Positions 1 to 64,000 are shown, counted from the stretch's first letter. The stretch: DNA of 64,000 bases from Balneola sp. (GCA_003712055.1 RHLJ01000002.1:62001-126000); one strand, 5' to 3'. The notes: generated by a model from the letters alone, not told the origin. Translations and numbers: made by a program.

Positions 1-1
1 A

Positions 2-376
2 TTGATCTTCGAGCAAAACTCAGAACTATTGGCTCAGGATACATCACAGGCTGATGGGTTTATGTACGACCCGAATAAGTTCATGCTTCCTGAAGACATT
101 ACTTTCGGGGGAGATGACGACAGCTATATTTTTGTGGTAGATGCATTAACCGATTCGTTATACCAATTCCAGTTAAATGGTCAGGAAGGAGTTCCCCCAC
201 CCGCTGGTGCTGAAGATCAAACACGTCAAGTTCTGGTTTCTTTTGGCGGGAATGGTTCTGGGCCTAAGCAGTTTAATATGCCTAGCGGGGTAGCCTATTT
301 TAATCGAGTTATTTACGTAGCCGATAAAGGAAATAATCGTATTTCCCGATTTAAGCTTACTTCAGACTTTGAATAA
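2..376 (+). CDS. NHL-repeat beta-propeller protein, C-terminal part (5' truncated)
   Basis: The reading frame is open to the window edge, so only the last ~124 residues are visible and the true start lies outside. Two stretches look like NHL/beta-propeller blades: one around residues 28-55 (FVVDALTDSLYQF) and one around 80-118 (FGGNGSGPKQFNMPSGVAY followed by VADKGNNRISRF), the latter being a textbook NHL strand set. Such propellers are generally extracytoplasmic binding modules; no catalytic residues are visible. It is followed by ~490 bp without genes. The family call is solid, the specific role unknown. Confidence 0.7.
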   Translation: MIFEQNSELLAQDTSQADGFMYDPNKFMLPEDITFGGDDDSYIFVVDALTDSLYQFQLNGQEGVPPPAGAEDQTRQVLVSFGGNGSGPKQFNMPSGVAYFNRVIYVADKGNNRISRFKLTSDFE

Positions 377-478
377 TTTACAAGGATGAAAAAAGTCATC
401 CTTGTAAATGTTAGAGAATTCAGTGATAATTCCCAGTACTTGGGATGTGATGAACCCAATCAAACTTCCTGTCTCTAG

Positions 479-704
479 GTCATCCTGAACTTGGTTCAGG
501 ATCTTTGCAAGGAGTCGTTTTATGAAACGTCTTATATAATAGGAACAAGGATGCCTGTATTGTCAAAGATCCTCAGAGTGATGAAGAGGTGCAGATAACA
601 GGAGTAGGATTATGGAGAAAGACTATAATACTAACAGGAAAGAGTATTAGCAGGCAATATGAGGTTAGCCTTTTCTTAAGATCCCGAATCAAGTTCGGGA
701 TGAC
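479..704. repeat. Intergenic palindromic (REP/MITE-like) element, copy A
   Basis: This 226-bp stretch lies in the gene-free interval 377-864. It begins GTCATCCTGAAC and ends TTCGGGATGAC, so its termini are inverted repeats. Each end also forms its own hairpin: TCCTGAAC/GTTCAGGA at 483-501 and TCCCGAA/TTCGGGA near 682-700. Internally GGATCTTTGCAAGG (499 on) and AAAGATCCTC (near 566) belong to the same motif family. Similar termini recur at 40263, 43110, 48460, 55277 and 58049. No ORF is evident in the rest of 377-864. Confidence 0.7.
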
Positions 705-864
705 TAATAGGTGGAATAGAGTGGGTTGAATGCTACCAAAACTACCATCGAATTATCTACCATCTATGGTCCTGAATCTTTTCTATTTTAATTTGGATTG
801 CATCTAATGTGAGAGCACTAGATATTCTCAAAAATCTCAGACGAAAAAACTCACTCAAAGAATT

Positions 865-1200
865 ATGGCATACGTTGTTACCGAGCCCTGTATCCAATGT
901 AAATACACAAACTGTGCTTCAGTTTGTCCTGTTGACGCTTTCCGTGAAGGCCCGAACTTTTTAACTATTGATCCCAATGAATGTATCGATTGTGATGCAT
1001 GCGTTTCAGAATGCCCGGTAGAGGCTATCTTCCCTGATGATGAAGTGCCTGATAAGTGGGAGCATTACATTGAGCTTAACGAGCGTTTAGCCGAAGCCTG
1101 GGAAGACAATATCATCAATGAAACGAAAGATGCTCTTCCTGATGCCGATGAATGGGCAGAAAAAGAAGACAAGCTTGGTGACCTTATTGAAGAGTGGTAG
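865..1200 (+). CDS. fdxA: Seven-iron ferredoxin (3Fe-4S/4Fe-4S), FdxA type
   Basis: A small soluble electron carrier of 111 residues. Cysteines at 9, 12, 17, 21, 40, 43, 46 and 50 reproduce the Azotobacter FdI pattern, where C9, C17 and C50 would hold the 3Fe-4S cluster and C21, C40, C43 and C46 the 4Fe-4S cluster. The acidic C-terminal extension with PLPDA..W is also typical. The free cysteine that FdI carries just after the first motif is Ala here (VDAF). It stands alone, followed by an AT-rich inverted repeat at 1203-1257, with folP further downstream. The redox partner cannot be told from context. Confidence 0.93.
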
Positions 1201-1202
1201 TT

Positions 1203-1257
1203 AGTTAATCGTTATTAGTTAATAGTTACGGACACCAATAACTAATAACGATTAACT
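1203..1257. repeat. AT-rich inverted repeat after fdxA
   Basis: Perfect 18-bp arms, AGTTAATCGTTATTAGTT at 1203-1220 and its complement at 1240-1257, with a 19-base loop. There is no T-run directly after it, so it is not a classical terminator, although it fills the fdxA-folP gap. A related element with 14-bp arms lies at 60007-60050 and shares the TTAAC/GTTAA ends and the CCAATAAC loop edge. Confidence 0.6.
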
Positions 1258-1284
1258 CTTCCCATACTGAGAGAATTTTCTTAC

Positions 1285-2088
1285 ATGACCTCTTCCCTAA
1301 AAATAATGGGCATACTTAATGCCACCCCTGATTCTTTTAGTGATGGAGGAAAGTTTGATAAGGTGGATTCTGCAAAGCAGCGCATATCAATGATGATACA
1401 GGAAGGAGCAGATATCATAGATATAGGAGGAGAATCTACCCGACCCGGATCTGACCCGGTTTCTGAAGAGGAAGAGCTTAATCGGGTGATTCCCATTCTT
1501 AAAGCAACAGTTCCAGAATTCAAGAATGCTACTTTTTCTATTGATACCACAAAATATGAGGTGGCGAGCCAGGCATTGGATCTGGGAGCTTCTATTATAA
1601 ATGATGTGAGTGGTTTGGAAAGAGAACCTCGGTTTGCTGACCTTGCGGTGGAGTATGATGCCGCTTATGTACTTATGCATGCCCAAGGTGATCCTAAAAC
1701 CATGCAGGAAAATCCAACCTATGTGGATGTGGTTGATCAGGTGATGGAGTTTTTTGATAAAAAGATTAAGGAGCTTACTGCAAAAGGAGTAGCAAAGATT
1801 ATCCTGGATCCCGGAATTGGTTTCGGAAAAAAGCTCCATCACAATCTTTCTTTGATTGCACACCTTGACAAATTCAAAAAATTTGGCTTCCCTGTATTAG
1901 TTGGAGCTTCCAGGAAATCAATGATCGGACAGATTCTCGATAACAGACCGACTGATGATCGCTTAACCGGAACTATTGCTGTTCACTACCATTCATTAAT
2001 GAATGGAGCAGATATCTTAAGAGTTCATGATGTGAAGGAAGCCTCCGATTCAATTCGTATATTCGAGGCGATTCAATCACAATCTTAG
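1285..2088 (+). CDS. folP: Dihydropteroate synthase
   Basis: Joins 6-hydroxymethyl-7,8-dihydropterin diphosphate to p-aminobenzoate in folate synthesis, in the cytoplasm. The 267-residue length is normal. Hallmarks seen: the N-terminal MGILNATPDSFSDGG pterin/phosphate loop, IDIGGESTRPGS around residues 45-57, the IDTTKYEVA strand, INDVSG, LDPGIGFGK near residue 178, and GASRKS near 210. It lies 13 bp upstream of cdaA, with which it is probably co-transcribed; folP-cdaA adjacency is also seen in other Bacteroidota. Confidence 0.96.
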   Translation: MTSSLKIMGILNATPDSFSDGGKFDKVDSAKQRISMMIQEGADIIDIGGESTRPGSDPVSEEEELNRVIPILKATVPEFKNATFSIDTTKYEVASQALDLGASIINDVSGLEREPRFADLAVEYDAAYVLMHAQGDPKTMQENPTYVDVVDQVMEFFDKKIKELTAKGVAKIILDPGIGFGKKLHHNLSLIAHLDKFKKFGFPVLVGASRKSMIGQILDNRPTDDRLTGTIAVHYHSLMNGADILRVHDVKEASDSIRIFEAIQSQS

Positions 2089-2101
2089 ACGGAGCACCCC
2101 T

Positions 2102-2917
2102 TTGATACCCATTGGGTTTTTAGATTTCGGTATTATGGATTTTATCGAAACCCTGCTTATTGCAGGGATTCTGGTATACCTGTATCAATGGATTAGGGGA
2201 ACCTTTGCAATTCAGGCCGGGATTGGAATTGTGCTCCTGGTGATTGTGAACCTGGTGATAAGGGTATTAGGCTTTACCACACTCGATTTCATTATGAGCG
2301 GGATTATGAACGTGGGTATCCTGGCTGTGTTTATCATCTTCCAGCCTGAGATTCGAAAACTCCTCTATCGCCTGGGAACAAACACCAGCCTTGATCGCTT
2401 TTTTGCTCGCTCCAGCTCTGATGAAATGATAGACGAAATTATTGAAGCGACTAAAACCTTATCCAAGGAAAAGATTGGAGCTCTTATAGTTTTCGCTCGT
2501 ACATCTGGCTTGCAGGATATTATCGATGGCGGGGTAGAAGTTGATTCCAAAATCAAAAGCGAGTTAATCGTAACCATCTTTCGAAAAGAAACTCCGTTAC
2601 ATGATGGAGCGATCATTATTCGTAATAACCGAATTGTAGCGGCTAGTGCCTATCTCCCTATCTCTCAAAATCAGAATATAGCCCAGTCATTTGGAACCCG
2701 TCACCGCGCGGCTGTAGGAGTATCCGAAATCAATAATGTATTTGTGCTAGTGATTTCAGAAGAGACAGGTCGTATTTCTATCTCTCGTAACGGCTCTTTG
2801 ACCAGTGGTCTTACTATTCAAAAACTTCGTGCCGAAATGGAAGAAACCTTCGGCTCTCAAAAATTCGAAGAAGAAGTTGGGTTCAGTGCTCCTCAGACTG
2901 AGATTAATTTGAAGTAA
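2102..2917 (+). CDS. cdaA: Diadenylate cyclase CdaA (DacA)
   Basis: Makes c-di-AMP from two ATP at the inner membrane. Three N-terminal membrane helices (about residues 13-30, 38-57 and 63-80) precede a DisA_N domain carrying the catalytic DGA (168-170, in LHDGAII) and RHR (200-202, in GTRHRAAVG) motifs. The likely start is TTG at 2102, with GGAG 7 nt upstream; an in-frame ATG at 2135 would shorten the protein by 11 residues. It sits directly downstream of folP. The C-terminal ~30 residues after the cyclase core are variable in the family. No c-di-AMP phosphodiesterase is visible in the window. Confidence 0.95.
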   Translation: MIPIGFLDFGIMDFIETLLIAGILVYLYQWIRGTFAIQAGIGIVLLVIVNLVIRVLGFTTLDFIMSGIMNVGILAVFIIFQPEIRKLLYRLGTNTSLDRFFARSSSDEMIDEIIEATKTLSKEKIGALIVFARTSGLQDIIDGGVEVDSKIKSELIVTIFRKETPLHDGAIIIRNNRIVAASAYLPISQNQNIAQSFGTRHRAAVGVSEINNVFVLVISEETGRISISRNGSLTSGLTIQKLRAEMEETFGSQKFEEEVGFSAPQTEINLK

Positions 2918-2924
2918 AGCTTCA

Positions 2925-3671
2925 CTAAAGATTAATTACAAGGTTCAAATTTATTCCCAGGTTGCTTGGTTTAAACTCTGAGGGGGAATAATCAAAATTT
3001 CCTCCATACGCATCTAACCCGGGATAGTCCTCATGCCACTGCTCATAAGGGTGTACATCACTAGCTAAGCTCGTTAATGCCATATTATAGAATGGAGCAA
3101 ATTCCCAGGTAACTTTTTCAAGGTGAAAAGCTATTCCAAAGCTTAATGTGCCACTTAGCGCGTAATTGTTTAATGAGATATCAGATTCTGGATCGGGATG
3201 TGTCTTTGCCCGGTTTAAGTGATTTATAAATCCAAACTCTGCGAAGAAGGAGCGGGTATTAGCTCGATCATTCAAAATTAAATGAGCTTTAATTGGAATG
3301 TTTATAAAAGAAAAATTTCGATCAAAATGTAAGGTTCTGGTGGGTCCACCTTCTCCAACTTGATAGATTTCCCGGTATGTGTTGCTATTATATGAAACTC
3401 CGCTTATGAGAGAAAAGCGTTTAAAAAGGGGAGCTCTAAACTCAATTCCAAGTCCATAGCTAAAACCACTAGAACTACCGGTAGTTGCACATCCCTCAAT
3501 ACATTGATCAAGTTGTCGAGAATAAAAAGTAGAAGGGAGATCAAATGCACTGGTGGAGGTTATTACTACTAACTTGAAAGCTTCATCCGAAGAAGACTCC
3601 TGAGCAAAAGAAGGCCTGAATAACACTAGTATGAATAGAAAGAATAGAAAGTTTTTCATATGAAGTTTCAC
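2925..3671 (-). CDS. Outer-membrane beta-barrel protein (PorT-like/OmpA-barrel type)
   Basis: A 248-residue exported protein. The signal peptide spans about residues 1-23 (hydrophobic core then SFAQ). The mature part alternates short beta-strands with turns (FSYGLGIEFRAPL, FSLISGVSYNSN, FSFINIPIKAHLIL, GTLSFGIAFHLE) and ends in LGINLNLVINL, as in small Bacteroidota barrels of the outer-membrane-protein beta-barrel family. A CIEGCATTG pair of cysteines at about residues 53-57 may form a disulfide in the first loop. It converges on cdaA with only 7 bp between stops. Function unknown. Confidence 0.6.
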   Translation of the reverse strand: MKLHMKNFLFFLFILVLFRPSFAQESSSDEAFKLVVITSTSAFDLPSTFYSRQLDQCIEGCATTGSSSGFSYGLGIEFRAPLFKRFSLISGVSYNSNTYREIYQVGEGGPTRTLHFDRNFSFINIPIKAHLILNDRANTRSFFAEFGFINHLNRAKTHPDPESDISLNNYALSGTLSFGIAFHLEKVTWEFAPFYNMALTSLASDVHPYEQWHEDYPGLDAYGGNFDYSPSEFKPSNLGINLNLVINL

Positions 3672-3789
3672 TGATTCAATAATTATTCATTCTAGTTAAA
3701 ATGTAATTGCAGACTTATTATTACATCCAAAAAACGAAAATCGTACCTTCTGGGTTAGAAAACCGTTTCCACGAAAGAAATTGACTCCC

Positions 3790-5883
3790 ATGTCAGATAG
3801 TAACGAACTACGAAAGCAAGGTCGAACCAGTCCTGAAGGTATTCATATTCAAACGTTATATGATGAGCAGGATGTGAATGATCGAAAGGTAAATGCAGGC
3901 GAAGCAGGTGCTTTCCCATTTACCCGCGGGCCTTATCCTACTATGTATACTCAACGTCCATGGACGATCCGTCAATACGCCGGATTTTCAACGGCAGAGG
4001 AATCCAACCAGTTTTATCGGAAAGCTCTTCAAAAAGGCCAAAAAGGGTTAAGCGTAGCTTTTGATTTGGCAACGCACCGGGGATATGATTCGGATCATCC
4101 ACGGGTAGTAGGAGATGTAGGGAAAGCGGGCGTAGCTATCGATTCAGTAGAAGATATGAAGATTCTATTCGATGGCATTCCCTTAGATAAGATGTCGGTT
4201 TCGATGACCATGAATGGCGCGGTTATTCCTGTGCTAGCAGCCTATATTGTTGCAGCAGAAGAGCAGGGAGTTTCTTTAGAGCAACTTAGTGGTACCATTC
4301 AAAATGATATCCTCAAAGAGTTCATGGTACGGAACACCTATATCTACCCTCCACAACAATCCATGAGATTGGTTTCGGATATCATCGCATTTACTAGCGA
4401 GTTTATGCCCCGCTTTAATTCTATTTCTATCTCGGGCTATCATATGCAGGAAGCTGGAGCTGATTCGGCACTGGAATTGGCATTTACGTTAGCGGATGGA
4501 TTGGAATATGTGAAAACAGCGGTGGAAAGTGGTTTGGATGTAGATGCTTTTGCGCCACGACTTTCTTTCTTTTTTGCGATCGGTATGAACTTCTTGATGG
4601 AAGTAAGTAAGCTTAGAGCGGCACGGACACTTTGGGCAGAGCTAATGAAAGAGCATTTCTCTCCAAAGAACCCAAAGTCGATGATGCTACGGACGCACTG
4701 TCAAACTTCAGGATGGTCACTAACTGCACAAGACCCGTTAAATAATGTGGTTCGAACTACCATCGAAGCAATGGCAGCAATATTGGGAGGAACTCAATCA
4801 TTGCACACTAATAGCTACGATGAAGCCATTTCACTTCCCACAGAAACTTCATCCAGGATAGCAAGGAATACGCAAACCATAATCCAGGAGGAAACAGACA
4901 TCACCCATACCGTAGATCCTTTAGGAGGTTCTTATGCGATTGAGTCAATGACTCATGATCTTAAAGAAAAGGCCCGCGCTATCATCAATGAAGTGATGGA
5001 AATGGGAGGGATGGCAAAAGCTATTGAAGAGGGATATCCAAAGCGTAAGATTGAAGAAGCGGCTGCTCTTAAACAAGCTGGGATTGATAAGGGAGATATC
5101 ACCATTGTTGGAGTGAATAAATATGTAAATGAAAAGGAAGATCCGGTCGAAATTCTGGATATTGATAATGCCGAAGTACGTAACAAACAGATCGAACGCT
5201 TAGACGAGATCAAAGCGAATAGAGATAATCAGGAAACTAAACAAGCCCTGGTTGCTCTAACGGAAGCAGCTAAATCGGGTGAGGGAAATATTTTGGCCCT
5301 TGCAGTTGAAGCCACACGCAGAAGAGCAAGTGTAGGAGAGATTTCTACTGCTCTTGAAGTAGCCTGGGGACGGCATACAGCCAACAATCAAACCATAAGC
5401 GGAGTGTACGAAAGCGTGTACAAGAACGATAAGCACTACAAGGAAATTAAATCCAAAATTGAGACATTTGCTGAAGAGGAAGGTCGGAGGCCGCGAATCC
5501 TGGTTGTGAAAATGGGGCAGGATGGTCATGATCGTGGAGCTAAAGTAGTAGCTACCGCATTTGCCGATATGGGCTTTGATGTGGATGTTGGCCCTCTTTT
5601 CTCAACTCCTTATGAAGCAGCAAAACAAGCCATTGAAAATGATGTGCACGTAATTGGGGTTTCAACTCTGGCTGCGGGTCATAAGACTTTGATTCCTGAG
5701 CTTATCGGTATTCTAAAAAAAGAAGAAGCAGGCGAGATTGTGATTGTGGCGGGGGGAGTAATTCCGGTACAGGATTATGACTTCCTGTATGAAGCAGGAG
5801 TCTCTGCAATCTTTGGGCCCGGAACAAATATTCCAAAAGCAGCCTCGACTGTGATTGAAGAAATCAAAGCAAAACATGCATGA
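3790..5883 (+). CDS. mutB: Methylmalonyl-CoA mutase, large (catalytic, B12-binding) subunit
   Basis: Interconverts succinyl-CoA and (R)-methylmalonyl-CoA with adenosylcobalamin. The N-terminal (beta/alpha)8 half shows the acyl-CoA motif [14 protein letters not shown] and SMTMNGAV; the C-terminal cobalamin domain has DGHDRG (histidine near residue 580), the base-off B12 ligand motif, then GVSTLAAGH and GGVIP. The ~700-residue length matches catalytic subunits. I prefer ATG 3790; a TTG at 3781 is also in frame. The meaB start overlaps its stop (ATGA). No small MutA-like subunit is adjacent, so the enzyme may be homodimeric or its partner may lie elsewhere. Confidence 0.95.
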
Positions 5884-6851
5884 CCGTTGAAGAACTTGCA
5901 CAAGGTATCAAAGAAGGGAAGCGAAGGCATCTGGCTAAAGGTATAACCCTTGTTGAAAGTAATCGTGAGGAAGACCAAGAAGAAGCTCGCAAGCTTTTCG
6001 AACTACTTAATGCTAACTACGATACCATTCGAGTTGGAATTTCAGGGGTTCCGGGTGTAGGTAAGAGCACCTTTATAGAAACGTTGGGAAACCTATTAGT
6101 TAATTTGGGGCATAAAGTAGTGGTCTTAGCCGTTGATCCGAGCAGCCCTACTTCGGGGGGAAGTATTTTGGGCGATAAAACCCGAATGGAAACCCTTGCT
6201 AATGATGATCGAGCCTTTATCCGGCCATCACCTACAGCCGGAACTCTTGGAGGAGTAGCTAAAAGAACACGTGAGTCGGTATTATTATGCGAAGCAGCCG
6301 GATATGACGTCATTCTAATCGAAACGGTAGGAGTGGGGCAAAGTGAGTATGAAGTGGCTTCTATGGTCGATTGTTTTCTTGTAATGATGTTGCCAGGTGC
6401 AGGAGATTCCTTGCAAGGTATAAAACGTGGGATCCTGGAGATCACGGATATTCTTGTAGTAAATAAGGCAGATGGAGATCAAGAGAGGTTAGCTCTTAAA
6501 GCAAGAGATGAGTACGAGCAGACCTTTCGTCTTCTTCAACCCAAGTATGAAGGGGTTTCGGTTGAGTTTTTAGCCATAAGTGCTCTTGAAAAGAAAGGAA
6601 TAGAAAAGGTATGGGAAGCCGTTGAAGGTCTTGTTTCGGTTCTTAAGGAAAAGAACTTGTTCAATAAACTTAGGGAAGTGCAGAACCTAAATTGGTTCAA
6701 GAGACTAACTGAAGATGAGATATTAAAACAGCTTTGGAATACTTCAAAAAACAAGGAAGTAGCAAAACAACTTGAAAAAAGAATTATCGCTAAAGAAATT
6801 TCCCCGTCTTCTGCTGCGTTTGAGATGATCTCAAAAATTCGAAATAAATAA
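5880..6851 (+). CDS. meaB: Methylmalonyl-CoA mutase-associated G3E GTPase MeaB
   Basis: GTPase chaperone (MeaB/ArgK/MMAA family) that gates adenosylcobalamin delivery to methylmalonyl-CoA mutase and protects the enzyme. The P-loop GVPGVGKST lies near residues 56-64; [20 protein letters not shown] contains the switch region; ETVGVGQSE and NKADGD are the G3 and G4 motifs. Its 323 residues fit the family. It overlaps mutB by 4 bp, implying translational coupling and 1:1 supply. Identification rests on both sequence and partner. Confidence 0.95.
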
Positions 6852-6885
6852 AAAAGCCCACCTCAAAACAGAGGCAGGCTTTATT
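6852..6885. terminator. Bidirectional terminator between meaB and the amylase gene
   Basis: AAAGCC...CCTC pairs with GAGG...GGCTTT around an AAAACA loop, with an A-run before and a T-rich tract after. It sits between two converging genes, so it can stop transcription from both sides. Confidence 0.75.
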
Positions 6886-6898
6886 TGGTCAGGATATA

Positions 6899-9289
6899 TT
6901 ATTTAATAAGGGTCATTCTCTTATTTATGGTTTGACCATTATAGGTTAACGAGTAGATATAAATTCCACTGGCTACGTTAGTTGCATCCCAGGTTACCAT
7001 ATGTTCTCCAGCGTTAAACATTCTATTAGCAACAGTCGAAACTAATTGACCTGTTGAATTATAGATGTTCAACGAGACCTGTCCATTTTGAGGAATACTA
7101 AATGAGATGTTAGTACTTGGGTTAAATGGATTTGGATAATTGTCGTAAAGAACAACAGATTCAGGTGTATCTGTAACCTCGGGTTGGTTTCCGGTACTAA
7201 CTACCCATTTACTTTTTGGTAGGCTGGTGGTGAATTCACTTGCAGGTACATACACAGCATAGTCGCGTGCTCCTGCCTCAACATATACGCGACCATCAGA
7301 ATACACATAGGTGCTATCATCTGTCTCTACGTTTACCAAATAGGAATTAGCCCAGATATCAGTACCAGTAGTGTGATCAACCCAAAGCCCTTTAGTGGAT
7401 GAGCTGTTGTCGTTGATCACTATGATCGCTCCTGTTTTAGTTCCGTTACCATTTCTTCTTGCAACATACACATCCGCCGCGTCACTGGATGGATAAGGAT
7501 TTCCATCAGCACTTAGAACTTCGGTTGTTCCACCGAGATAGTTCTTTCGAATATGAATCAGGTTATCGATATCATCTCGAAGGCTGGATGGAGCCTGAGT
7601 TGTATAGGAGCTACTGTGAGCATCTTCTTGTAATGTGCCATAGTAATGAGAGTAAAAGACCGTTGGTCTACCTTCGTGAGTTAAGGTATAAGCATAAGCC
7701 ATATCCCAATCACTGAAGACCCATTTATCATGCTCTTTACCAGTATCGTGATTGTCTACAAAAGTAACTACGCTGGTACCTGAGAGGGCATACCCTTCGG
7801 TATTTCTAATCATACCAGCATGGTCAAGTGTAGCGGTAATATCAGCTGTTCCGGCTGTATTATTAACGATATCATTCAATGAAAACTTTAATGGGAAATC
7901 GAAAGCATCAACATCAGCTCCTGTAGTAGTTGTACTAGTAACGGTAGAGGTACCGTTGCTAACATTGGTTACCCAGGAATGAATAGAAGAAGCGTTCCCC
8001 CAGTATTCACCTACAATAAAGCGTTGACTTCCATTAAGAAGGGGAAGGTTGTTTACCCAATCGGCAACAAAAGTCTCCTGGAATCCACGTACAAAATCCA
8101 GTCTGAAACCATCAAACTCGATTTCATCGGCCATCCAATACCCCCAATCTTCAAGTCGACTAACTACGGTGGCGTCGAAAGTGTTTAAGTCATTCCCAAA
8201 GAATTTGGTATTTGTTATGATTTCATCATTTCCAGGGTATCCTAACCAGTCGTTGCTGTCAACCGGATGAAAATGATCATGATTCCATGAGTAGTTCGGC
8301 TCTCCGGTTCCGGTATGAGTAACATAAGAAACTCCGGTAGCGGTATGTGCTTCAAGAGTAGTATTTGCAAGATTGCTTCCACTAAACCAGATAGCAGAAG
8401 GGTAGTATCCATTGTTTTGGTCTGCCCATTGCCATTCCCAGTTTCCTCCTGAATCAGTTCCTTCTTTTCTTGCGGTGATCTGTATTACTATATCCGCAGA
8501 ACTGGATAGAGTGATTTCATATTCATCAATATCTCCGGACGAATTTATGTGCCCTCGCACCGTGGTTCCTGAAGATGAAACGGTATTATAGTTACCACCT
8601 CCATCATTATTTTCTGATTCCCAAACAGTAGTGCTTGAGGCGCCGCCTCCCGTCCAGTCGATCATAACATCATAACCACGTTCGGTATAGCTGGCTCCAA
8701 AGTCGAGGTTATAACCTGATATTTGGATATAGTAAGTTCCAGTAGCAGCACTGGGGATAACCCAGGTTATTTCATTGGTTGGATAGGATTGATACTGCGT
8801 TCCGTTTATATAGGCTTCATCAAATACATATTGTTTCACATCGGGATTTGACTCCATATCATTCGATGACCCATAATAGTCTCCATCTGTGTACATATGA
8901 TTGAGAACCATATCTGCGTATACCTCAATGCCATTATTGTGCATAGAGTCTATCATAGCTTCCAGCTCGGCTCGGCTACCAAATCTGGTTTCGGTGGTTC
9001 CCTTTTGATTGTAATTGCCTAGGTCGTAGTGATCATAAATCCCATAACCCATATCGTAGATACCAAAATTTCCTTTTGATGGCGAAGGAATCCACATTCC
9101 TGTGAAACCGGCATCGGAAAGGCTTTTTGATTTGCTTGCCAGTGAATCCCACCAGCTTCCGTTAAAGTTTGATGCGTCAACAGGTACATCCCAGTAAAAG
9201 GCCTGCATCATTACATCATCTTGTGCTTGGCTAAAATTTGAGAAGCTGAACATGATTACTAATAGCATTCCCAGTTTTATCTCTTTCAT
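6899..9289 (-). CDS. Secreted GH13 alpha-amylase with inserted domain and C-terminal sorting domain
   Basis: Hydrolyses alpha-1,4-glucans outside the cell. A signal peptide (1-22, FSQAQ) precedes a GH13 barrel starting MMQAFYWDVP, closest in style to the archaeal/plant-like amylase subfamily. Conserved regions: DMVLNH (126-131), GFRLDF (nucleophile D398), IVGEYW (acid/base E428) and FVDNHD (D515). Between the first and second region, residues ~162-330 form a beta-rich insertion far longer than a usual domain B. The last ~85 residues are a NYPNPFNPST-type secretion/sorting domain, so it is likely a type IX secretion cargo or surface-anchored protein. Two LacI-type operator-like sites lie upstream. 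Confidence 0.9.
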   Translation of the reverse strand: MKEIKLGMLLVIMFSFSNFSQAQDDVMMQAFYWDVPVDASNFNGSWWDSLASKSKSLSDAGFTGMWIPSPSKGNFGIYDMGYGIYDHYDLGNYNQKGTTETRFGSRAELEAMIDSMHNNGIEVYADMVLNHMYTDGDYYGSSNDMESNPDVKQYVFDEAYINGTQYQSYPTNEITWVIPSAATGTYYIQISGYNLDFGASYTERGYDVMIDWTGGGASSTTVWESENNDGGGNYNTVSSSGTTVRGHINSSGDIDEYEITLSSSADIVIQITARKEGTDSGGNWEWQWADQNNGYYPSAIWFSGSNLANTTLEAHTATGVSYVTHTGTGEPNYSWNHDHFHPVDSNDWLGYPGNDEIITNTKFFGNDLNTFDATVVSRLEDWGYWMADEIEFDGFRLDFVRGFQETFVADWVNNLPLLNGSQRFIVGEYWGNASSIHSWVTNVSNGTSTVTSTTTTGADVDAFDFPLKFSLNDIVNNTAGTADITATLDHAGMIRNTEGYALSGTSVVTFVDNHDTGKEHDKWVFSDWDMAYAYTLTHEGRPTVFYSHYYGTLQEDAHSSSYTTQAPSSLRDDIDNLIHIRKNYLGGTTEVLSADGNPYPSSDAADVYVARRNGNGTKTGAIIVINDNSSSTKGLWVDHTTGTDIWANSYLVNVETDDSTYVYSDGRVYVEAGARDYAVYVPASEFTTSLPKSKWVVSTGNQPEVTDTPESVVLYDNYPNPFNPSTNISFSIPQNGQVSLNIYNSTGQLVSTVANRMFNAGEHMVTWDATNVASGIYIYSLTYNGQTINKRMTLIK

Positions 9290-9323
9290 TTTTCTCCTTG
9301 TTTAGTGACTCTGTTATTTATTA

Positions 9324-9337
9324 TGTAAGCGCTTTCA
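9324..9337. promoter_or_regulatory. LacI/GalR-family operator-like site upstream of amylase
   Basis: TGTAAGCGCTTTCA is a near-palindrome centred on GCGC, of the kind bound by LacI-family regulators (for example maltose/starch regulators and CcpA-like proteins). It lies 35 bp upstream of the amylase start. The interval 9290-9683 holds no gene; a second copy of the motif lies at its other end. Confidence 0.55.
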
Positions 9338-9626
9338 TAAAGATTTAAAAAAAACGCTACTAAAATGAGTACACTCGGCGCTAAATGTTTCAAAATTTAT
9401 ACTTTTATAAATTTACGCTTAAGATTTACGTCAAATATGAAGCGGAATCGCTATGTTTTCTAAAAAAGAAGAAGAGAAAATAATTTTAACAGAATAGAAA
9501 AAATCAGTTAGCTACCTTTAGGGCGAAAACTGCGGATTATTCTGGGAGAGCTGTTCTATACTAAGCAGTAATTTGATGTTTAGAGAGCTTAAATGAATTT
9601 CGAAAAATCTGACTTTTTAATAGTAA

Positions 9627-9641
9627 AAAAGCGCTTACAGT
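9627..9641. promoter_or_regulatory. Second LacI/GalR-family operator-like site
   Basis: AAAAAGCGCTTACA is the reverse complement of TGTAAGCGCTTTTT and so shares TGTAAGCGCTTT with the site at 9324. It lies ~43 bp upstream of the acyl-CoA dehydrogenase start and ~340 bp upstream of the amylase. It could be a second operator for looping, or could regulate the dehydrogenase. No LacI-family regulator is encoded in the window. Confidence 0.5.
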
Positions 9642-9683
9642 TGTATATTTTCGATCCGCTGAAATCCTGAACAAAAGAAAAGA

Positions 9684-10847
9684 ATGAATCAAGTAGAACA
9701 ATCCCTTCCTCCTTTAACCCAGCTTACCGAAGATGAACAAATGCTCAAGGAAGCAGCGGCTGATTTTGCTAAGAGTTCTATTGTTCCATTAATACATGAA
9801 ATGGATGAAAACGCAAAATTAGATTCGGGTTTAATTAAAGAGTTTTTTGAAATGGGTCTTATGGGGATTGAAATCCCTGAAAAATATTCCGGAGCTGGGG
9901 GAACTTTTATGATGTCCATAGTTGCCATCGAACAAATCTCCCGTGTAGATGGATCTGCGGGTGTATTTATGGATGTGCAAAACACCCTCGTTAATAATGC
10001 ATTTATCCGCTATGGATCTGATGATATCAAGGAAAGATATCTTCCACAGCTAGCTACTGAGAAAGTTGGTGCTTATTGCTTATCCGAAGCTGGTTCTGGT
10101 AGTGATGCTTTTGCATTAAAAACTACCGCAAAAGAAACAGATAGCCATTTTATCCTTAACGGCTCTAAGCTTTGGATCACCAATGCTAATGAGGCAGATA
10201 TCTTTTTAGTATTTGCCAATGTAAATCCTGAATTAGGGTATAAAGGTATTACAGCCTTTGTTGTAGAACGAGGAATGGAAGGCTTGTCCGTTTCTAAAAA
10301 AGAAAACAAGCTTGGTATAAGGGCTAGCTCTACTTGTGAGGTGTTACTGGAAGACTGTAAAGTTCCAAAAGAGAATATACTTGGGGAGTATGGTAAAGGA
10401 TACAAAGTTGCCATTGAGACACTGAATGAAGGGCGAATTGGTATTGGTGCTCAAATGATTGGTATTGCCCAGGGAGCGTTTGACGCTACCATTGATTATG
10501 TGAAAGAAAGAAAGCAATTCGGCAAAGCTATTTCTGATTTTCAGGGAGTTCAATTCCAGCTTTCCAGAATGGCTACTGATATCGAAACCGCACGGTTACT
10601 CGTTTACAATGCAGGAAGAATTAAAGAATCTGGTCAACCGTTCCTTAAGGAAGCAGCTATGGCCAAGTTCTATTCTTCAGAGGTTGCAGAACGAGTTTCT
10701 TCCATGGCTGTCGATCTCTTCGGTGGTTATGGATACGTGAAAGAATATCCTGTCGAAAAATTTTACCGTGATGCAAAGATCGGTAAGATTTACGAAGGTA
10801 CAACGAACATGCAGCTGAGCACTATTGCGAAGTTGCTACTTCGATGA
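9684..10847 (+). CDS. Acyl-CoA dehydrogenase (short/branched-chain type)
   Basis: FAD enzyme that oxidises acyl-CoA to enoyl-CoA and passes electrons to electron-transfer flavoprotein. At 387 residues it is family-typical. Visible motifs are YCLSEAGSGSDA (FAD/substrate loop, near residue 132), WITNA, the central beta-domain, ERKQFGKAISDFQ, and the catalytic base E371 in KIYEGTTNMQ; glutamate at this place is found in short- and medium-chain and branched-chain enzymes rather than isovaleryl-CoA dehydrogenase. Its substrate cannot be fixed by eye. A strong terminator follows, and mutB-meaB nearby suits propionate-yielding fatty or branched-chain acid catabolism. Confidence 0.92.
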   Translation: MNQVEQSLPPLTQLTEDEQMLKEAAADFAKSSIVPLIHEMDENAKLDSGLIKEFFEMGLMGIEIPEKYSGAGGTFMMSIVAIEQISRVDGSAGVFMDVQNTLVNNAFIRYGSDDIKERYLPQLATEKVGAYCLSEAGSGSDAFALKTTAKETDSHFILNGSKLWITNANEADIFLVFANVNPELGYKGITAFVVERGMEGLSVSKKENKLGIRASSTCEVLLEDCKVPKENILGEYGKGYKVAIETLNEGRIGIGAQMIGIAQGAFDATIDYVKERKQFGKAISDFQGVQFQLSRMATDIETARLLVYNAGRIKESGQPFLKEAAMAKFYSSEVAERVSSMAVDLFGGYGYVKEYPVEKFYRDAKIGKIYEGTTNMQLSTIAKLLLR

Positions 10848-10859
10848 GTGAGTGAGGAA

Positions 10860-10885
10860 GGGGGAGTTTCGGCTCCCCCTTTTTT
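10860..10885. terminator. Rho-independent terminator
   Basis: GGGGGAG (10860-10866) pairs with CTCCCCC (10873-10879) around a TTTCGG loop, followed by six T residues. It closes the acyl-CoA dehydrogenase gene and overlaps the stop of the converging gene by 2 bp. Confidence 0.92.
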
Positions 10886-11624
10886 ATTTCGACTTGGCAC
10901 ATCTAAAGCCCAGATCCGATGCCCGAACATCATGCAGTGTGCCGGTTCTCCAATACGTTCTTGTTGTTGAAGTCAGTTCACCAAAACTCCCTCCTCTGAT
11001 AATTCTGATCCCGTCTGTCTTATGGTTATGCAGTTGATCGGGCATACTATAGAATTGGTAAAACTCATCAACCCATTCAAATACATTACCGCTCATATCA
11101 TAAAGCCCAATATCGTTTGGAAGACGTGATCCAACTCTAAAAGAAAAGTTAATATTCGAATCTCTTGTGATGGCATAATGCTTTAAAGAATCGACATTAT
11201 TTGTACCAGCATATAATTGTTTTTTCCCAGCCGATCTGGCGGCGTACTCCCATTCTATTTCCGAGGGTAAGCGGTAGCCCAGGCTTTTACAAAAAGCTAA
11301 AGCCTCATCCCAGGTAATATTAACAACCGCTCGGTCCCCTCTTCCGTACCCTCCATCGTCAGGAAGAGTTAGACCTTTTGATTCGGCAAACTGGTCATAT
11401 TTTTCGAATGTGATTTCATATCTGCTCAGGTAAAATGAACCTATGGTGACCTCATGAACGGGTAGTGCATCTGTATTTCGTTCTTCAATAACATCTCCCA
11501 GTATAAAAGATCCACCTTGTATATGAACCATTTCAGGTTGATAAGGCTTTGAGCTTTTTAGAAAGAGAGAACAGCTAGAGAGAAGGATAAGAATGGAGGA
11601 GAAAAGTAAGGGTCTAGGGTTCAT
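10884..11624 (-). CDS. SUMF1/formylglycine-generating-enzyme-like lipoprotein
   Basis: A 246-residue protein with a lipobox (ILLSSC, Cys18), so it is probably a membrane-anchored lipoprotein. The rest is an FGE-sulfatase (SUMF1) fold: MVHIQGGSFILGD, the YEIT..KYDQF segment, RLPSEIEWEYAARS, LYDMSGNVFEWVDEF and RIIRGGSFG, ending LGFRCAKSK. In true FGEs two cysteines near the C-terminus bind copper; only one is visible here (FRCA), so an enzymatic formylglycine role is unlikely. Related non-catalytic members include the gliding protein GldJ/GldK group and EgtB-like proteins. No sulfatase gene is nearby. Confidence 0.8.
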   Translation of the reverse strand: MNPRPLLFSSILILLSSCSLFLKSSKPYQPEMVHIQGGSFILGDVIEERNTDALPVHEVTIGSFYLSRYEITFEKYDQFAESKGLTLPDDGGYGRGDRAVVNITWDEALAFCKSLGYRLPSEIEWEYAARSAGKKQLYAGTNNVDSLKHYAITRDSNINFSFRVGSRLPNDIGLYDMSGNVFEWVDEFYQFYSMPDQLHNHKTDGIRIIRGGSFGELTSTTRTYWRTGTLHDVRASDLGFRCAKSK

Positions 11625-11745
11625 TAAATACTAATTAGATAGTATTAGAATACGATTATTTTCATAAAGATGGAATGAAAGCTAAATTCAGATAGTTATA
11701 ATCGAGTAAGAATATCATCTTAGATAAGCTAAGTAATTGATAAGT

Positions 11746-12627
11746 ATGAGTATTTTGAATAAAGAAATTCTGGAACATTTAAGAGAACTTTCTAAGGATG
11801 AAAGTTCATTTTCCAATTTAAAGGAATTATTTGCCGAGTTAGAGAAAAAAGCGGTTAGTTATAAATTCCAGCTTGAGCTACTTGAAAACGCAATTCGCAA
11901 CGATTACGATTCCATTCTTATCACGGAATTAGACCTTGAAAAGCCAGGTCCGAAAATTGTATATGTGAATGATGGTTTCACTGAAATGACTGGCTACCTT
12001 CCTGAGGAAGTAATAGGTAAAACTCCAAGAATACTTCAAGGTCCTAAAACCGATCGAGCTATCCTTGATCGACTCAAAAGAAGGTTAATCGAAGGTCAGG
12101 CGTTTTTTGGTCATAGCATTAATTATCGTAAAGATGGTACAGAGTTTATAAACCAATGGGATATTCATCCTCTATTCAATAAAGAAGGAGAAGTAACTCA
12201 TTGGGTATCCTATCAAAGGGATGTAACGGAGAAAAAGGAAACAGCAAAAGCTATCTTCAATACAGATTTTGATGAATTACTTAGAAGAGCCGAAGAATTC
12301 ACACTCAAGTTCTCCTATGCTGAAGATGGATTAACAATTACTTGTAAATACATTACTGAAGGTTTTGAAGACCTTACCGGACTTAACAAAGAAATCATTT
12401 TCAATGAAGGGATAAGTTCAGTTCTTCATGATGATGACAAGGATAAGATCTCTTCTGCACTAAAAAGAGCTTTTAATGGAGAATCACTCACTGAGTACTG
12501 TAGATACAGGACTTCTGAAGGCGAATATCTTCCTGTGCTTCAATCATTCAAACCAATAATGGATGATGATATCGGTGAAGTTGGTTCAGTTAAGTCTGTT
12601 GCTAAGCTAGAACTCAAAGAAAGCTAA
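11746..12627 (+). CDS. PAS-domain protein, LOV-like but without the photoactive cysteine
   Basis: A soluble sensor of ~293 residues. An N-terminal helix (1-40) leads to a PAS domain at about 45-165 with IVYVNDGFTEMTGY, EEVIGKTPRILQGPKTD and GTEFINQWDIHPLFN. The position of the flavin-binding cysteine of LOV domains (NCRFLQG) reads TPRILQG, so blue-light adduct formation is not possible. A second, weaker PAS-like domain (about 175-290) follows with VLHDDDKDKISSALKRAF. No kinase or cyclase output is present; it may act through protein contact. ATG 11746 is chosen over TTG 11737. A terminator closes it. Confidence 0.75.
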   Translation: MSILNKEILEHLRELSKDESSFSNLKELFAELEKKAVSYKFQLELLENAIRNDYDSILITELDLEKPGPKIVYVNDGFTEMTGYLPEEVIGKTPRILQGPKTDRAILDRLKRRLIEGQAFFGHSINYRKDGTEFINQWDIHPLFNKEGEVTHWVSYQRDVTEKKETAKAIFNTDFDELLRRAEEFTLKFSYAEDGLTITCKYITEGFEDLTGLNKEIIFNEGISSVLHDDDKDKISSALKRAFNGESLTEYCRYRTSEGEYLPVLQSFKPIMDDDIGEVGSVKSVAKLELKES

Positions 12628-12647
12628 TCGGTTTTTTGAAATTTTTC

Positions 12648-12676
12648 AGCCCTAACTAGCAAGTTGGGGCTTTTTT
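12648..12676 (+). terminator. Rho-independent terminator after the PAS gene
   Basis: AGCCCTAACT (12648-12657) pairs with AGTTGGGGCT (12662-12671) around a four-base loop, one mismatch, then six T residues. Confidence 0.92.
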
Positions 12677-12691
12677 ATTTCTGTATATTTG
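12664..12691 (+). promoter_or_regulatory. Bacteroidota-type promoter for sufE (possibly leaderless)
   Basis: TTG at 12664-12666, a 17-base spacer and TATATTTG at 12684-12691 match the Bacteroidota -33/-7 pattern. The sufE ATG is at 12696, so transcription would begin at or within a few bases of the start codon. The -33 element falls inside the preceding terminator hairpin. Confidence 0.45.
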
Positions 12692-12695
12692 GTTC

Positions 12696-13121
12696 ATGAA
12701 TATCATTGAGAAACAAGATCGCATTGCTAGGGAGTTCAACCTTTTTGAAGATTGGACAGAGCGATACAAGCATATCATAAAATTAGGTTCAAAACTTGAG
12801 CCATTACCTGAGAAAGACCACATTGATGAAAACCTGGTTAAGGGATGCCAAAGCAAAGTTTGGCTTACAGCTTCTCTTGAAGAAAATAAGGTTATTTTTA
12901 AAGCGGATAGTGATGCAGCAATCACGAAAGGCCTCGTTTCTTTAATGGTTCGTTTTTACTCGGGGCACACTCCGGATGAGATTATTCAAACAAATCCGGA
13001 TTTTATTTCCAGGATTGGAATGGCTGAGCATCTTTCCCCTACGCGGGCAAATGGATTAGCTTCTATGGTTAAGCAGATGAAGATTTACGCTATGGCCTTT
13101 AAGACCAAGTTAGCGTCTTAA
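12696..13121 (+). CDS. sufE: SufE-type cysteine desulfuration/sulfur acceptor protein
   Basis: Accepts persulfide sulfur from the cysteine desulfurase SufS and passes it to the SufBCD scaffold for Fe-S cluster assembly. The 141-residue length is normal. The active cysteine is C51 in VKGCQSKVW; the upstream PLPEKDHIDEN and downstream GMAEHLSPTRANGLASM blocks are family signatures. It is a lone gene, with suf genes presumably elsewhere, preceded by a promoter-like TATATTTG and overlapping the converging downstream gene by 4 bp. Confidence 0.94.
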   Translation: MNIIEKQDRIAREFNLFEDWTERYKHIIKLGSKLEPLPEKDHIDENLVKGCQSKVWLTASLEENKVIFKADSDAAITKGLVSLMVRFYSGHTPDEIIQTNPDFISRIGMAEHLSPTRANGLASMVKQMKIYAMAFKTKLAS

Positions 13122-13741
13122 GAATTTCCAGATATTAAATTCTTCTTCATAATATCTTTCACACCTGGAGATACTGAGTCATCCAGATGATCAATTACCC
13201 CTTGTTGATCTTCTTTTGACCGATTCTGATTGAATTTGAATTTTCCTTCAATGGTTTTGATCTCAATTTCAATGCCTACAATAGCCTTAAGAAGACTTTC
13301 AAATTTGTGTTCACCCTCTTTTAGCGACCAATCGGTTTCTATTTGCGATTCATGATATTGGGTTAGCTGAGTAACCATATTGGCTAGTTCGTTGGTATCT
13401 TCGATTATTTTTGGAGTACCATAAATATGCACGGCCGAATAATTCCAGGTAGGTACGGTTTCTCTTTGTTTATACCATGACGGGCTGATGTAACCATGTG
13501 GTCCGTGGAACACGCAAAGTACTTCTCCCTCTTCATTTATTTCTGCCCAATGTTTATTAGCCCTAGCAAAGTGAGCAATCAGAGTACCTCTATCTCCACG
13601 TTTTCTATCCAATAGAAATGGCAGATGCGTGGCCTGGTCTTTGGCTTCATGGCTGCTAAACAAAATTCCAAAGTTGAATTCTTCTATAAAATCGAAAAGG
13701 ATAGCCTCGTTTTCTTCCTTAAATGAGGAGGGTATGTACAT
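13118..13741 (-). CDS. PaiB-like FMN-binding negative transcriptional regulator family protein
   Basis: A 207-residue split-barrel flavoprotein-fold protein of the PaiB family (Bacillus PaiB represses sporulation and protease genes; most members are untested). Signatures: MYIPSSFKE at the N-terminus, THLPFLLDR, GTLIAHFARANKHW, VLCVFHGPHGYISPSWY, VPTWNYSAVHIYG and KFKFNQNRSKEDQQGV at the C-terminus. It could equally be a flavin-dependent enzyme. Its 3' end overlaps sufE on the other strand by 4 bp. Confidence 0.85.
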   Translation of the reverse strand: MYIPSSFKEENEAILFDFIEEFNFGILFSSHEAKDQATHLPFLLDRKRGDRGTLIAHFARANKHWAEINEEGEVLCVFHGPHGYISPSWYKQRETVPTWNYSAVHIYGTPKIIEDTNELANMVTQLTQYHESQIETDWSLKEGEHKFESLLKAIVGIEIEIKTIEGKFKFNQNRSKEDQQGVIDHLDDSVSPGVKDIMKKNLISGNS

Positions 13742-13862
13742 AGTTGATCTTAGGTTTCTTTTTAAAATTAACTTCGTTTTATTTTTTGCTTACTCAAAAT
13801 GTCCCGGATAGAAAAGTATCTTTGTTATCTAGGTGAACATTAATTCATACTAAGGAGATAAC

Positions 13863-14198
13863 ATGAATAAATATATGCTAATTCTTTTTGAGAGCGACAA
13901 TGCCTATGATGACTTCTCACCTGAAGACATGCAAAAGGAAATTGAAGTACACGGACAATGGATACAAGAACTAGGAGATCGATATGATTCCGGTGAGCCA
14001 CTTCATCCTGAAGCAAAAACCATTAGGGGAAAAGATAAAGTAGTTACTGATGGTCCTTTTATAGAAGCCAAAGAACTGGTAGGTGGTTTTTATCTAATCA
14101 ATGCAGAAAGTTTGGATGAGGCTACCGAGATTGCAAAAGGATGCCCCATTTTAAGATTAGGTGGGAAAGTAGAAGTTCGTGAGATCATGAAGTTCTAG
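13863..14198 (+). CDS. YCII-related (DGPF-domain) protein
   Basis: A 111-residue YCII-fold protein (MNKYMLILFES at the start, TDGPFIEAKELVGGFY in the middle, GKVEVREIM at the end). Genes of this family commonly precede ECF42-type sigma factors, exactly as here: the stop codon overlaps the GTG start of the sigma gene by one base. AAGGAG lies 6-11 nt upstream of the ATG, and TATCTTTG at 13817-13824 is a likely -7 box. Its biochemical activity is not established. Confidence 0.88.
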   Translation: MNKYMLILFESDNAYDDFSPEDMQKEIEVHGQWIQELGDRYDSGEPLHPEAKTIRGKDKVVTDGPFIEAKELVGGFYLINAESLDEATEIAKGCPILRLGGKVEVREIMKF

Positions 14199-15478
14199 TG
14201 GAAAAAACAGAACCACATACCGCATCTAATATAGTAGAGCATCTTTTTCGGCATCAGTCGGGGAAGATGTCTGCTATTTTAACCCGCATTTTTGGATTTA
14301 AAAATGTTGATCTGATTGAAGATATAATCCAGGAGACTTTTCTGTCTGCTATTAAGACCTGGGGTCTTAAAGGAGAACCAGAAAACCCGGAGGCATGGTT
14401 AATGCTTGTTGCAAAGAATAAAATCATAAACGAGCTAAACAGGAAAAAAAGACATGCTGAAAAAAGAGAAAAGATACATTTTGAACAGGCTGAAGAAGAG
14501 ATCGATGAGCTGTTTTTAGATCATGAGATTAAAGACAGTCAGTTAAGGCTATTATTTGCCTGTTGCCACCCGGATTTAAAACCCAAGGCTCAGATTATGC
14601 TTACACTCAAAGTAATGTCTGGTTTTGGGGATAAAGAAATAGCCAATGCATTGCTCATGCAACCAGAAGCTGTCAAGAAAACCATTTTTAGAGCAAAGCA
14701 GCAGTTAAAAGAAAAACATGATACGATCGGTATTCCTTTCTTATCAGCTGTTACTGGTCGGTTGGATATCGTACTTACCATCATTTATCTCATGTTTAAC
14801 GAGGGGTATAAAACAACGAGAGGAGATCAGGTTATTAATGAAGAGTTGTGTTATGAAGCAATTCGACTAAGCCTTCTTTTGGTGGAGGTGAAGAATATTG
14901 ATCAAGGTAAAATCTATGCGCTACTGTCATTAATGTACTTCAGTTTAGCTCGTTTTCCTTCAAGGGTGAATAGTCTTGGAGAAATGATAGAAATAGGTGA
15001 GCAAGACCGCTCCAAATGGGATCAGGAATTAATTGAAATGGGACTTCATTTTCTCAAAAAATCACGGCAAAGTTCTGAGTTAAGCAGGTATCATCTGGAA
15101 TCCACAATAGCTTCTATACATTGTACAAGCGATTCGATGGAAACAACAGATTGGAATGTGATTTTATATTGCTATCAAAAACTTCTTGTCCTGAATGACT
15201 CTTTTGTAGTTCGGCTTAATCACGCAATTGCATTAAGTCGAGTTGAAGGGTTTCAGAAGGGTGTTGAGATACTTAAGCAAATGGAGGAGCACTCGAAGTC
15301 ATCAAGGAGGTCTTTATTATATGCCGCAATAGCAGAAATGAATATGCAGCTTGGGAAATATGATATTGCCAAATCATATTATCAGGTTGCACTTGATCAA
15401 TCGGATGTTAATTCTGATCGGGCTTTCATTGGAAAAAAAATCCTCGAATGTGATAAGAAAAACATTCAGAATAACTAA
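14198..15478 (+). CDS. ECF42-type RNA polymerase sigma factor with C-terminal TPR-like extension
   Basis: A 426-residue sigma factor. Sigma-70 region 2 is seen at about residues 12-85 (LIEDIIQETFLSAIKTW, PEAWLMLVAKNKIINELNRKKR), region 4 at about 120-175 (LTLKVMSGFGDKEIANALLMQPEAVKKTIFRAKQQL). A long helical C-terminal part (~180-426, with TPR-like units near 330-420) replaces an anti-sigma factor as the regulatory element in ECF42 members. It begins with GTG overlapping the YCII gene stop, so the pair is translationally coupled. The stimulus is unknown; no anti-sigma gene is present. Confidence 0.9.
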   Translation: MEKTEPHTASNIVEHLFRHQSGKMSAILTRIFGFKNVDLIEDIIQETFLSAIKTWGLKGEPENPEAWLMLVAKNKIINELNRKKRHAEKREKIHFEQAEEEIDELFLDHEIKDSQLRLLFACCHPDLKPKAQIMLTLKVMSGFGDKEIANALLMQPEAVKKTIFRAKQQLKEKHDTIGIPFLSAVTGRLDIVLTIIYLMFNEGYKTTRGDQVINEELCYEAIRLSLLLVEVKNIDQGKIYALLSLMYFSLARFPSRVNSLGEMIEIGEQDRSKWDQELIEMGLHFLKKSRQSSELSRYHLESTIASIHCTSDSMETTDWNVILYCYQKLLVLNDSFVVRLNHAIALSRVEGFQKGVEILKQMEEHSKSSRRSLLYAAIAEMNMQLGKYDIAKSYYQVALDQSDVNSDRAFIGKKILECDKKNIQNN

Positions 15479-15485
15479 GTTATAA

Positions 15486-15522
15486 AAAAAAGAGAGCCAC
15501 CCCTTTCACAGGGTAGCCCTCG
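15486..15522 (-). terminator. Terminator between sigma factor and histidine kinase genes
   Basis: AGAGCCACCC and AGGGTAGCCCT form an imperfect stem with G-U pairs; read on the minus strand the stem is followed by eight T residues. It ends the converging kinase gene and may also serve the sigma gene. Confidence 0.7.
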
Positions 15523-15560
15523 CCAATAAACCTAACCAACTTTTCTGGGTATTTCGGGTG

Positions 15561-17372
15561 TTACAAAATGGCGCTATGGGCACCTTTTTTGTCTCTCTTT
15601 TTAAACGAGATTACTATGCATGTTTTGTCTTTCCCTATAATTTCGATAGATCCATGCAACTGGCGAATCAATACTGAGATCAATTCCGAAGCAAGCCTGT
15701 CTTCTTTTTTGTTCATGAAATCAAATAAGCTCCTTCCATAAGGCTCACAAATAGTGATTACAAACTGCTCTTCAAGTACACTTAGATTAAAAGTGACCGT
15801 ATTGTTTGATCCGGGATTGGAATTTCCTCTTAATGCAATCAGGTTTGATATCTCATGGAGTAACATGCCGCATGGAACAGCCTGATTTACATTCAGCAAG
15901 ATTGATTGGCTTGTTTCAGAAATAAATTCTAACTCGGAAGATTTAGAAAAGGAAGACGCCAGATCGGACACATATTTCTGAAAATCAATTCTTGTGAAAT
16001 CCTCATTATCATATAGTAATTCATGGATTTTGGCTATGGAATGAATTCGGGATTGAGTAAGTGAAAGTTGTTGCTTTGCAACTTCATCTGAGGAGTAAAA
16101 ATTCTCAAGGCTTATAAGACCTGAAATGATAGCCAGGTTATTTTTTACCCGGTGATGGATTTCCTGAAGAAGGATTTCATTTTCTTTAAGCTGATCTTCA
16201 ATAACCTTTCGGGTATGATGCTGCTCCGAGTGATCAACATAAATACAGAATATCGAAGCAATTTCAGTTTCTGAGTCATTCCAAATTGGGAACATACTCA
16301 TGATAACCGGAATTTGTTTTCCTGTTTTGGTATATCGGAACCCTTCGAGGCTTACTTCTTCTCCTGAAATAACTTTTTCTATGATCTGTTCAGCTTCAGT
16401 TATTTCAGTTTCGCTAACAATTAAATCAGGTAGATATTTGCCTTTAGTCTCGAAATCCTGGTACTCAAAAACAGTTTCAAAGCTTTTATTGGTTTCTTGA
16501 ACCTTACCTTCTATATCTAACAAGGCAATAGCATTAGGGCTCGAATTGAAGAGCTTTCTAAAAAAGCGTTCCTGTTGTCGGATGGTAGTTAAGTCTCTGA
16601 AGCTAAGAATAGAGTGACTGGTTCCATCCTCTCCTTTAACAACTCTATTTTTTAGTTCGACTAAAACCTTCCGGCCGGTTTTAGAAATAAATTCAAACTC
16701 CCCATGGTAAAAGTTGTTCTTATCTCTTTTAGTAATTACTTCAATGACTTTGGGGTCAGTAGAATCAATTAGGAATTCCCTTTTTTGCCCAATTAATTCT
16801 TCAGCATTATAACCCAGCATTTTGCAAGCAGCGGGATTGGCATTGAAGATTTTACCATTTTGTTCAGCGATAATGATTCCATCCAAACTGTTTTTGAATT
16901 GATCTTTATACCTCTCTTCGCTTAGATGAAGGCGAACGTTACGATCTGTAAGATTACTTTTCGCTTCCATCTCATCACTGATATCTTCATTAACAAGTAG
17001 GAAATATTCCTTTTCTTCCAAAGCTGAAATAGTGAGGCAAAACCATTTTTGGCTATCAAGAGTAACCGGGTAAAGCACTTTAACTGACTCATTCTCACCC
17101 GTCAATACAGATTTATAGGCAATGATAAATCTAAGGGCATAATCGTTATTCATACTCAGTGGATATTGCAGAATGTTGAGTACATTCTCACCCAATAAAG
17201 GGAAGGCCCATTTTTCCTCAACAAGTTCTCTAAGAGAAGTCCACTTTGCATTATGAGCAACAATCTCACCTGACTCATTTACTATAGCTACCTGTCCTGG
17301 TAATGCGGAGAGAACCTGTTGGCTTACTGAATTAAGCTCGAGAGTACTGGAAAAATGATTAGAGCGTATCAT
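15561..17372 (-). CDS. Multi-PAS sensor histidine kinase (HisKA_2) with degenerate ATP-binding domain
   Basis: A 603-residue soluble sensor. PAS domains lie at about 17-130, 150-265 and 268-385. A HisKA_2 dimerisation segment at 394-455 carries the phospho-acceptor in LLQEIHHRVKNNLAII (H406/H407). The C-terminal ATPase-like part (490-592) is abnormal: the N-box position reads CGMLLHEISNLIAL instead of NELVTNA, the G1 box DNGVG reads CEPYGRS, and the glycine-rich G2 motif reads RLASELISVL. Phosphoryl transfer from bound ATP therefore looks doubtful. It may be a pseudokinase accepting phosphate from, or dimerising with, another kinase; the intact kinase at 18202-19968 is a candidate partner. 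Confidence 0.82.
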   Translation of the reverse strand: MIRSNHFSSTLELNSVSQQVLSALPGQVAIVNESGEIVAHNAKWTSLRELVEEKWAFPLLGENVLNILQYPLSMNNDYALRFIIAYKSVLTGENESVKVLYPVTLDSQKWFCLTISALEEKEYFLLVNEDISDEMEAKSNLTDRNVRLHLSEERYKDQFKNSLDGIIIAEQNGKIFNANPAACKMLGYNAEELIGQKREFLIDSTDPKVIEVITKRDKNNFYHGEFEFISKTGRKVLVELKNRVVKGEDGTSHSILSFRDLTTIRQQERFFRKLFNSSPNAIALLDIEGKVQETNKSFETVFEYQDFETKGKYLPDLIVSETEITEAEQIIEKVISGEEVSLEGFRYTKTGKQIPVIMSMFPIWNDSETEIASIFCIYVDHSEQHHTRKVIEDQLKENEILLQEIHHRVKNNLAIISGLISLENFYSSDEVAKQQLSLTQSRIHSIAKIHELLYDNEDFTRIDFQKYVSDLASSFSKSSELEFISETSQSILLNVNQAVPCGMLLHEISNLIALRGNSNPGSNNTVTFNLSVLEEQFVITICEPYGRSLFDFMNKKEDRLASELISVLIRQLHGSIEIIGKDKTCIVISFKKRDKKGAHSAIL

Positions 17373-17528
17373 GGTTGCATCGTTTTATTTTACGACACAA
17401 AATTACCGCTCTTATTTGCTCCAGATAACCCGTCAAATGCCTAATTTTAAAATTAGGCGTTTTCACCTATGTATCTAAATAGTCTTTAATAAAGGGAGTA
17501 GAATTGTTAGGGAAACTTGAATTAAAGG

Positions 17529-18185
17529 CTATTTAAAAAGCTCGTTTTCAAGAGCAAATTTCACCAAACCAGCTGTATTTTTAGCACCTATTTTCTGGAG
17601 CAGATTTCTTCTGTGAGCATCTACCGTTCTAACACTTATGAATAGTTTTTCTGCTATCTCTTGATTAGTGAATTCATCAACTATCAAGCGAAGAACATCT
17701 TTCTCTCTGTCAGTGATCTGCATACTTATGTCGGAAGCTTTTTTACTTAGTACGGGGTTTACCATATCTCTTAGAATAGATTGTGCTGCCTCTTCGCTAA
17801 AGTAATGACTGCCTTCTACGATTTTATGTATCGCAAGTATGAGTTCTTGCTGACTGGAACTTTTAAGGATATACCCAGAGGCTCCAACTTCAATCATCTT
17901 ACGGATATGGTGTTGTTCATTCACCATCGTTAATGCAAGGATTTTAATATTTGGGTTGGTTTTTTTTATTTCTTGAGTAGCCTCGATGCCATCCATTATG
18001 GGCATATTTATATCCATAATAACAAGATCAATTTTATGCTCGGGGGCACTGATTTGTTGAATGGCTTCTTGCCCATTACCTGCTTCGCCTACAATAACTA
18101 TATCAGGGTCATTAGCAAGGAGAGACTGTATTCCATCTCTTACAATTTTATGATCATCAACAATGAGTATGTGGATGTTAGCCAT
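17529..18185 (-). CDS. NarL/LuxR-family response regulator
   Basis: A 218-residue two-component regulator. The receiver domain (1-120) has acidic D10/D11, phospho-acceptor D58 in VIMDINMP, the T/S and K switch residues (ALTM, YILKSS). The C-terminal LuxR HTH (155-215) has ITDREKDVLRLIVDEFTNQEIAEKLFISVRTVDAHRRNLLQKIG. I choose ATG 18185 because MANIHILIVDD is the usual beginning; a GTG at 18221 would overlap the kinase gene. It lies 16 bp downstream of the HisKA_3 kinase, its likely cognate partner. Confidence 0.93.
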   Translation of the reverse strand: MANIHILIVDDHKIVRDGIQSLLANDPDIVIVGEAGNGQEAIQQISAPEHKIDLVIMDINMPIMDGIEATQEIKKTNPNIKILALTMVNEQHHIRKMIEVGASGYILKSSSQQELILAIHKIVEGSHYFSEEAAQSILRDMVNPVLSKKASDISMQITDREKDVLRLIVDEFTNQEIAEKLFISVRTVDAHRRNLLQKIGAKNTAGLVKFALENELFK

Positions 18186-18201
18186 AGAATGTATTCGCTT
18201 A

Positions 18202-19968
18202 TTAATTGCTGAGGGGGACACTCACAGAAATTAGCGTTCCTTTTTCCTTTCTTGTTTCGATATCAAAAATACCTCCCATAATAAAAACTCTGGTTTTGAT
18301 ACTCCTGAGCCCAAGCCCTGAGTTAAAGTCGGAACTCGAACCGTCGAAACCCACTCCATTATCTTCAATGGTCAGCATCAAATCAAATTTATCCTTTATT
18401 AACTGGATAGACACTTTAGTGGCGCCTGAGTGTTTTACAATATTGGCCAGGCATTCCTGAATGATTCGATAAATATTAATCTGCTTTTTCTGAGAAAGAT
18501 CTTCCTTTTCTATGTTGCTGAAATAATTAACGTCGATTTCTGTATTACTTTCAATATCATTGACTAATTCCTTTGCCGCAATTGCAAGCCCATAATCCTC
18601 AATAACCTTTGGCATTAAATTATGGGATAGAGTCCTTGTTTCGACCATGGCTTGCTTTAGATAGGAAATGGCTTTATCGAATCGTTCGAAGTCTTCATTG
18701 CTAAATGTTTCCAGCTTATTTCGGAGAGAATCGAGGTTCATATAGGTGGCGGCTAAGTACTGGCCAATTCCATCATGTAATTCCTGCGCCAGTCTTATTC
18801 TTTCTCTGTTTTCTCCTTCAACAAAAGCAGAGAATACCTTTTCTTCCGCTTTTCGTTGGGCAGTAATATCTTTTATAGTAGCCATACGGTACTCTTGCCC
18901 AAAATAACTGATCTGAGCAGTGGTTACTTCAACATAGATCTCTTCACCCGACTTGGTAATGTTTCTCCATTCGGCTGTTGGAGCAGGTTTGCCATGGTAT
19001 TTTTTTGCTCGTTCAATTACCCGTTCCATTTCCTCAGGTGGGTGTATATCAAACATAGATACACTTGTGATTTCGTCTTTCGAATACCCATATAGTTTTA
19101 GTGCTGCGTCATTCGCTTCAACAAATTTCAATGTGATTGGATCAAATATGGACTTGGGCATCGGGCTTTCATGGAAGAGTATCCTATACTTTTCCTCTGA
19201 GTCTCGAAGAGCAATTCGTTGGCTTATGTCATCAGAAATATTAACAAGAGCACCAACTAGTTCAATAGCCTTACCTTTAGTATCACGAATAAAGTATCCT
19301 TTATCCAATACATGAATGACGTCTCCATTAGGGTGTTGAATTCTGTATTGATAGTCCCAATGTGTACGCTTCGAATTTTTTTGCTTCTCAAAATATTCAT
19401 CAAGATTTGCCAGATCTTCAGGATGTATTAAAGTTTTAAGCCATCCAAAATTATGCCCTATTTGTTCTGGCTTAAAACCAAAGTGAGTTTCCCATCCACG
19501 GCTCCACCAAACAGAATCGTTTATCAAATCCCATTCATAAAGCACATCGTTGGTAGATTTAGAGATAAGCTCGAATCGTTTCTGTTCCTTTGAAAGTGTG
19601 TCTTCAATTCTTTTCTGTTGTTCGAGGTCTATGCCAATCCCTACACTGATATTTTCGTTTAAGGCGACTCTCGCCCATCGCTGAGTTCGTTTGTTTCCTG
19701 ATTTTGTAGAAACCTGAAATTCGCCCCATGTACCGTCAAATTTACTCGCTACAAGCTCTGCTTCTTTTCGTTCCTGTTCATCCTTTATGAATGTTTCGAG
19801 AATTGGAAGTCCGGAAACCTCCACATTCGTCCATCCTAGAATGCGTTCAAATTCATCATTAATTCGAACAGATTTATCGATCTTATTAAACATGATCAAA
19901 AGCACCGGAATAGAATTAAACATTCTTGAAAGGAGCTGGTTCGTTTCTTTCGGGTTGTACTCGATCAT
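18202..19968 (-). CDS. PAS-domain sensor histidine kinase (HisKA_3, NarX/DegS type)
   Basis: A 588-residue soluble kinase with three PAS domains (about 10-120, 130-250 and 258-372; the second has the PAS/PAC look with WGRGWETHFGF-like residues). The HisKA_3 segment contains H398 in RIRLAQELHDGIGQYLA. The HATPase domain is intact: N-box RIIQECLANIVKHS, G1 DNGVGFDG and G2 GLGLRS. It is followed closely by the NarL-type regulator with which it surely forms a two-component system, divergent from the FliFG/MotAB operon. The sensed signal is unknown; no membrane segment is seen. Confidence 0.93.
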   Translation of the reverse strand: MIEYNPKETNQLLSRMFNSIPVLLIMFNKIDKSVRINDEFERILGWTNVEVSGLPILETFIKDEQERKEAELVASKFDGTWGEFQVSTKSGNKRTQRWARVALNENISVGIGIDLEQQKRIEDTLSKEQKRFELISKSTNDVLYEWDLINDSVWWSRGWETHFGFKPEQIGHNFGWLKTLIHPEDLANLDEYFEKQKNSKRTHWDYQYRIQHPNGDVIHVLDKGYFIRDTKGKAIELVGALVNISDDISQRIALRDSEEKYRILFHESPMPKSIFDPITLKFVEANDAALKLYGYSKDEITSVSMFDIHPPEEMERVIERAKKYHGKPAPTAEWRNITKSGEEIYVEVTTAQISYFGQEYRMATIKDITAQRKAEEKVFSAFVEGENRERIRLAQELHDGIGQYLAATYMNLDSLRNKLETFSNEDFERFDKAISYLKQAMVETRTLSHNLMPKVIEDYGLAIAAKELVNDIESNTEIDVNYFSNIEKEDLSQKKQINIYRIIQECLANIVKHSGATKVSIQLIKDKFDLMLTIEDNGVGFDGSSSDFNSGLGLRSIKTRVFIMGGIFDIETRKEKGTLISVSVPLSN

Positions 19969-20327
19969 GATTAGAGATTTATTGCCGTTTAGCCTACAAA
20001 GAAACTATATCTGTTGCAACAGTATCTGTTTTAATAGTATATCGTTGACTTAAAAAGGAATTTTTGGAGGTATCAGTCATTTTAATCCAAGAACTTAGAT
20101 TAATTCTATGTAAATAGGATTGTGGATAATCTTAAGCAGAAAGAGGGCTTAAAAGCCCTTTAAAGAGATATTTATTGAAAACTAAGTACTTGTGGATGTA
20201 TATTTGGTAGTATAATTATGTAGTCTTTCTAAATAATAATGTGGAAAACTTGTTTTTTTTCCGCATACTTGGTGTTCGATTTTAATCATCTATAAATAAG
20301 GCTAAATAAATCCTATGGGGTTTAAAT
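19969..20327. other. Divergent intergenic region upstream of the FliFG-like operon
   Basis: No ORF or RNA gene is apparent in these 359 bp. A 16-bp palindrome AGGGCTTAAAAGCCCT lies near 20146-20161. TATATTTG at 20199-20206 with TTG at 20175-20177 (21-base spacer) is a possible Bacteroidota-type promoter for the downstream operon. TACTTG near 20268 is a weaker alternative. Confidence 0.35.
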
Positions 20328-22160
20328 ATGATCGGGATAACAAAAAAATGGCTGCTTACCATTTGGATTGCTATCTATGGAGTAGTAGCATATTCGCAGA
20401 CCTTACCGGGGCAATCGGTAGCACCTGATATACAGGAGGAAGCGACCAAGTACGAGAGATACTATGAAGTAGTATTAGATAATGCTTTATCAGATTACTA
20501 TAAAGCTGGTACTTTTATAGTAGATGTGAAAGCAACCTTAGAGCGTGTTTTGGTTCCAACAGGTTATGAAGTAGTAGAAGGGGAAGAAGCTATTCAAATC
20601 GAGAACCTTCCTGGATTACCTTTTATCCCGCCAAACCTCAGAGGATCCACACAACCAACTAGAGACAGTCTTAAAGCCTCAGGGTTTGATACAAGGTTTC
20701 GACTTACCAATCTCAATATCAAAGTACTTGTAGATACTTCATACAGCGATGAGGATGTAGAATTTGTAGAAGAAGCAGCATCCTTAATTTCAAACGCGGA
20801 CCGTTTTAGAGGTGATATTGTTTCTGTTGAAAAGAAAGTATTTCCAAGAAATGCCAGGGCTATTGAACAGGATGAACAAAGAGCACCTCAAAATAATGCT
20901 CAGGATGATCAGGTGGAACGGATTCAGCCTCAAAATGAGGAAGAAACTCAGGAAGCAGAGAAAAGAATATTTTTAGGAATCGACTGGAATAATCCTGCCC
21001 ATCTTATGTATGTAATTGCAGGCCTCGGAGTACTTCTTTTGATTGCATTACTATACGCAATTATGAAAAGTCCCAAAAAGGAGGAGCAGCCTCTCTATCC
21101 ATATCCAATGTTTGATCCTGCTGGAATGCAACAAGCAACTGCAGAAGAAAAAGGGATTCCTACAGGGCCGGATGCAAAAACATTAGCCTCTTTCGAAGAG
21201 GACAAAACTTTTATCACAAATGCTGTAATTAGTAGCCCAAGAGTAGTTGCTGATTTAATTCAGCAGTGGATAGCCAGTGACGATGAACAAGGTGTAATTC
21301 GTTCAGTAAGAGGATTGACAAGTGTAGATGAAAAGCTTTTAAATGTGTTAGAACCACATCTTGAGGTGGATACATTTGAAACGCTACGATTTGCCTCCGT
21401 GAATCTGGACGCAATTCCTATTGATGAGCGGATTGAAGAAGTAAAGAATTTTCGTAGAAGTGTACAGCAAATTAAAGTGGCTCAGGATTCTTCCGATTCA
21501 GGATCAAACTTATTCGACTTCGTATACCAGCTGACAGATCAACAACTTCTTCATTTAATGAAAGAAGAATCAGATGAAATGGTAGCAATACTATTGGCTC
21601 AGGTTGCAGGTGAAAGAGCTGGAGCAATTCTTCAAAAGCTTGATGATCAAAAGAGGATTTCCATTCTCCTGAAGATGGGTAAGATCAATAATATTCCTAT
21701 TTCGGTGTACAAGAAAGTAGCTTCTCACTTCTCCAATAAAGCATTATCTGTATCAGATATGAAGTACGTAGCTGCGGATGGTGTTGATAGCATACTTACT
21801 ACCATTGAAACATTGCCTCTTTCCGAGCAAGACAATTATGTGCGTTCGATAGCTGAGCAGGATCTCAATCTGGCCAAGAGGATCAAAAAGTTCTTCATTG
21901 GTTTTGATGATTTACCAAAAGTGAAAGACGAATTTGTACAGGGAGCTTTGGAAGAAGTTCCTACAGAAACTATCATATTAGCACTTAGAACTGCTCCAGC
22001 TGCTGTACGAGAAAAAGTATTACGAGTGAGACCGAAACGGGAGCAGCAGCTTATTCTTTCTGAAATACAAAACCCAACCGAGGCAACTACAAGAGAAATT
22101 GAGGATGCTCAAAAAGTAGTGTTGTATTCAGTTCGGCGTAAAATGAAAACAGAGGGGTAG
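20328..22160 (+). CDS. FliF ring domain - TM - FliG fusion protein (non-flagellar rotor candidate)
   Basis: A 610-residue membrane protein. A signal peptide/TM (7-24) is followed by a periplasmic part (42-173) that resembles the FliF ring-building domain 3: YYEVVLDNALSDYY...FIVDVKATLE, then LNIKVLVDTSYSDEDVEFVEEA and DRFRGDIVSVEKKVFP, equivalent to FliF's V.VVVD...RGD.V.V..PF. A charged linker, a TM (224-246) and a cytoplasmic half (285-610) follow that is FliG-like over its middle and C-terminal domains: LALRTAPAAVREKVLRVRPK matches FliG's LIALKGAE..REKFLRNMS. E. coli FliG torque residues K264, R281, D288, D289 fall on R554, R571, S578, E579. It heads a five-gene operon with MotAB. A surface or export rotor is inferred, not shown. 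Confidence 0.85.
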   Translation: MIGITKKWLLTIWIAIYGVVAYSQTLPGQSVAPDIQEEATKYERYYEVVLDNALSDYYKAGTFIVDVKATLERVLVPTGYEVVEGEEAIQIENLPGLPFIPPNLRGSTQPTRDSLKASGFDTRFRLTNLNIKVLVDTSYSDEDVEFVEEAASLISNADRFRGDIVSVEKKVFPRNARAIEQDEQRAPQNNAQDDQVERIQPQNEEETQEAEKRIFLGIDWNNPAHLMYVIAGLGVLLLIALLYAIMKSPKKEEQPLYPYPMFDPAGMQQATAEEKGIPTGPDAKTLASFEEDKTFITNAVISSPRVVADLIQQWIASDDEQGVIRSVRGLTSVDEKLLNVLEPHLEVDTFETLRFASVNLDAIPIDERIEEVKNFRRSVQQIKVAQDSSDSGSNLFDFVYQLTDQQLLHLMKEESDEMVAILLAQVAGERAGAILQKLDDQKRISILLKMGKINNIPISVYKKVASHFSNKALSVSDMKYVAADGVDSILTTIETLPLSEQDNYVRSIAEQDLNLAKRIKKFFIGFDDLPKVKDEFVQGALEEVPTETIILALRTAPAAVREKVLRVRPKREQQLILSEIQNPTEATTREIEDAQKVVLYSVRRKMKTEG

Positions 22161-22164
22161 GTAC

Positions 22165-23274
22165 ATGAAGAAGTTCTTAAGTGCAGTGCTTCTAGGTTTC
22201 TTTTTCGTTCTGATAAGCTCTTCAGGAATATTATATGCTCAATCTTTTGAGTCCGGAGATCCCTATTTAATGGACCAAATTATGGAGGATATGGAGGAAC
22301 AATTAAATGATGTTCCTGCCAACATTCGACGAATTGCTGTTTACAAGATCAACTATAGTTCCCTTCGTTTCACAAATGAGGAAATAGAGTATATCCGATC
22401 TGAAATAGAGTATGCCTTTCGACAATACGCGGGACTTACCGTTTTATCTCCACCCGAATTAGAGCCAAACGATAAAATGAAAATCGTTGGCAGCGATAGC
22501 ACACTCCAGATCCTGAACATCAGGGGGAGGTCTTTGGCGGATGTCTCACCGGAAATGCTCCTTGAGATTACAGAAAAATATGGAGTTCAGGGTTTGGTAG
22601 AACTTTCAGTTCAACGCAGAAGTCCGGAAGGTTTAGTAATCGCATTGCGTATGATGAATCCTCAATCTCGGGAGATCGTGTGGACTAAGAGTTTCGTTTC
22701 TAACAAAAAGCCGGTAGTAGTAGAGGTTGAAAAAGGGAAAACCAGTCTTATTAATTTAGTAGTAGGTAGTAGAGTTGGGAATAATATCTTCACTCCTGAT
22801 AGTTTGGCTGCAAGAGATTCCAGTTTTGTTGCTGGCGATAGTGTTCTATCAGAAATAGTCGTGAATATTGGGGCCACTTATACATATCGCCAACCATTAA
22901 ACAGTGATAACAGCGCCTATTTAGGATTTACTGGCGGTTTTCATGCGCTTCTTCCAAGAGAGGTGGATGAATTTGATATGACTCTCATAGAGTTTGGTAT
23001 TACATATTATCAAGCTGTAGGAAAAAAGATAGAAGACATTAATGCATATAGAGTAGCTTTCTACTTAAATGGGAATATTCAATTTCCTCTTGGAAAACCT
23101 GAAGGACAGATGTTCTCTGCCAATCCGGGACTTCTCCTAAATTTGACACAGAATTTAGGTGTGGCGGTTTATAGTCAAATTACCCTTTCTGGCGAGACCA
23201 TCACTTTAGATAACACTCAACAAGTAACCTTTGATAAACTAAGCTATGGTATCCAGGGAATTATACGCTTCTAA
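22165..23274 (+). CDS. Exported CsgG/FlgO-like protein with C-terminal beta-barrel
   Basis: A 369-residue protein with a signal peptide (1-25, ILYAQ). Residues ~50-190 look like the Rossmann-like domain shared by CsgG, FlgO/FlgT and TolB N-terminal proteins: RRIAVYKINYSSLRFT, AFRQYAGLTVLSPPEL, ITEKYGVQGLVELSVQRR and LRMMNPQSREIVWTKSF (the usual 'gadyvl.g.v... l.l.l.d..tg.iv'). From ~230 on, amphipathic strands ending GIQGIIRF suggest an outer-membrane beta-barrel with terminal aromatic residue. It starts 4 bp after the FliFG-like gene and overlaps the next gene by 29 bp. It would be the outer-membrane element of the proposed machine. Confidence 0.65.
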   Translation: MKKFLSAVLLGFFFVLISSSGILYAQSFESGDPYLMDQIMEDMEEQLNDVPANIRRIAVYKINYSSLRFTNEEIEYIRSEIEYAFRQYAGLTVLSPPELEPNDKMKIVGSDSTLQILNIRGRSLADVSPEMLLEITEKYGVQGLVELSVQRRSPEGLVIALRMMNPQSREIVWTKSFVSNKKPVVVEVEKGKTSLINLVVGSRVGNNIFTPDSLAARDSSFVAGDSVLSEIVVNIGATYTYRQPLNSDNSAYLGFTGGFHALLPREVDEFDMTLIEFGITYYQAVGKKIEDINAYRVAFYLNGNIQFPLGKPEGQMFSANPGLLLNLTQNLGVAVYSQITLSGETITLDNTQQVTFDKLSYGIQGIIRF

Positions 23275-23866
23275 GTGGGTAGCACTACTTTTGGTTAGTG
23301 GGCTGCTTGTTTCAGGTGGATGTGCCTCCTCGGAGAATCTTTCAGCTGAAAATGGAACAACTCCTTCAACTCCTCAGCAACAAGAGAATAGGGCAACAAC
23401 ATCAAATGATGGCGATGAATCATCAGGGGAGAATGATATCATCGTAACCTATACAAACAGAAGTTCAAATATTCAGATAAAACTCGATCCAAAAAAAGAT
23501 CAATTTTATATGGATTTGAGTGGGATGACTCCACAGGAAAAAGATTCAGTGGTGGTAAAAGATTCCACGCTTATCAAAAATCGCGCTATAGATATCCAGA
23601 CTTTATTATCTAGCTACAGAAAAGCGCAGGATTTATTCTATTTAGGAGAATATCGTCAGGCATTAGAAGAAGTAGACAAGACGATAGAAATTCAGGAGAC
23701 GGCAGATGCTTATGCACTCAAAGGAACGATCTTCTTCATGTTAGAGAATATTACAGCAGCCCGGGCTAATTGGAACAGGGCGGTGCAGATGGATCCGAAT
23801 ATTCCGGTTCCAAGTATTCCGGAATTAGAAACGCTAATTGATGAAATAAGGGGCGAAGGTAATTAA
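23246..23866 (+). CDS. TPR lipoprotein of the FliFG/MotAB operon
   Basis: A 206-residue lipoprotein: lipobox VSGGC with Cys26, then a low-complexity Ser/Thr/Asn/Gln-rich linker (27-70). A C-terminal TPR pair lies at about 128-190 (AQDLFYLGEYRQALEEVDKTI, AYALKGTIFFMLENITAARANWNRAV). It begins inside the 3' end of the barrel gene (29-bp overlap) and stops 2 bp before motA, so all are translated from one message. It may be a pilotin or assembly factor for the barrel protein; that is inference from context. Confidence 0.75.
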   Translation: MVSRELYASKWVALLLVSGLLVSGGCASSENLSAENGTTPSTPQQQENRATTSNDGDESSGENDIIVTYTNRSSNIQIKLDPKKDQFYMDLSGMTPQEKDSVVVKDSTLIKNRAIDIQTLLSSYRKAQDLFYLGEYRQALEEVDKTIEIQETADAYALKGTIFFMLENITAARANWNRAVQMDPNIPVPSIPELETLIDEIRGEGN

Positions 23867-23868
23867 TT

Positions 23869-24687
23869 ATGAGGCTTTCACTAACTAATTTATTAGGGGT
23901 AATATTTAGTGTTGGGATGTTGGTTTTTGGGATAACCGAAATTACTGGAACAACTACTGTGATTAACTCTATCCCTGCATTATCTGATTACCGGTTTTTA
24001 AATCTACCGAGTTTATTCATTGTTATGGGCGGTGTACTAAATGCGGTATTCATAACCTATCAGCCCAGGTATGTAGGAAAAGCATTCGGGAGTATTTTTC
24101 TGCTTTTTAGCCAGTCAAAAACCACGGCAAAAACACTGGTAAATGATTTGGAAAGCATCCTTGACTGGAATGATCAAATTAAAGCAAACAGGGTACAGGC
24201 GCTTATAAAGCTTGAAGAGGAGCATGCTGAAGATGTTTCTGGCTATTTGTTTTCCTTGTTAAGTACCAACTATACCAATGAAGATATCCAGGAGTTTGGA
24301 GCAAACCATGTGGAAGAGCAGTATTTCCGAAAAATGGTAGTGGTAGATGTATTAAGAGCAATGGGTGGAGCAGCACCATCATTCGGGATGTTTGGAACCC
24401 TATTTGGGCTCGTCGTGATGCTTGGTCAACTGGAAAATCCATCGGGTATGGGACCGGGTTTGGCAGCTGCTTTGATAACCACTTTATATGGTATCTCTTT
24501 GGCACGATTTATTTTTTACCCGATCGCAGAAAAAATTAAGAATATCACCCAGATGAATAAATTCAGGGAATACTTTATTTTGGAAGGCATTTTGATGATA
24601 AATGATAAAAAATCGTCGTTCTACATTCAGGATAAGATGAGTACTTATCTACAACGGGATTTCAAAAGGAATAAAAGCGAAGGCTAG
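23869..24687 (+). CDS. motA: MotA-family stator subunit
   Basis: A 272-residue inner-membrane protein with four TM segments (about 7-24, 44-64, 165-186 and 196-217). The cytoplasmic loop has NRVQALIKLE, in which R108 and E116 match E. coli MotA R90 and E98, the residues that contact FliG. RAMGGAAPSFGMFGTLFGLV and GPGLAAALITTLYG are the classic third/fourth-helix motifs; P170 and P218 match MotA P173 and P222. It is followed 11 bp later by motB. In flagellated bacteria MotA5B2 uses ion flow to turn the rotor; here the only rotor candidate is the fused FliFG-like protein of the same operon. Confidence 0.92.
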   Translation: MRLSLTNLLGVIFSVGMLVFGITEITGTTTVINSIPALSDYRFLNLPSLFIVMGGVLNAVFITYQPRYVGKAFGSIFLLFSQSKTTAKTLVNDLESILDWNDQIKANRVQALIKLEEEHAEDVSGYLFSLLSTNYTNEDIQEFGANHVEEQYFRKMVVVDVLRAMGGAAPSFGMFGTLFGLVVMLGQLENPSGMGPGLAAALITTLYGISLARFIFYPIAEKIKNITQMNKFREYFILEGILMINDKKSSFYIQDKMSTYLQRDFKRNKSEG

Positions 24688-24698
24688 CATTCGATTAA

Positions 24699-25391
24699 AT
24701 GCTCTCGCGAAAAAACATATCGCCCTTACAGAACCAGGAAGAGCATACTGAGGATCAAGACTGGTTGCTCACTTACAGTGATATGATCACCCTGCTATTG
24801 GCATTTTTTGCTATGCTGATTGCGGTGTCTTATGTAGATCTGAATCTTTGGGAACAGATGAAGCAAGGGTTACGTTCAGAGATTAGCAAAGAGGAAAATG
24901 TTCGGACTCCTCTTGCGGAAGTAAAACAGGATCTGGACTCCCTTCTTGCTACTGAAAAACAACAAGGTTTGGTGGATATCACTTTAGATAAAGATGGGAT
25001 AAAACTCTTCTTCAATAGTAGCTCCTTTTACAATTCAGGAGAAGCTAACTTGCTTCCAACGGGTGAAGGGATTATCGATAAGGTAACTCAGGCTATGAAT
25101 GCCCTCGATTTCTATAAATTCAATGTAGATGTGGAGGGCCATACAGATAATGTTCCCATCAATACCCCGGTTTATCCATCTAACTGGGAATTATCGGTTG
25201 CACGTGCTTCCGGGGTTGTAAAGTATTTTATTGAAGAAGGAATAGAAGGAGATCGGTTAAAGGCGTCTGGCTATGCTGACACTAAACCAGTGGTGCCACA
25301 CCAGGATGGTCAGAGGCAGGATATCATAGAAAACCGACCATTGAACCGTAGGATTGTAATCAGGATCTATTACCAGCTTAGCCAGCTTTAA
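24699..25391 (+). CDS. motB: MotB-family stator subunit with OmpA peptidoglycan-binding domain
   Basis: A 230-residue protein: cytoplasmic N-terminus, one TM helix (about 24-45) with the ion-carrying D28 in LLTYSDMITLLLAFF, a short periplasmic plug region, then an OmpA-like domain (about 110-228) with VEGHTDNVPI, NWELSVARASGVVKYF and NRPLNRRIVIRI. The domain anchors the stator to peptidoglycan. All residues known to be needed for ion flow and anchoring are present, so the stator should be active. It ends the five-gene operon; the next gene starts 8 bp after and may be co-transcribed. Confidence 0.93.
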   Translation: MLSRKNISPLQNQEEHTEDQDWLLTYSDMITLLLAFFAMLIAVSYVDLNLWEQMKQGLRSEISKEENVRTPLAEVKQDLDSLLATEKQQGLVDITLDKDGIKLFFNSSSFYNSGEANLLPTGEGIIDKVTQAMNALDFYKFNVDVEGHTDNVPINTPVYPSNWELSVARASGVVKYFIEEGIEGDRLKASGYADTKPVVPHQDGQRQDIIENRPLNRRIVIRIYYQLSQL

Positions 25392-25399
25392 ATCATGAT

Positions 25400-25759
25400 A
25401 TGGCTGAGAAGAATCTATCCCATTTCGCAGTGATTTTTGGAGTAGCCAACCCTGAGGAAGCGGCTACATGGTATCAAGATAAATTAGGTTTTGAGATTAC
25501 CTTCAAATGGGGCGATCCTGTCGAATATGTGGTAACAAACAGAGAAAAAAGTGTTTCCATCCATTTCTCTAAAACAGATAAAGAGATGAAAAACTCAATT
25601 TATGTGTTTTGTTATGATGTGGATAAGGTGTACGAGGAACTCAAAACAAGGGGGCTCGAGAAGATGGGAGTGCCTGAAGATCAGGAATATCAAATGAGAG
25701 ATTTTGAAGTGAGAGATCCTTATGGAAACCAAATTGTTTTTGGGACAGGAAGCGACTGA
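25400..25759 (+). CDS. Glyoxalase/VOC superfamily protein
   Basis: A 119-residue VOC-fold protein with FAVIFGVANPEEAATWYQDKLGFEITFKWGDP at the N-terminus and EVRDPYGNQIVFGTG at the C-terminus, in the bleomycin-resistance/glyoxalase style. Possible metal ligands are H8 and E110-region residues, but ligand sets vary and I cannot assign a substrate. It starts 8 bp after motB and may be on the same transcript without being related in function. Confidence 0.88.
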   Translation: MAEKNLSHFAVIFGVANPEEAATWYQDKLGFEITFKWGDPVEYVVTNREKSVSIHFSKTDKEMKNSIYVFCYDVDKVYEELKTRGLEKMGVPEDQEYQMRDFEVRDPYGNQIVFGTGSD

Positions 25760-25873
25760 GAACAGTCAAATTCAGTGTTTTTTGATGTACAGCTATTTTT
25801 ATCGTCATTGAATAAAGAACTGTAACTATTTTTGATCGTCCGGGTATTACCTCTGCGCAACTAACACTTGGAA

Positions 25874-26908
25874 ATGGGAAAGCAAAATTTTAAATCCGGA
25901 AAACAATCCTTCGACCTCGATGATTTTATCGAGGAACAGTCACAAGATAGCCTCGATGTGGAGTTTGAAAAATCAGAAGGGATTGCTCGAAAAACCATAG
26001 GATGGTATATATTTGGGGCCTTTCTGGTAATAGCTGCCATTTTCTATGCCGTCAATCCTTTTTCCAGTACCATTGAGTCAGTGAAGGGCTTTGTTGCAAA
26101 TGAGGTAATTCAAACCGTGCCTGAACCTACAGCAACGGCAGTTGGCGAGGGTACCGCTACAGCGACTACTATTAACAGCCCTTTCCTTGAGTACATAGGC
26201 GAATTGAAAGCTATTGATGTGAGTGATGATGTAACCGTTAATGGATTTGAGCTACTTTATGATGCAGGGGTGCCAGTAGAATTTGTGGAACTAATAGATG
26301 ACTCGGATCTTTTCGATGACTTGTCGGCTAATGCGATATTGACTTTATATCAACAGCAGATACCAAACGAATATTACCAGAGAGCTGGTCAGGCAGATAT
26401 TTTTGATGATTTATCTGCGAATGCATTTCTGACCATTTACAATTCTGATGTCCCTTTGGATTATATAGTTAGCCTTGGAAATTCAGACGCATTTGATGAT
26501 TTATCTGTGACAGCGATGATTAGGTTATATGAAGGCAATTTCCCTGCCGAGTATGCTAAACAAATAGGAGATGCCGATCTATTTGATGATTTCTCAGCTA
26601 GTGGAATACTCGCACTATACAATTCCAGTATCCCTCTTAGTTACATACAAAGTCTTTCTGCTACTGATTTGTTTGATGAGATTTCTGTAAATAATCTTAT
26701 CAGTCTATATAACTCCAACATTCCTATGGAATACATGAATGCAATGGGAAATTCTGGGGTATTTGATGATCTATCAACCAATTCGGTACAAACACTTTAT
26801 AATGAAGGAATTCCAGCTTCTTTTTACGGAGAGCTAGGCCAGCTTGGCTTAGATGATTTAAGTGCCAATCAAGTGGTTCAGTTGTTTAAAAGAAGTGACT
26901 TAGACTAA
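25874..26908 (+). CDS. Membrane protein with seven tandem 30-residue repeats
   Basis: A ~344-residue protein of no family I can name with certainty. A short acidic cytoplasmic part (to ~43) and a TM helix (IGWYIFGAFLVIAAIFYAV) lead to a Thr/Ala-rich linker, then seven exact-length 30-residue repeats and a partial eighth covering the rest of the protein. The consensus is (D)LFDDLSANAILTLYNSxIP followed by xEYIxxLGNS. Invariant features are F/V-DD-(L/F)S, a central LY and the IP.(E/D)(Y/F) turn. The pattern recalls helical repeats of the 'DLSxxELIxLxxxGVtPEYV' type known in some bacterial membrane proteins. The first methionine could also be TTG 25868. The repeat array should fold as a periplasmic helical solenoid. 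Confidence 0.7.
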   Translation: MGKQNFKSGKQSFDLDDFIEEQSQDSLDVEFEKSEGIARKTIGWYIFGAFLVIAAIFYAVNPFSSTIESVKGFVANEVIQTVPEPTATAVGEGTATATTINSPFLEYIGELKAIDVSDDVTVNGFELLYDAGVPVEFVELIDDSDLFDDLSANAILTLYQQQIPNEYYQRAGQADIFDDLSANAFLTIYNSDVPLDYIVSLGNSDAFDDLSVTAMIRLYEGNFPAEYAKQIGDADLFDDFSASGILALYNSSIPLSYIQSLSATDLFDEISVNNLISLYNSNIPMEYMNAMGNSGVFDDLSTNSVQTLYNEGIPASFYGELGQLGLDDLSANQVVQLFKRSDLD

Positions 26909-26927
26909 CAATTAAAAAGTAAAAGTT

Positions 26928-27377
26928 ATGATACAGCGATTAATATTACTTGCCCTTGGAATCGGAGCTGGAAAGCTGTTGCTGGATATTTTTGCAGCAG
27001 CAGATGAAGAACAAGAAGATCATAAACACCCGCCGATAAATCATGACTTTCTCATAAATCAGGATCAAGAGGAGTTTGGGTTTTCTGTGCTAAAAGGAAA
27101 AATCACCCGAGCGATAAATAGCATTAAAAAAGAGTCAAAGAAATTTAAAATCGGAAAGACTGGTCATCCTGGTAAAAGGATGGGTTCTCATTCAGGATTT
27201 GATGAGATGTTTCTTTTATGCTCCAGCTCTGATGAAGAATTGATTAACGAACTAGAGAGCTATTACACAGCCAAGTATATAGATGATCCAAAGAATGAAA
27301 ACGAAAAAGTAGGGAGCGCTGGTGATGCTAAAACTAAGGATGGTCAATATTATTTATATGTAATAGTACAGTCCTGA
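26928..27377 (+). CDS. Hypothetical protein with GIY-YIG/T5orf172-like segment
   Basis: A 149-residue protein with an N-terminal hydrophobic helix (LILLALGIGAGKLLLDIFAA), an acidic linker, and a basic/alpha-beta segment at 85-149: FKIGKTGHPGKRMGSHSG...ELESYYTAKY. The KIGKT..P.KR pattern followed by a glutamate-containing helix resembles the core of GIY-YIG-type (T5orf172) nucleases, but the leading GIY and YIG strands are not clear. Membrane attachment would be unusual for a nuclease. It follows the 30-residue-repeat gene by 19 bp. I would treat the fold assignment as tentative. Confidence 0.45.
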   Translation: MIQRLILLALGIGAGKLLLDIFAAADEEQEDHKHPPINHDFLINQDQEEFGFSVLKGKITRAINSIKKESKKFKIGKTGHPGKRMGSHSGFDEMFLLCSSSDEELINELESYYTAKYIDDPKNENEKVGSAGDAKTKDGQYYLYVIVQS

Positions 27378-27489
27378 TTTTATTCATCTTTAATATTCGT
27401 ACTACCACCAAGCCATTTAGCTTTTCAAAAGAAGTGATTTAGAGTAAGGACTCCAAAATTGCTACAGGCTTCACCGAGCAGTATATTTG

Positions 27490-27505
27490 TGCTAAAGTTT
27501 TAGCA
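27490..27505. promoter_or_regulatory. Palindrome at the arsR-family start codon
   Basis: TGCTAAAGTTTTAGCA is a near-perfect 16-bp palindrome that ends at the A of the ATG at 27505. It is placed where autoregulation would be expected, but differs in sequence from the two operators downstream at 27873 and 27934. Confidence 0.35.
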
Positions 27506-27843
27506 TGAGAATCAGAGCAGAAGTATCCAGTCCATATATAGTCGAAAAAGATCACAAGATTGCTGAGCTAGCAAATGCTCTATCACATCCACTAAGAGTT
27601 GCCTTGGTTAGATACCTGGACGAAAAGGATAAAGGAGAGGGACTCGATAATGTGACTTGCAATAAAGACCTGGTTCAGATGTTTGACTACTCCCAATCCA
27701 CAATGTCTCAGCACGTAAAGGTATTACGTGAGTGCGGGCTTTTCCTAACAGAGAACAAAGATAAGTTCACTTTATACTACCTAAACCGGGATATGATGGA
27801 ACAATTCTCGGATTTTATCTCGTCCTTTACCGCAGATAAGTAA
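27505..27843 (+). CDS. ArsR-family winged-helix transcriptional regulator
   Basis: A 112-residue DNA-binding repressor. Motifs: KIAELANALSHPLRVALVRYL (alpha1-2), the recognition region QSTMSQHVKVLRECGLF (HTH near residues 70-88) and the wing KFTLYYLNRDMM. A single C at residue ~52 (NVTCNKD) and another at C82 exist, but not the classic ELCVCDL metal box, so any arsenic sensing would use different residues. Two TATAxATCG-type palindromes between it and the next gene are its likely operators. Confidence 0.85.
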   Translation: MRIRAEVSSPYIVEKDHKIAELANALSHPLRVALVRYLDEKDKGEGLDNVTCNKDLVQMFDYSQSTMSQHVKVLRECGLFLTENKDKFTLYYLNRDMMEQFSDFISSFTADK

Positions 27844-27872
27844 CATATTTACTGAAGTCTCTGAACCTAATC

Positions 27873-27900
27873 TTATAAATCGTAATTAGGCGATTTATAA
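27873..27900. promoter_or_regulatory. ArsR-type operator palindrome 1
   Basis: TTATAAATCG (27873-27882), an eight-base spacer and CGATTTATAA (27891-27900) form a perfect 10-bp inverted repeat between the arsR-family gene and the flavoprotein gene. The geometry (ATxxATCG arms around ~8 bases) suits a winged-helix dimer. Confidence 0.65.
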
Positions 27901-27933
27901 TTTGCTTCTGACTTTCTCTTTATTCTATATTCG

Positions 27934-27955
27934 TATATCGTAAATAAGCGATATA
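27934..27955. promoter_or_regulatory. ArsR-type operator palindrome 2
   Basis: TATATCG (27934-27940), an eight-base spacer TAAATAAG and CGATATA (27949-27955) repeat the geometry and CG core of operator 1 and end 3 bp before the flavoprotein ATG, so binding would block both transcription and initiation. Confidence 0.65.
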
Positions 27956-27958
27956 TAA

Positions 27959-29269
27959 ATGAATTCAACAAACCTATTTCCAGTTGCAATTATAGGAGCC
28001 GGACCAATAGGGTTGGCAGCTGCAGCTCATCTTAACAAAAGGAACCAGCCATTTATCATTCTCGAATCGGGGATGGAGATTGCGGATAGTGTACGAAGTT
28101 GGGAGCATGTTCCAATGTTCTCTCCCTGGAAACTCAACATTGATAAAGCTTCAAGAGAACTATTAGCAAGGTATAACTGGAAAGAACCAGGGTTAAATCG
28201 AATCCCAACGGGCAAAGAGTTAATCGAAGAATATTTACTACCTCTTTCAGAAACCAAAGAGATAACACCATTTATTAGGCTTAGTTCGAAAGTGATTTCT
28301 GTAACAAGAAAGAGGATTAGCAAGCTTAGAAATCTTGGTAGGGATTCAGCTCCGTTCATGTTAAGGGTTGAAACAGATGATGGAGTCAAGATTGTTGAAG
28401 CGAGAGCAGTAATAGACGCTTCGGGAACCTGGAAAACACCAAAGCCTTCAGGGGCAGATGGTCTTCCAGCAATCGGAGAGGAATTACTGGGAGATAAAAT
28501 TTTCTATGGTATTCCGGATGTTCTTGGAAAAGAAAAAGACAGGTATGCCGGTAAGGATGTTGCTGTTATTGGTGGAGGACATTCAGCTATCAATGCTTTG
28601 CTGGAACTTGCAGATTTAAAGAAAGAAAACCAGGAAATGAACCTAACCTGGATACTTACTAAAGCCAGGGTTGAAGATGCTTATGGCGGTCTGGATAATG
28701 ATGAGCTTCCTGGAAGAGGAAAAGTAGGCCAAAGGGTGAAAGAACTGGTAGACTCAAATGAAGTAGATGTTCTTACCCCTTTCTTTGTAGAAGAGATGGA
28801 AAGAAAAGGGAATAAAGTAGCCATTCATGGTGATTCATTAGGCTCTACTAATTCTATTATGGTTGATGAAGTCATAACTGCAACTGGTTTAAAACCTGAT
28901 ATAAGCATATTCAGGGAATTACGAATAAACCTTGATCAGGCAACAGAAAGTCCCGTTAAGCTTGCCCCTTTGATAGATCCAAATATTCATAGCTGTGGAT
29001 CTGTACGTCCTCATGGCGAAGCCGAGTTAAGTCACCCGGAAAAAGATTTTTATATAGTAGGAATGAAAAGCTATGGAAGGGCTCCAACATTTTTATTAGC
29101 CACGGGATATGAACAAGTAAGATCAGTAGTGGCAGGTCTTTCTGGTGATTTGGAAGCAGCAAGACAAGTTCACCTGGAATTACCGGAGACAGGAGTATGT
29201 GGAGTACCCGCGGGCGTTGATCCTAATAGTGTTAAAGCAAATGAGGATGCCGAATCTTGTTGCAGCTAA
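27959..29269 (+). CDS. FAD/NAD(P)-dependent flavoprotein of arsenic-island type
   Basis: A 436-residue flavoprotein oxidoreductase with two Rossmann motifs: VAIIGAGPIGLAAAAHL at the N-terminus (FAD) and VAVIGGGHSAINALLEL near residue 202 (NAD(P)H), plus an ATG motif (TATGLKPD). The stretch EHVPMFSPWKLNID and the Cys-ending tail (ETGVCGVPAG and ESCCS) resemble flavoproteins encoded next to arsR, arsI or ACR3 genes in arsenic islands. Its place behind an ArsR-family gene and operator fits that. Whether the substrate is an arsenical or another thiol-reactive compound cannot be decided. The Cys-rich tail could bind a metalloid. Confidence 0.8.
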   Translation: MNSTNLFPVAIIGAGPIGLAAAAHLNKRNQPFIILESGMEIADSVRSWEHVPMFSPWKLNIDKASRELLARYNWKEPGLNRIPTGKELIEEYLLPLSETKEITPFIRLSSKVISVTRKRISKLRNLGRDSAPFMLRVETDDGVKIVEARAVIDASGTWKTPKPSGADGLPAIGEELLGDKIFYGIPDVLGKEKDRYAGKDVAVIGGGHSAINALLELADLKKENQEMNLTWILTKARVEDAYGGLDNDELPGRGKVGQRVKELVDSNEVDVLTPFFVEEMERKGNKVAIHGDSLGSTNSIMVDEVITATGLKPDISIFRELRINLDQATESPVKLAPLIDPNIHSCGSVRPHGEAELSHPEKDFYIVGMKSYGRAPTFLLATGYEQVRSVVAGLSGDLEAARQVHLELPETGVCGVPAGVDPNSVKANEDAESCCS

Positions 29270-29281
29270 GCGTAATATGAT

Positions 29282-30475
29282 ATGAACGCAAAAAAAAGAG
29301 GTCAGAATCATAGTTTTGCTACTCGTTCAGTTCACTCTGGGAGTGACCTAAATAATCATTTCGGAGCTATATCCATACCGATATACAATGCTTCAACATT
29401 TAGCTTTCCAGATGCTGAACAAGGCGCTGCTATTCACGAAGGAGAAATTAAAGGGTATTTCTACAGCAGAATCAATAATCCAACCCAGGAGGTATTGGAA
29501 AGAGCATTAGCAGAGTTAGAGGAAGGAGAGTCGGCCATAGTTTTTTCATCCGGGATGGCAGCTATATCAAACACCATACTTACATATTTGAAAAAAGGAG
29601 ATCACTTGATAGCTCCGCGTTCTATATATGCCTCCTCAAGAGGTCTTATGGACTATCTAAGATCTAATTTCAATATAGACGTAACCTATGTTGATGCTAC
29701 CGATTCAACTTCTTATGAAGGAGCAATCAAAGTTAATACAAGACTCTTGTATATCGAATCTCCTTCCAATCCTACACTAGATATAACCGATATCTCCAGG
29801 GTAGTTGAAATCGCAAAAGACTTTGGATTATCAACCGTAATGGACAATACCTTTGCCACTCCATTCAATCAAAATCCGTTGAGCTATGGGGTGGATGTAG
29901 TTATTCATAGCATGACCAAATACATTGGCGGTCATGGAGACTTGCTTGGAGGAGCTGCTATTGGCAGTAATGAATTCGTAAGAAAATGCAGATGGAAGGT
30001 GAACAAATATTTCGGAGCGGTTCCATCCCCACATACAAGTTGGATTGCACATAGAGGGATCAAAACATTAGCGCTAAGGATGGAAAGGCATAATGAAAAT
30101 GCCGCTACAGTAGCTGAGTTTTTGGAACGGCATCCTAAAGTATTGAAAGTTCACTATCCCGGATTAGAATCACATCCCCAGCATGCACTTGCTAAAAAGC
30201 AGATGAGAGGATTTGGAGGGATGATTTCGTTTGAAGTGGCTGGGGTAGAAGAAGGAAGAGCCCTGGTAAATAATGTGGAGTTATGTACCCTTGCTGTTTC
30301 ACTTGGAGATGTAAGTACTCTGATTCAACATTCGGCCTCTATGACCCATGCATCTGTAGACCCAGATACTAGAAGGAAAACAGGGATAAGTGATGGGCTA
30401 ATTCGCCTTTCGGTAGGTATTGAGGACAAGGATGATATAATAATGGATTTGGAAAAAGCCCTTGAGGAGGTATAA
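29282..30475 (+). CDS. Cys/Met-metabolism PLP enzyme (cystathionine gamma-lyase/synthase or methionine gamma-lyase type)
   Basis: A 397-residue fold-type I PLP enzyme. Visible: TRSVHSGS..NNHFGAISIPIYNASTF, YSRINNPTQEVLE, SSGMAAIS (phosphate loop), NPTLDITDI, DNTFATP and the PLP lysine in HSMTKYIGGHGDLLGG. The active-site cysteine that marks methionine gamma-lyases (near residue 116) is not seen at the expected place (SIYASSRG). Likely reactions are gamma-replacement or gamma-elimination on homoserine esters or cystathionine. It begins 13 bp after the flavoprotein and so probably shares its ArsR-controlled transcript, and is followed by the DinB gene 1 bp later. Confidence 0.88.
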   Translation: MNAKKRGQNHSFATRSVHSGSDLNNHFGAISIPIYNASTFSFPDAEQGAAIHEGEIKGYFYSRINNPTQEVLERALAELEEGESAIVFSSGMAAISNTILTYLKKGDHLIAPRSIYASSRGLMDYLRSNFNIDVTYVDATDSTSYEGAIKVNTRLLYIESPSNPTLDITDISRVVEIAKDFGLSTVMDNTFATPFNQNPLSYGVDVVIHSMTKYIGGHGDLLGGAAIGSNEFVRKCRWKVNKYFGAVPSPHTSWIAHRGIKTLALRMERHNENAATVAEFLERHPKVLKVHYPGLESHPQHALAKKQMRGFGGMISFEVAGVEEGRALVNNVELCTLAVSLGDVSTLIQHSASMTHASVDPDTRRKTGISDGLIRLSVGIEDKDDIIMDLEKALEEV

Positions 30476-30476
30476 G

Positions 30477-30956
30477 ATGGATAATGAAATACAAAAGATG
30501 ATCTCTGCTCTTTCTTACACCCCCGACATTCTAAAAGATCTCATCAAAGATATTCCGGAACCGGAAAGAAAAAAGAGAAGTAGGCCAGGTAAATGGTCCA
30601 TTCATGAGAACGCCTGTCATTTGGCTCAGGCTGAAAAGATGATAAACCAACGGTTTGTGATTTTCACTGAGGAAGAACAACCAAAATTTGATCCTTATTT
30701 ACCGGGAGACACCGTGAATGATAATGGTTTAATTGACCTGGATTTAGAAAAAGAAATGAGTTCGTTCAGAGAGCTTAGAAAATACACGGTAGCTATGCTA
30801 CGGTTTTTCAGCCCGGAAGATTGGGAGAAGGAGGCTAGCCATCCTGAGTACTACCGGTATAATCCAAAAATTTTGCTGAGGCATACCCTGATGCATGATC
30901 ACTTCCACATGTATAGAATAGAAGAGTTATGGTTGACCAAGCCTGAATTCTTATGA
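30477..30956 (+). CDS. DinB-superfamily metal-binding protein
   Basis: A 159-residue four-helix DinB-like protein. The three-histidine metal site is suggested by HENACHLAQAE (first helix pair) and MHDHFHMYRIEEL at the C-terminus. ATG 30477 is preferred because GGAGG lies just upstream, inside the end of the PLP gene; an earlier in-frame TTG-like start at 30462 would overlap it. Many members are thiol-dependent transferases, others untested. It overlaps the nitrobindin-like gene by 4 bp (ATGA), so the operon continues. Confidence 0.85.
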   Translation: MDNEIQKMISALSYTPDILKDLIKDIPEPERKKRSRPGKWSIHENACHLAQAEKMINQRFVIFTEEEQPKFDPYLPGDTVNDNGLIDLDLEKEMSSFRELRKYTVAMLRFFSPEDWEKEASHPEYYRYNPKILLRHTLMHDHFHMYRIEELWLTKPEFL

Positions 30957-31483
30957 GTACAGTTGAAGTACTCAAAAATCCTATCGAACCTTTAACATGG
31001 GTGTTAGGAAGTTGGAAGGGGCAGGGGAATGGTGGTTTTCCGACACTTAGTCCCTTTGAGTACATGGATCATATACACTTTAAGGTTATTGAAGAAGCGT
31101 TTGAAACCGAACCCCTTATTCACTTTGAAGAGATAGCATGGGTAATAGAGAGTACAAGGACAACCTTCAAGCACTGGGAAACAGGATATTTTAAACCAGC
31201 TCCGGATGGAAGAATACAGTTATATATCTGCCATAATACGGGCAGAATTGAAATCACTTATGGTTCTTATTTAGAGCTGGATCTGGAAAAAAGGTCTTTC
31301 GAATTAGAATTCGAAAGTAATTTTATTAGGAATGATGAAGGAACAATAGCTACTATGGCCAGCAAACGAGTACTAATTTATGATGGAAAAAAGCTTAAGT
31401 ATAATCTGGAAATGTCAACCTCCGATGTGTCGTCACTTAGTAGTCACCTAACTTCTGTATTAAAATCAGTTGAAGAATTATAG
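30953..31483 (+). CDS. Nitrobindin-like heme-binding beta-barrel protein
   Basis: A 176-residue ten-strand barrel protein of the nitrobindin/THAP4 C-terminal family (heme-nitrite and peroxynitrite chemistry in characterised members). The N-terminal WVLGSWKGQGNGGFP loop and YMDHIHF strand are signatures. A C-terminal histidine in SSLSSHLTSVLKS is at the place of the axial heme ligand. It is soluble and coupled to the DinB gene by an ATGA overlap. The 3' end overlaps the EamA gene by 14 bp. Confidence 0.87.
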   Translation: MSTVEVLKNPIEPLTWVLGSWKGQGNGGFPTLSPFEYMDHIHFKVIEEAFETEPLIHFEEIAWVIESTRTTFKHWETGYFKPAPDGRIQLYICHNTGRIEITYGSYLELDLEKRSFELEFESNFIRNDEGTIATMASKRVLIYDGKKLKYNLEMSTSDVSSLSSHLTSVLKSVEEL

Positions 31484-32333
31484 CAGCTTTAACCTGGTAT
31501 TACATGTGTTTATAGGCTTTTGCGTGATAGTGTGGGGGTCATCATATGTAGCTGTTCAAATTGGCCTGGAAGATTTTTCTCCAAGTCAATTAGCTGCATA
31601 TAGGTTTACAGTGGCTTCAGCTGTACTACTCCCAACGTTGGTGTTTAAAAAAATCAGTGTACCGAAGCCAAAAGAATGGCTTTATATACTGGCTATAGCG
31701 TCAGCCGGGATTGTTATTTACCACATTGCTCTTAATTACTCCTCGGTGTATTACCCGGCCACCAGTGTAAGTTTCGTGGCTAATTCTATGCCAATATTTG
31801 CCATAATTATTGCTACGCTTTTTCTGGGTGAGCAAACATCTCTGCTAGGCTGGATTGGAGTATTGCTGGCTATGATAGGTATTGGTCTGTTAAATTATGA
31901 GGGACTAAGGTCGCTCGATTTAGAAATGTTGATGTTGATTATAATTCCAATATCGTCCGCCGTTTTCTTTGTGTTTCAAAAGCCTTTATTGAAAACGCTT
32001 AGATCCTATGAGGTCATGTTCTATTCTATTTTAGTTGGAACATTAGTGTTGTTGGTCCTTGATCATTCATTCCTAATAGTAATTCCTAAAGCTGCAATTT
32101 CAACAAACCTGGCGGCCATATATCTTGGGCTTATACCTACAGCGATAGCATTTAACCTTTGGGCCTATGTACTAAGCAAACTAGAAGTTTCTTATACCTC
32201 CAGGTACCTCTATTTAGTCCCGGTCTTCACCGTGTTTTTTTCATTCATCATTCTAAATCAAATTCCGAAACAGAATGTATTATTGGGAGGGGGTATCATT
32301 CTTTTTGGAGTCTATCTTTCACAACGTAAATAA
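31470..32333 (+). CDS. EamA/DMT-superfamily permease
   Basis: A 287-residue inner-membrane transporter with about ten hydrophobic helices in two EamA halves (WGSSYVAVQIGLEDFSPSQLAAYRF in the first, YEVMFYSILVG and SKLEVSYTSRYLYLVPVFTVFF in the second). Substrate is usually a metabolite or amino acid and not predictable. The start is unsure: TTG 31470 overlaps the previous gene by 14 bp; GTG 31506 is an alternative. It sits at the end of the ArsR-flavoprotein-PLP-DinB-nitrobindin string. Confidence 0.88.
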   Translation: MKNYSSFNLVLHVFIGFCVIVWGSSYVAVQIGLEDFSPSQLAAYRFTVASAVLLPTLVFKKISVPKPKEWLYILAIASAGIVIYHIALNYSSVYYPATSVSFVANSMPIFAIIIATLFLGEQTSLLGWIGVLLAMIGIGLLNYEGLRSLDLEMLMLIIIPISSAVFFVFQKPLLKTLRSYEVMFYSILVGTLVLLVLDHSFLIVIPKAAISTNLAAIYLGLIPTAIAFNLWAYVLSKLEVSYTSRYLYLVPVFTVFFSFIILNQIPKQNVLLGGGIILFGVYLSQRK

Positions 32334-32340
32334 CCATATT

Positions 32341-32757
32341 ATGAAGTACTACCTGCTAATTTTTATAGTCCTGATTACCACTTCTGCCACAATGGCTCAA
32401 TCAAATAGCGTGCTAACTACTCTGCAAGATCAGGTAGATGCATTTAATGAAAGGGATGTAGAACGACTTGCCAAAAACGTTTCTGAGAACTTTAAATGGT
32501 ATTACCTGGGGTCTGATACACTTATGCTGGAGGTGGAGGGGAGACAAAATTTCCAACAAGCAATGGAAGGCTATTTCAGTTCTTTCTCATGGGTGGAATC
32601 AAACATCACAGACTATGTTGTGATTGGTAATCGAATCACTTTTAAGGAAGAAGTAAGCTATAGAACTCAATCCGGGGATATCGCAACATCTTCATCTATG
32701 GGTATCTATGAAATAAAAGATGGAGTAATAACGCGCGTCTGGTACTTCCTTGATTGA
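32341..32757 (+). CDS. Exported NTF2-like (SnoaL/DUF4440) protein
   Basis: A 138-residue exported protein: signal peptide 1-20 (LLIFIVLITTSATMAQ) followed by an NTF2-like cone fold (LQDQVDAFNERDVERLAKNVSENFKWYY, EGRQNFQQAMEGYF, GVITRVWYFLD). ATG 32341 is the real start, because residues before it have no signal-peptide sense and overlap the EamA gene. Members include isomerases, and many are of unknown role. It is 7 bp downstream of the permease. Confidence 0.8.
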   Translation: MKYYLLIFIVLITTSATMAQSNSVLTTLQDQVDAFNERDVERLAKNVSENFKWYYLGSDTLMLEVEGRQNFQQAMEGYFSSFSWVESNITDYVVIGNRITFKEEVSYRTQSGDIATSSSMGIYEIKDGVITRVWYFLD

Positions 32758-32765
32758 TGTCTTTT

Positions 32766-34253
32766 CTACTTAATGATTTCCATTTCAGATGCTTCAGTGA
32801 TACGAATAAAACTGTTCGAGCGAATAGAAGAGTACCTGTCAATCGTTCCGGATGGCCAGTAAACGATCACAGAATCAATCATCAAGCTAGTATCCAAACC
32901 AAAATGAATTCTATAGTCATTCTGACTTGCATAACCAGTAACAGGGTATACCCATCTTCGCTGAACTAAGCCATTAGCATACAATTCTACTTTTGCTCCA
33001 ATACCATAAGAGTTACTCTCCTGACCAACCAGGTTAATTTGAATCCAGTTTTTTCCAGATGTTGTATTCTCCAGAAACTGATTTGGTTCATCGCCAGCTC
33101 CCCAATTTGCTACATAAAGATCCAGGTCTCCATCATCGTCAAAGTCAGAGTGGGCTACACCAGCTGAAGTATCCGAAACCAATGTCGAGAAATCTAGCGT
33201 GTCTCTTACATAGCCACCTTCTTGATCATTTATATAAAGGAAATTCCTCATCTCCGGTCGATATGTACCATTGGCTATAAAAAAGTCTAAATAGCCATCA
33301 TTATTAAAATCTCCCCAGGTATTCCCTTTTGAAGCACCACCTAGTTGGAAGGAGATAGGGCCTTTTTCCTCCAGGGTGAAATTTCCATTCCCATCATTAT
33401 TATAGAGATAATTCTCCTTGTCAAAGTTGGCAATAAAGATGTCCATGTCCCCATCATTGTCATAATCTGCCCAGCTAGAACCATAGGAATATCCCACATC
33501 TGTAGTAAGGTGGTCCGTATCGTCTTTTTCAAACGTCCAATCTCCTTTATTAATAATAAAAGCATTGGGTTGACGGGCATTAATAAGGATGAAATCAGGT
33601 AACCGATCATTATTGGCATCACCTGTGGAACATGCTCTTCCCGGACCAGCATCATCACTAATCGGATTATTTCGAATTTCTACAAAGGAGTCATCCAGAT
33701 CATTTCGGAAAACACGATTTTTGTTGTTTGCGTCATAGCCTATAGTCATTACATCCAGATCCCCATCCAGGTCAAAATCAGCCCAGCATGCCATTCCCGA
33801 ACTTACGCCATTTACAAGAGGGTGCTCCTCAATTCTTTGAAAGTTACCATCACCTATATTTTCAAATAAAAAATTGTCCTGGGATCCCCGGTTTGAGATA
33901 TATACATCCAGGTCCCGATCATTATCAATGTCCACCCAATTTATTCCCTGCGAGTCTCCTCCAATAGAAGCAATTAACCCCGGAGCGGAATTATAACTTT
34001 CTGATAGCTTCCTAAATTGACCATTACCCTGGTTCATATAAAAGCTATTCCATTGGCCACCTGAATTGCTTACATACAAATCCGGATCCCCATCATTGTC
34101 GAAATCTCCCCAGGCTACTCCCCTGGATTGACCTGCATCAATACCTATTCGTCCATCAGTATTAGGAACAAAAATGCTGCTATTATTTTCGGGGTTAGTG
34201 CAACTGGCACATATGATTACTAAGAGAGATAGTAGTACGAGTAAATTTTTCAT
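32766..34253 (-). CDS. FG-GAP/VCBS-repeat lipoprotein with UnbV/ASPIC C-terminal domain
   Basis: A 495-residue secreted lipoprotein: lipobox ICASC (Cys17), then about seven FG-GAP/VCBS blades with calcium-binding DxDxDGDxD loops (WGDFDNDGDPDLYVSNSG, WVDIDNDRDLDVYIS, WADFDLDGDLDVMTIG and so on). The last ~80 residues are the ASPIC/UnbV domain (WIQINLVGQESNSYGIGAKVEL). It would form a beta-propeller on the cell surface or in the periplasm, for binding of a polymer or for adhesion. It converges with the NTF2-like gene. Confidence 0.92.
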   Translation of the reverse strand: MKNLLVLLSLLVIICASCTNPENNSSIFVPNTDGRIGIDAGQSRGVAWGDFDNDGDPDLYVSNSGGQWNSFYMNQGNGQFRKLSESYNSAPGLIASIGGDSQGINWVDIDNDRDLDVYISNRGSQDNFLFENIGDGNFQRIEEHPLVNGVSSGMACWADFDLDGDLDVMTIGYDANNKNRVFRNDLDDSFVEIRNNPISDDAGPGRACSTGDANNDRLPDFILINARQPNAFIINKGDWTFEKDDTDHLTTDVGYSYGSSWADYDNDGDMDIFIANFDKENYLYNNDGNGNFTLEEKGPISFQLGGASKGNTWGDFNNDGYLDFFIANGTYRPEMRNFLYINDQEGGYVRDTLDFSTLVSDTSAGVAHSDFDDDGDLDLYVANWGAGDEPNQFLENTTSGKNWIQINLVGQESNSYGIGAKVELYANGLVQRRWVYPVTGYASQNDYRIHFGLDTSLMIDSVIVYWPSGTIDRYSSIRSNSFIRITEASEMEIIK

Positions 34254-34343
34254 ATCGCCAATTTACGATAAACGAATAATAATCCAAATGCTTCAATAAT
34301 TACTGATGTTAAATAATTTTTCGAGCTGAATAAGGACTAAAAT

Positions 34344-35159
34344 GTGACGATTGCTATTAGTTTGGATATGGAATTGCAGGGAACCATTCTTTTTTCTTTT
34401 TTAGTAGGTGAAACTAATAGGGTACTATTGAATTCCTTCTTCCAAACTACCAATAGCTTTACAGCTTATTCTATAGAGCACTGGGTGCTTTTGATAAGCT
34501 TCTTCCTATTCGTGGTGGTGTTTATTCGTTCAGTAAGGAAGAAGCCAGAGGAAAGGCAAAGGAAGATCTTATTGGGCGTAGCAATTATCCTCACCATTGC
34601 TCAATTAGCAAAAATACCTCTGAATCTATATACCGGGATATTTGAAGTTACGAGAGATGTCCCTCTTCACATGTGCAATTTTCTACCCTTTATTATGATT
34701 TGGGTATATGCAGCAAAAAGCAGGGTAGTTTGGGCCACTACGTTCTTTTGGGTGATCCTTGGAGTTTCCCAGGCAAATTTTACTCCAACAGTAGAGAATT
34801 CTCTATTCTATTATGATGCCATTCGATATTGGCTTGTCCATCTGTTTCCTATTCTCCTGGCCTTGTATCCAGCGATTGTCTGGAAATGGACCCTCGAATT
34901 AAAAGATGTGGTAAGAACAGTAATAGCACTAAACGGGGTAGCAATCATTATCTATTTCATCAACCTGGCTCTGGGTAGCAATTACCTGTACATCATGGAG
35001 AAACCGCCAGGCACTACCTTCTTCAGCATTCTCCCTCCCTGGCCGACTTACATCCTAGTTCTGGAAGCAATTATTGTGTTATGGTCCCTCATGTTATGGG
35101 GAGTGTTTTGGGTTATTAAAAGGGGCAAGGTTAGTTCCGTAGCAGAGCTACGGAACTAG
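34344..35159 (+). CDS. TIGR02206/YwaF-type integral membrane protein
   Basis: A 271-residue protein with about seven hydrophobic segments. Signatures of the YwaF/TIGR02206 family are the VPLHMCNFLPF motif (His/Cys in a helix), DAIRYWLVHLFPILLALYP, GSNYLYIMEKPPGTTFFSILPPWPTY. The GTG at 34344 has AAGGA 7 nt upstream; ATG 34368 is also possible. Function is untested in any member I know. Its last codons and stop lie inside the perfect hairpin at 35132-35158. Confidence 0.82.
   Translation: MTIAISLDMELQGTILFSFLVGETNRVLLNSFFQTTNSFTAYSIEHWVLLISFFLFVVVFIRSVRKKPEERQRKILLGVAIILTIAQLAKIPLNLYTGIFEVTRDVPLHMCNFLPFIMIWVYAAKSRVVWATTFFWVILGVSQANFTPTVENSLFYYDAIRYWLVHLFPILLALYPAIVWKWTLELKDVVRTVIALNGVAIIIYFINLALGSNYLYIMEKPPGTTFFSILPPWPTYILVLEAIIVLWSLMLWGVFWVIKRGKVSSVAELRN
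35132..35158. repeat. 12-bp perfect inverted repeat at the gene end (terminator-like or insertion scar)
   Basis: TAGTTCCGTAGC (35132-35143) and GCTACGGAACTA (35147-35158) with a 3-base loop. The stem contains the last codons and the stop of the YwaF-type gene and also the stop of the truncated HTH gene on the other strand. No T-run follows, so it resembles a repeat or scar rather than a terminator. Confidence 0.7.
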
Positions 35160-35297
35160 GTTAATCCCCAAAAGTCGCATTGCTTCTTCTGTATCTACCC
35201 AGGCAAATTCAGGTGCAGCCTTATCTCTTTCCAGCCGGGAGACAACTTTCTCGACTAATTCATATAGGGCTTCGGTCTCAAGACAAATCACTTCCAT
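35148..35297 (-). pseudogene. Truncated helix-turn-helix (HTH_17-type) gene, N-terminal remnant
   Basis: Read on the minus strand from ATG 35297, a 49-codon ORF encodes MEVICLETEALYELVEKVV followed by a segment AWVDTEEAMRLLGINLVP and a stop inside the hairpin 35132-35158. The pattern 'E..LY.LV..V...L' plus 'W....EAM.LLGI' is the N-terminal half of small HTH_17 (excisionase-like) regulators; the remaining half with the recognition helix is missing. I read it as a broken gene left by a recombination or insertion event. The rest of 35298-35488 is AT-rich with no clear gene. Confidence 0.55.
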
Positions 35298-35488
35298 AAA
35301 AATAAAGATTTTAAAGTGTGACGACTATTCTTAGGTAGGAGCTAGAAAAGCTTAGATAAAACTCCTATCAGAGAGTCAGACCTCTCTCAGAGTAGTTCCT
35401 TACAAAAAAGATGATTTTATTTTATTAATTAATAATTGTTTATTACTTAGAGCAAATAGAATAAGGGTTAAAGTGTAAATATTAAGTT

Positions 35489-36733
35489 ATGTCCGATAAT
35501 GAGGAATTTGATCAAACACGATTAAATCAATCTAAAGAAGACTTAGAAAAGGAGAAGCTGAAGCTTGAGATTAAAAACCTAAAGCATCCATATAAGACGA
35601 CACTAATTGTAACTCTATTTACACTTTTAATTTCAGGAATAATAAATCTCGAACCAATTAAGAGAGAGGTTGAGTTAAGAAAATTAGAAAATCAGATAGC
35701 TGAAATTGAGTTGAAATCGAGAGAAGATGATTTGTCAGTTAGAAGAGAAGAGTTCTTAAATGATAGTTTAAAAATGGTCCAGGAGATCGAGTATTTAAAG
35801 GTTGAACAAGAATTGCAGCGAGGTAAAAATATCGAGTTAGGTATACTAATATCTAAAAAAGAAGATAGCTTAATAGAATTAGGCTTGGCAATAGATTCGC
35901 TAGAGACAGATCTAAAATTTTCAATCGTTGATACCTATGTAAATGATATAAAGGAAAATTTTCTAGGAACACCATCCTTTAGATACCTATTTGAACTATT
36001 GAATAGTGATATATCTATTGAATCTAGGCTCGACCAGGCAATTGAATCAGAAACCCGCCTTAAAGAAAAAACTAGACTGTTATTACTGAAGTATCGAGAT
36101 AATTTGGAAGAGCTCGACGAAACTCTTCTAGATTTTATATCTGAATATCCTGATAAAGTTGATAACAAATATTACGCTGATCTAATTCAAGTTATGCCAT
36201 TCCTAAAACCATATATTCCGGTTTTTTTTGAGGAAATTATTGTCAAAAAAATGCAAGGTGACCTCAAAAATTTAGACGAAAGGGAGTTTCTAAAATCAAT
36301 TAATGGAGATTTAAAATTCAAATATAGTCTACCATTCGTCGGAGGGACTACCGATCTCAAAGACTTTTCAAAAGATATAGCAGAATCAATTCGTGACTCA
36401 TCCACGGCAATTGATTTCAAGAATTACATTTCTTACACGGCAAAAAATAAACTTGAAGAACCGATAATTTTTTATGGTTTAGTTCTTTATGAGCTTGAGG
36501 CTTTATTATATGTGAATCCCTGTCACTATACCTACTTAATTGGACTCGAAATATTAGAAAACGGTGATAATCAATTTGCTCAAGACTATTTCAATTTTTC
36601 GTATTCAAACACTTTCACAAGAATTGGATTAAACTATTCGATCAATCCACCTAATGAGTTGAATATGGGCGCCTGGAGAAATTGGACAGAACAAAACAGT
36701 CAATTTGAATCTCCTCAAGTTAAATGTGAATAG
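35489..36733 (+). CDS. Hypothetical membrane coiled-coil protein
   Basis: A 414-residue protein that I do not recognise. Residues ~5-30 are helical and charged, a single TM lies at about 35-52 (TTLIVTLFTLLISGII), then a long coiled coil (55-150, heptad-like KLENQIAEIELKSREDDLSVRR). The remainder (150-414) is helical and soluble with a Cys-His pair near NPCHYTYLIG. Base composition is AT-richer and codon use differs from the flanks (many AAA, TTA, ATA), and it lies beside a truncated HTH gene and a tRNA gene, which suggests horizontal acquisition. A regulatory or defence role cannot be supported by motifs. Confidence 0.6.
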   Translation: MSDNEEFDQTRLNQSKEDLEKEKLKLEIKNLKHPYKTTLIVTLFTLLISGIINLEPIKREVELRKLENQIAEIELKSREDDLSVRREEFLNDSLKMVQEIEYLKVEQELQRGKNIELGILISKKEDSLIELGLAIDSLETDLKFSIVDTYVNDIKENFLGTPSFRYLFELLNSDISIESRLDQAIESETRLKEKTRLLLLKYRDNLEELDETLLDFISEYPDKVDNKYYADLIQVMPFLKPYIPVFFEEIIVKKMQGDLKNLDEREFLKSINGDLKFKYSLPFVGGTTDLKDFSKDIAESIRDSSTAIDFKNYISYTAKNKLEEPIIFYGLVLYELEALLYVNPCHYTYLIGLEILENGDNQFAQDYFNFSYSNTFTRIGLNYSINPPNELNMGAWRNWTEQNSQFESPQVKCE

Positions 36734-36764
36734 TCTTCTAAATAATTAACTAATTAGCAAAACG

Positions 36765-37598
36765 ATGAAAAATAGATTTAGTTTTGAACCAGATATTGAA
36801 AGTCAAAATTTACTTCTAAGAGCAGTAAAACGGAATAAACTAAAAGATGCTCAGAAAGCCATAGAAGAAGGTTTTGATGTTAATCATCAAGATGATAGAG
36901 GAGCATCAATACTTATGTGGGCTACTTATAAAACTAACCTTGATTTTATAAAGTATCTTATTTCAAAAGGTGCGGATTATACATTAAAAGGAAGAATAGA
37001 TGTAGCACCAGCAATATACTATGGAAGTATAATGGGTATTGCAGCTGGGGAAAGAAAGCATGAGATGTTGCGGTATTTTATAGAGGAGTTGTCAATAGAT
37101 GTCAATGATAAGGAAAATGAAAGCGGTGGGTTTCCTGGATGGACTGCATTACAGTATAGTATAGCAGTGAACGACTTAATTGCAGTTAGATATTTATTGG
37201 GGAAAAAAGCAGATCCAAATCCAGAATATTATAGAACATCATCGCTTTATGACCCAATTAAAAATAATAACATAGAAATGTTTGATCTATTGATTAAACA
37301 TGGGTCGATTATTTATGATACACCTGAAAAGTCTTCTATTTATGTCGCTAGTGCACATGAAAACAAATATTTTTTAGAGATTATTTTAATGAAGGGTATT
37401 GATCCAAACCTTAGATCAGTAATGAAAAAATTTACTCCATTAATGTTTGCAGCATCAAATAATAGAATCAATAATTGTAAGGTATTAATAGAATATGGAG
37501 CTAAGAAAGATTTAGAATCTTATACTGGGCAAACAGCTTTAACTATGGCTAAGAATGCAGGAAATACAAAGATTGTAAAGTTTTTAGAATCCATATAA
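36765..37598 (+). CDS. Ankyrin-repeat protein
   Basis: A 277-residue soluble protein made of about six to seven ankyrin repeats (LLRAVKRNKLKDAQKAIEEGFDVNHQD at the start, ILMWATYKTNLDFIKYLISKGAD, TALQYSIAVNDLIAVRYLLGKKADPN, PLMFAASNNRINNCKVLIEYGAKKDLES, TALTMAKNAGNTKIVKFLE). These are protein-binding repeats. It follows the coiled-coil membrane protein gene by 31 bp on the same strand and shares its AT-rich composition, so the two may form a transferred pair. No effector or toxin domain is attached. Confidence 0.85.
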   Translation: MKNRFSFEPDIESQNLLLRAVKRNKLKDAQKAIEEGFDVNHQDDRGASILMWATYKTNLDFIKYLISKGADYTLKGRIDVAPAIYYGSIMGIAAGERKHEMLRYFIEELSIDVNDKENESGGFPGWTALQYSIAVNDLIAVRYLLGKKADPNPEYYRTSSLYDPIKNNNIEMFDLLIKHGSIIYDTPEKSSIYVASAHENKYFLEIILMKGIDPNLRSVMKKFTPLMFAASNNRINNCKVLIEYGAKKDLESYTGQTALTMAKNAGNTKIVKFLESI

Positions 37599-37684
37599 GC
37601 AAATCAAAGAGTGGTCCTATATATACTCTTATGAAGAGAATTTTATATTAATAGTATATTAATTGAAACTTTGATTTTTTTAGC

Positions 37685-37727
37685 AAAAAGAAAGCCTGCT
37701 ATAAAATGAATTATAACAGGCTTTTAG
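37685..37727 (-). terminator. Terminator of the tRNA-Arg gene
   Basis: AAAGCCTG...TATAA and TTATA...CAGGCTTT form a stem around ATGAA; read on the minus strand a T-rich tract (CTTTCTTTTTGC) follows. It lies just 3' of the tRNA gene. Confidence 0.8.
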
Positions 37728-37732
37728 CTAAG

Positions 37733-37806
37733 TACACCCGAGAAGATTCGAACTTCTAACCGCCTGATTCGTAGTCAGGTACTCTATCCAGTTGAGCTAC
37801 GGGTGC
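37733..37806 (-). tRNA. tRNA-Arg (anticodon ACG)
   Basis: On the minus strand the acceptor strands GCACCCG (from 37806) and CGGGTGT, the D arm GCTC...GAGT, anticodon arm CCTGA-CTACGAA-TCAGG and T arm with TTCGAAT are all present, with anticodon ACG. The gene is 74 nt and the CCA is not encoded. Transcription probably comes from TATCTTTG on the minus strand at 37829-37822. Confidence 0.96.
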
Positions 37807-37821
37807 ATTTTGGAAAGACTC

Positions 37822-37852
37822 CAAAGATAAAGACTTCTGAATCTTTGAACAA
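37822..37852 (-). promoter_or_regulatory. Bacteroidota-type promoter of tRNA-Arg
   Basis: On the minus strand TTG (37852-37850), a 20-base spacer and TATCTTTG (37829-37822) match the -33/-7 pattern; the tRNA starts 16 nt downstream. This is good support that the host uses Bacteroidota-type promoters. Confidence 0.6.
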
Positions 37853-37922
37853 TATCAAATTAGCTTTTTCAATCCGGTCTCAATTGCTAGATTAACCAGC
37901 GCATTCACAAATCCGGATTCTT

Positions 37923-39056
37923 TTGGCAAGTTTTGATTTATGGTCGGCACTGATAGTAGTAGGGGTTCTGCAGGGAATCTTTGTACTGGGCCTTTTCTTT
38001 ATCAGACAGGAGTTCAAATCAAATACTCAATGGTATTTACTGGGAATTGTGCTGGTATTCTTCTGGCTTCAGCTGGAATTCCTGTCTATCCGGTGGCCTT
38101 ATACCATTGACAGTATGCTGTTTTATGGGACAAGATTGGGTTCCTGGTTCATTATTGGGCCTTTGCTGTTTTTATATACTGATTCATTTATCAATAAAGA
38201 AAGAACTAAGTTTGCAGGCATACTTCATTTCCTTCCATTCATCTTTTTTGTACTAATCCTTCCATTATTCTATGCTGATTTCTTCAGTTTCCGTCAGATT
38301 CACTATGGCATGCTTACCGTCTTCGACAGTTTTAACAGGGAGCCGATAAGCTCAATCCAATATGTTTATTCGGTCGTATTCGTAGCTCAATTCATTCACC
38401 TGTTTATTTATTTGGTCATCAGTTTGAGGAAGGTTCGGAAGTATGAATCAAAGTTAGCTGATACATACTCTTCCTACCAGGAATCTGAACTTAGATGGTT
38501 GAGGTTTACCATTTACTCCTTGTTAGGTATTCTCGTTTTGGCATCCGTCTTTTTGGTGATCTTTTTCCTCACGCTGGTATACCGTCGGCACCTGGATTAT
38601 ATCTATGTACTACCCATGAGTTTTTTAATGTATATCATCGCCTACAAACTGATGGGAGCAAATTTCACTATTGTTGAGCCCAGTTCTAAGTACCAGACTT
38701 CTTCTTTAAAAGAAGAGGCTGCTAGTAAGTACGCGGAGCAAATAAAAGAGTATATGATTTCCCAAAAGCCCTATTTAAAAAATGGCTTAAAGCTCGTTGA
38801 TTTAAGCCAGGACTTGGAGATACCTGCCCATCATATATCGAGAGTGATTAATGAGAAGTATGGTCAGAACTTCCATGATTTTGTGAATGGCTATAGAGTA
38901 GAGGAAGCAAAGTCACTAATGAAAGAATTGAAAAAGCCTACGTTGCTTGAGATCGCCTTTTCTGCAGGCTTCAATAATAAAACTTCTTTCAATAACGCCT
39001 TCAAAAAATTCAGTAATTCAACTCCTTTTGCCTACCGAAGAAATTTACATTCCTAA
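37923..39056 (+). CDS. AraC-family regulator with N-terminal seven-TM sensor domain
   Basis: A 377-residue membrane-bound transcription factor. Seven hydrophobic segments occupy residues ~5-245 (LWSALIVVGVLQGIFVLGLFF at the start), then a cytoplasmic AraC DNA-binding domain (~275-375): LVDLSQDLEIPAHHISRVINEKYGQNFHDFVNGYRVEEAK and EIAFSAGFNNKTSFNNAFKKF, the two HTH motifs. The start must be TTG 37923, since there is no in-frame ATG before the first TM. It may control the YceI genes 90 bp downstream. Confidence 0.88.
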   Translation: MASFDLWSALIVVGVLQGIFVLGLFFIRQEFKSNTQWYLLGIVLVFFWLQLEFLSIRWPYTIDSMLFYGTRLGSWFIIGPLLFLYTDSFINKERTKFAGILHFLPFIFFVLILPLFYADFFSFRQIHYGMLTVFDSFNREPISSIQYVYSVVFVAQFIHLFIYLVISLRKVRKYESKLADTYSSYQESELRWLRFTIYSLLGILVLASVFLVIFFLTLVYRRHLDYIYVLPMSFLMYIIAYKLMGANFTIVEPSSKYQTSSLKEEAASKYAEQIKEYMISQKPYLKNGLKLVDLSQDLEIPAHHISRVINEKYGQNFHDFVNGYRVEEAKSLMKELKKPTLLEIAFSAGFNNKTSFNNAFKKFSNSTPFAYRRNLHS

Positions 39057-39148
39057 ACAATTTTGTAGGTAAGAATTATAAGGGTTGACGATTTTACGGC
39101 TCGATGCCGGGATCATGATGCATCAATTAATTCAAAAAATAGATCATC

Positions 39149-39733
39149 ATGAAAAAAGCATCACTCATACTATTACTCTTTACACCATTTATACCCGGTT
39201 CAGTATACAGTCAAAGCTATACAGTAGATGCCGGGCATACTGCGATTACTTCGAAAGTAATGCGATTTGGGGTTATTCCGGTTCTTGGAAGATTTAACGA
39301 TGTGTCGGGCTCTATCTCCTATAATCCTGGCTCGCCGGAAAATACTTCCGCAACTATCACCATTAAAACGGGAAGCTACGTGGCCAATAATGTGGATGGT
39401 GAAGAAGCTGTAATGAGCGATGCTTTTCTAAATGTAGCATCTCATCCCGAAATGATATTTGAGGTAACAAAACTGGTTGGGAAAGGAGAGGGTTTAATGG
39501 CTACAGGCACATTGACTCTTCATGGCACAACCAAGGAAGTAAGTATACCGGTATCTATTACTGGGCCAATGATGGATTTACCTACCAGGAAACAATCTAT
39601 CGGTATAGTAGGCAGCCTTACTATAAACCGGCTCGATTATGGAGTGGGTCAAGAGATGAAGCTACCAACAGGGTTGGAGATAATTGGTAATGATGTGGTG
39701 ATTGAGTTTTATGTACTTGCACTGGCTGACTAA
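39149..39733 (+). CDS. YceI-family periplasmic lipocalin-like protein
   Basis: A 194-residue exported protein (signal peptide 1-22, GSVYSQS) with the YceI lipid-binding barrel: YTVDAGHTAITSKVMRFG, VLGRFNDVSGSI, NPENTSATI, LNVASHPEMIFEVTKL and GTLTLHGTTKEVSIPV. The family binds polyprenyl-type lipids in the periplasm. The next, related gene overlaps its 3' end by ~23 bp. Together they look like a duplicated pair, with the second diverged. Confidence 0.9.
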   Translation: MKKASLILLLFTPFIPGSVYSQSYTVDAGHTAITSKVMRFGVIPVLGRFNDVSGSISYNPGSPENTSATITIKTGSYVANNVDGEEAVMSDAFLNVASHPEMIFEVTKLVGKGEGLMATGTLTLHGTTKEVSIPVSITGPMMDLPTRKQSIGIVGSLTINRLDYGVGQEMKLPTGLEIIGNDVVIEFYVLALAD

Positions 39734-40253
39734 ACTGATAGGATGTCTATGTTGCTACATATTCCTGAGCGGGCAGGTGTTCGCCCAGGAAATTCTATTA
39801 TCGCCAGCTAATACCACTATTGAGTTCGAGATTAAGCACCTCAGCGTTCTTACAGTCAAAGGGAGCTTCAATGAGTTTAGCGGGAGTCTGGTTAAAAAAG
39901 ATGATTTCTGGATGATATCCGGGACCGTAGCTTCAACAACCATCAATACCAACAATGAAAAGAGAGATGAAACCCTTCGCACCGACGCCTACTTCGATGT
40001 AGAGAAATATCCCCAAATTACCTTTGAAGGAACTGGTGATCAGATCGAAGATGGGCTCAGGATAACGGGGTTACTAATTCTAAAAGATCTCAGTGCTGAA
40101 CTATCTTTTCAATTGCTCGAAAAGGATCAACAACTTATCTCTGAGGAAATAAAACTCTCTCGAAAAGAAATCGGCTTGAGTTTTGATTCCATGGATATGC
40201 TCATTGGGGATGAGGTCATTATTCAAATAACGATTAATGAAGGCTTGAAATAA
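39711..40253 (+). CDS. Second YceI-like protein
   Basis: A ~180-residue exported protein (signal peptide to about residue 24, SGQVFAQ) with YceI strands: ILLSPANTTIEFEIKHLSVLTVKGSFNEFSGS, TDAYFDVEKYPQITFEGTGDQ, GLLILKDLSAELSFQLLE. The barrel core is more diverged than in the upstream gene and shorter by ~14 residues. ATG 39711 overlaps the preceding gene by 23 bp; a TTG at 39702 is also in frame. It ends just before a palindromic element at 40263. Confidence 0.8.
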   Translation: MYLHWLTKLIGCLCCYIFLSGQVFAQEILLSPANTTIEFEIKHLSVLTVKGSFNEFSGSLVKKDDFWMISGTVASTTINTNNEKRDETLRTDAYFDVEKYPQITFEGTGDQIEDGLRITGLLILKDLSAELSFQLLEKDQQLISEEIKLSRKEIGLSFDSMDMLIGDEVIIQITINEGLK

Positions 40254-40262
40254 AGCGTATAT

Positions 40263-40392
40263 GTCATCCTGAACTAGTTTCAGGATCTGTAGTGCCTTTT
40301 TCGTTGATTAAGCTTTTGCTTTATCAACGTATCTATCTTTACAGATCCCGGGACCTGTGCTGAACTGGATTCAGTATCAAGTCCGGGATGAC
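40263..40392. repeat. Intergenic palindromic (REP/MITE-like) element, copy B
   Basis: This ~130-bp element runs from GTCATCCTGAACTAG to GTCCGGGATGAC. Internally GGATCTGTAG and CTTTACAGATCC are inverted, and GATTAAGCTTTTGC with ATCAACG occupies the centre. It lies just after the YceI pair. Confidence 0.65.
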
Positions 40393-40497
40393 CTAATCTC
40401 TTCCTGAATTGTGAAAGTTTGTATTTCAGGATGGTTTAGTACATTCAGGGTAATACATTCCGAGTGATAGATATCGGTTAACCCAAACGGAGGTAGA

Positions 40498-43101
40498 ATG
40501 AAAAAAACAGTGATGTTGCTATTAGGAGTTCTTCTGATAGCACCTGGAAGCCTATGGGCTCAAAGAGATAAATCGGATGAAGACGGAGAAAAGGACAAGT
40601 TTACGGAACTCATAGAGGATGCCGAACACTTTGAAGGTTTCTTTGATCTTTATAAGAAAGATGGCAAGCTTTATATGGCCATTACAGAAGAGGACTTGAA
40701 CAAAGAATTCCTCATGAATTTCGAAATTTCGCAAGGAATCGGTGCTTCAGGAGTATTTGGAGGTACAATGCTCAATATTTTTGAAGGACTATTAGTATCT
40801 CTCGAAAAACATGAAGGAAAGATATTCCTGGTTAAAAAGCCTCATCGATATACGGCAGAAGAAGGCACACCACAAGCTAATGCGGTAGAGCTTACCTTTG
40901 GAAATTCAGTAATGGAAACAGCTAAAGTAGAGACAACCAACGATGATGGTGTTATGCTCATCGATGTGTACTCCTGGTTTGTTTCAGATATGTCTCAGGT
41001 AAGTAACCGAATCAAGAATGCCGTTGCGTCAAGACCGGGGACACCAGGAAGAGCTTCTCTTGATAAAGGGAAAAGCTATATGTCAGAGGTGAAATCTTTT
41101 CCAAAGAACACCAATATTGAGGTGAAACTTACCTTCAATAATCAGGAAAGGGGAGCCCCTCGAACAGTGCCTGATTCCAGATACATCCCGGTTGGAGTTC
41201 ATTATAGCCTTGTTGAACTACCAGAAGTACCCATGAAGCCAAGAATGGCGGATATGAGAACAGGTTATTTTATGACCGTTCACAAAGATTTCACCAGTGA
41301 TGACGAGGAATTTTTTAGAAGATATATCAATAAGTGGAGATTGGAATGTGCGGATGAACCTGATGAAAATGGGTTATGTAATCCGGTAAAGCCGATCACT
41401 TATTACATCGATCATAGTGTTCCCGAAGAATACCATCAGGTGATGATGGATGGAGTACTTGGTTTTATTCCTGCATTTGAAGCTGCAGGATTCAAAAACG
41501 GAATTGCAGTAGATATGCTTCCAGAAGATGCAGATGCTGAAGATATTCGCTATGCAACACTTCGTTGGAATGTATCTGATCAATCCGGGTATGGAGCGAT
41601 TGGTCCTTCCGTAGTTGACCCTAGAACCGGAGAAATCCTGGATGCAGATATGCTTTTTGAAGCAAATATGGTTCAAAACTGGAAACGTTTTTACAGAGCC
41701 AATATAGATCCTATTCAATCTTTCAACGAAATGTTTGAGATGAGTGAAGAAGAATCTATAGCTATGCAAAATGGAGCGGAAATGGCTTCTATGGCAGCTG
41801 AAATTGGAGCTCAGGCAATGCTTCTTCGAACGGCGTTAATTGCACGCGGAGAACTGGAGGCCGATGATCCAGTACCAGTAGATTATGTGAACCAGGCTAT
41901 GTTCCGTGTAACGATGCATGAGGTTGGGCACACTCTTGGTTTGAGACATAACTATCGCTCTTCTGCAGATACACCTTTCGATAAGCTACATGACAAGGCT
42001 TATACCGAGGAAAATGGATTAGCCAATTCCGTAATGGAATATGTAGGAATCAATATTGCTCCTCCGGGACAAGAACAAGGATACTATTACACGCCTGGAG
42101 CAGGTTCCTATGATAAGTGGGTAATTGCTTTTGGATATACTCCTGATGATGAACGAGCTGTAGAGCTAGCTCGGGAGTCTGCATTAGAGGGTAATAAATA
42201 CGCTCCCGATGAAGATGCGCGGGGATCTGCAGCACTTGATCCTCATGTAAATGTATATGATTTATCGGATGATCCACTGCGTTGGGGTAAGGAAAGATCT
42301 GAGTTGATCAAAGGAATTTGGGCAAACCTTCCTGATCATGTTCTTGCTGATAACGTACCTTATTTTGAGGTTACTGATGCTTTCCAGGTTCTGCTTAGCC
42401 AATACAGCAGAGCAGTTGGAACCGGTGTTAAATACATTGGTGGTCAACATCATTATCGAGATCATGTGGGCGACCCGGGAGCTCGTGAGCCATTTGTAAA
42501 TGTTCCAAGAGCAAAGCAGCTTGAAGCTCTTGATTTCATTATCGAATCGGTATTTGATGAAGATGCTTTTGGATTACCACAAGAGGTGTATCAAAAGTTT
42601 GGTGCCGATAGATGGAGCCACTGGGGTAACACTAACACCTATGGTGGAAGGATTGATTACCCATTACATCAAACACTTTCTGGTTTCCAGGCTGCGATGT
42701 TGAACCAGCTTACTAACCCTGCCAAGCTTTCAAGAATGAGAGATGGGGAAGTAAAGTTTGGAACAGAAAATGTAGTTACCATTCCGGAAATGATGGGTGA
42801 ATTATCTTCTTCGGTATGGAGTGAAGTTTGGAGTGCACCTGGTACGAACGTGAGTAGTTTACGTCGTGATTTACAGCGAGCTTATATCGATAGAATGGCA
42901 ACGTTAGTAACCGATGCACCAAATGGTACTCCTGCTGATGCTCGTTCAGTTGCTCGTCTTGAGCTTATGAACCTGAAGTCTAGAATAGATAGAAGACTTA
43001 GCCCTCCGTTTAGCTTTGATAGCTATACAGAAGCTCATTTGCGTGAAGTTCAAGCAAGGATTGACAGAATCCTGCAAGCAGATATGGACTTGGAAAACTA
43101 A
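40498..43101 (+). CDS. Exported zinc-dependent metalloprotease (DUF5117/DUF5118 type)
   Basis: An 867-residue exported protein (signal peptide 1-22, GSLWAQR). The zinc site is HEVGHTLGLRH (H474, H478, H484), a metzincin-like HEXXHXXGXXH; NSVMEY nearby supplies the Met-turn-like segment. Before it are the ~400-residue beta-rich parts that in Bacteroidota proteins are called DUF5117/DUF5118. It is likely a periplasmic or surface protease. GGAGG lies 7-11 nt upstream of the ATG. A perfect palindrome and a bidirectional terminator follow. Confidence 0.88.
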   Translation: MKKTVMLLLGVLLIAPGSLWAQRDKSDEDGEKDKFTELIEDAEHFEGFFDLYKKDGKLYMAITEEDLNKEFLMNFEISQGIGASGVFGGTMLNIFEGLLVSLEKHEGKIFLVKKPHRYTAEEGTPQANAVELTFGNSVMETAKVETTNDDGVMLIDVYSWFVSDMSQVSNRIKNAVASRPGTPGRASLDKGKSYMSEVKSFPKNTNIEVKLTFNNQERGAPRTVPDSRYIPVGVHYSLVELPEVPMKPRMADMRTGYFMTVHKDFTSDDEEFFRRYINKWRLECADEPDENGLCNPVKPITYYIDHSVPEEYHQVMMDGVLGFIPAFEAAGFKNGIAVDMLPEDADAEDIRYATLRWNVSDQSGYGAIGPSVVDPRTGEILDADMLFEANMVQNWKRFYRANIDPIQSFNEMFEMSEEESIAMQNGAEMASMAAEIGAQAMLLRTALIARGELEADDPVPVDYVNQAMFRVTMHEVGHTLGLRHNYRSSADTPFDKLHDKAYTEENGLANSVMEYVGINIAPPGQEQGYYYTPGAGSYDKWVIAFGYTPDDERAVELARESALEGNKYAPDEDARGSAALDPHVNVYDLSDDPLRWGKERSELIKGIWANLPDHVLADNVPYFEVTDAFQVLLSQYSRAVGTGVKYIGGQHHYRDHVGDPGAREPFVNVPRAKQLEALDFIIESVFDEDAFGLPQEVYQKFGADRWSHWGNTNTYGGRIDYPLHQTLSGFQAAMLNQLTNPAKLSRMRDGEVKFGTENVVTIPEMMGELSSSVWSEVWSAPGTNVSSLRRDLQRAYIDRMATLVTDAPNGTPADARSVARLELMNLKSRIDRRLSPPFSFDSYTEAHLREVQARIDRILQADMDLEN

Positions 43102-43109
43102 TCCCTCAC

Positions 43110-43169
43110 GTCATTCCGCAGCGAAGGCCGGAATCTAGATTTAGATTCCGGCCTTCGCTGCGGAATGAC
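43110..43169. repeat. 60-bp perfect palindrome (REP/MITE-like), copy C
   Basis: Perfect 28-bp arms starting GTCATTCCGCAGCGAAGG and ending GCGGAATGAC, around a 4-base centre GATT. It lies 9 bp after the metalloprotease stop, before the terminator at 43227. It is the most symmetric member of the GTCATYC family seen here. Confidence 0.8.
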
Positions 43170-43226
43170 CTCTTAAGGGTTGTAATTGCTATTTTAGCTT
43201 GAACTTTTACGTTGATCTGTAGCAAC

Positions 43227-43262
43227 AAAAAAAGCCCCTTCGCTTAGCGAGGGGGCTTTTTT
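43227..43262. terminator. Bidirectional terminator between metalloprotease and sahH
   Basis: AAAGCCCCTTCGC (43231-43243) pairs with GCGAGGGGGCTTT (43247-43259), one mismatch, TTA loop, A-run before and T-run after. It serves both converging genes. Confidence 0.92.
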
Positions 43263-43284
43263 ATTAATGAGGTGATACTAAATA

Positions 43285-44595
43285 TTAGTATCTGTATTCA
43301 TCGGATTTGTAAGGTCCTGTAATAGGAACTCCGATATACTCAGCTTGTTCTTCAGTAAGTACTTCAAGCTCAACACCAATTTTAGCAAGGTGTAGTCGAG
43401 CTACTTTCTCATCAAGAGATTTTGGAAGTACATGAACTTTACCTGATTCAAACTCCTCCGGTCGGTTCCATAATGCGATTTGAGCAATGGTTTGGTTGGT
43501 GAAACTATTGCTCATCACAAAGGATGGGTGACCAGTAGCATTACCAAGGTTCATTAATCTTCCCTGGGAAAGAAGAATCAACTGATTTCCATTTTCAAGG
43601 GTAAAAATATCAACCTGAGGTTTAATATTTTCTTCCTGAGCATTTGCCTTCAACCAGGCTACATCAATCTCATTATCAAAGTGACCAATGTTTCCAACGA
43701 TTGCTTTGTCTTTCATTGATTCGAAGTGTGCTCCGGTAAGAATGTCTTTGTTACCTGTAGCAGTTACAATAATATCAGCTCTTGGAGCAGCCTGATCCAT
43801 TCTTTTTACCTCGAAACCATCCATTGCGGCCTGAAGGGCACAGATTGGATCAATCTCGGTAACAATAACTCTTGCTCCGGCGCCTCTTAGAGAAGCAGCA
43901 GTACCTTTACCTACATCACCGTAACCAGCAACAACAGCTACTTTACCAGCCATCATTACATCGGTAGCTCGGCGAATAGCATCTACTGCAGATTCTTTAC
44001 AACCATACTTGTTGTCGAATTTAGATTTGGTTACAGAGTCATTCACATTGATCGCAGGAAGAGGAAGTGTTCCGTTTCTTTCACGCTCAATTAGTCGAAG
44101 AACACCAGTAGTGGTTTCTTCAGAAATACCTTTGATTCCGGATACTAATTCTGGGTATTTATCCAGTACCATGTTGGTAAGGTCTCCACCATCATCAAGG
44201 ATCATGTTCAAAGGCTGACCATCAGGGAAGAAAATGGTTTGCTCGATACACCAGTCAAACTCTTCTTCATTCATTCCTTTCCAGGCATATACAGGAACTC
44301 CTGCATCAGCGATAGCTGCAGCTGCATGATCCTGAGTTGAATAAATATTACATGATGACCAGGTAACTTCAGCGCCAAGCTCAACCAGTGTTTCTATTAA
44401 AACAGCGGTTTGAATGGTCATATGAAGGCAACCTGCGATGCGAGCACCTTTTAAAGGCTGCTCAGCTTTGTATTCCTCGCGGATTGCCATTAGACCTGGC
44501 ATTTCGGCTTCAGCAAGCTCGATTTCCTGACGTCCAAATTTAGCAAGGCTTATGTCTTTTACCTTATAGGCCAATTTTTCTTCTACTTGTTGCAT
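43285..44595 (-). CDS. ahcY: S-adenosyl-L-homocysteine hydrolase
   Basis: Splits S-adenosylhomocysteine into adenosine and homocysteine, clearing the methylation by-product. A 436-residue NAD-dependent enzyme with [49 protein letters not shown] (NAD loop) and the terminal YKSDEYRY tail that closes the neighbouring active site. Cysteine and lysine residues of the substrate site look intact. It begins 10 bp after the TlpA-like gene and is likely on the same message, ending at the terminator. Confidence 0.97.
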
Positions 44596-44605
44596 ATTGT
44601 TTTTT

Positions 44606-45145
44606 CTATGAGTCTTTATTGTCTTCTATAATCGTTTTGGCTTTTAAATAATCGCCTTCAGTACCAGCCGAACCTAGTTCAGCCTTGATAAAAAATCCTT
44701 GTGGGTCGAAAAATACCTTAAATGGAATCCCCAGTGAAATAACCTCTGCTCCAACATCATAAGAGTCTAGAGCGAATTCAAAATTGTAACCTGTTTGTTC
44801 GATAAACTCGTTTATTTCTGCTTCTTCATCAGCAGTTAATGTGTTAACAGCCAATACTTCGAAATCATTTCCATATTCCGCTTTCAGAGAGTCCAGTGCC
44901 GGGAAAACCATAAGACAAGGGCTACACCAGGTTTCCCAGAAATCAATCATCACTACTTTGCCTTTATAATCAGATAAATAGACATCATTTCCTTCCATGT
45001 CCTTAAACTTGGCACGTTGTAATACTGACTCAAGGCGTGCTTCTTCTTCACTAAGCTCACGTGGATTTTGCATTTTATTTTCCGCACAAGCAGAGAATAC
45101 AAACAGGGCTATTAAAAATAATATTGAGAGGTTCTTCTTGTTCAT
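44606..45145 (-). CDS. TlpA-family thioredoxin-like lipoprotein
   Basis: A 179-residue lipoprotein: lipobox FSAC (Cys20), then a thioredoxin fold with [18 protein letters not shown] (redox C74 and C77) and the cis-Pro loop [12 protein letters not shown]. Such proteins carry out disulfide chemistry in the periplasm, for example during cytochrome c maturation. The WCSPC site is a reducing-type motif. It is the first gene of a pair with sahH; TATCTTTG on the minus strand at 45176-45169 is a likely -7 promoter box. Confidence 0.88.
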
Positions 45146-45168
45146 AAATAGTTTTTTAAAATAGATAG

Positions 45169-45176
45169 CAAAGATA
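45169..45176 (-). promoter_or_regulatory. Promoter -7 box for tlpA-sahH
   Basis: Minus-strand TATCTTTG 24 nt before the TlpA-like start codon. No clear -33 TTG is seen at the expected spacing. Confidence 0.4.
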
Positions 45177-45277
45177 AGGCATATTCCTCAGAAAAGTGTA
45201 ATTGGCATTGGTTAACGGGCTGATAATCTTCTTCTTTTAACAAGCTTTTTAAGGATGTCCTTTTTTAGAAGGAACCG

Positions 45278-45285
45278 TATCTTTG
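45278..45285 (+). promoter_or_regulatory. Promoter -7 box for lhgO, possibly leaderless
   Basis: TATCTTTG only 3 bp before ATG 45289, so the transcript would start at or inside the first codons if this box is used. Confidence 0.35.
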
Positions 45286-45288
45286 GCG

Positions 45289-46515
45289 ATGCAAAATTCT
45301 ACAGTGGCTAATACCATATACGACTTTACAATTGTGGGGGCTGGGATTGTAGGCTTATCTACTGCCTACAAATTATCATTATCATTTCCGGATGCTAAAA
45401 TCCTGGTATTAGAGAAAGAGCAAAAAGTGGCAGCTCATCAAACCGGTAAGAACTCAGGGGTTATTCATTCGGGTATTTACTATAAGCCAGGCAGCTATAA
45501 GGCCAGAAATTGCAAAGACGGACGCTACCAGCTGGTTGAGTTTTGTTCAGAACATGGTGTAGCCATGGACATTTGTGGAAAAGTAATTGTAGCTACCGAA
45601 GAAGAAGAGCTTCCACGTTTAGAAAAAATTTATGCACGTGGGGTGGAGAATGAGATCGAGGGCATCAAAAAAATTGATTCTCAGGAATTAGCTGAAATTG
45701 AACCTTACGTTTCAGGAGTAGCTGCTATCCAGGTACCTTGTGCTGGCATCGTTGACTTTGCCGGAATGTGTGCAAAAATGAAGGAGTTACTGGAAGCCAA
45801 TAAAGGAGAGGTAAAGTTTGGCCAACGTGTAGAGCGAATTATGCAAACAAATGGGGTAGCACAAGTTGTTACTTCAAAGGAAAGCTTCACGACCAAATAT
45901 GTGATCAATTGTGCAGGGTTATATTCCGATCGGGTTGCTAAGTCTGCTGGCGTTTCATCTCCTGTACAAATCGTCCCTTTTAAAGGGGAGTATTATGAAC
46001 TGAAAGAGGACGCCGAATATCTGGTAAACCATCTCATCTATCCGCTACCTAATCCTGAGTTTCCTTTTTTAGGGGTTCATTTTACCAGGATGGCACTTGG
46101 AGGTATTGAGTGTGGTCCAAATGCAGTATTTGTATTTAAAAGGGAAGGGTATGAGAAACTGGCATTTGACCTGGAAGAGGCTTTTGAATCGTTGACCTTT
46201 CCGGGTTTCTGGAAGATGGCATCCCGCCACTGGCAGATGGGCCTGGATGAATATAAGCGCTCTTTTTCAAAAGCGGCTTTTGTAAGAGGACTTCAGAAAC
46301 TAATTCCTTCTGTAAGGGAAGAGCATCTCAAAAATGCACCTCCTGGTGTACGTGCCATGGCGCTATTACCTAATGGGGAAATTCTTGATGATTTCCATTT
46401 CGAGGTTGCTCACAATCAAATTCACGTGCTTAATGCGCCAAGTCCTGCTGCTACTGCTGGGCTGGCCATTGGTGATGAAATTGTATCAAGGGCTAGTACA
46501 GAGTTCGGTTTATAA
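45289..46515 (+). CDS. lhgO: L-2-hydroxyglutarate oxidase
   Basis: FAD enzyme that oxidises L-2-hydroxyglutarate to 2-oxoglutarate, a repair step after promiscuous malate dehydrogenase activity. The ~408-residue sequence has FTIVGAGIVGLSTAYKL (FAD Rossmann), TGKNSGVIHSGIYYKPGSYKA near residue 50, and the C-terminal LNAPSPAATAGLAIGDEI. It belongs to the DAO superfamily. ATG 45289 is chosen; the in-frame TTG at 45283 lies inside the TATCTTTG box. The 3' end overlaps the converging universal stress gene by 6 bp. Confidence 0.93.
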   Translation: MQNSTVANTIYDFTIVGAGIVGLSTAYKLSLSFPDAKILVLEKEQKVAAHQTGKNSGVIHSGIYYKPGSYKARNCKDGRYQLVEFCSEHGVAMDICGKVIVATEEEELPRLEKIYARGVENEIEGIKKIDSQELAEIEPYVSGVAAIQVPCAGIVDFAGMCAKMKELLEANKGEVKFGQRVERIMQTNGVAQVVTSKESFTTKYVINCAGLYSDRVAKSAGVSSPVQIVPFKGEYYELKEDAEYLVNHLIYPLPNPEFPFLGVHFTRMALGGIECGPNAVFVFKREGYEKLAFDLEEAFESLTFPGFWKMASRHWQMGLDEYKRSFSKAAFVRGLQKLIPSVREEHLKNAPPGVRAMALLPNGEILDDFHFEVAHNQIHVLNAPSPAATAGLAIGDEIVSRASTEFGL

Positions 46516-47430
46516 CTCAAGAATAGCATCCCAAAGCTGCATATTCCTATCCTTGTTTTTAATAAGAATGAGCGGCAGGTACTGATCTCTGTCTATAAGT
46601 GCTTCTGTAGTACTTCCTAATACAAATGCGGAAAGGGTATTTCGTCCACGAGAGCCCATTACCACGGCATCAATCTGATTCGAAAAAGAAAAACGATTAA
46701 TCATATAAGGGATGCTGTCGTTCTTCTTTAGCTTGTAATGCATTTCGAAAGAGGAGGGATCGATATCATTTTCTTTAAGGAATAATGAAAGCTCCTGCTC
46801 AGCATTTTTTTGGAGTTCGTTAGCAAACTCATCATAGCTAAGCCCCGTTTTGAAATAACCGCTTGGCATTTTCATGATATGAAGGCCAACCACTCGCATA
46901 TCAGGTTGATCCTTAATTACATTGAGCGCAAACTTTAGTGACATATAACTATTTCTGGAAAAGTCGATGGGCACTAATAGAGAGCAAATATTTTCAGGTA
47001 TAGTTGGAGGAATAAGTGCTATTGAGCAAGTAATAGATCGAGCTATTTTTTGCAGGAATGTAATCTCAGAGTCGTGTAAATCACTACGGTTGATGACGAG
47101 CAAATCAATATCATGCTCCCTTACAAATTTACCAATGGTTTGAAGCTTCACTCCATCCGAGATTTGAATATCAATCGATGGAGCTTTTTGAATATTCTCG
47201 TATTGAGAGATTTTTTCTTGAATAGCTCCTTTTAACGATTCATCAACTGGAGCAATAAGCCCCGGATATTTTTCTACTAGTTTTTTAGGAACATCCAGGT
47301 TGTCGGTAACATGCAAAAAAGTAATCGACTCAAATGAAACCACGTTGCTCATGCGGTTAACATATTCACAAACCACATCATCGTGGTCATTTAGTTCCAT
47401 TAATACCAGTAAGTTCTTAATTGAGTACAT
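46510..47430 (-). CDS. Tandem universal stress protein
   Basis: A 306-residue protein with two USP-like domains. The N-terminal one (1-145) is degenerate: IKNLLVLMELNDHDDVVCEYVNRMS without a clear ATP loop. The C-terminal one (150-300) keeps LLVPIDFSRNSYMSLKFAL and VVMGSRGRNTLSAFVLGSTTEALIDR, the G-2X-G-9X-G(S/T) nucleotide-binding motif. It probably binds ATP in one half only. Role in stress survival is inferred from family. Confidence 0.9.
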   Translation of the reverse strand: MYSIKNLLVLMELNDHDDVVCEYVNRMSNVVSFESITFLHVTDNLDVPKKLVEKYPGLIAPVDESLKGAIQEKISQYENIQKAPSIDIQISDGVKLQTIGKFVREHDIDLLVINRSDLHDSEITFLQKIARSITCSIALIPPTIPENICSLLVPIDFSRNSYMSLKFALNVIKDQPDMRVVGLHIMKMPSGYFKTGLSYDEFANELQKNAEQELSLFLKENDIDPSSFEMHYKLKKNDSIPYMINRFSFSNQIDAVVMGSRGRNTLSAFVLGSTTEALIDRDQYLPLILIKNKDRNMQLWDAILEL

Positions 47431-47780
47431 AATTTTTTGAAATAGAATCGCGTGTTAGACGCTATAAAATAATTCGGAAGGATTAATAAGCAAGTGCTTA
47501 AAGTTAAGGGTATATCAAATGTTAAACACTTAAATGTTTCTCATGGAAAAGAGGCATTTAAAAGTCATCTGCCACGCTATTTATATCTATATGGCTCAAA
47601 TGTCGCAAAACTACACAAGTTTACCGGAATTTTACTACCGCTGACTCAGTTAGAATGGGTATCTATGTAATGTGTTATAAACCGATTTGTAACATGTGCA
47701 CACAATTAAAATCCTATTAAGAAATTGGATAGCTAATTCCGTTAGACTAAATTGATATCCCACAATACATTATTAGAATT
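47431..47780. other. Divergent intergenic region, no gene seen
   Basis: These 350 bp between the stress-protein gene (minus) and the cytochrome gene (plus) contain no convincing ORF, RNA or repeat. AT-rich stretches are likely promoters for both genes, but no consensus boxes stand out. Confidence 0.4.
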
Positions 47781-48446
47781 ATGAAGAGAAGCTACTATTT
47801 ATTACTTGTTTTGTTCCTTAGTTCATCTCCGCTATTGGCTCAAGTCGATTACGAAGAATCCATACAAACTATATTTACTGCTCAATGTAATAGCTGTCAT
47901 AATGTAGGACAGAACACATTTAACTCAAGTTCTTATACAGCTGTAATGGCCAGTACCAGTGCTGCTGATAAGTATAACCAGAGGCATGTAATCCCGGGTG
48001 ATGAAGATGGTAGCCCATTAGTTGATAAAATTGAGGCAAACCCGCAACATGGTGCTAGAATGCCCATAAATGGAGAATTAACTTCAGATCAAATCAACTT
48101 AATCAGACAATGGATTTCAGAAGGAGCAAATGAAGTAGCGACCAATTCAGAAGAAGAGATAGGTCTTCCTGACGAGTTTAAGCTGGTAGGAAATTTCCCG
48201 AACCCATTTAATCCGGGAACACAGATTGAATTCGATGTTCCTGTTTCTTCCCAGTACACCATATCTATTTATAGCGTACATGGACGTTTAATATCAGAAT
48301 TAGTAGGTACCGTATCGCCAGGGAGAGCACAGATCGCAGTAAATCTTTCCAATGCCCCAACAGGAATTTATTTATACAGGGTTACTGCATTGGCTAACGG
48401 TTCTTCTACCTTAATAGGAATCGGAAGAATGACACTGATTAAATAA
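47781..48446 (+). CDS. Exported single-haem cytochrome c with C-terminal sorting domain
   Basis: A 221-residue exported protein (signal peptide 1-20, SSPLLAQ). The haem site C36-NS-C39-H40 in TAQCNSCHNVG, with a distal methionine probably in GARMPINGELT and the typical IRQWISEGA end, resembles the planctomycete-type cytochrome domain. The last ~80 residues are a GNFPNPFNPGTQIEF sorting domain like that of the amylase, so it is exported across the outer membrane or held at the surface. It would place electron transfer outside the periplasm. A palindromic element follows its stop. Confidence 0.87.
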   Translation: MKRSYYLLLVLFLSSSPLLAQVDYEESIQTIFTAQCNSCHNVGQNTFNSSSYTAVMASTSAADKYNQRHVIPGDEDGSPLVDKIEANPQHGARMPINGELTSDQINLIRQWISEGANEVATNSEEEIGLPDEFKLVGNFPNPFNPGTQIEFDVPVSSQYTISIYSVHGRLISELVGTVSPGRAQIAVNLSNAPTGIYLYRVTALANGSSTLIGIGRMTLIK

Positions 48447-48459
48447 TTCCTCCTTTTTA

Positions 48460-48536
48460 GTCATCCTGAGCATACTTACGAAGGATCTGGTCGGGTAAAA
48501 TCCGTTGAGATTCTTCGGCAGTAGCCTCAGAATGAC
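48460..48536. repeat. 77-bp palindromic element, copy D
   Basis: GTCATCCTGAGCATACTTAC to CAGAATGAC. Its reverse complement is almost identical to the element at 58049-58125 over the whole 77 bp, with differences confined mostly to the centre. It lies between the cytochrome stop and the recN stop. Confidence 0.8.
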
Positions 48537-48546
48537 AAGTGAGTTT

Positions 48547-50253
48547 TTAATTCTTAAAGGTGCTTCTCTCAATAAGCTCACGAGCGCTATTTAGCGCTGA
48601 TTCGGAAATATCCGCACCACTCATTAAGCTGGCTACTTCGCGGATATGGTCTTCCTGCGAAAGTTTTATAATGGTTGAGGTGGTACGTTCTTCTCCTTCA
48701 CTCTTAGCTACTTTATAATGATGGTGTGCCTGGCTGGCAATTTGTGGTTGATGAGTGATAGCAACAATCTGACAAACATTCGATAACTTTCTCATCGATT
48801 GTCCCACTTTTTCAGAAATCTCGCCGCTGATTCCGGTATCGATTTCATCGAAAATCATAACAGGAAGGCTTTGCTCCTGAGCAAGAATAGTTTTTAGCGC
48901 CAGCATTACCCGGCTCACTTCTCCACCGGAAGCAATTTTAGCAAGTGGTTTAGGTTCTTCACCTTTATTGGTTGATATGAACATCCGAACTTCATCACAT
49001 CCGGTTTCCAGACAGTCAATTAGAGCCCCTTCAATTTCTACCCAACCTGAAGTGGAATGCAATAAATCTACTTTGATATCTAACGTTGAGTTAGGAATGC
49101 CGAGTGATGAGAGTTCCTGTTTAATCGAAGCCCCGAGCTTTTCAGCGACCTGTACTCGTTGTTGATGGAGCCTCAAGGCCGAATCAGCCAATTTGAGCGA
49201 TTGTTCAGCAATGTTCAGTTCCAGCTTTTCGATTTCAAGATCGAAATTATCGGCAATAGAAAGTTCATGCTGGATTTCATTCAGGTAGCTGATTAAACCT
49301 GGAATATCCCGTTGGTATTTCTTTTGAAGTCGGTTTAGCTCTGCTTGTCGATGACGGAGTTCTTCTAACCTAAGGGGATTGAATTCGATATTGTTTCGGT
49401 ATCTCTCAGCAAATTGAACGGCTTCATTTATACTCACCCGTGCTGCATTTATTTCTTCCAGATAGCTTTCGAACTCGGGCTCAATTCGGGTAAGGTCTTC
49501 AAGGTTCAGTTTAAGATGGTTTAATACCTGCAGAATATTGGATTCATCACTTTCCGCTAATTCAGAAATAGCCGCCGCTTTTTGATCCAGTACCTCGGCA
49601 TTATCCAGAAGGTTCATCTCATTAGAAAGATCTTCTTCCTCATCTGGTGAAAGTCGGGCTTCTTCCAACTCTTTAACTTGGAAACGATAGAGCTCCGTTT
49701 TCTCCTGAAGATCGTCTTCCCTTTTCTTGAGGGATGAAAGCTCTTGCTTTAGCAGCTTCATTTTTTCAAAATCGGATTGGTAGTTCTCTAAATAAGGAGC
49801 TATATCTCCAAAGCTATCAACCATACCCAAATGATGTTCTTCTTTAAGCAGGAGTTGATGATCATATTGACCATGTAAATCCACAAGAAGGTCTCCTGCT
49901 TCCTTAAGTAGCTTAATACTAACCGGAGTATCATTTATAAAAGCCCGACTCCCGGTTTCCCGAATCTCCCTTCTCAATATTTGATAGACCCTGAATTCAA
50001 TTTCATGGGCATCCAGAAGGTGTTTGAGAGCAATATTATCGCCTGATTTGATCGTAGCTTCTACAATAGCTTTTGGAGCACCTCTTCGTATGACATCAGT
50101 ATCAGCGCGCTCACCAAGAATCATATTTAGCGCCCCGATGATAATCGATTTTCCTGCGCCAGTCTGACCAGTTAAAATATTCAATCCCTCTCCAAGCGAG
50201 ATCTCAAGCTCGTCGATGAGTGCAAAGTCTTTGATGTACAATGATTGGATCAT
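48547..50253 (-). CDS. recN: DNA repair protein RecN
   Basis: SMC-like ATPase for double-strand-break repair. The 568-residue length is normal. The N-terminal half has the Walker A site LTGQTGAGKSIIIGAL (the Glu of the usual TGETGAGKS is Gln), long coiled coil at about 150-380, and the C-terminal half the signature ASGGEVSRVMLALK and Walker B MIFDEIDTGISG. The 5' end is separated by only ~10 bp from the inverted repeat of the four-helix-bundle cassette upstream. Confidence 0.95.
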   Translation of the reverse strand: MIQSLYIKDFALIDELEISLGEGLNILTGQTGAGKSIIIGALNMILGERADTDVIRRGAPKAIVEATIKSGDNIALKHLLDAHEIEFRVYQILRREIRETGSRAFINDTPVSIKLLKEAGDLLVDLHGQYDHQLLLKEEHHLGMVDSFGDIAPYLENYQSDFEKMKLLKQELSSLKKREDDLQEKTELYRFQVKELEEARLSPDEEEDLSNEMNLLDNAEVLDQKAAAISELAESDESNILQVLNHLKLNLEDLTRIEPEFESYLEEINAARVSINEAVQFAERYRNNIEFNPLRLEELRHRQAELNRLQKKYQRDIPGLISYLNEIQHELSIADNFDLEIEKLELNIAEQSLKLADSALRLHQQRVQVAEKLGASIKQELSSLGIPNSTLDIKVDLLHSTSGWVEIEGALIDCLETGCDEVRMFISTNKGEEPKPLAKIASGGEVSRVMLALKTILAQEQSLPVMIFDEIDTGISGEISEKVGQSMRKLSNVCQIVAITHQPQIASQAHHHYKVAKSEGEERTTSTIIKLSQEDHIREVASLMSGADISESALNSARELIERSTFKN

Positions 50254-50259
50254 TGGTTA

Positions 50260-50679
50260 GAAATTAGGAATTAGGAATTTTGAATTAATAATCCTTCTCA
50301 CGAGTAGTTTTGATTATTGAAGTAAGGATGTTAATGATTTGTTCGATATCATATAAATAAGAATTCACATCACTTTCGGTTATGGTACTATGCTTAAGGA
50401 GTCGTAGCCAATATCTGGTTTCTCGAGCTTCTTTTAAGGATATGGATAGCTTATGTGCAAAATCTTTTCTTGAGTAACCGGCAATTGCCTCCTCAATATT
50501 GGCTCCAATACTTGTGCTGCTTCTTAGTAACTGTTTGGAAAGTACATATTCTCGTTCATCTTGTAGTTTCTTACAGAGTTCAATGATCTGTAATGCGAAT
50601 TGAAAACTTTTCTTTTGTATTAGGTTATCTTTGGGCATTATTGGAGCAATTCATAATTCAAAATTTCTAATTCCTAATT
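50260..50679. mobile_element. Four-helix-bundle (S23/IVP) cassette bounded by inverted terminal repeats
   Basis: AATTAGGAATTAGGAATT-type sequence at 50262-50287 and its inverted copy at 50654-50679 (26 bp, one mismatch; shared core AATTAGGAATTAG-AATTTTGAATTA) bracket one small gene. TTAG occurs just outside each end and may be a short target duplication. Together this looks like a non-autonomous mobile cassette set between recN and rluD. No transposase is present. Confidence 0.6.
50285..50638 (-). CDS. Four-helix-bundle protein (S23/23S rRNA intervening-sequence protein family)
   Basis: A 117-residue all-helical protein of the S23/IVP family (same fold as Avd of diversity-generating retroelements). 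Signatures are SFQFALQIIELCKKLQDEREYVLSKQLLRSSTSIGANIEEAIAG (only the SIGANIEEA core quoted matters) and SISLKEARETRYWLRLL. Members occur free-standing in many Bacteroidota, often flanked by AATTAGG-type repeats. Here the gene lies inside a bounded cassette. No reverse transcriptase or template repeat is near, so a DGR is not indicated. Function is unknown. Confidence 0.88.
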   Translation of the reverse strand: MPKDNLIQKKSFQFALQIIELCKKLQDEREYVLSKQLLRSSTSIGANIEEAIAGYSRKDFAHKLSISLKEARETRYWLRLLKHSTITESDVNSYLYDIEQIINILTSIIKTTREKDY

Positions 50680-50715
50680 GTTAGAGACAATAGAAATCAA
50701 TTCCTTACAAAAGTT

Positions 50716-51717
50716 TTGAGCGAAGAGAAAAAGACCATTTATAATTTCAAAGTACCGGCAGGACAGCAGGAATCGATTCGGTTGGATGCCTACATCACCA
50801 GCTTTGTAGAAAACGCAACGCGAAATAAAGTTCAAAAAGCCATTAAGGATGGATATGTATCCGTGAATGGAAAGCAGGAGAAGGCTTCTTATAAAATGCT
50901 TCCAGGAGATGAAATCTATATTGAGTTGCCTATTGCTCCACCACCCGAAGCCAAAGCCGAAGAAATTGAATTAGATCTTGTATTCGAAGATGATGACCTG
51001 ATTGTAGTGAATAAAGAAGCAGGCATGGTTGTTCATCCGGCTTATGGAAACTGGACAGGCACCCTTGTGAACGGGCTAATGCATCATGTAGAAGAATTGG
51101 GAGGAGAGGAAGAAGAGGAGAACCTACGACCAGGAATTGTACACCGCCTGGATAAAGATACCAGCGGCTTATTAGTCGTAGCCAAAAATGATGAAACACT
51201 TGCCACTCTTTCGGCCAAGTTTGCTGAAAAGGATATAGAGCGCACTTACTGGGCTATTGTATGGGGAACACCTTCAGAGGAAGGAACTATTGAAGGAGAT
51301 ATTGGGCGTTCCAAACACGACCGAAAATTAATGACGGTTCTTCCGTCAGGAAGAGGAAAGCATGCCGTAACTCATTATAAAGTGCTGGAATACTTTGACT
51401 ATCTCAGCCTGATTGAAGTGAAGCTGGAAACAGGGAGGACCCATCAAATTCGGGTGCATTGTGCACATATTGGGCATCATGTTTTCGGAGATCCCACCTA
51501 TGGAGGTACTTCTGTCCGATATGGCCCAAATACTGGTCAGCGGAAAGTGATGTTCCATAAACTCATTACTGGTTTAGGTCGGCAAGCTCTTCACGCCAAA
51601 ACACTAGGTTTTGATCACCCAAGAACAGGGGAGATGGTTCAGTTTGATTCAGAGCTCCCGGAAGATTTCCAACATGTTTTGGATACGTTGAGGGAGAAGT
51701 GTAAGGCGGAGTACTAG
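50716..51717 (+). CDS. rluD: 23S rRNA pseudouridine synthase RluD family
   Basis: Isomerises uridine to pseudouridine in 23S rRNA helix 69. The 333-residue protein has an N-terminal S4 RNA-binding domain (to about residue 80, ATRNKVQKAIKDGYVSVNG) and the catalytic domain with PGIVHRLDKDTSGLLVVAKN (catalytic Asp in RLDKD), TGRTHQIRVHCAHIGHHVFGD and RQALHAKTLGF. The likely start is TTG 50716, since no ATG occurs before the S4 domain. The AATTAGG repeat of the cassette ends only 36 bp upstream, so the insertion may have changed this gene's leader. Confidence 0.94.
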   Translation: MSEEKKTIYNFKVPAGQQESIRLDAYITSFVENATRNKVQKAIKDGYVSVNGKQEKASYKMLPGDEIYIELPIAPPPEAKAEEIELDLVFEDDDLIVVNKEAGMVVHPAYGNWTGTLVNGLMHHVEELGGEEEEENLRPGIVHRLDKDTSGLLVVAKNDETLATLSAKFAEKDIERTYWAIVWGTPSEEGTIEGDIGRSKHDRKLMTVLPSGRGKHAVTHYKVLEYFDYLSLIEVKLETGRTHQIRVHCAHIGHHVFGDPTYGGTSVRYGPNTGQRKVMFHKLITGLGRQALHAKTLGFDHPRTGEMVQFDSELPEDFQHVLDTLREKCKAEY

Positions 51718-51787
51718 GAATATTCTACTTATTAATTAATTCTAGCTAATACCTCCTTTTACAGTGATTTAATTCTCAAATGAAATC

Positions 51788-51922
51788 TGACCCAGTCCTC
51801 AATCCCCTCCGGCGGAGGGGAGGCTGTTTTCCAAAGTTCTAATTTAAAGGTAGAGTTGTTTTTTACAGCTACAAACTAAATAAACAAGTTCCCCTCTTGG
51901 GAGGGGAAAGGGGTGGGTTAAG
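51788..51922. repeat. G/C-rich repeat with two hairpins
   Basis: GACCCAGTCCTCAATCCCCTCC with CCCTCCGGCGGAGGG at the left and CCCCTCTTGGGAGGGG with AAAGGGGTGGGTTAA at the right; the outer parts are inverted (ACCCA.../...TGGGT) and each half has its own hairpin. It sits in the 258-bp rluD-ydeI gap. The GGGGAGGGG type of repeat is frequent between genes in Bacteroidota genomes. Confidence 0.6.
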
Positions 51923-51975
51923 TTCTAATATAGATGTAGTTCTTTTTTTAATTACAGTATCGAAGCCCTTGTATT

Positions 51976-52638
51976 CTATCCGGTGGTATTTCTATAATCA
52001 CTTTTTATTCTTGAATGGTATTTATCGTGCATGCCTTCTCCGTTCAGGATATTCGGTACAAACTTCTCAATTCTGGCTACCCGCGTTTTTGACTGTTTAG
52101 GTTGGGAAAAGTGAATGATATAGCCACGTTGCCGCCCGGGAGTTAATGACTCAAAGGCATTCTTAAACATAGGGTCTTCATCCATCTTAGATTGAAGCTC
52201 TTCAGGGATAGGCTCCGGGTTTTGTTTGAACTCTACTTGTAAACCTTTCTTTTCTATCTCAATGGCTTGCTGTATGTATTCCTTTAAAAAATGCTCCACC
52301 TCAATGATTTGATCTACACTGGTGAACTTTATATATCGGGCAGATTGGGAATTTGGACCGGGTTTGGTGAGCAGGTTATGGGGGTCTTCGAGTAGAACTC
52401 CTTTAAAGAAACTTATAACGGCTGCATCCTTAAGTGCGCTCACCATCAATACATTCTTATGATCTACAGTATAACAAGGGGCTCCCCACTTTAGCTCCTC
52501 GTTAAGTCCACATTCAAGCACAATCATCCGAAGGGTTTTCAACTCCTCCTGCCAGTCATTTACCTTGCAATCCGGAGTACCTCCATATTCGCATCGCATG
52601 CAGCCATCAACGAGGTATTTGTCGATTTGAGGGTTCAT
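51976..52638 (-). CDS. YdeI/OmpD-associated family protein
   Basis: A 220-residue cytoplasmic protein with the YdeI/DUF1801-type fold: the N-terminal LRMIVLECGLNEELKWGAPCYTVDHKNVLMVSALKDAAVISFFKGVLL, then FTSVDQIIEVEHFLKEYI and the C-terminal LTPGRQRGYIIHFSQPKQSKTRVARIEKF (bacteriocin-protection-like segment). ATG 52638 is chosen over 52650. The role is not established. Confidence 0.83.
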   Translation of the reverse strand: MNPQIDKYLVDGCMRCEYGGTPDCKVNDWQEELKTLRMIVLECGLNEELKWGAPCYTVDHKNVLMVSALKDAAVISFFKGVLLEDPHNLLTKPGPNSQSARYIKFTSVDQIIEVEHFLKEYIQQAIEIEKKGLQVEFKQNPEPIPEELQSKMDEDPMFKNAFESLTPGRQRGYIIHFSQPKQSKTRVARIEKFVPNILNGEGMHDKYHSRIKSDYRNTTG

Positions 52639-52714
52639 ATTTAGAATCAACTATTTTACACAACGTAATTCGTTAGTTCTAAAAATCAAAAAGGAGACTA
52701 TAAAGCCTGGTCTT

Positions 52715-53206
52715 TTACTGACTACTCCGATGATTATAACTCAACACCTCACTAATTTTCCATGCCTCATTTTCTAATACCCAAACATGGGTAAAATCAG
52801 CCGTGCTGGTATAAATGTCTTCCTTTCCCTCTTCCCTTAGATAGAAGTGATGCACTCCTTTTTGAATGGCTGCATATAATACCCCATTATTATAAAGAGG
52901 ATAGGCCACTAAGCTATTAGCTTCTAATTTGCGAATGGGCTTTTGTCCCTGACCAGCACAAATGTATTTCTCGGTATTATTAAGGAAAATGCTTTTATCC
53001 TGGAAGCCGCTTTGATCATGAAAAAACTTCAGATCGTCACTAATAGTCTTGTCAAGGTAAGTGATATCACACTGGTTAAAAGCTTTCTCAAAGAATACAC
53101 TGTCTTGTACCTGAAGGGTTTTAAATAACTCCGATTGTACATTTAATTGAGCCTTTAATGCGGTTGGGGTGGCAACAAAGAATAAAAAGAAGAATAGTCT
53201 GTACAT
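52715..53206 (-). CDS. Exported NTF2-like (DUF4440) protein
   Basis: A 163-residue exported protein: signal peptide 1-19 (FFFVATPTALKAQL), then an NTF2-like domain (VFFEKAFNQCDITYLDKTISDDLKFFHDQSG, DFTHVWVLENEAWKISEVLSYNH). Similar in family to the gene at 32341 but diverged. Role unknown. It stands alone between the YdeI gene and the nuclease-like gene. Confidence 0.78.
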   Translation of the reverse strand: MYRLFFFLFFVATPTALKAQLNVQSELFKTLQVQDSVFFEKAFNQCDITYLDKTISDDLKFFHDQSGFQDKSIFLNNTEKYICAGQGQKPIRKLEANSLVAYPLYNNGVLYAAIQKGVHHFYLREEGKEDIYTSTADFTHVWVLENEAWKISEVLSYNHRSSQ

Positions 53207-53315
53207 GGCTTTTGAAGTGAGTTTTAAATCAGATTCCCTTACCAGTTATAACATCAGATGTTGCGAATTGGTTTTAACTCTTCCTATCCATTATTCACTT
53301 TACAATCCGCTGTGC

Positions 53316-54707
53316 TCACATTTCCTTTTTTATTCTCTCATAATCTCTTAGCGCTTCAAATACCTGGTGATCTTTTGGGTAAACCTGGTCAAAGAATTTT
53401 TTAGACGTTGAAAAAAATTTATCAGCAAAATCAACCTTTTCCATATTCAAATATGACAATCCAAGGTGAAAATTCAAATTGCCTAAAATTTCTTTGTCTG
53501 AATATAAATCGGTTAAGTGTGTGAGCAATTCAACTAATTCGGTTTCTTGGTTACTATCAAAAAAAAGATCTATTAAATCAGAAAGAGCTGCTGGATTTTT
53601 AGGTTCAATTTTAAAAAGTTGAATAGAATACTTTTTTGCTTCTTCTATTAATCCTTGTGAAAGAGTTTCAACTATTATCTTTTTCAAATAAGTGTAGTGA
53701 GTTGGAAAACAGTCAATCCCTTTAATAAAATTTTGGAGGGCACTTTGGTCATCATTCATCTCTTTATACCACATTCCAATCTTAAAATACTTATCAGCCT
53801 TTTCTTCAGGGTCTTTTGACTGCTCAATTTCCGTAAGGTTTTGCTGTATTACTAAGTGATTATCAAATTCAATTTTTCCGGCCTTTGCAACTTTTAAAAC
53901 ATGCTGAAGCTTTCGGATATTTTTATTTAATAATTCTATAGGAGTGAATAAAACGATATAAAAAATATAGTTTTCAAATTCAATAAAGCCAGTAGCTTCA
54001 ATAAAGGAGTATCTAGGAATTTCTGCGATTCTTATCTTAGTTTTTAATGCGTCTGTCCTTTTTACAGTATTTTTATATGTAAACTTTGATCCTTTGTCGA
54101 ACTTTAAGAGTCGAGCATTTTGAAAATCGATTAATTTCTCGATGTCATATTCTGGAAAATCCTTTTTCCAAAATTGCATATACATCCATTCATTTTTCTT
54201 TTGGGCTTCTTCAAGTGTTAAGCCACGCTGATGAATTGTAGCAAAAGAATTTACCTTTTCTTTTAAATTTAGTACCCATCCGAATGGAGCGGGGACAAGA
54301 ACAAAGAAGTGTCCTGAATATGGTATGGCACCAAAACCTTGAAATACTTTTAATTCTTCAAAATTTAGAATGTCAAGCTCTACGTGTTGATTTCCATAGT
54401 ATGCTCTATTAATTGCAGCTTTTGAATATCCTTTCTGAGTGATAATAACACCTTGATGTGCTTCTACATCTTCAACCATTGAACAAAAGCTTTCGATTTT
54501 TTTGACATCAATTTTTTCTGAAAAATTTTTGCAATCAACAACAATTTTTAATTCATACCCAGCAATTTCTCCTTCAATTAAAATGTCAATTTGTCGAGGT
54601 ACCTTAGAAAACTTTCCGAGAATTTTCTGGTCAAATGAAATCGTTGTCTCAGGATAAGTTTCCTTAAAGTATTCAAAGATTTCTTTTTCGTACTCTTTCC
54701 AATTCAT
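53316..54707 (-). CDS. PD-(D/E)XK (Mrr-type) endonuclease-like protein with TPR C-terminus
   Basis: A 463-residue protein. Residues ~1-120 look like an Mrr_cat/PD-(D/E)XK nuclease: RQIDILIEG (D41), then IVVDCKNFSEKI (D58, K60), and HQGVIITQKGYSKAAINRA. A middle beta-rich part (130-290) is unfamiliar. The C-terminal ~160 residues are helical TPR-like units (ADKYFKIGMWYKEMNDDQSALQNF and so on). It stands alone, with AT-rich codon use. A restriction or abortive-infection role is plausible but the other partners (methylase, helicase) are absent here. The start is 200 bp from the PadR gene. Confidence 0.72.
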   Translation of the reverse strand: MNWKEYEKEIFEYFKETYPETTISFDQKILGKFSKVPRQIDILIEGEIAGYELKIVVDCKNFSEKIDVKKIESFCSMVEDVEAHQGVIITQKGYSKAAINRAYYGNQHVELDILNFEELKVFQGFGAIPYSGHFFVLVPAPFGWVLNLKEKVNSFATIHQRGLTLEEAQKKNEWMYMQFWKKDFPEYDIEKLIDFQNARLLKFDKGSKFTYKNTVKRTDALKTKIRIAEIPRYSFIEATGFIEFENYIFYIVLFTPIELLNKNIRKLQHVLKVAKAGKIEFDNHLVIQQNLTEIEQSKDPEEKADKYFKIGMWYKEMNDDQSALQNFIKGIDCFPTHYTYLKKIIVETLSQGLIEEAKKYSIQLFKIEPKNPAALSDLIDLFFDSNQETELVELLTHLTDLYSDKEILGNLNFHLGLSYLNMEKVDFADKFFSTSKKFFDQVYPKDHQVFEALRDYERIKKEM

Positions 54708-54751
54708 TTTGGTCTATTAATATTCTAGATAAGTCATAACATTAAGTAATT

Positions 54752-54765
54752 GTTAGCGCTTTAAA
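54752..54765. promoter_or_regulatory. GCGCT-centred operator-like site
   Basis: TGTTAGCGCTTTAAACG resembles the TGTAAGCGCTTT sites at 9324 and 9627, in the 196-bp gap between the nuclease-like gene and the PadR gene. Weak on its own. Confidence 0.25.
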
Positions 54766-54876
54766 CGTATCGTGTTTCTCCTTCCAAATCAATGAGATGT
54801 TCAAAGTTTCGAGAACTATTTGATCCAGTCCGAAACTTATTTCTTTCTAAAAAGTAGAGGTTATCGTTTTTTCCTC

Positions 54877-54884
54877 TATATTTG
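54877..54884 (+). promoter_or_regulatory. Promoter -7 box for the PadR gene
   Basis: TATATTTG 20 nt before the ATG at 54904. A -33 TTG at proper spacing is not obvious. Confidence 0.35.
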
Positions 54885-54903
54885 TTCTACAAATTAAAAA
54901 GAT

Positions 54904-55245
54904 ATGAAAGAAACAAAACTCGGAGATTTTGAAGAAACCTTGCTTCTTATTGTGGGAATCCTTGATAAAGAAGCCTATGCCTTCAAGATCGCAGAAGAAT
55001 TTGAAGACCAACTCAAACGCTCTGTGTCAATCGGAGCAGTGCATTCTACCTTAAATCGCTTAGGAGATAAAGGCTTTCTCACTTCCAAGATGGGAGATCC
55101 GACTGCCGAGCGAGGAGGGAGGAGAAAACGCATTTATGAAATCACTGCGGAGGGGCATCGAGCCTTGAAAAACTCTCGTGAAATCAAGCTTTCGCTATGG
55201 AACCAGTTTCCTGCCTTTGCAAACCTAAAGTTTAGGGTAGGGTAG
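54904..55245 (+). CDS. PadR-family transcriptional regulator
   Basis: A 113-residue PadR-type winged-helix protein: LGDFEETLLLIVGILDKEAYAFKIAEEFE, SIGAVHSTLNRLGDKGFLTSK, and the wing GDPTAERGGRRKRIYEITAEGHRAL. PadR genes of this size regularly precede FtsX/MacB permeases with the same N-terminal prefix, as here; it would repress them. The 179 bp to the next gene include copy E of the palindromic repeat. Confidence 0.9.
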   Translation: MKETKLGDFEETLLLIVGILDKEAYAFKIAEEFEDQLKRSVSIGAVHSTLNRLGDKGFLTSKMGDPTAERGGRRKRIYEITAEGHRALKNSREIKLSLWNQFPAFANLKFRVG

Positions 55246-55276
55246 TGATAATTATCTCAAATCAAATACCAGTTTT

Positions 55277-55373
55277 GTCATTCCGCGGCGTATGCCCGGA
55301 ATCTAGATTTATCTTAAAGATCAGAATTCAATGCTTTAAGGAAGATTCAGATTCCTGCTTCCGCAGGAATGAC
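55277..55373. repeat. Palindromic element, copy E
   Basis: GTCATTCCGCGGCGTATGCC to CCGCAGGAATGAC over ~97 bp, imperfect palindrome, located between padR-like gene and the permease gene. It shares CCGGAATCTAGATTTA with copy C at 43110. Confidence 0.65.
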
Positions 55374-55424
55374 TTATTAGAGAAATGCTGGTTAACTCTT
55401 CCTACAAGACAAGGAGTATACTAA

Positions 55425-58037
55425 ATGGAATCCAGGCCTCCTGAATTAGCTGAACGGTTTTTATGCTTCTTCCTCAAACAAGAGTTTCAGGAAGAGGTAC
55501 TTGGTGATTTAGAAGAGGCTTACTATTTCGCTTTGAGGGAGCACACCGAACGAAGAGCAGCTCTCTTGTACTGGTTCCAGGTGCTTAACTATCTCCGCCC
55601 CTTTGCTATTAAAAATTTCCGCTCACCCGAAATCTATCCTGTTATGCTATCTCACAATATCAAAATCAGTTATCGTACCCTGCTCAAGAACAAGACCTAC
55701 TCCCTGATAAATATTTTGGGTCTGGCCATAGGTATCACTGTTTCTATCTTCATAGGACTTTGGGTACTGGATGAATATTCCTTCAACAAAAATCATGAGC
55801 ATTATGATCGAATAGTCCAGGTATTCCGAAAGAATGTTACACCTGAAGCAATTTATATCAATAGTTCTATGACAGGTGCACTTGGAGAAGAGCTAAATGA
55901 GAAGTTTCCCCATTATTTCGAATACACGGCGCTAACTTTTTTTAGACCCAGTGAGCAGGTTCTTAGTATCGGTGAAAATTCCTTTGAAGAAATGGGGTAT
56001 TTCTTTCAGCCAGATATCACTCATATTCTTTCGCTACCCATGTTGGAAGGCTCGAGAGATGCTCTTCAAAATCCGAGCAATGTGATTATCTCGAAATCAT
56101 TTGCAGACAAAGCTTTTAGAAATGAACAGGCTATTGGACAAACGGTAAATTTGAATGCGAATGTAGATTTGATAGTGGCCGGAGTGTATGAGGACCTCCC
56201 ACAAAACTCGACTTTTGGAGATGCTTCCTTCCTTATTTCCCAGGCACTCTTCTATAATGAGCAAAATCCCTATGGATGGGACAACTATAACATGAAGTTA
56301 TTTGCTTTGCTCCGACCCGGCGTAAATGTCGAAGATGCTTCAGAAGCGATTAAAGATGTTATCAAGCCCTACCGGGATGAATTGTACAATAAAGGAGAGA
56401 TTTTTTTGCTTCCTATGAGGGACTGGAATCTGAATTCTACTTTTGAAAATGGGGTACAGGTAGCTAGCCAAAAAGTGCAATTCATTCGATTATTTATTGT
56501 CATAGGGCTGTTTATCCCGCTCATTGGATGTATCAACTTTATGAATTTGAATACCGCCCAATATCAAACAAGAGGGAAAGAAGTAGGTATCCGAAAAACC
56601 TTAGGATCGGTGAGAGCTACTGTAGCCAGTCAGTTCCTGGTTGAGTCGTTTATGTATGTATTTGGTGCCTTAATGGTCTCTTTGGTATTGGTATATGCCT
56701 TGCTTCCCGGCTTTAATGAAATCTCCGGAAAGGAAGTCACACTTCCCTGGATGTTCCCCGCTTTCTGGTTGTTGTGCCTGGTATTCAGCTTAATCGTTTC
56801 TTTGTTTGCGGGTAGCTATCCTGCTTTTTTCTTGTCTTCATTTAATCCGATGGAAGCTATAAAGGGGAAATTGAGACAAGGAAGAAAAAGTATTCGGTTT
56901 CGCCAGGCCCTGGTGGTGTTTCAATTTACTATTTCCATCTTTCTGATTATTGGAACCATCACTATTCATGAGCAGATCAATCATGCCAAGAATAGATCCA
57001 TGGGATATGAAAAGGAAGGATTGATCACCATAAGAGGACGAAATGCTGACTTTGCCCAGAAAGGAGAGTTATTGAGAGAAGAGCTGAAAAGAACAGGAGC
57101 TGTTGAAGAAGTTGCTTTTTCAAACTATCCATTGACTAATACACTTGGTAATAACGGTGGGTTTAGTGTTGAAGGATCAACAGAAATAAACCAGGAGACG
57201 TTTAACACAATCTATGTGACTCCGGAATATGGGGCAGCAGCGCAATGGGAATTGGTGGCAGGTCGTGATTTTAACAGAGATCAGGGAATTGAGATCAATT
57301 CAATTATCCTGAGTGAATCGGGGGTTGCGCAGTTAGGGCTTACAGACCCTATCGGAAAAGAAATTACTGCTCATAACAACACATTTAATGGCCAAACTAA
57401 TTTTACGATCATTGGCGTGGTGAAGGATATGATCAAAGGCTCTCCTTTTAACGATCCTGTTCCACTCATGCTTTTTCCAAATACTAGTACTAACCGAAGG
57501 GGATTTATGTTCGTGCGGCTCAACCCCGACATGCCCTATGGCGAATCGATTGCGGCTGTTCAGGAAAGTTTTCACAGCGTGTTACCCGATCACCCCTTTT
57601 ATGCCCATTTTGCGGACGACCAATACCTGGCAAAGTTCAAGTCCGAAGATCAAACAGGTACATTGGCAACACTCTTCAGTACACTAGCCATTTTGATAAG
57701 CTGCCTTGGATTATTTGGTCTTTCAGCATTTATGGTTACTCAGCGTGTTAAAGAAATTGGAATCCGAAAAGTGCTCGGAGCTTCTATTACTAATTTGTGG
57801 ATGCTGTTGTCCAAAGATTTTGGTCAGTTAGTAATTATCGCTTGTGTGATTGCTTTACCTGCTGCCTTTTATGCGATGAATAGCTGGTTACAAAACTATG
57901 AGTTTAGAATACCATTGTATTGGTGGATTTTTGTAGCTGGAGCGGTCTCTTGTTTGGTAGTTACTATGCTAACGGTGAGTTACCACTCGATAAGAGCTTC
58001 ACTGGCTAATCCGGTTGAGTCTTTGAGATCGGAGTAG
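55425..58037 (+). CDS. FtsX/MacB-type ABC transporter permease with N-terminal prefix domain
   Basis: An 870-residue inner-membrane protein. Residues ~1-70 form the 'permease prefix' (PPELAERFLCFFLKQEFQEEVLGDLEEAYY), followed by two MacB-PCD/FtsX halves: TM1 near 85-105 (ILGLAIGITVSIFIGLWVL), periplasmic domain, TMs at 345-460, a second periplasmic domain, and C-terminal TMs (LISCLGLFGLSAFM, GIRKVLGA). No ATPase gene is adjacent, so the partner ATPase lies elsewhere or is shared. The PadR gene upstream probably controls it; likely role is efflux of lipids, peptides or macrolide-type drugs. Confidence 0.92.
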   Translation: MESRPPELAERFLCFFLKQEFQEEVLGDLEEAYYFALREHTERRAALLYWFQVLNYLRPFAIKNFRSPEIYPVMLSHNIKISYRTLLKNKTYSLINILGLAIGITVSIFIGLWVLDEYSFNKNHEHYDRIVQVFRKNVTPEAIYINSSMTGALGEELNEKFPHYFEYTALTFFRPSEQVLSIGENSFEEMGYFFQPDITHILSLPMLEGSRDALQNPSNVIISKSFADKAFRNEQAIGQTVNLNANVDLIVAGVYEDLPQNSTFGDASFLISQALFYNEQNPYGWDNYNMKLFALLRPGVNVEDASEAIKDVIKPYRDELYNKGEIFLLPMRDWNLNSTFENGVQVASQKVQFIRLFIVIGLFIPLIGCINFMNLNTAQYQTRGKEVGIRKTLGSVRATVASQFLVESFMYVFGALMVSLVLVYALLPGFNEISGKEVTLPWMFPAFWLLCLVFSLIVSLFAGSYPAFFLSSFNPMEAIKGKLRQGRKSIRFRQALVVFQFTISIFLIIGTITIHEQINHAKNRSMGYEKEGLITIRGRNADFAQKGELLREELKRTGAVEEVAFSNYPLTNTLGNNGGFSVEGSTEINQETFNTIYVTPEYGAAAQWELVAGRDFNRDQGIEINSIILSESGVAQLGLTDPIGKEITAHNNTFNGQTNFTIIGVVKDMIKGSPFNDPVPLMLFPNTSTNRRGFMFVRLNPDMPYGESIAAVQESFHSVLPDHPFYAHFADDQYLAKFKSEDQTGTLATLFSTLAILISCLGLFGLSAFMVTQRVKEIGIRKVLGASITNLWMLLSKDFGQLVIIACVIALPAAFYAMNSWLQNYEFRIPLYWWIFVAGAVSCLVVTMLTVSYHSIRASLANPVESLRSE

Positions 58038-58048
58038 TTCTTTTATTA

Positions 58049-58125
58049 GTCATTCTGAGGCTACCGCCGAAGAATCTAATCGGGTTCTATCCGGTAAGAT
58101 CCTTCGCAAGTATGCTCAGGATGAC
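58049..58125. repeat. 77-bp palindromic element, copy F
   Basis: GTCATTCTGAGGCTACCGCC to GCTCAGGATGAC. It is nearly identical to the reverse complement of copy D (48460). Its right end, 58116-58125, contains the stop and last codons of the phosphotransferase gene, so the element has supplied that gene's C-terminus. Confidence 0.8.
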
Positions 58126-58973
58126 TTCAAAAAAGAAAAGATATTAGCACCCAATTCCTCATACTCTGTACCTGAGGTCCTAAAAACTACGGCAAAAAAC
58201 ACAGCCCAGCCTTTTGCACGGGTAATGGTTGAGGGTGTAGCTCCATATTCTTCTACAAGATCTTCTCTTAGAGTTTTTGTCATCGGAAGCATCCAAAGAA
58301 TAGCAAGGTCCGTGGCAGGATCTCCTTTGGTGATGTCTCCCCAATCTATTACAGCTTGTATTATCCCTTCCTTTACAATGATATTTCCGGGGTGCAAATC
58401 TCCATGTATCAATGTGGGATTAGTATTTATTTCTTGTGCTAGGGCTTCTTCCCAAAGCTTCAATACGTGAGGAGACAACACGAGCTTATTTTTTTGAATT
58501 CGCTCATCAATCACATCTGCTTTACTTGTAAGTGGTGCATCCCTAAAAGGATTTAGAGGCGCACCTTCAGGACTGATATCATGAAGTTTTTTTAAAAAGT
58601 GAACGAGTCGAAAAAGCTCTGGTTCGGCAAGAAATGTATTTCGAGCGGCAGTACCCTCGAACCACGGAAGAATACTCCAGTGCCAGGGGTAAGAGCTGTC
58701 AGGCTTTCCAACTCTTATAGGAGCAGGGATAGGTAAAGGAAGTTGCCCTTTTAACTTTTGCGTCCATTCAATTTCATAGGTTATTAGCTCTGCTCCCAAC
58801 GCTCTTCTGGGGATTCTTACGAGGTATTGATCACCAAGTTTGTAATTCTGGTTATCCCAACCACTTCCTACCAGCTTTAGGGAAAGCTCGGAGAACTCAG
58901 GGAATTGTGAGTCAATCAGGCTTTGGACTAGTTCCTCGTCTATATTGAGATCTGAGTTAGGGTAAGCAGTCAT
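58116..58973 (-). CDS. Aminoglycoside phosphotransferase (APH)-family kinase-like protein
   Basis: A 285-residue kinase-fold protein: LVGSGWDNQNYKLGDQYLVRIPRR (nucleotide loop and Lys strand), the catalytic loop HGDLHPGNIIV (Asp in HGDLHPGN) and IDWGDITKGDPATDLAI (DxD metal). Substrate is not predictable; many such proteins phosphorylate small metabolites and not antibiotics. The last residues and stop come from the repeat at 58049-58125. It heads, on the minus strand, a short run with the lipoprotein gene 58983, 9 bp upstream. Confidence 0.87.
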   Translation of the reverse strand: MTAYPNSDLNIDEELVQSLIDSQFPEFSELSLKLVGSGWDNQNYKLGDQYLVRIPRRALGAELITYEIEWTQKLKGQLPLPIPAPIRVGKPDSSYPWHWSILPWFEGTAARNTFLAEPELFRLVHFLKKLHDISPEGAPLNPFRDAPLTSKADVIDERIQKNKLVLSPHVLKLWEEALAQEINTNPTLIHGDLHPGNIIVKEGIIQAVIDWGDITKGDPATDLAILWMLPMTKTLREDLVEEYGATPSTITRAKGWAVFFAVVFRTSGTEYEELGANIFSFLKSS

Positions 58974-58982
58974 GGAATCAGC

Positions 58983-59396
58983 TTATAAATCCCAAGGGTT
59001 CTTTCCTTCAATCTGGAGCTTCCAAATGGTATTGCTCCCATCAGAAATGCGCCTTATTTGAGTAAAATCATCATTACTTATAAAGATCATTGGAGATTCA
59101 ACGTCAAAGGCAATTTCCATTATAATAGTAAGGGTATCATTAGATGATAAGTATTCACCTGACTGTAGAATATCAGTAACAATCACTTCAGAAGTAGAGT
59201 CAGGAAAAAGTTCAAGCCATTGTGCGCAATTTACACCTTGATTCAAAAGTTCAAGGCACTCTTCGGTGGAAGAAGCAATTGGATAGACAAAGGTGGTATT
59301 TCCACTTCCAAAAAAGAAAAGCTCTTCGTCAGGATTGCTGTCACTACTACATGAAAGCCCGAAAATCAGTAGGAAAGAAAGGGTCAAAAATCTCAT
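58983..59396 (-). CDS. Small lipoprotein of unknown function
   Basis: A 137-residue lipoprotein with lipobox GLSC (Cys15), then an acidic low-complexity start (SSDSNPDEELFFFGSG). It contains four Cys (STEECLELLNQGVNCAQW pair) and beta-like strands. No family recognised. It begins 8 bp after the stop of the HEAT-like gene and ends 9 bp before the phosphotransferase gene, so the three are likely co-transcribed. Confidence 0.65.
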   Translation of the reverse strand: MRFLTLSFLLIFGLSCSSDSNPDEELFFFGSGNTTFVYPIASSTEECLELLNQGVNCAQWLELFPDSTSEVIVTDILQSGEYLSSNDTLTIIMEIAFDVESPMIFISNDDFTQIRRISDGSNTIWKLQIEGKNPWDL

Positions 59397-59403
59397 GAGC
59401 ACA

Positions 59404-59928
59404 TCAACGACTTAGTTGTGCAATAATTTTAATTGCTCGTTTCGAAACTGACTTTCTAGAATCCTGGCTATGTCTATCAAGGTGCGGGAGCATCCAGCTC
59501 TTTAGAGAGGAATCCTTCTCTGCCCAGGTAGATAATGTTCTCATGGCTTCATTGAGTACAATCCAGTCGTTATGGAATTCGAGATTTCTCTTCACAATCG
59601 ACACTGCTTGCTCATATTGCTCATCGTTCATTTGATCCTCAAGCTTTAGAAAGAGCTGGCATAAAGTCCATTGGGTTGAAGCCTGATCAATATCAGCAAT
59701 TTCGGTTAAAAACCGATCGATATAGGGTACGAGTAGCTGCTTTTCTTCTGCACACACTCTTTTCATTGCATTGGACACACGCAGGCGAACTACCTCATCT
59801 TCACTAAAGTAACAATTAAAGAGTTCATCAAAGTTGGAGTGATTGGCTAAAACTTCTTCAACCACCTCAACAGTGTTGCCCAGTGAGTTGGGATGTCCTC
59901 CGGTTAGCCGCTGCTCAAAATTATTCAT
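59404..59928 (-). CDS. HEAT/ARM-like helical repeat protein
   Basis: A 174-residue all-helical protein with helix pairs of HEAT type (NFDELFNCYFSEDEVVRLRVSNAMKRVC, ASTQWTLCQLFLKLEDQMN, VLNEAMRTLSTWAEKDSSLKSW). It ends with a basic helix. It is unrelated by eye to the other helical protein at 60086 except in style. No catalytic motif. It is the first gene of the run 59928-58116. Confidence 0.65.
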   Translation of the reverse strand: MNNFEQRLTGGHPNSLGNTVEVVEEVLANHSNFDELFNCYFSEDEVVRLRVSNAMKRVCAEEKQLLVPYIDRFLTEIADIDQASTQWTLCQLFLKLEDQMNDEQYEQAVSIVKRNLEFHNDWIVLNEAMRTLSTWAEKDSSLKSWMLPHLDRHSQDSRKSVSKRAIKIIAQLSR

Positions 59929-60006
59929 CGCCAGGTTTAGATTTTGTAAGATGCCAGATTGTTATTCCACACATTACAAGATAAGGCAAGCTCAACTTGT
60001 GTTATT

Positions 60007-60050
60007 TGTTAATGGTTATTGAGAAAACTATTCACCAATAACCATTAACA
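60007..60050. repeat. AT-rich inverted repeat
   Basis: TGTTAATGGTTATT (60007-60020) and AATAACCATTAACA (60037-60050), 14-bp perfect arms, 16-base loop. It is similar in sequence to the element at 1203 and lies between two minus-strand genes. Confidence 0.6.
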
Positions 60051-60085
60051 TACGATGTAAATATTCAAAAGCATTTTTATACTTC

Positions 60086-60598
60086 CTACTGCGATTCTTC
60101 AATCTTTCGAATAGCCTTAAGGATACTTTTTCTAATTCCTGGGGAAAGAGCGTTGACATAATGAGGTTGGGCCAGTACCAGGATTTCATGATTCAACTCA
60201 GGATATTTTTCAGCAAATCGGATCATACATTGAAAGGCAAAATGCCGAACAGAAGGTTTTTTCTGAACCTGTTCCCAAAGAGTAGTACTGTAATCATACA
60301 ACCGACTCTCTTGTTCTTCTTCCATATCCATTTTGAGGAGGATTTTGATGAACTCTCGTTGATGTCCATCCTCTAATTCCGGGAGCACATCTATTATTTC
60401 GGAAATGTAAGGAGTGATTCTAGGATCATTCTTTTTCATGTATCCTCCGATCATCCAGGTTGCTCTCCAACCGAATGGTTTTTCATCTGTGAGTGCGATA
60501 CTCATGGCCTCATCAAAACACTCAGGGTGCTCATCAAGGAACTCAACCTTTTTAAGCTTTTCACGACTCAGCAACACCGATTTGAGGAGCGGATTCAT
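60086..60598 (-). CDS. HEAT-like helical repeat protein (last gene of a DUF763 operon)
   Basis: A 170-residue helical protein: CFDEAMSIALTDEKPFGWRATWMIGGYMKKNDPRITPYISEIIDVL, EFIKILLKMDMEEEQESRLYD, HFAFQCMIRFAEKYPELNHEILVLA. The pairs of helices fit a short HEAT/ARM array. It lies 16 bp after the SDR gene, so it is probably the end of an operon that starts at 62673. No function can be assigned. Confidence 0.65.
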   Translation of the reverse strand: MNPLLKSVLLSREKLKKVEFLDEHPECFDEAMSIALTDEKPFGWRATWMIGGYMKKNDPRITPYISEIIDVLPELEDGHQREFIKILLKMDMEEEQESRLYDYSTTLWEQVQKKPSVRHFAFQCMIRFAEKYPELNHEILVLAQPHYVNALSPGIRKSILKAIRKIEESQ

Positions 60599-60614
60599 TT
60601 AGAAGGGCTTCTTA

Positions 60615-61217
60615 TTAGTCATAAACACGAATGATTTCCCCATGACCATTTCCCATAATGCTACGGACATAGGCGTTGACTACTTTTTGATTGGATATGG
60701 GATTGTGACCCGGAAAGTAATCCTTGTACTTCTCGTAGGCATCTTCCACAACTCCCAAAGCCACAGCATTTAGCCGAAATTGAGTTCGTGTCTCTAAAGC
60801 AGCAGCCTGAACAAAGCTGTGAATGGCTCCATTAACCATGGCCGCGCTTGTTGTATTCATTACTGGATCATCTGCAAGGATTCCCGTTGATAAAGTAATA
60901 GAACCGTGCTCCGAAAGATGGTTCTGACCAATTCGGACAAGATTTACCTGTCCCATTAGCTTGCTTTGGATGCCAATATAAAAGTCTTCTTCACTGAGAT
61001 CGTTAAAGGGAGCCCATTTAGCTTCCCCGGCAATACAAACAATGGCGTCCACTTCTCCAATTTGTTCAAAAGCTTTTTTGATTGAATCCGAATCTGCAAT
61101 ATCAATGAGAACATCCCCAGTATTTCTGCCACCTATCAATACGTCATGGTCGTTGGAGAAATGATCAACCACTCTTTTTCCAATAGTTCCGTTTCCGCCA
61201 ATGATTAATAGTTTCAT
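60615..61217 (-). CDS. Short-chain dehydrogenase-like protein without the usual Tyr-x3-Lys site
   Basis: A 200-residue Rossmann protein with LIIGGNGTIGKRVVDHF (nucleotide loop), VCIAGEAKWAPF and SKLMGQVNLVRIGQ. The segment that holds YxxxK in normal SDRs reads STGILADDPVMNTTSAAMVNGA, so the catalytic tyrosine is absent. It is one of a known group of short atypical SDRs. It overlaps the DUF763 gene by 4 bp and belongs to its operon. It may be a binding protein or use another mechanism. Confidence 0.82.
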   Translation of the reverse strand: MKLLIIGGNGTIGKRVVDHFSNDHDVLIGGRNTGDVLIDIADSDSIKKAFEQIGEVDAIVCIAGEAKWAPFNDLSEEDFYIGIQSKLMGQVNLVRIGQNHLSEHGSITLSTGILADDPVMNTTSAAMVNGAIHSFVQAAALETRTQFRLNAVALGVVEDAYEKYKDYFPGHNPISNQKVVNAYVRSIMGNGHGEIIRVYD

Positions 61218-62419
61218 TCGAATAACCCCAATTGATCTTTCTTTGGTTTCTGTTCAAAGCCTTTAATCGTTCGGCCTCCATATTTCCAGGAATCTCTTCT
61301 TTCCTTTTGTATGAGCTCTTCAACTTCATCCTTAGGCTCAAAATTTTGTTCTGCTTTTTGAGAAAGCTTAGCCAGCTTCTCGATGGCTTTAAGTTTGTCC
61401 GATCGATCAATCTTTGCTCGTTCAACTGCAGTTTTTAAGGTGGAGATAGTTTCATCATACACCGTAGTTGGAACAGGGAAGGGGTTGCCTCCCTTACTTC
61501 CATGAGCAAAGGCAAAACGAGCAGGGTCATTAAATCGGTTTTGAGTTCCATGAATGACCTCACTCACTAAGGCCAGAGATTGTAGCGTTCTGGGTCCCAG
61601 CCCTTTTAACAAAAGAAGATCTTCGAAATTGGAAGTTTCAGCTTCCTGGGCTACCCAAAGTATGCTACCTAGTCGCTTGAGGTCTACATCTCCGGATTTA
61701 ATTCCCTTGTATTTAGGAAGCGACATATGCTGCAATTCATTGATAATATGAACGGGCTTCTCATTTGTGATTTCGAGAATCCCTTTCTGAGCTGGTTCTG
61801 CTTTGGCATCTACCATGTTGAGGATTTCTCCCTGGTGATCTCCGCATACCGCCGTATGGGGATTTTTCACGAAAGAAGTAATCTCTTGTGAGTGCCAATG
61901 GTAGCGTCTAGCGCTTCCGTCTTCGGGTTTCATTCCCTGCTGAATTACAGACCAGTCGCCGTCGGCACTTACCACAAAACTGTGGATGTACAAATTGTAT
62001 CCATCCTGAATAGCGGTGTTATCTACTTTCGCGCTTAGCTTACTATATCGTGCGAGCAGGTTTCCGTCTTTTCCGGTTTTGTCACCCACCTTCTTAAGTT
62101 CTTTGGGAGTGGCTAGCGATTCTTTTCCTTTGCCTCCACAAACATATAATCCCAAGGATTTTGAATGAGGATTTAGCGACTGTTTCAATGCATTCAAAAC
62201 CGCAGTGGTAACACCGGAAGAATTCCAATCCATCCCTATTACTGCTCCAAAACTTTGAAACCAGAAAGGATCAGAGAGTCTACTTAAGAATCCTTTGGTT
62301 CCATAGTCGATGATAATAGCTTCTACAATAGGCAGACTTAGTTTGGTCATTCGTTCGAACAACCAGGAGGGTATTTTACCTCCCATCAATGCTAAGTCAG
62401 CGGAGCCTGAGGATTTCAT
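61214..62419 (-). CDS. DUF763-family protein
   Basis: A 401-residue protein of the DUF763 family, found in archaea and scattered bacteria, of unknown biochemical activity. Typical blocks: MKSSGSADLALMGGKIPSWLFERM at the N-terminus, GMDWNSSGVTTAVLNALKQSL, RRYHWHSQEITSFVKNPHTAV, a helix-hairpin-helix-like ALGLGPRTLQSLALVSEVIHGT near residue 265, and a charged C-terminus. The helix-hairpin-helix hints at nucleic-acid binding. It is coupled by 4-bp overlaps both to the membrane-protein gene upstream and to the SDR gene downstream. Confidence 0.85.
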   Translation of the reverse strand: MKSSGSADLALMGGKIPSWLFERMTKLSLPIVEAIIIDYGTKGFLSRLSDPFWFQSFGAVIGMDWNSSGVTTAVLNALKQSLNPHSKSLGLYVCGGKGKESLATPKELKKVGDKTGKDGNLLARYSKLSAKVDNTAIQDGYNLYIHSFVVSADGDWSVIQQGMKPEDGSARRYHWHSQEITSFVKNPHTAVCGDHQGEILNMVDAKAEPAQKGILEITNEKPVHIINELQHMSLPKYKGIKSGDVDLKRLGSILWVAQEAETSNFEDLLLLKGLGPRTLQSLALVSEVIHGTQNRFNDPARFAFAHGSKGGNPFPVPTTVYDETISTLKTAVERAKIDRSDKLKAIEKLAKLSQKAEQNFEPKDEVEELIQKERRDSWKYGGRTIKGFEQKPKKDQLGLFE

Positions 62420-62673
62420 GGCTTGTCACTCTCTACTTCAGTTTTTTTCGTCCATTTACGGCCATATTTCCAAAGCAGAATAATAACCAGTATAAGCATT
62501 AACTGGGCAAGAAGACCACCTATAGCTTCACCCGCTTCATAAGCACTTAGTGAACCGCTAAAAATAGCTAAGAACTTAGCTACATCCATGGTCATTCTAT
62601 CCAAAGTATTTAGTGCTGTTAATACTAGAAGTCCAGCTAGTACCAGAAAGATATAACCGAATAGTTTTTTCAT
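62416..62673 (-). CDS. Small two-TM membrane protein
   Basis: An 85-residue protein with two hydrophobic helices (about 5-22 and 50-68) and a basic end (KYGRKWTKKTEVESDKP). It is the first gene of the DUF763 run. No family recognised. Confidence 0.6.
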   Translation of the reverse strand: MKKLFGYIFLVLAGLLVLTALNTLDRMTMDVAKFLAIFSGSLSAYEAGEAIGGLLAQLMLILVIILLWKYGRKWTKKTEVESDKP

Positions 62674-62736
62674 ATAATATTAACGTCTTGATAAGTGCGC
62701 TTTTCAATTTGAATATTGAAAGCTTAATGAACATAC

Positions 62737-62771
62737 TAAAAGAGGTTCAACACCAAAAGCATTGAACCTCT
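62737..62771 (-). terminator. Terminator after the SDR gene
   Basis: AGAGGTTCAA (62741-62750) and TTGAACCTCT (62762-62771) form a perfect 10-bp stem with an 11-base loop; read on the minus strand the stem is followed by TTTT. Confidence 0.85.
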
Positions 62772-62793
62772 AAAATTTTGAAATAAGTATTAA

Positions 62794-63666
62794 TTACTTA
62801 TTCACTTTAAGCATGCCTTCTATGCCAAAAGCGGAATAGACTCCTTCAGTAATCTGATGGAGTACCTGGTTGTATTGTTCAACCGGTTCTCCCATTCCCA
62901 TATGATCTACCACTGTACGGAATGGTTTCGCACCGAATGGGAGTTCAATAAGAGAGGAAATGGCATCGGCCACGATTTGAGGGCGTTGCAGTTCATTGTT
63001 CTGCAATGCTTCCATGAATGCTTCTCCCATAGCCTGGGGAGCATTCATAAATTCTCCATAGCTTTCATTTCTGCTAGTATCGCTTGGTTGTATCAGATTA
63101 TCAATGAAAGTAGTAGGAAAACCGCCTGGCTCAACAATGCATGATTCAATACCAAATCCGGAAAGCTCGGCCCGGTAATTTTCGGATAATGCTTCCAGAG
63201 CCCATTTTGAAGCTATATAGGGTCCATAGAAAGGAAGGGTAATTCGTCCAATACAACTCGATATTTGTATGATAGTGCCCTGTCCCTGTTCGCGAAGGAA
63301 AGGGAGAACAGCTCTCATAACTCTCTGAACACCAAATACATTTACATCGAACACGCGCTGCATATCTTCTGTGGTAAAGTGTTCTACCATTCCAGAGACG
63401 CCAACACCAGCGTTATTAATCACTACATCCAGGCCGTCCATTTTTGAAATGGCTTGTTGCACTCCTGAGTTTACGCTCTCCTCATTAGTTACATCCATTT
63501 CAACCAGATGTACACCTGAGGAAGAAAGCTCTTGAGCTACTGATTCATTCTTTCCTGAAGTCGATCGCATAGTTCCGACGACAGTATGTCCTTGTTCTGT
63601 TAGCAATTTTGCGGTTAAGAATCCAAAACCGCCACTTGCTCCGGTAAGTAAAATTTTCTTGCTCAT
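62794..63666 (-). CDS. Classical SDR-family oxidoreductase
   Basis: A 290-residue NAD(P)-dependent enzyme. Visible: LLTGASGGFGFL (TGxxxGxG), DGLDVVINNAGVG (NNAG), the catalytic Ser in IIQISSCIGRI and YGPYIASKWALEA (Tyr and Lys). The substrate loop and C-terminus are of the oxidoreductase (17beta-HSD-like) SDR subtype. It stands alone before the partial AraC gene on the same strand and ends with a good terminator. Confidence 0.92.
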   Translation of the reverse strand: MSKKILLTGASGGFGFLTAKLLTEQGHTVVGTMRSTSGKNESVAQELSSSGVHLVEMDVTNEESVNSGVQQAISKMDGLDVVINNAGVGVSGMVEHFTTEDMQRVFDVNVFGVQRVMRAVLPFLREQGQGTIIQISSCIGRITLPFYGPYIASKWALEALSENYRAELSGFGIESCIVEPGGFPTTFIDNLIQPSDTSRNESYGEFMNAPQAMGEAFMEALQNNELQRPQIVADAISSLIELPFGAKPFRTVVDHMGMGEPVEQYNQVLHQITEGVYSAFGIEGMLKVNK

Positions 63667-63790
63667 AATATCCTGTTTTAAGGGGTTAAGTTATTTGACA
63701 AGAATAAGATCAGAACAAACAGTAATACTCTAGAACACGGAATAGGGAAAGGAGCACACAATTTACTGGTGTGGTATGAAGAAGGTACAT

Positions 63791-63818
63791 TGTTCAATGT
63801 TCAATGTTCAATGTTCAA
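63791..63818. repeat. Tandem 7-bp repeat (TGTTCAA x4)
   Basis: Four exact copies of TGTTCAA in a row, 28 bp, in the 176-bp gap between the AraC-type gene end and the SDR start. A slipped-strand hotspot or a regulator-binding array are both possible. Confidence 0.8.
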
Positions 63819-63842
63819 TGTGCTCCGTATCTCAAACGCTGG

Positions 63843-64000
63843 TCAATTCACTTCCCGGTATTCGTTGGGAGTCATTCCGGTTTTATTTTTGAACAGGCGA
63901 CTGAAATAATGGGGATAGTTAAATCCCAATTCATAAGCGATGCCACTTACCGAATCGTCTGATCCAAGAAGCATATTCTTCGCTTTATTAATCAGGAAGT
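63843..64000 (-). CDS. AraC-family regulator, C-terminal end (cut by window edge)
   Basis: On the minus strand the frame open at the window edge encodes the last ~52 residues, ...INKAKNMLLGSDDSVSGIAYELG and NYPHYFSRLFKNKTGMTPNEYREVN, ending at the stop complementary to 63843. This is the second HTH and end of an AraC/XylS DNA-binding domain. The N-terminal sensing part lies outside the window, and the gene could regulate the neighbouring SDR gene. Confidence 0.85.
   Translation of the reverse strand, partial: FLINKAKNMLLGSDDSVSGIAYELGFNYPHYFSRLFKNKTGMTPNEYREVN

What the first reader, a model, noticed from the sequence alone, without database searches (positions are those of the whole stretch)
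20328..25391. Candidate non-flagellar rotary machine: FliF-FliG fusion, barrel protein, TPR lipoprotein, MotA, MotB
Seen: five same-strand genes with 2-11 bp gaps or overlaps. The first fuses a FliF RBM3-like periplasmic domain, a TM and a FliG-like cytoplasmic half; the last two are MotA and MotB. Torque and ion residues are kept: FliG K264/R281/D289 positions are R554/R571/E579, MotA R90/E98 are R108/E116, MotB Asp is D28. Known: these residues matter for flagellar torque. Inference: with no rod, hook, filament or export genes here, the stator may turn or push on the fused ring for another purpose, linked to an outer-membrane barrel. I know of no described system of this make-up. Zorya-type defence differs in partners.
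Basis: partly seen in the sequence, partly recalled or inferred. Interest (0 to 1): 0.92.

Follow-up and report, generated by a model that had tools for sequence, protein, structure and literature searches.

The report
Flagellum-like motor without a flagellum
This genome, which has no flagellum, carries two complete copies of the flagellar motor core (ring plus ion-driven stator), each wired to an outer-membrane protein, and one of them sits inside a pilus-building operon, so it probably spins or pulls something other than a flagellum.

Summary
The five genes are real and the reading holds. Protein 1 (610 aa) is a FliF RBM3/collar domain, one TM helix and a whole FliG; genes 4-5 are a flagellar-type MotA/MotB stator. 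The genome (99.4% complete) has no FlhA, FliP, FliM, flagellin or rod/hook genes. A second copy in the same genome (type B) is the 3' part of a chaperone-usher-like pilus operon: pilins-chaperone-usher-FliFG-TPR-MotA-MotB. A third layout (type C: barrel-TPR-MotA-MotB-FliFG) occurs in another class of the phylum. All 47 fused FliGs lie apart from flagellar FliGs and all lack the FliM-binding EHPQ motif. The usher carries a TPR tail in 28/28 cases where a FliF(G) gene is next door and in 0/51 where none is. At one locus the motor module alternates, repeatedly on the usher tree, with a peptidoglycan-binding SPOR tail. Where FliG is missing, MotA and MotB are missing too. Best explanation: a non-flagellar rotary machine in which PG-anchored stators turn a FliFG ring that acts, through TPR adaptors, on an outer-membrane barrel or usher/pilus. 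Rotation and surface function are inferred, not shown. No description was found in the papers held.

The parts
20328..22160 (+). FliF-FliG fusion, 610 aa: signal peptide, periplasmic FliF RBM3/collar, one TM, cytoplasmic FliG N+M+C
20412..20846 (+). FliF RBM3/beta-collar domain (residues 29-173)
   Evidence: VIA-align Z about 14 to solved FliF rings; profile vs FliF E 3.4e-4
21006..21062 (+). single transmembrane helix (residues 227-245), followed by K/R residues
   Evidence: hydropathy 2.56; helix 223-246 in model
21276..22157 (+). complete FliG (residues 317-610); FliM-binding EHPQ motif absent
21987..22064 (+). torque-helix residues R554, R571, E579 (E. coli K264, R281, D289); R568 invariant in types A and B
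22165..23274 (+). outer-membrane partner, 369 aa: LpoB/TolB-N-like domain plus 8-strand barrel
   Evidence: homologous to type C barrel, hhalign prob 94.9%, E 4.5e-8
22258..22707 (+). LpoB/TolB-N-like periplasmic domain (residues 32-181)
   Evidence: VIA Z 10.0 to LpoB, 3.6 A over 126 residues
22729..23271 (+). 8-strand OmpA/NspA-type barrel (residues 189-369)
   Evidence: VIA Z about 15
23246..23866 (+). TPR lipoprotein, 206 aa, lipobox Cys26 (43/43 in types A and B), proposed adaptor between ring and outer membrane
   Evidence: homologous to the TPR tail of type B ushers
23869..24687 (+). MotA stator, 272 aa, R108 and E116 kept
24699..25391 (+). MotB stator, 230 aa, ion-binding D28, OmpA-type PG-binding domain (residues 110-207)

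Best explanation
It is a non-flagellar, ion-driven rotary machine. MotA/MotB units, anchored to peptidoglycan by the OmpA domain of MotB, let ions through and push on the FliG half of the fused protein. The fused subunits form a ring in the inner membrane whose FliF RBM3 collar stands in the periplasm, with no FliM/FliN and hence no flagellar-type switch. TPR modules (a lipoprotein here, plus an usher tail in type B) couple the collar to an outer-membrane partner: in the window a ring or anchor of LpoB-like-domain/8-strand-barrel proteins, in the paralogue a chaperone-usher-like pilus. The machine turns or pulls that partner, giving the cell a powered surface structure for surface movement, adhesion under load or pilus deployment. 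Shown here: parts, folds, conserved operons, absence of a flagellum, co-loss of FliG with MotAB, and TPR-FliF linkage. Inferred: ring formation, rotation, TPR contacts, function at the surface.
For: FliF RBM3 and whole FliG fold. MotB Asp is 40/40 and MotA is flagellar-type (MotP/PomA models E 1e-29 to 1e-35). No export gate, C-ring partner, flagellin or rod/hook gene in the genome. The same five components occur in two gene orders in different classes, with homologous barrels. Every fusion locus with enough sequence has MotA/MotB beside it (40 of 47 have each; those without lie near contig ends), while 3 FliF-like loci without FliG have neither: the stator is kept only with FliG. EHPQ motif 20/20 in flagellar FliG, 0/47 in fusions. 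Fusions are separate from flagellar FliG with 100/100 support. TPR usher tail with adjacent FliF(G) 28/28 versus 0/51. Motor module and SPOR tail alternate at one locus, at least 6 switches of state forced on the usher tree. Published FliF-FliG fusion proteins assemble into rings (PMC6079021, PMC11481574 abstracts).
Against: No experiment shows rotation, a ring or any phenotype. The AF2 model is confident by domain only (pTM 0.28). Type B MotA has lost the E98 equivalent (S in 14/19), and type C FliG has R/H at D289, so the torque charges are not uniform. FliF-only loci show that the ring part can persist without a motor, i.e. as a scaffold. No filament or adhesin is encoded beside type A. Association counts are not corrected for relatedness.
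Confidence: 0.68

Rival explanations
1. Energiser, not propeller: MotAB and the FliFG ring use the ion gradient to power a step in the envelope (pilus subunit secretion or assembly, gating or pulling of the outer-membrane partner, as TonB-ExbBD does), with no sustained rotation outside the cell.
For: Type B lies in a pilus assembly operon. TPR tails link the usher to the FliF side. 5:2 motors are proposed to pull in the Ton and Tol systems (PMC9389320).
Against: A ring rotor plus PG-anchored flagellar-type stators is needless for a pulling device. The same usher locus exists without any motor, so assembly does not need it. The type A barrel is too narrow for secretion.
Confidence: 0.2
2. Static envelope link: the complex ties inner membrane, peptidoglycan and outer membrane together, Tol-Pal-like, with MotAB as tension sensor or tether.
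For: Barrel N-domain resembles TolB-N/LpoB; MotB and SPOR tails are of PG-binding types; the motor alternates with an usher SPOR tail; FliF-only versions exist.
Against: The ion-binding Asp is invariant in 40/40 MotB and the main type A torque residues are kept. FliG and MotAB vanish together while the linking parts stay.
Confidence: 0.08
3. Zorya-like phage defence: ZorAB motors activating effectors.
For: MotB matches ZorB models (E 4.6e-20), as a MotB would.
Against: MotA matches no ZorA model. FliF, FliG, usher and barrel are not Zorya parts. Type B sits at a conserved chromosomal site next to pdhCBA in several genera, not in a variable island.
Confidence: 0.02
4. Relic of a lost flagellum.
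For: Flagella occur in related genera.
Against: The fused FliGs form a separate lineage from the flagellar FliGs of the same family and co-exist with full flagella in several genomes. Genes are intact, and duplicated in this genome.
Confidence: 0.02

Closest known systems
Bacterial flagellar motor (FliF MS-ring, FliG, MotAB)
   Same: FliF RBM3 collar, complete FliG, MotA/MotB with most torque and ion residues
   Different: FliF and FliG fused; only RBM3 of FliF kept, with a single TM; no FliM/FliN, export gate, rod, hook or flagellin; linked to outer-membrane barrel or usher through TPR modules
T9SS/gliding motor GldLM with its periplasmic rings
   Same: a 5:2-type ion motor acting on envelope structures in the Bacteroidota group
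   Different: stator here is flagellar MotA/MotB, the rotor is FliF-FliG
Chaperone-usher pili
   Same: type B locus has usher-, chaperone- and pilin-like genes in order
   Different: known chaperone-usher systems have no inner-membrane motor; here the usher gains a TPR tail and the operon a complete rotor and stator
Tol-Pal (TolQR, TolB, Pal, TPR protein)
   Same: ion motor, TPR protein, TolB-N-like domain, PG-binding protein
   Different: no ring rotor or FliG in Tol-Pal; stator is of flagellar type
Zorya (ZorAB)
   Same: MotB-like subunit
   Different: no FliF or FliG; different partners; no ZorA match

Membership tests
Bacterial flagellum | FliF ring-building domain and FliG rotor | tested here: met
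   fold and profile matches, fused in one protein
Bacterial flagellum | FliM/FliN C-ring, with FliG EHPQ binding motif | tested here: not met
   FliM absent; EHPQ 0/47 in fusions, 20/20 in flagellar FliG
Bacterial flagellum | type III export gate (FlhA, FliP) | tested here: not met
   no match in the 99.4% complete genome; controls ring
Bacterial flagellum | rod/hook proteins and flagellin | tested here: not met
   PF00669 and PF06429 absent
Flagellar-type MotAB stator (5:2 ion motor) | membrane Asp and PG-binding domain in MotB | tested here: met
   D28 conserved 40/40; OmpA domain
Flagellar-type MotAB stator (5:2 ion motor) | MotA torque charges R90/E98 | tested here: met
   R108/E116 18/18 in type A; only partly kept in type B
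Flagellar-type MotAB stator (5:2 ion motor) | 5:2 stoichiometry and ion-driven rotation | not testable with these tools
   needs structure or biophysics
Chaperone-usher pilus (type B paralogue only) | usher, PapD-like chaperone, pilins in one operon | tested here: inconclusive
   order conserved; Pfam Usher in 3/19 members (best 6e-8), PapD_N in 5/16 (best 7e-4), pilins only weak DUF4402
Zorya | ZorA plus ZorB with Zorya partners | tested here: not met
   MotB matches ZorB models, MotA no ZorA model; partners in the operon are different
T9SS/GldLM gliding motor | GldL/GldM and periplasmic ring proteins | not tested
   no specific search was made
Tol-Pal | TolA linker, complete TolB propeller, Pal | tested here: inconclusive
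   only a TolB-N/LpoB-like domain is seen; genome not searched for TolA or Pal

The most novel reading that the evidence does not exclude
A new class of rotary machine: a flagellum-type rotor and stator used as an interchangeable power module for outer-membrane structures, including a motor-driven chaperone-usher pilus (type B), where the same pilus locus exists with the motor or with a static peptidoglycan anchor.
Probability: 0.55. Interest if true: 0.97.

Novelty: categorically new. Interest (0 to 1): 0.93.

Why it matters
The flagellar motor is usually thought of as inseparable from its export gate, rod and filament. Here its rotor and stator alone recur as a five-gene unit in bacteria without flagella, and in one form they power, or are plugged into, a pilus locus. 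That would add a rotary machine beside flagella, the T9SS motor and Ton/Tol, make a FliF-FliG ring without C-ring or switch available for study, and bear directly on how modular motors are recruited. Natural with-motor and without-motor versions of one locus give ready-made comparisons.

Tried and rejected
A MAFFT alignment suggested a charge swap in type C (MotA R90 to D against FliG D289 to R). Reading the R-x7-E motif without gaps puts N/S/Q there instead, so the swap is an alignment artefact and is not claimed. Searching genome contigs with the 43-row alignment failed for lack of conserved stretches; a 7-row set found 24 loci, all named as Balneolaceae, Balneola, Balneolales or Rhodothermia. 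PDB profile searches with the chaperone and barrel alignments gave no useful sequence match, and the usher gave mainly TPR hits. Ten paper searches found no description of this system; the library holds open-licence papers only and few preprints, so absence there is weak evidence. A simple in-frame deletion as origin of the motorless usher was considered, but the tails share only about 25% identity while the usher cores share 60-78%, so exchange of two old alternative 3' modules fits better.

Full report
OBSERVATION. The five ORFs are at the stated place, on one strand, with gaps of 4, 2 and 11 bp and one 29-bp overlap. Pfam finds FliG_M and FliG_C in the first, TPRs in the third, MotA_ExbB in the fourth, MotB_plug and OmpA in the fifth, and nothing in the second. 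The N-terminal half of the first protein is too diverged for Pfam on its own, but 26 of 43 relatives match YscJ_FliF_C. A profile of the domain hits solved FliF at E 3.4e-4 across the RGD motif. The AF2 model (mean pLDDT 75) places residues 32-173 on the FliF RBM3/collar at 1.7 A over 96 residues and 321-610 on complete FliG. There is one strong TM segment, 227-245. So the protein is signal peptide, periplasmic FliF ring domain, TM, cytoplasmic FliG. Protein 2 is an LpoB/TolB-N-like domain followed by an 8-strand OmpA-type barrel. Protein 3 is a TPR lipoprotein whose Cys is invariant in 43 relatives.

NO FLAGELLUM. The genome is 3.63 Mb and 99.4% complete. FlhA, FliP, FliM, flagellin and rod/hook C-terminal domains are all absent, with positive controls ringing. 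FliG_C hits twice only: the window and a second locus. Relatives fall into two groups. Some carry the fusion without FlhA (this genus; a genus that includes Balneola sp. EhC07; others), some carry it beside flagellar FlhA and FliM. The system is therefore independent of the flagellum.

A PARALOGUE IN A PILUS OPERON. The second hit (L003) encodes four pilin-like proteins, a chaperone-like protein, a 1007-aa usher-like protein with a C-terminal TPR, then FliF-FliG, TPR lipoprotein, MotA and MotB. Usher identity rests on Pfam Usher in 3 of 19 members (best 6e-8), the chaperone on PapD_N in 5 of 16 (best 7e-4). I treat the type B locus as chaperone-usher-like, not as a proven member.

CONSERVATION. 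In 244 genomes of the class the fusion occurs in many genera. Two layouts recur: type A, FliFG-barrel-TPR-MotA-MotB (the window), and type B, pilins-chaperone-usher-FliFG-TPR-MotA-MotB. A third, type C, barrel-TPR-MotA-MotB-FliFG, appears in one family of another class. Its barrel protein aligns over 297 columns with that of type A (prob 94.9%, E 4.5e-8). The same five components in permuted order is strong evidence for one machine. Named carriers are all Balneolaceae, Balneola, Balneolales or Rhodothermia.

THE ROTOR IS ITS OWN LINEAGE. In a tree of 67 FliG domains the 20 flagellar FliGs, several of them from genomes that also carry the fusion, form one side of a branch with 100/100 support, apart from all 47 fusions. 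All 20 flagellar FliGs have the FliM-binding EHPQ motif; none of the 47 fusions does. That agrees with the missing FliM.

FLIG AND STATOR GO TOGETHER. Of 47 full fusions, 40 have MotA and 40 have MotB beside them; those that lack one lie within about 2.3 kb of a contig end. Three loci (L055, L056, L057) have a FliF-like protein that stops soon after the TM helix. All three lack MotA and MotB yet keep usher and TPR protein. Where FliG is gone the stator is gone, as expected if MotAB acts on FliG.

TPR AS COUPLER. Among 79 usher hits in the class, the usher carries a C-terminal TPR in 28 of 28 cases with an adjacent FliF(G) gene and in none of 51 without (Fisher 5e-22, not corrected for relatedness). 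I infer that TPR modules join the FliF collar to the outer-membrane partner.

A SWAPPABLE MOTOR. All eight motorless usher loci that I fetched have the chaperone-usher operon, with the same downstream flanks as motorised relatives (pdhCBA in six), but the usher ends in a SPOR-type tail instead of TPR and no FliFG or MotAB follows. Comparing relatives, the usher cores are 60-78% identical up to about residue 905, the 3' module then differs, and identity returns to about 78-96% in the flank. The tail of type B MotB is homologous along its length to the tail of seven of the eight motorless ushers (E down to 6e-35). Motorised and motorless versions are interspersed on the usher tree, with at least 6 switches forced by well-supported branches. 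So one pilus locus alternates between a static peptidoglycan anchor and a motor. This makes chance neighbourhood an unlikely account of type B.

MECHANISM. Shown: parts, folds, operon conservation, co-loss, alternation. Inferred from flagellar knowledge: MotB Asp (40/40) binds the ion, MotA pushes FliG, the ring turns. Published FliF-FliG fusions form rings (PMC6079021, PMC11481574; abstracts). Inferred and open: what the outer-membrane partner does. In type B a turned or pulled pilus is the simplest reading. In type A the 8-strand barrel is too narrow to secrete, so a driven outer-membrane ring or adhesin is more likely.

CAVEATS. Torque charges are complete in type A for R90/E98/R281/D289 equivalents, weaker in type B (E98 to S in 14/19) and different in type C. 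Inter-domain geometry of the model is not reliable (pTM 0.28). The library of papers is partial, so novelty is provisional; papers on 5:2 motors, MotAB evolution and gliding searched here do not describe it.

Noticed in passing
window 25868-26908 (+): 346-aa single-TM protein made of about 30-residue repeats (FDDLSxNxxLxLYNxxIPxxY...), no Pfam match, just downstream of the operon.
   Followed up: partly
window 25400-25759 (+): Glyoxalase-like gene 8 bp after MotB; near the operon also in two genomes of the same genus, not in other genera.
   Followed up: partly
L147-L154 usher C-termini; L003:10278-12047: Tail of several SPOR-like units shared between motorless ushers and type B MotB, suggesting recombination at the 3' end of the pilus operon.
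   Followed up: yes
L055, L056, L057: Usher loci with a FliF-like ring domain that stops after the TM helix, without FliG or MotAB: a motorless ring or scaffold version. L055 has a split usher and may be decaying.
   Followed up: partly
genomes G001-G008: No FlhA in eight genomes of a genus that includes Balneola sp. EhC07, although Balneola vulgaris is listed as flagellated (PMC5167729). Whether that species is among them is unknown; worth checking what the reported flagella are.
   Followed up: partly
G641 (C366 and C310): A genome of the type C family carries two fusion genes, one much closer to types A/B (E 2e-94), so transfer or duplication across classes is likely.
   Followed up: no
L123, L124, L125: Type C FliG has R/H at the D289 position and K at R281, and its MotA lacks R90, so its stator-rotor contact must differ.
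   Followed up: partly
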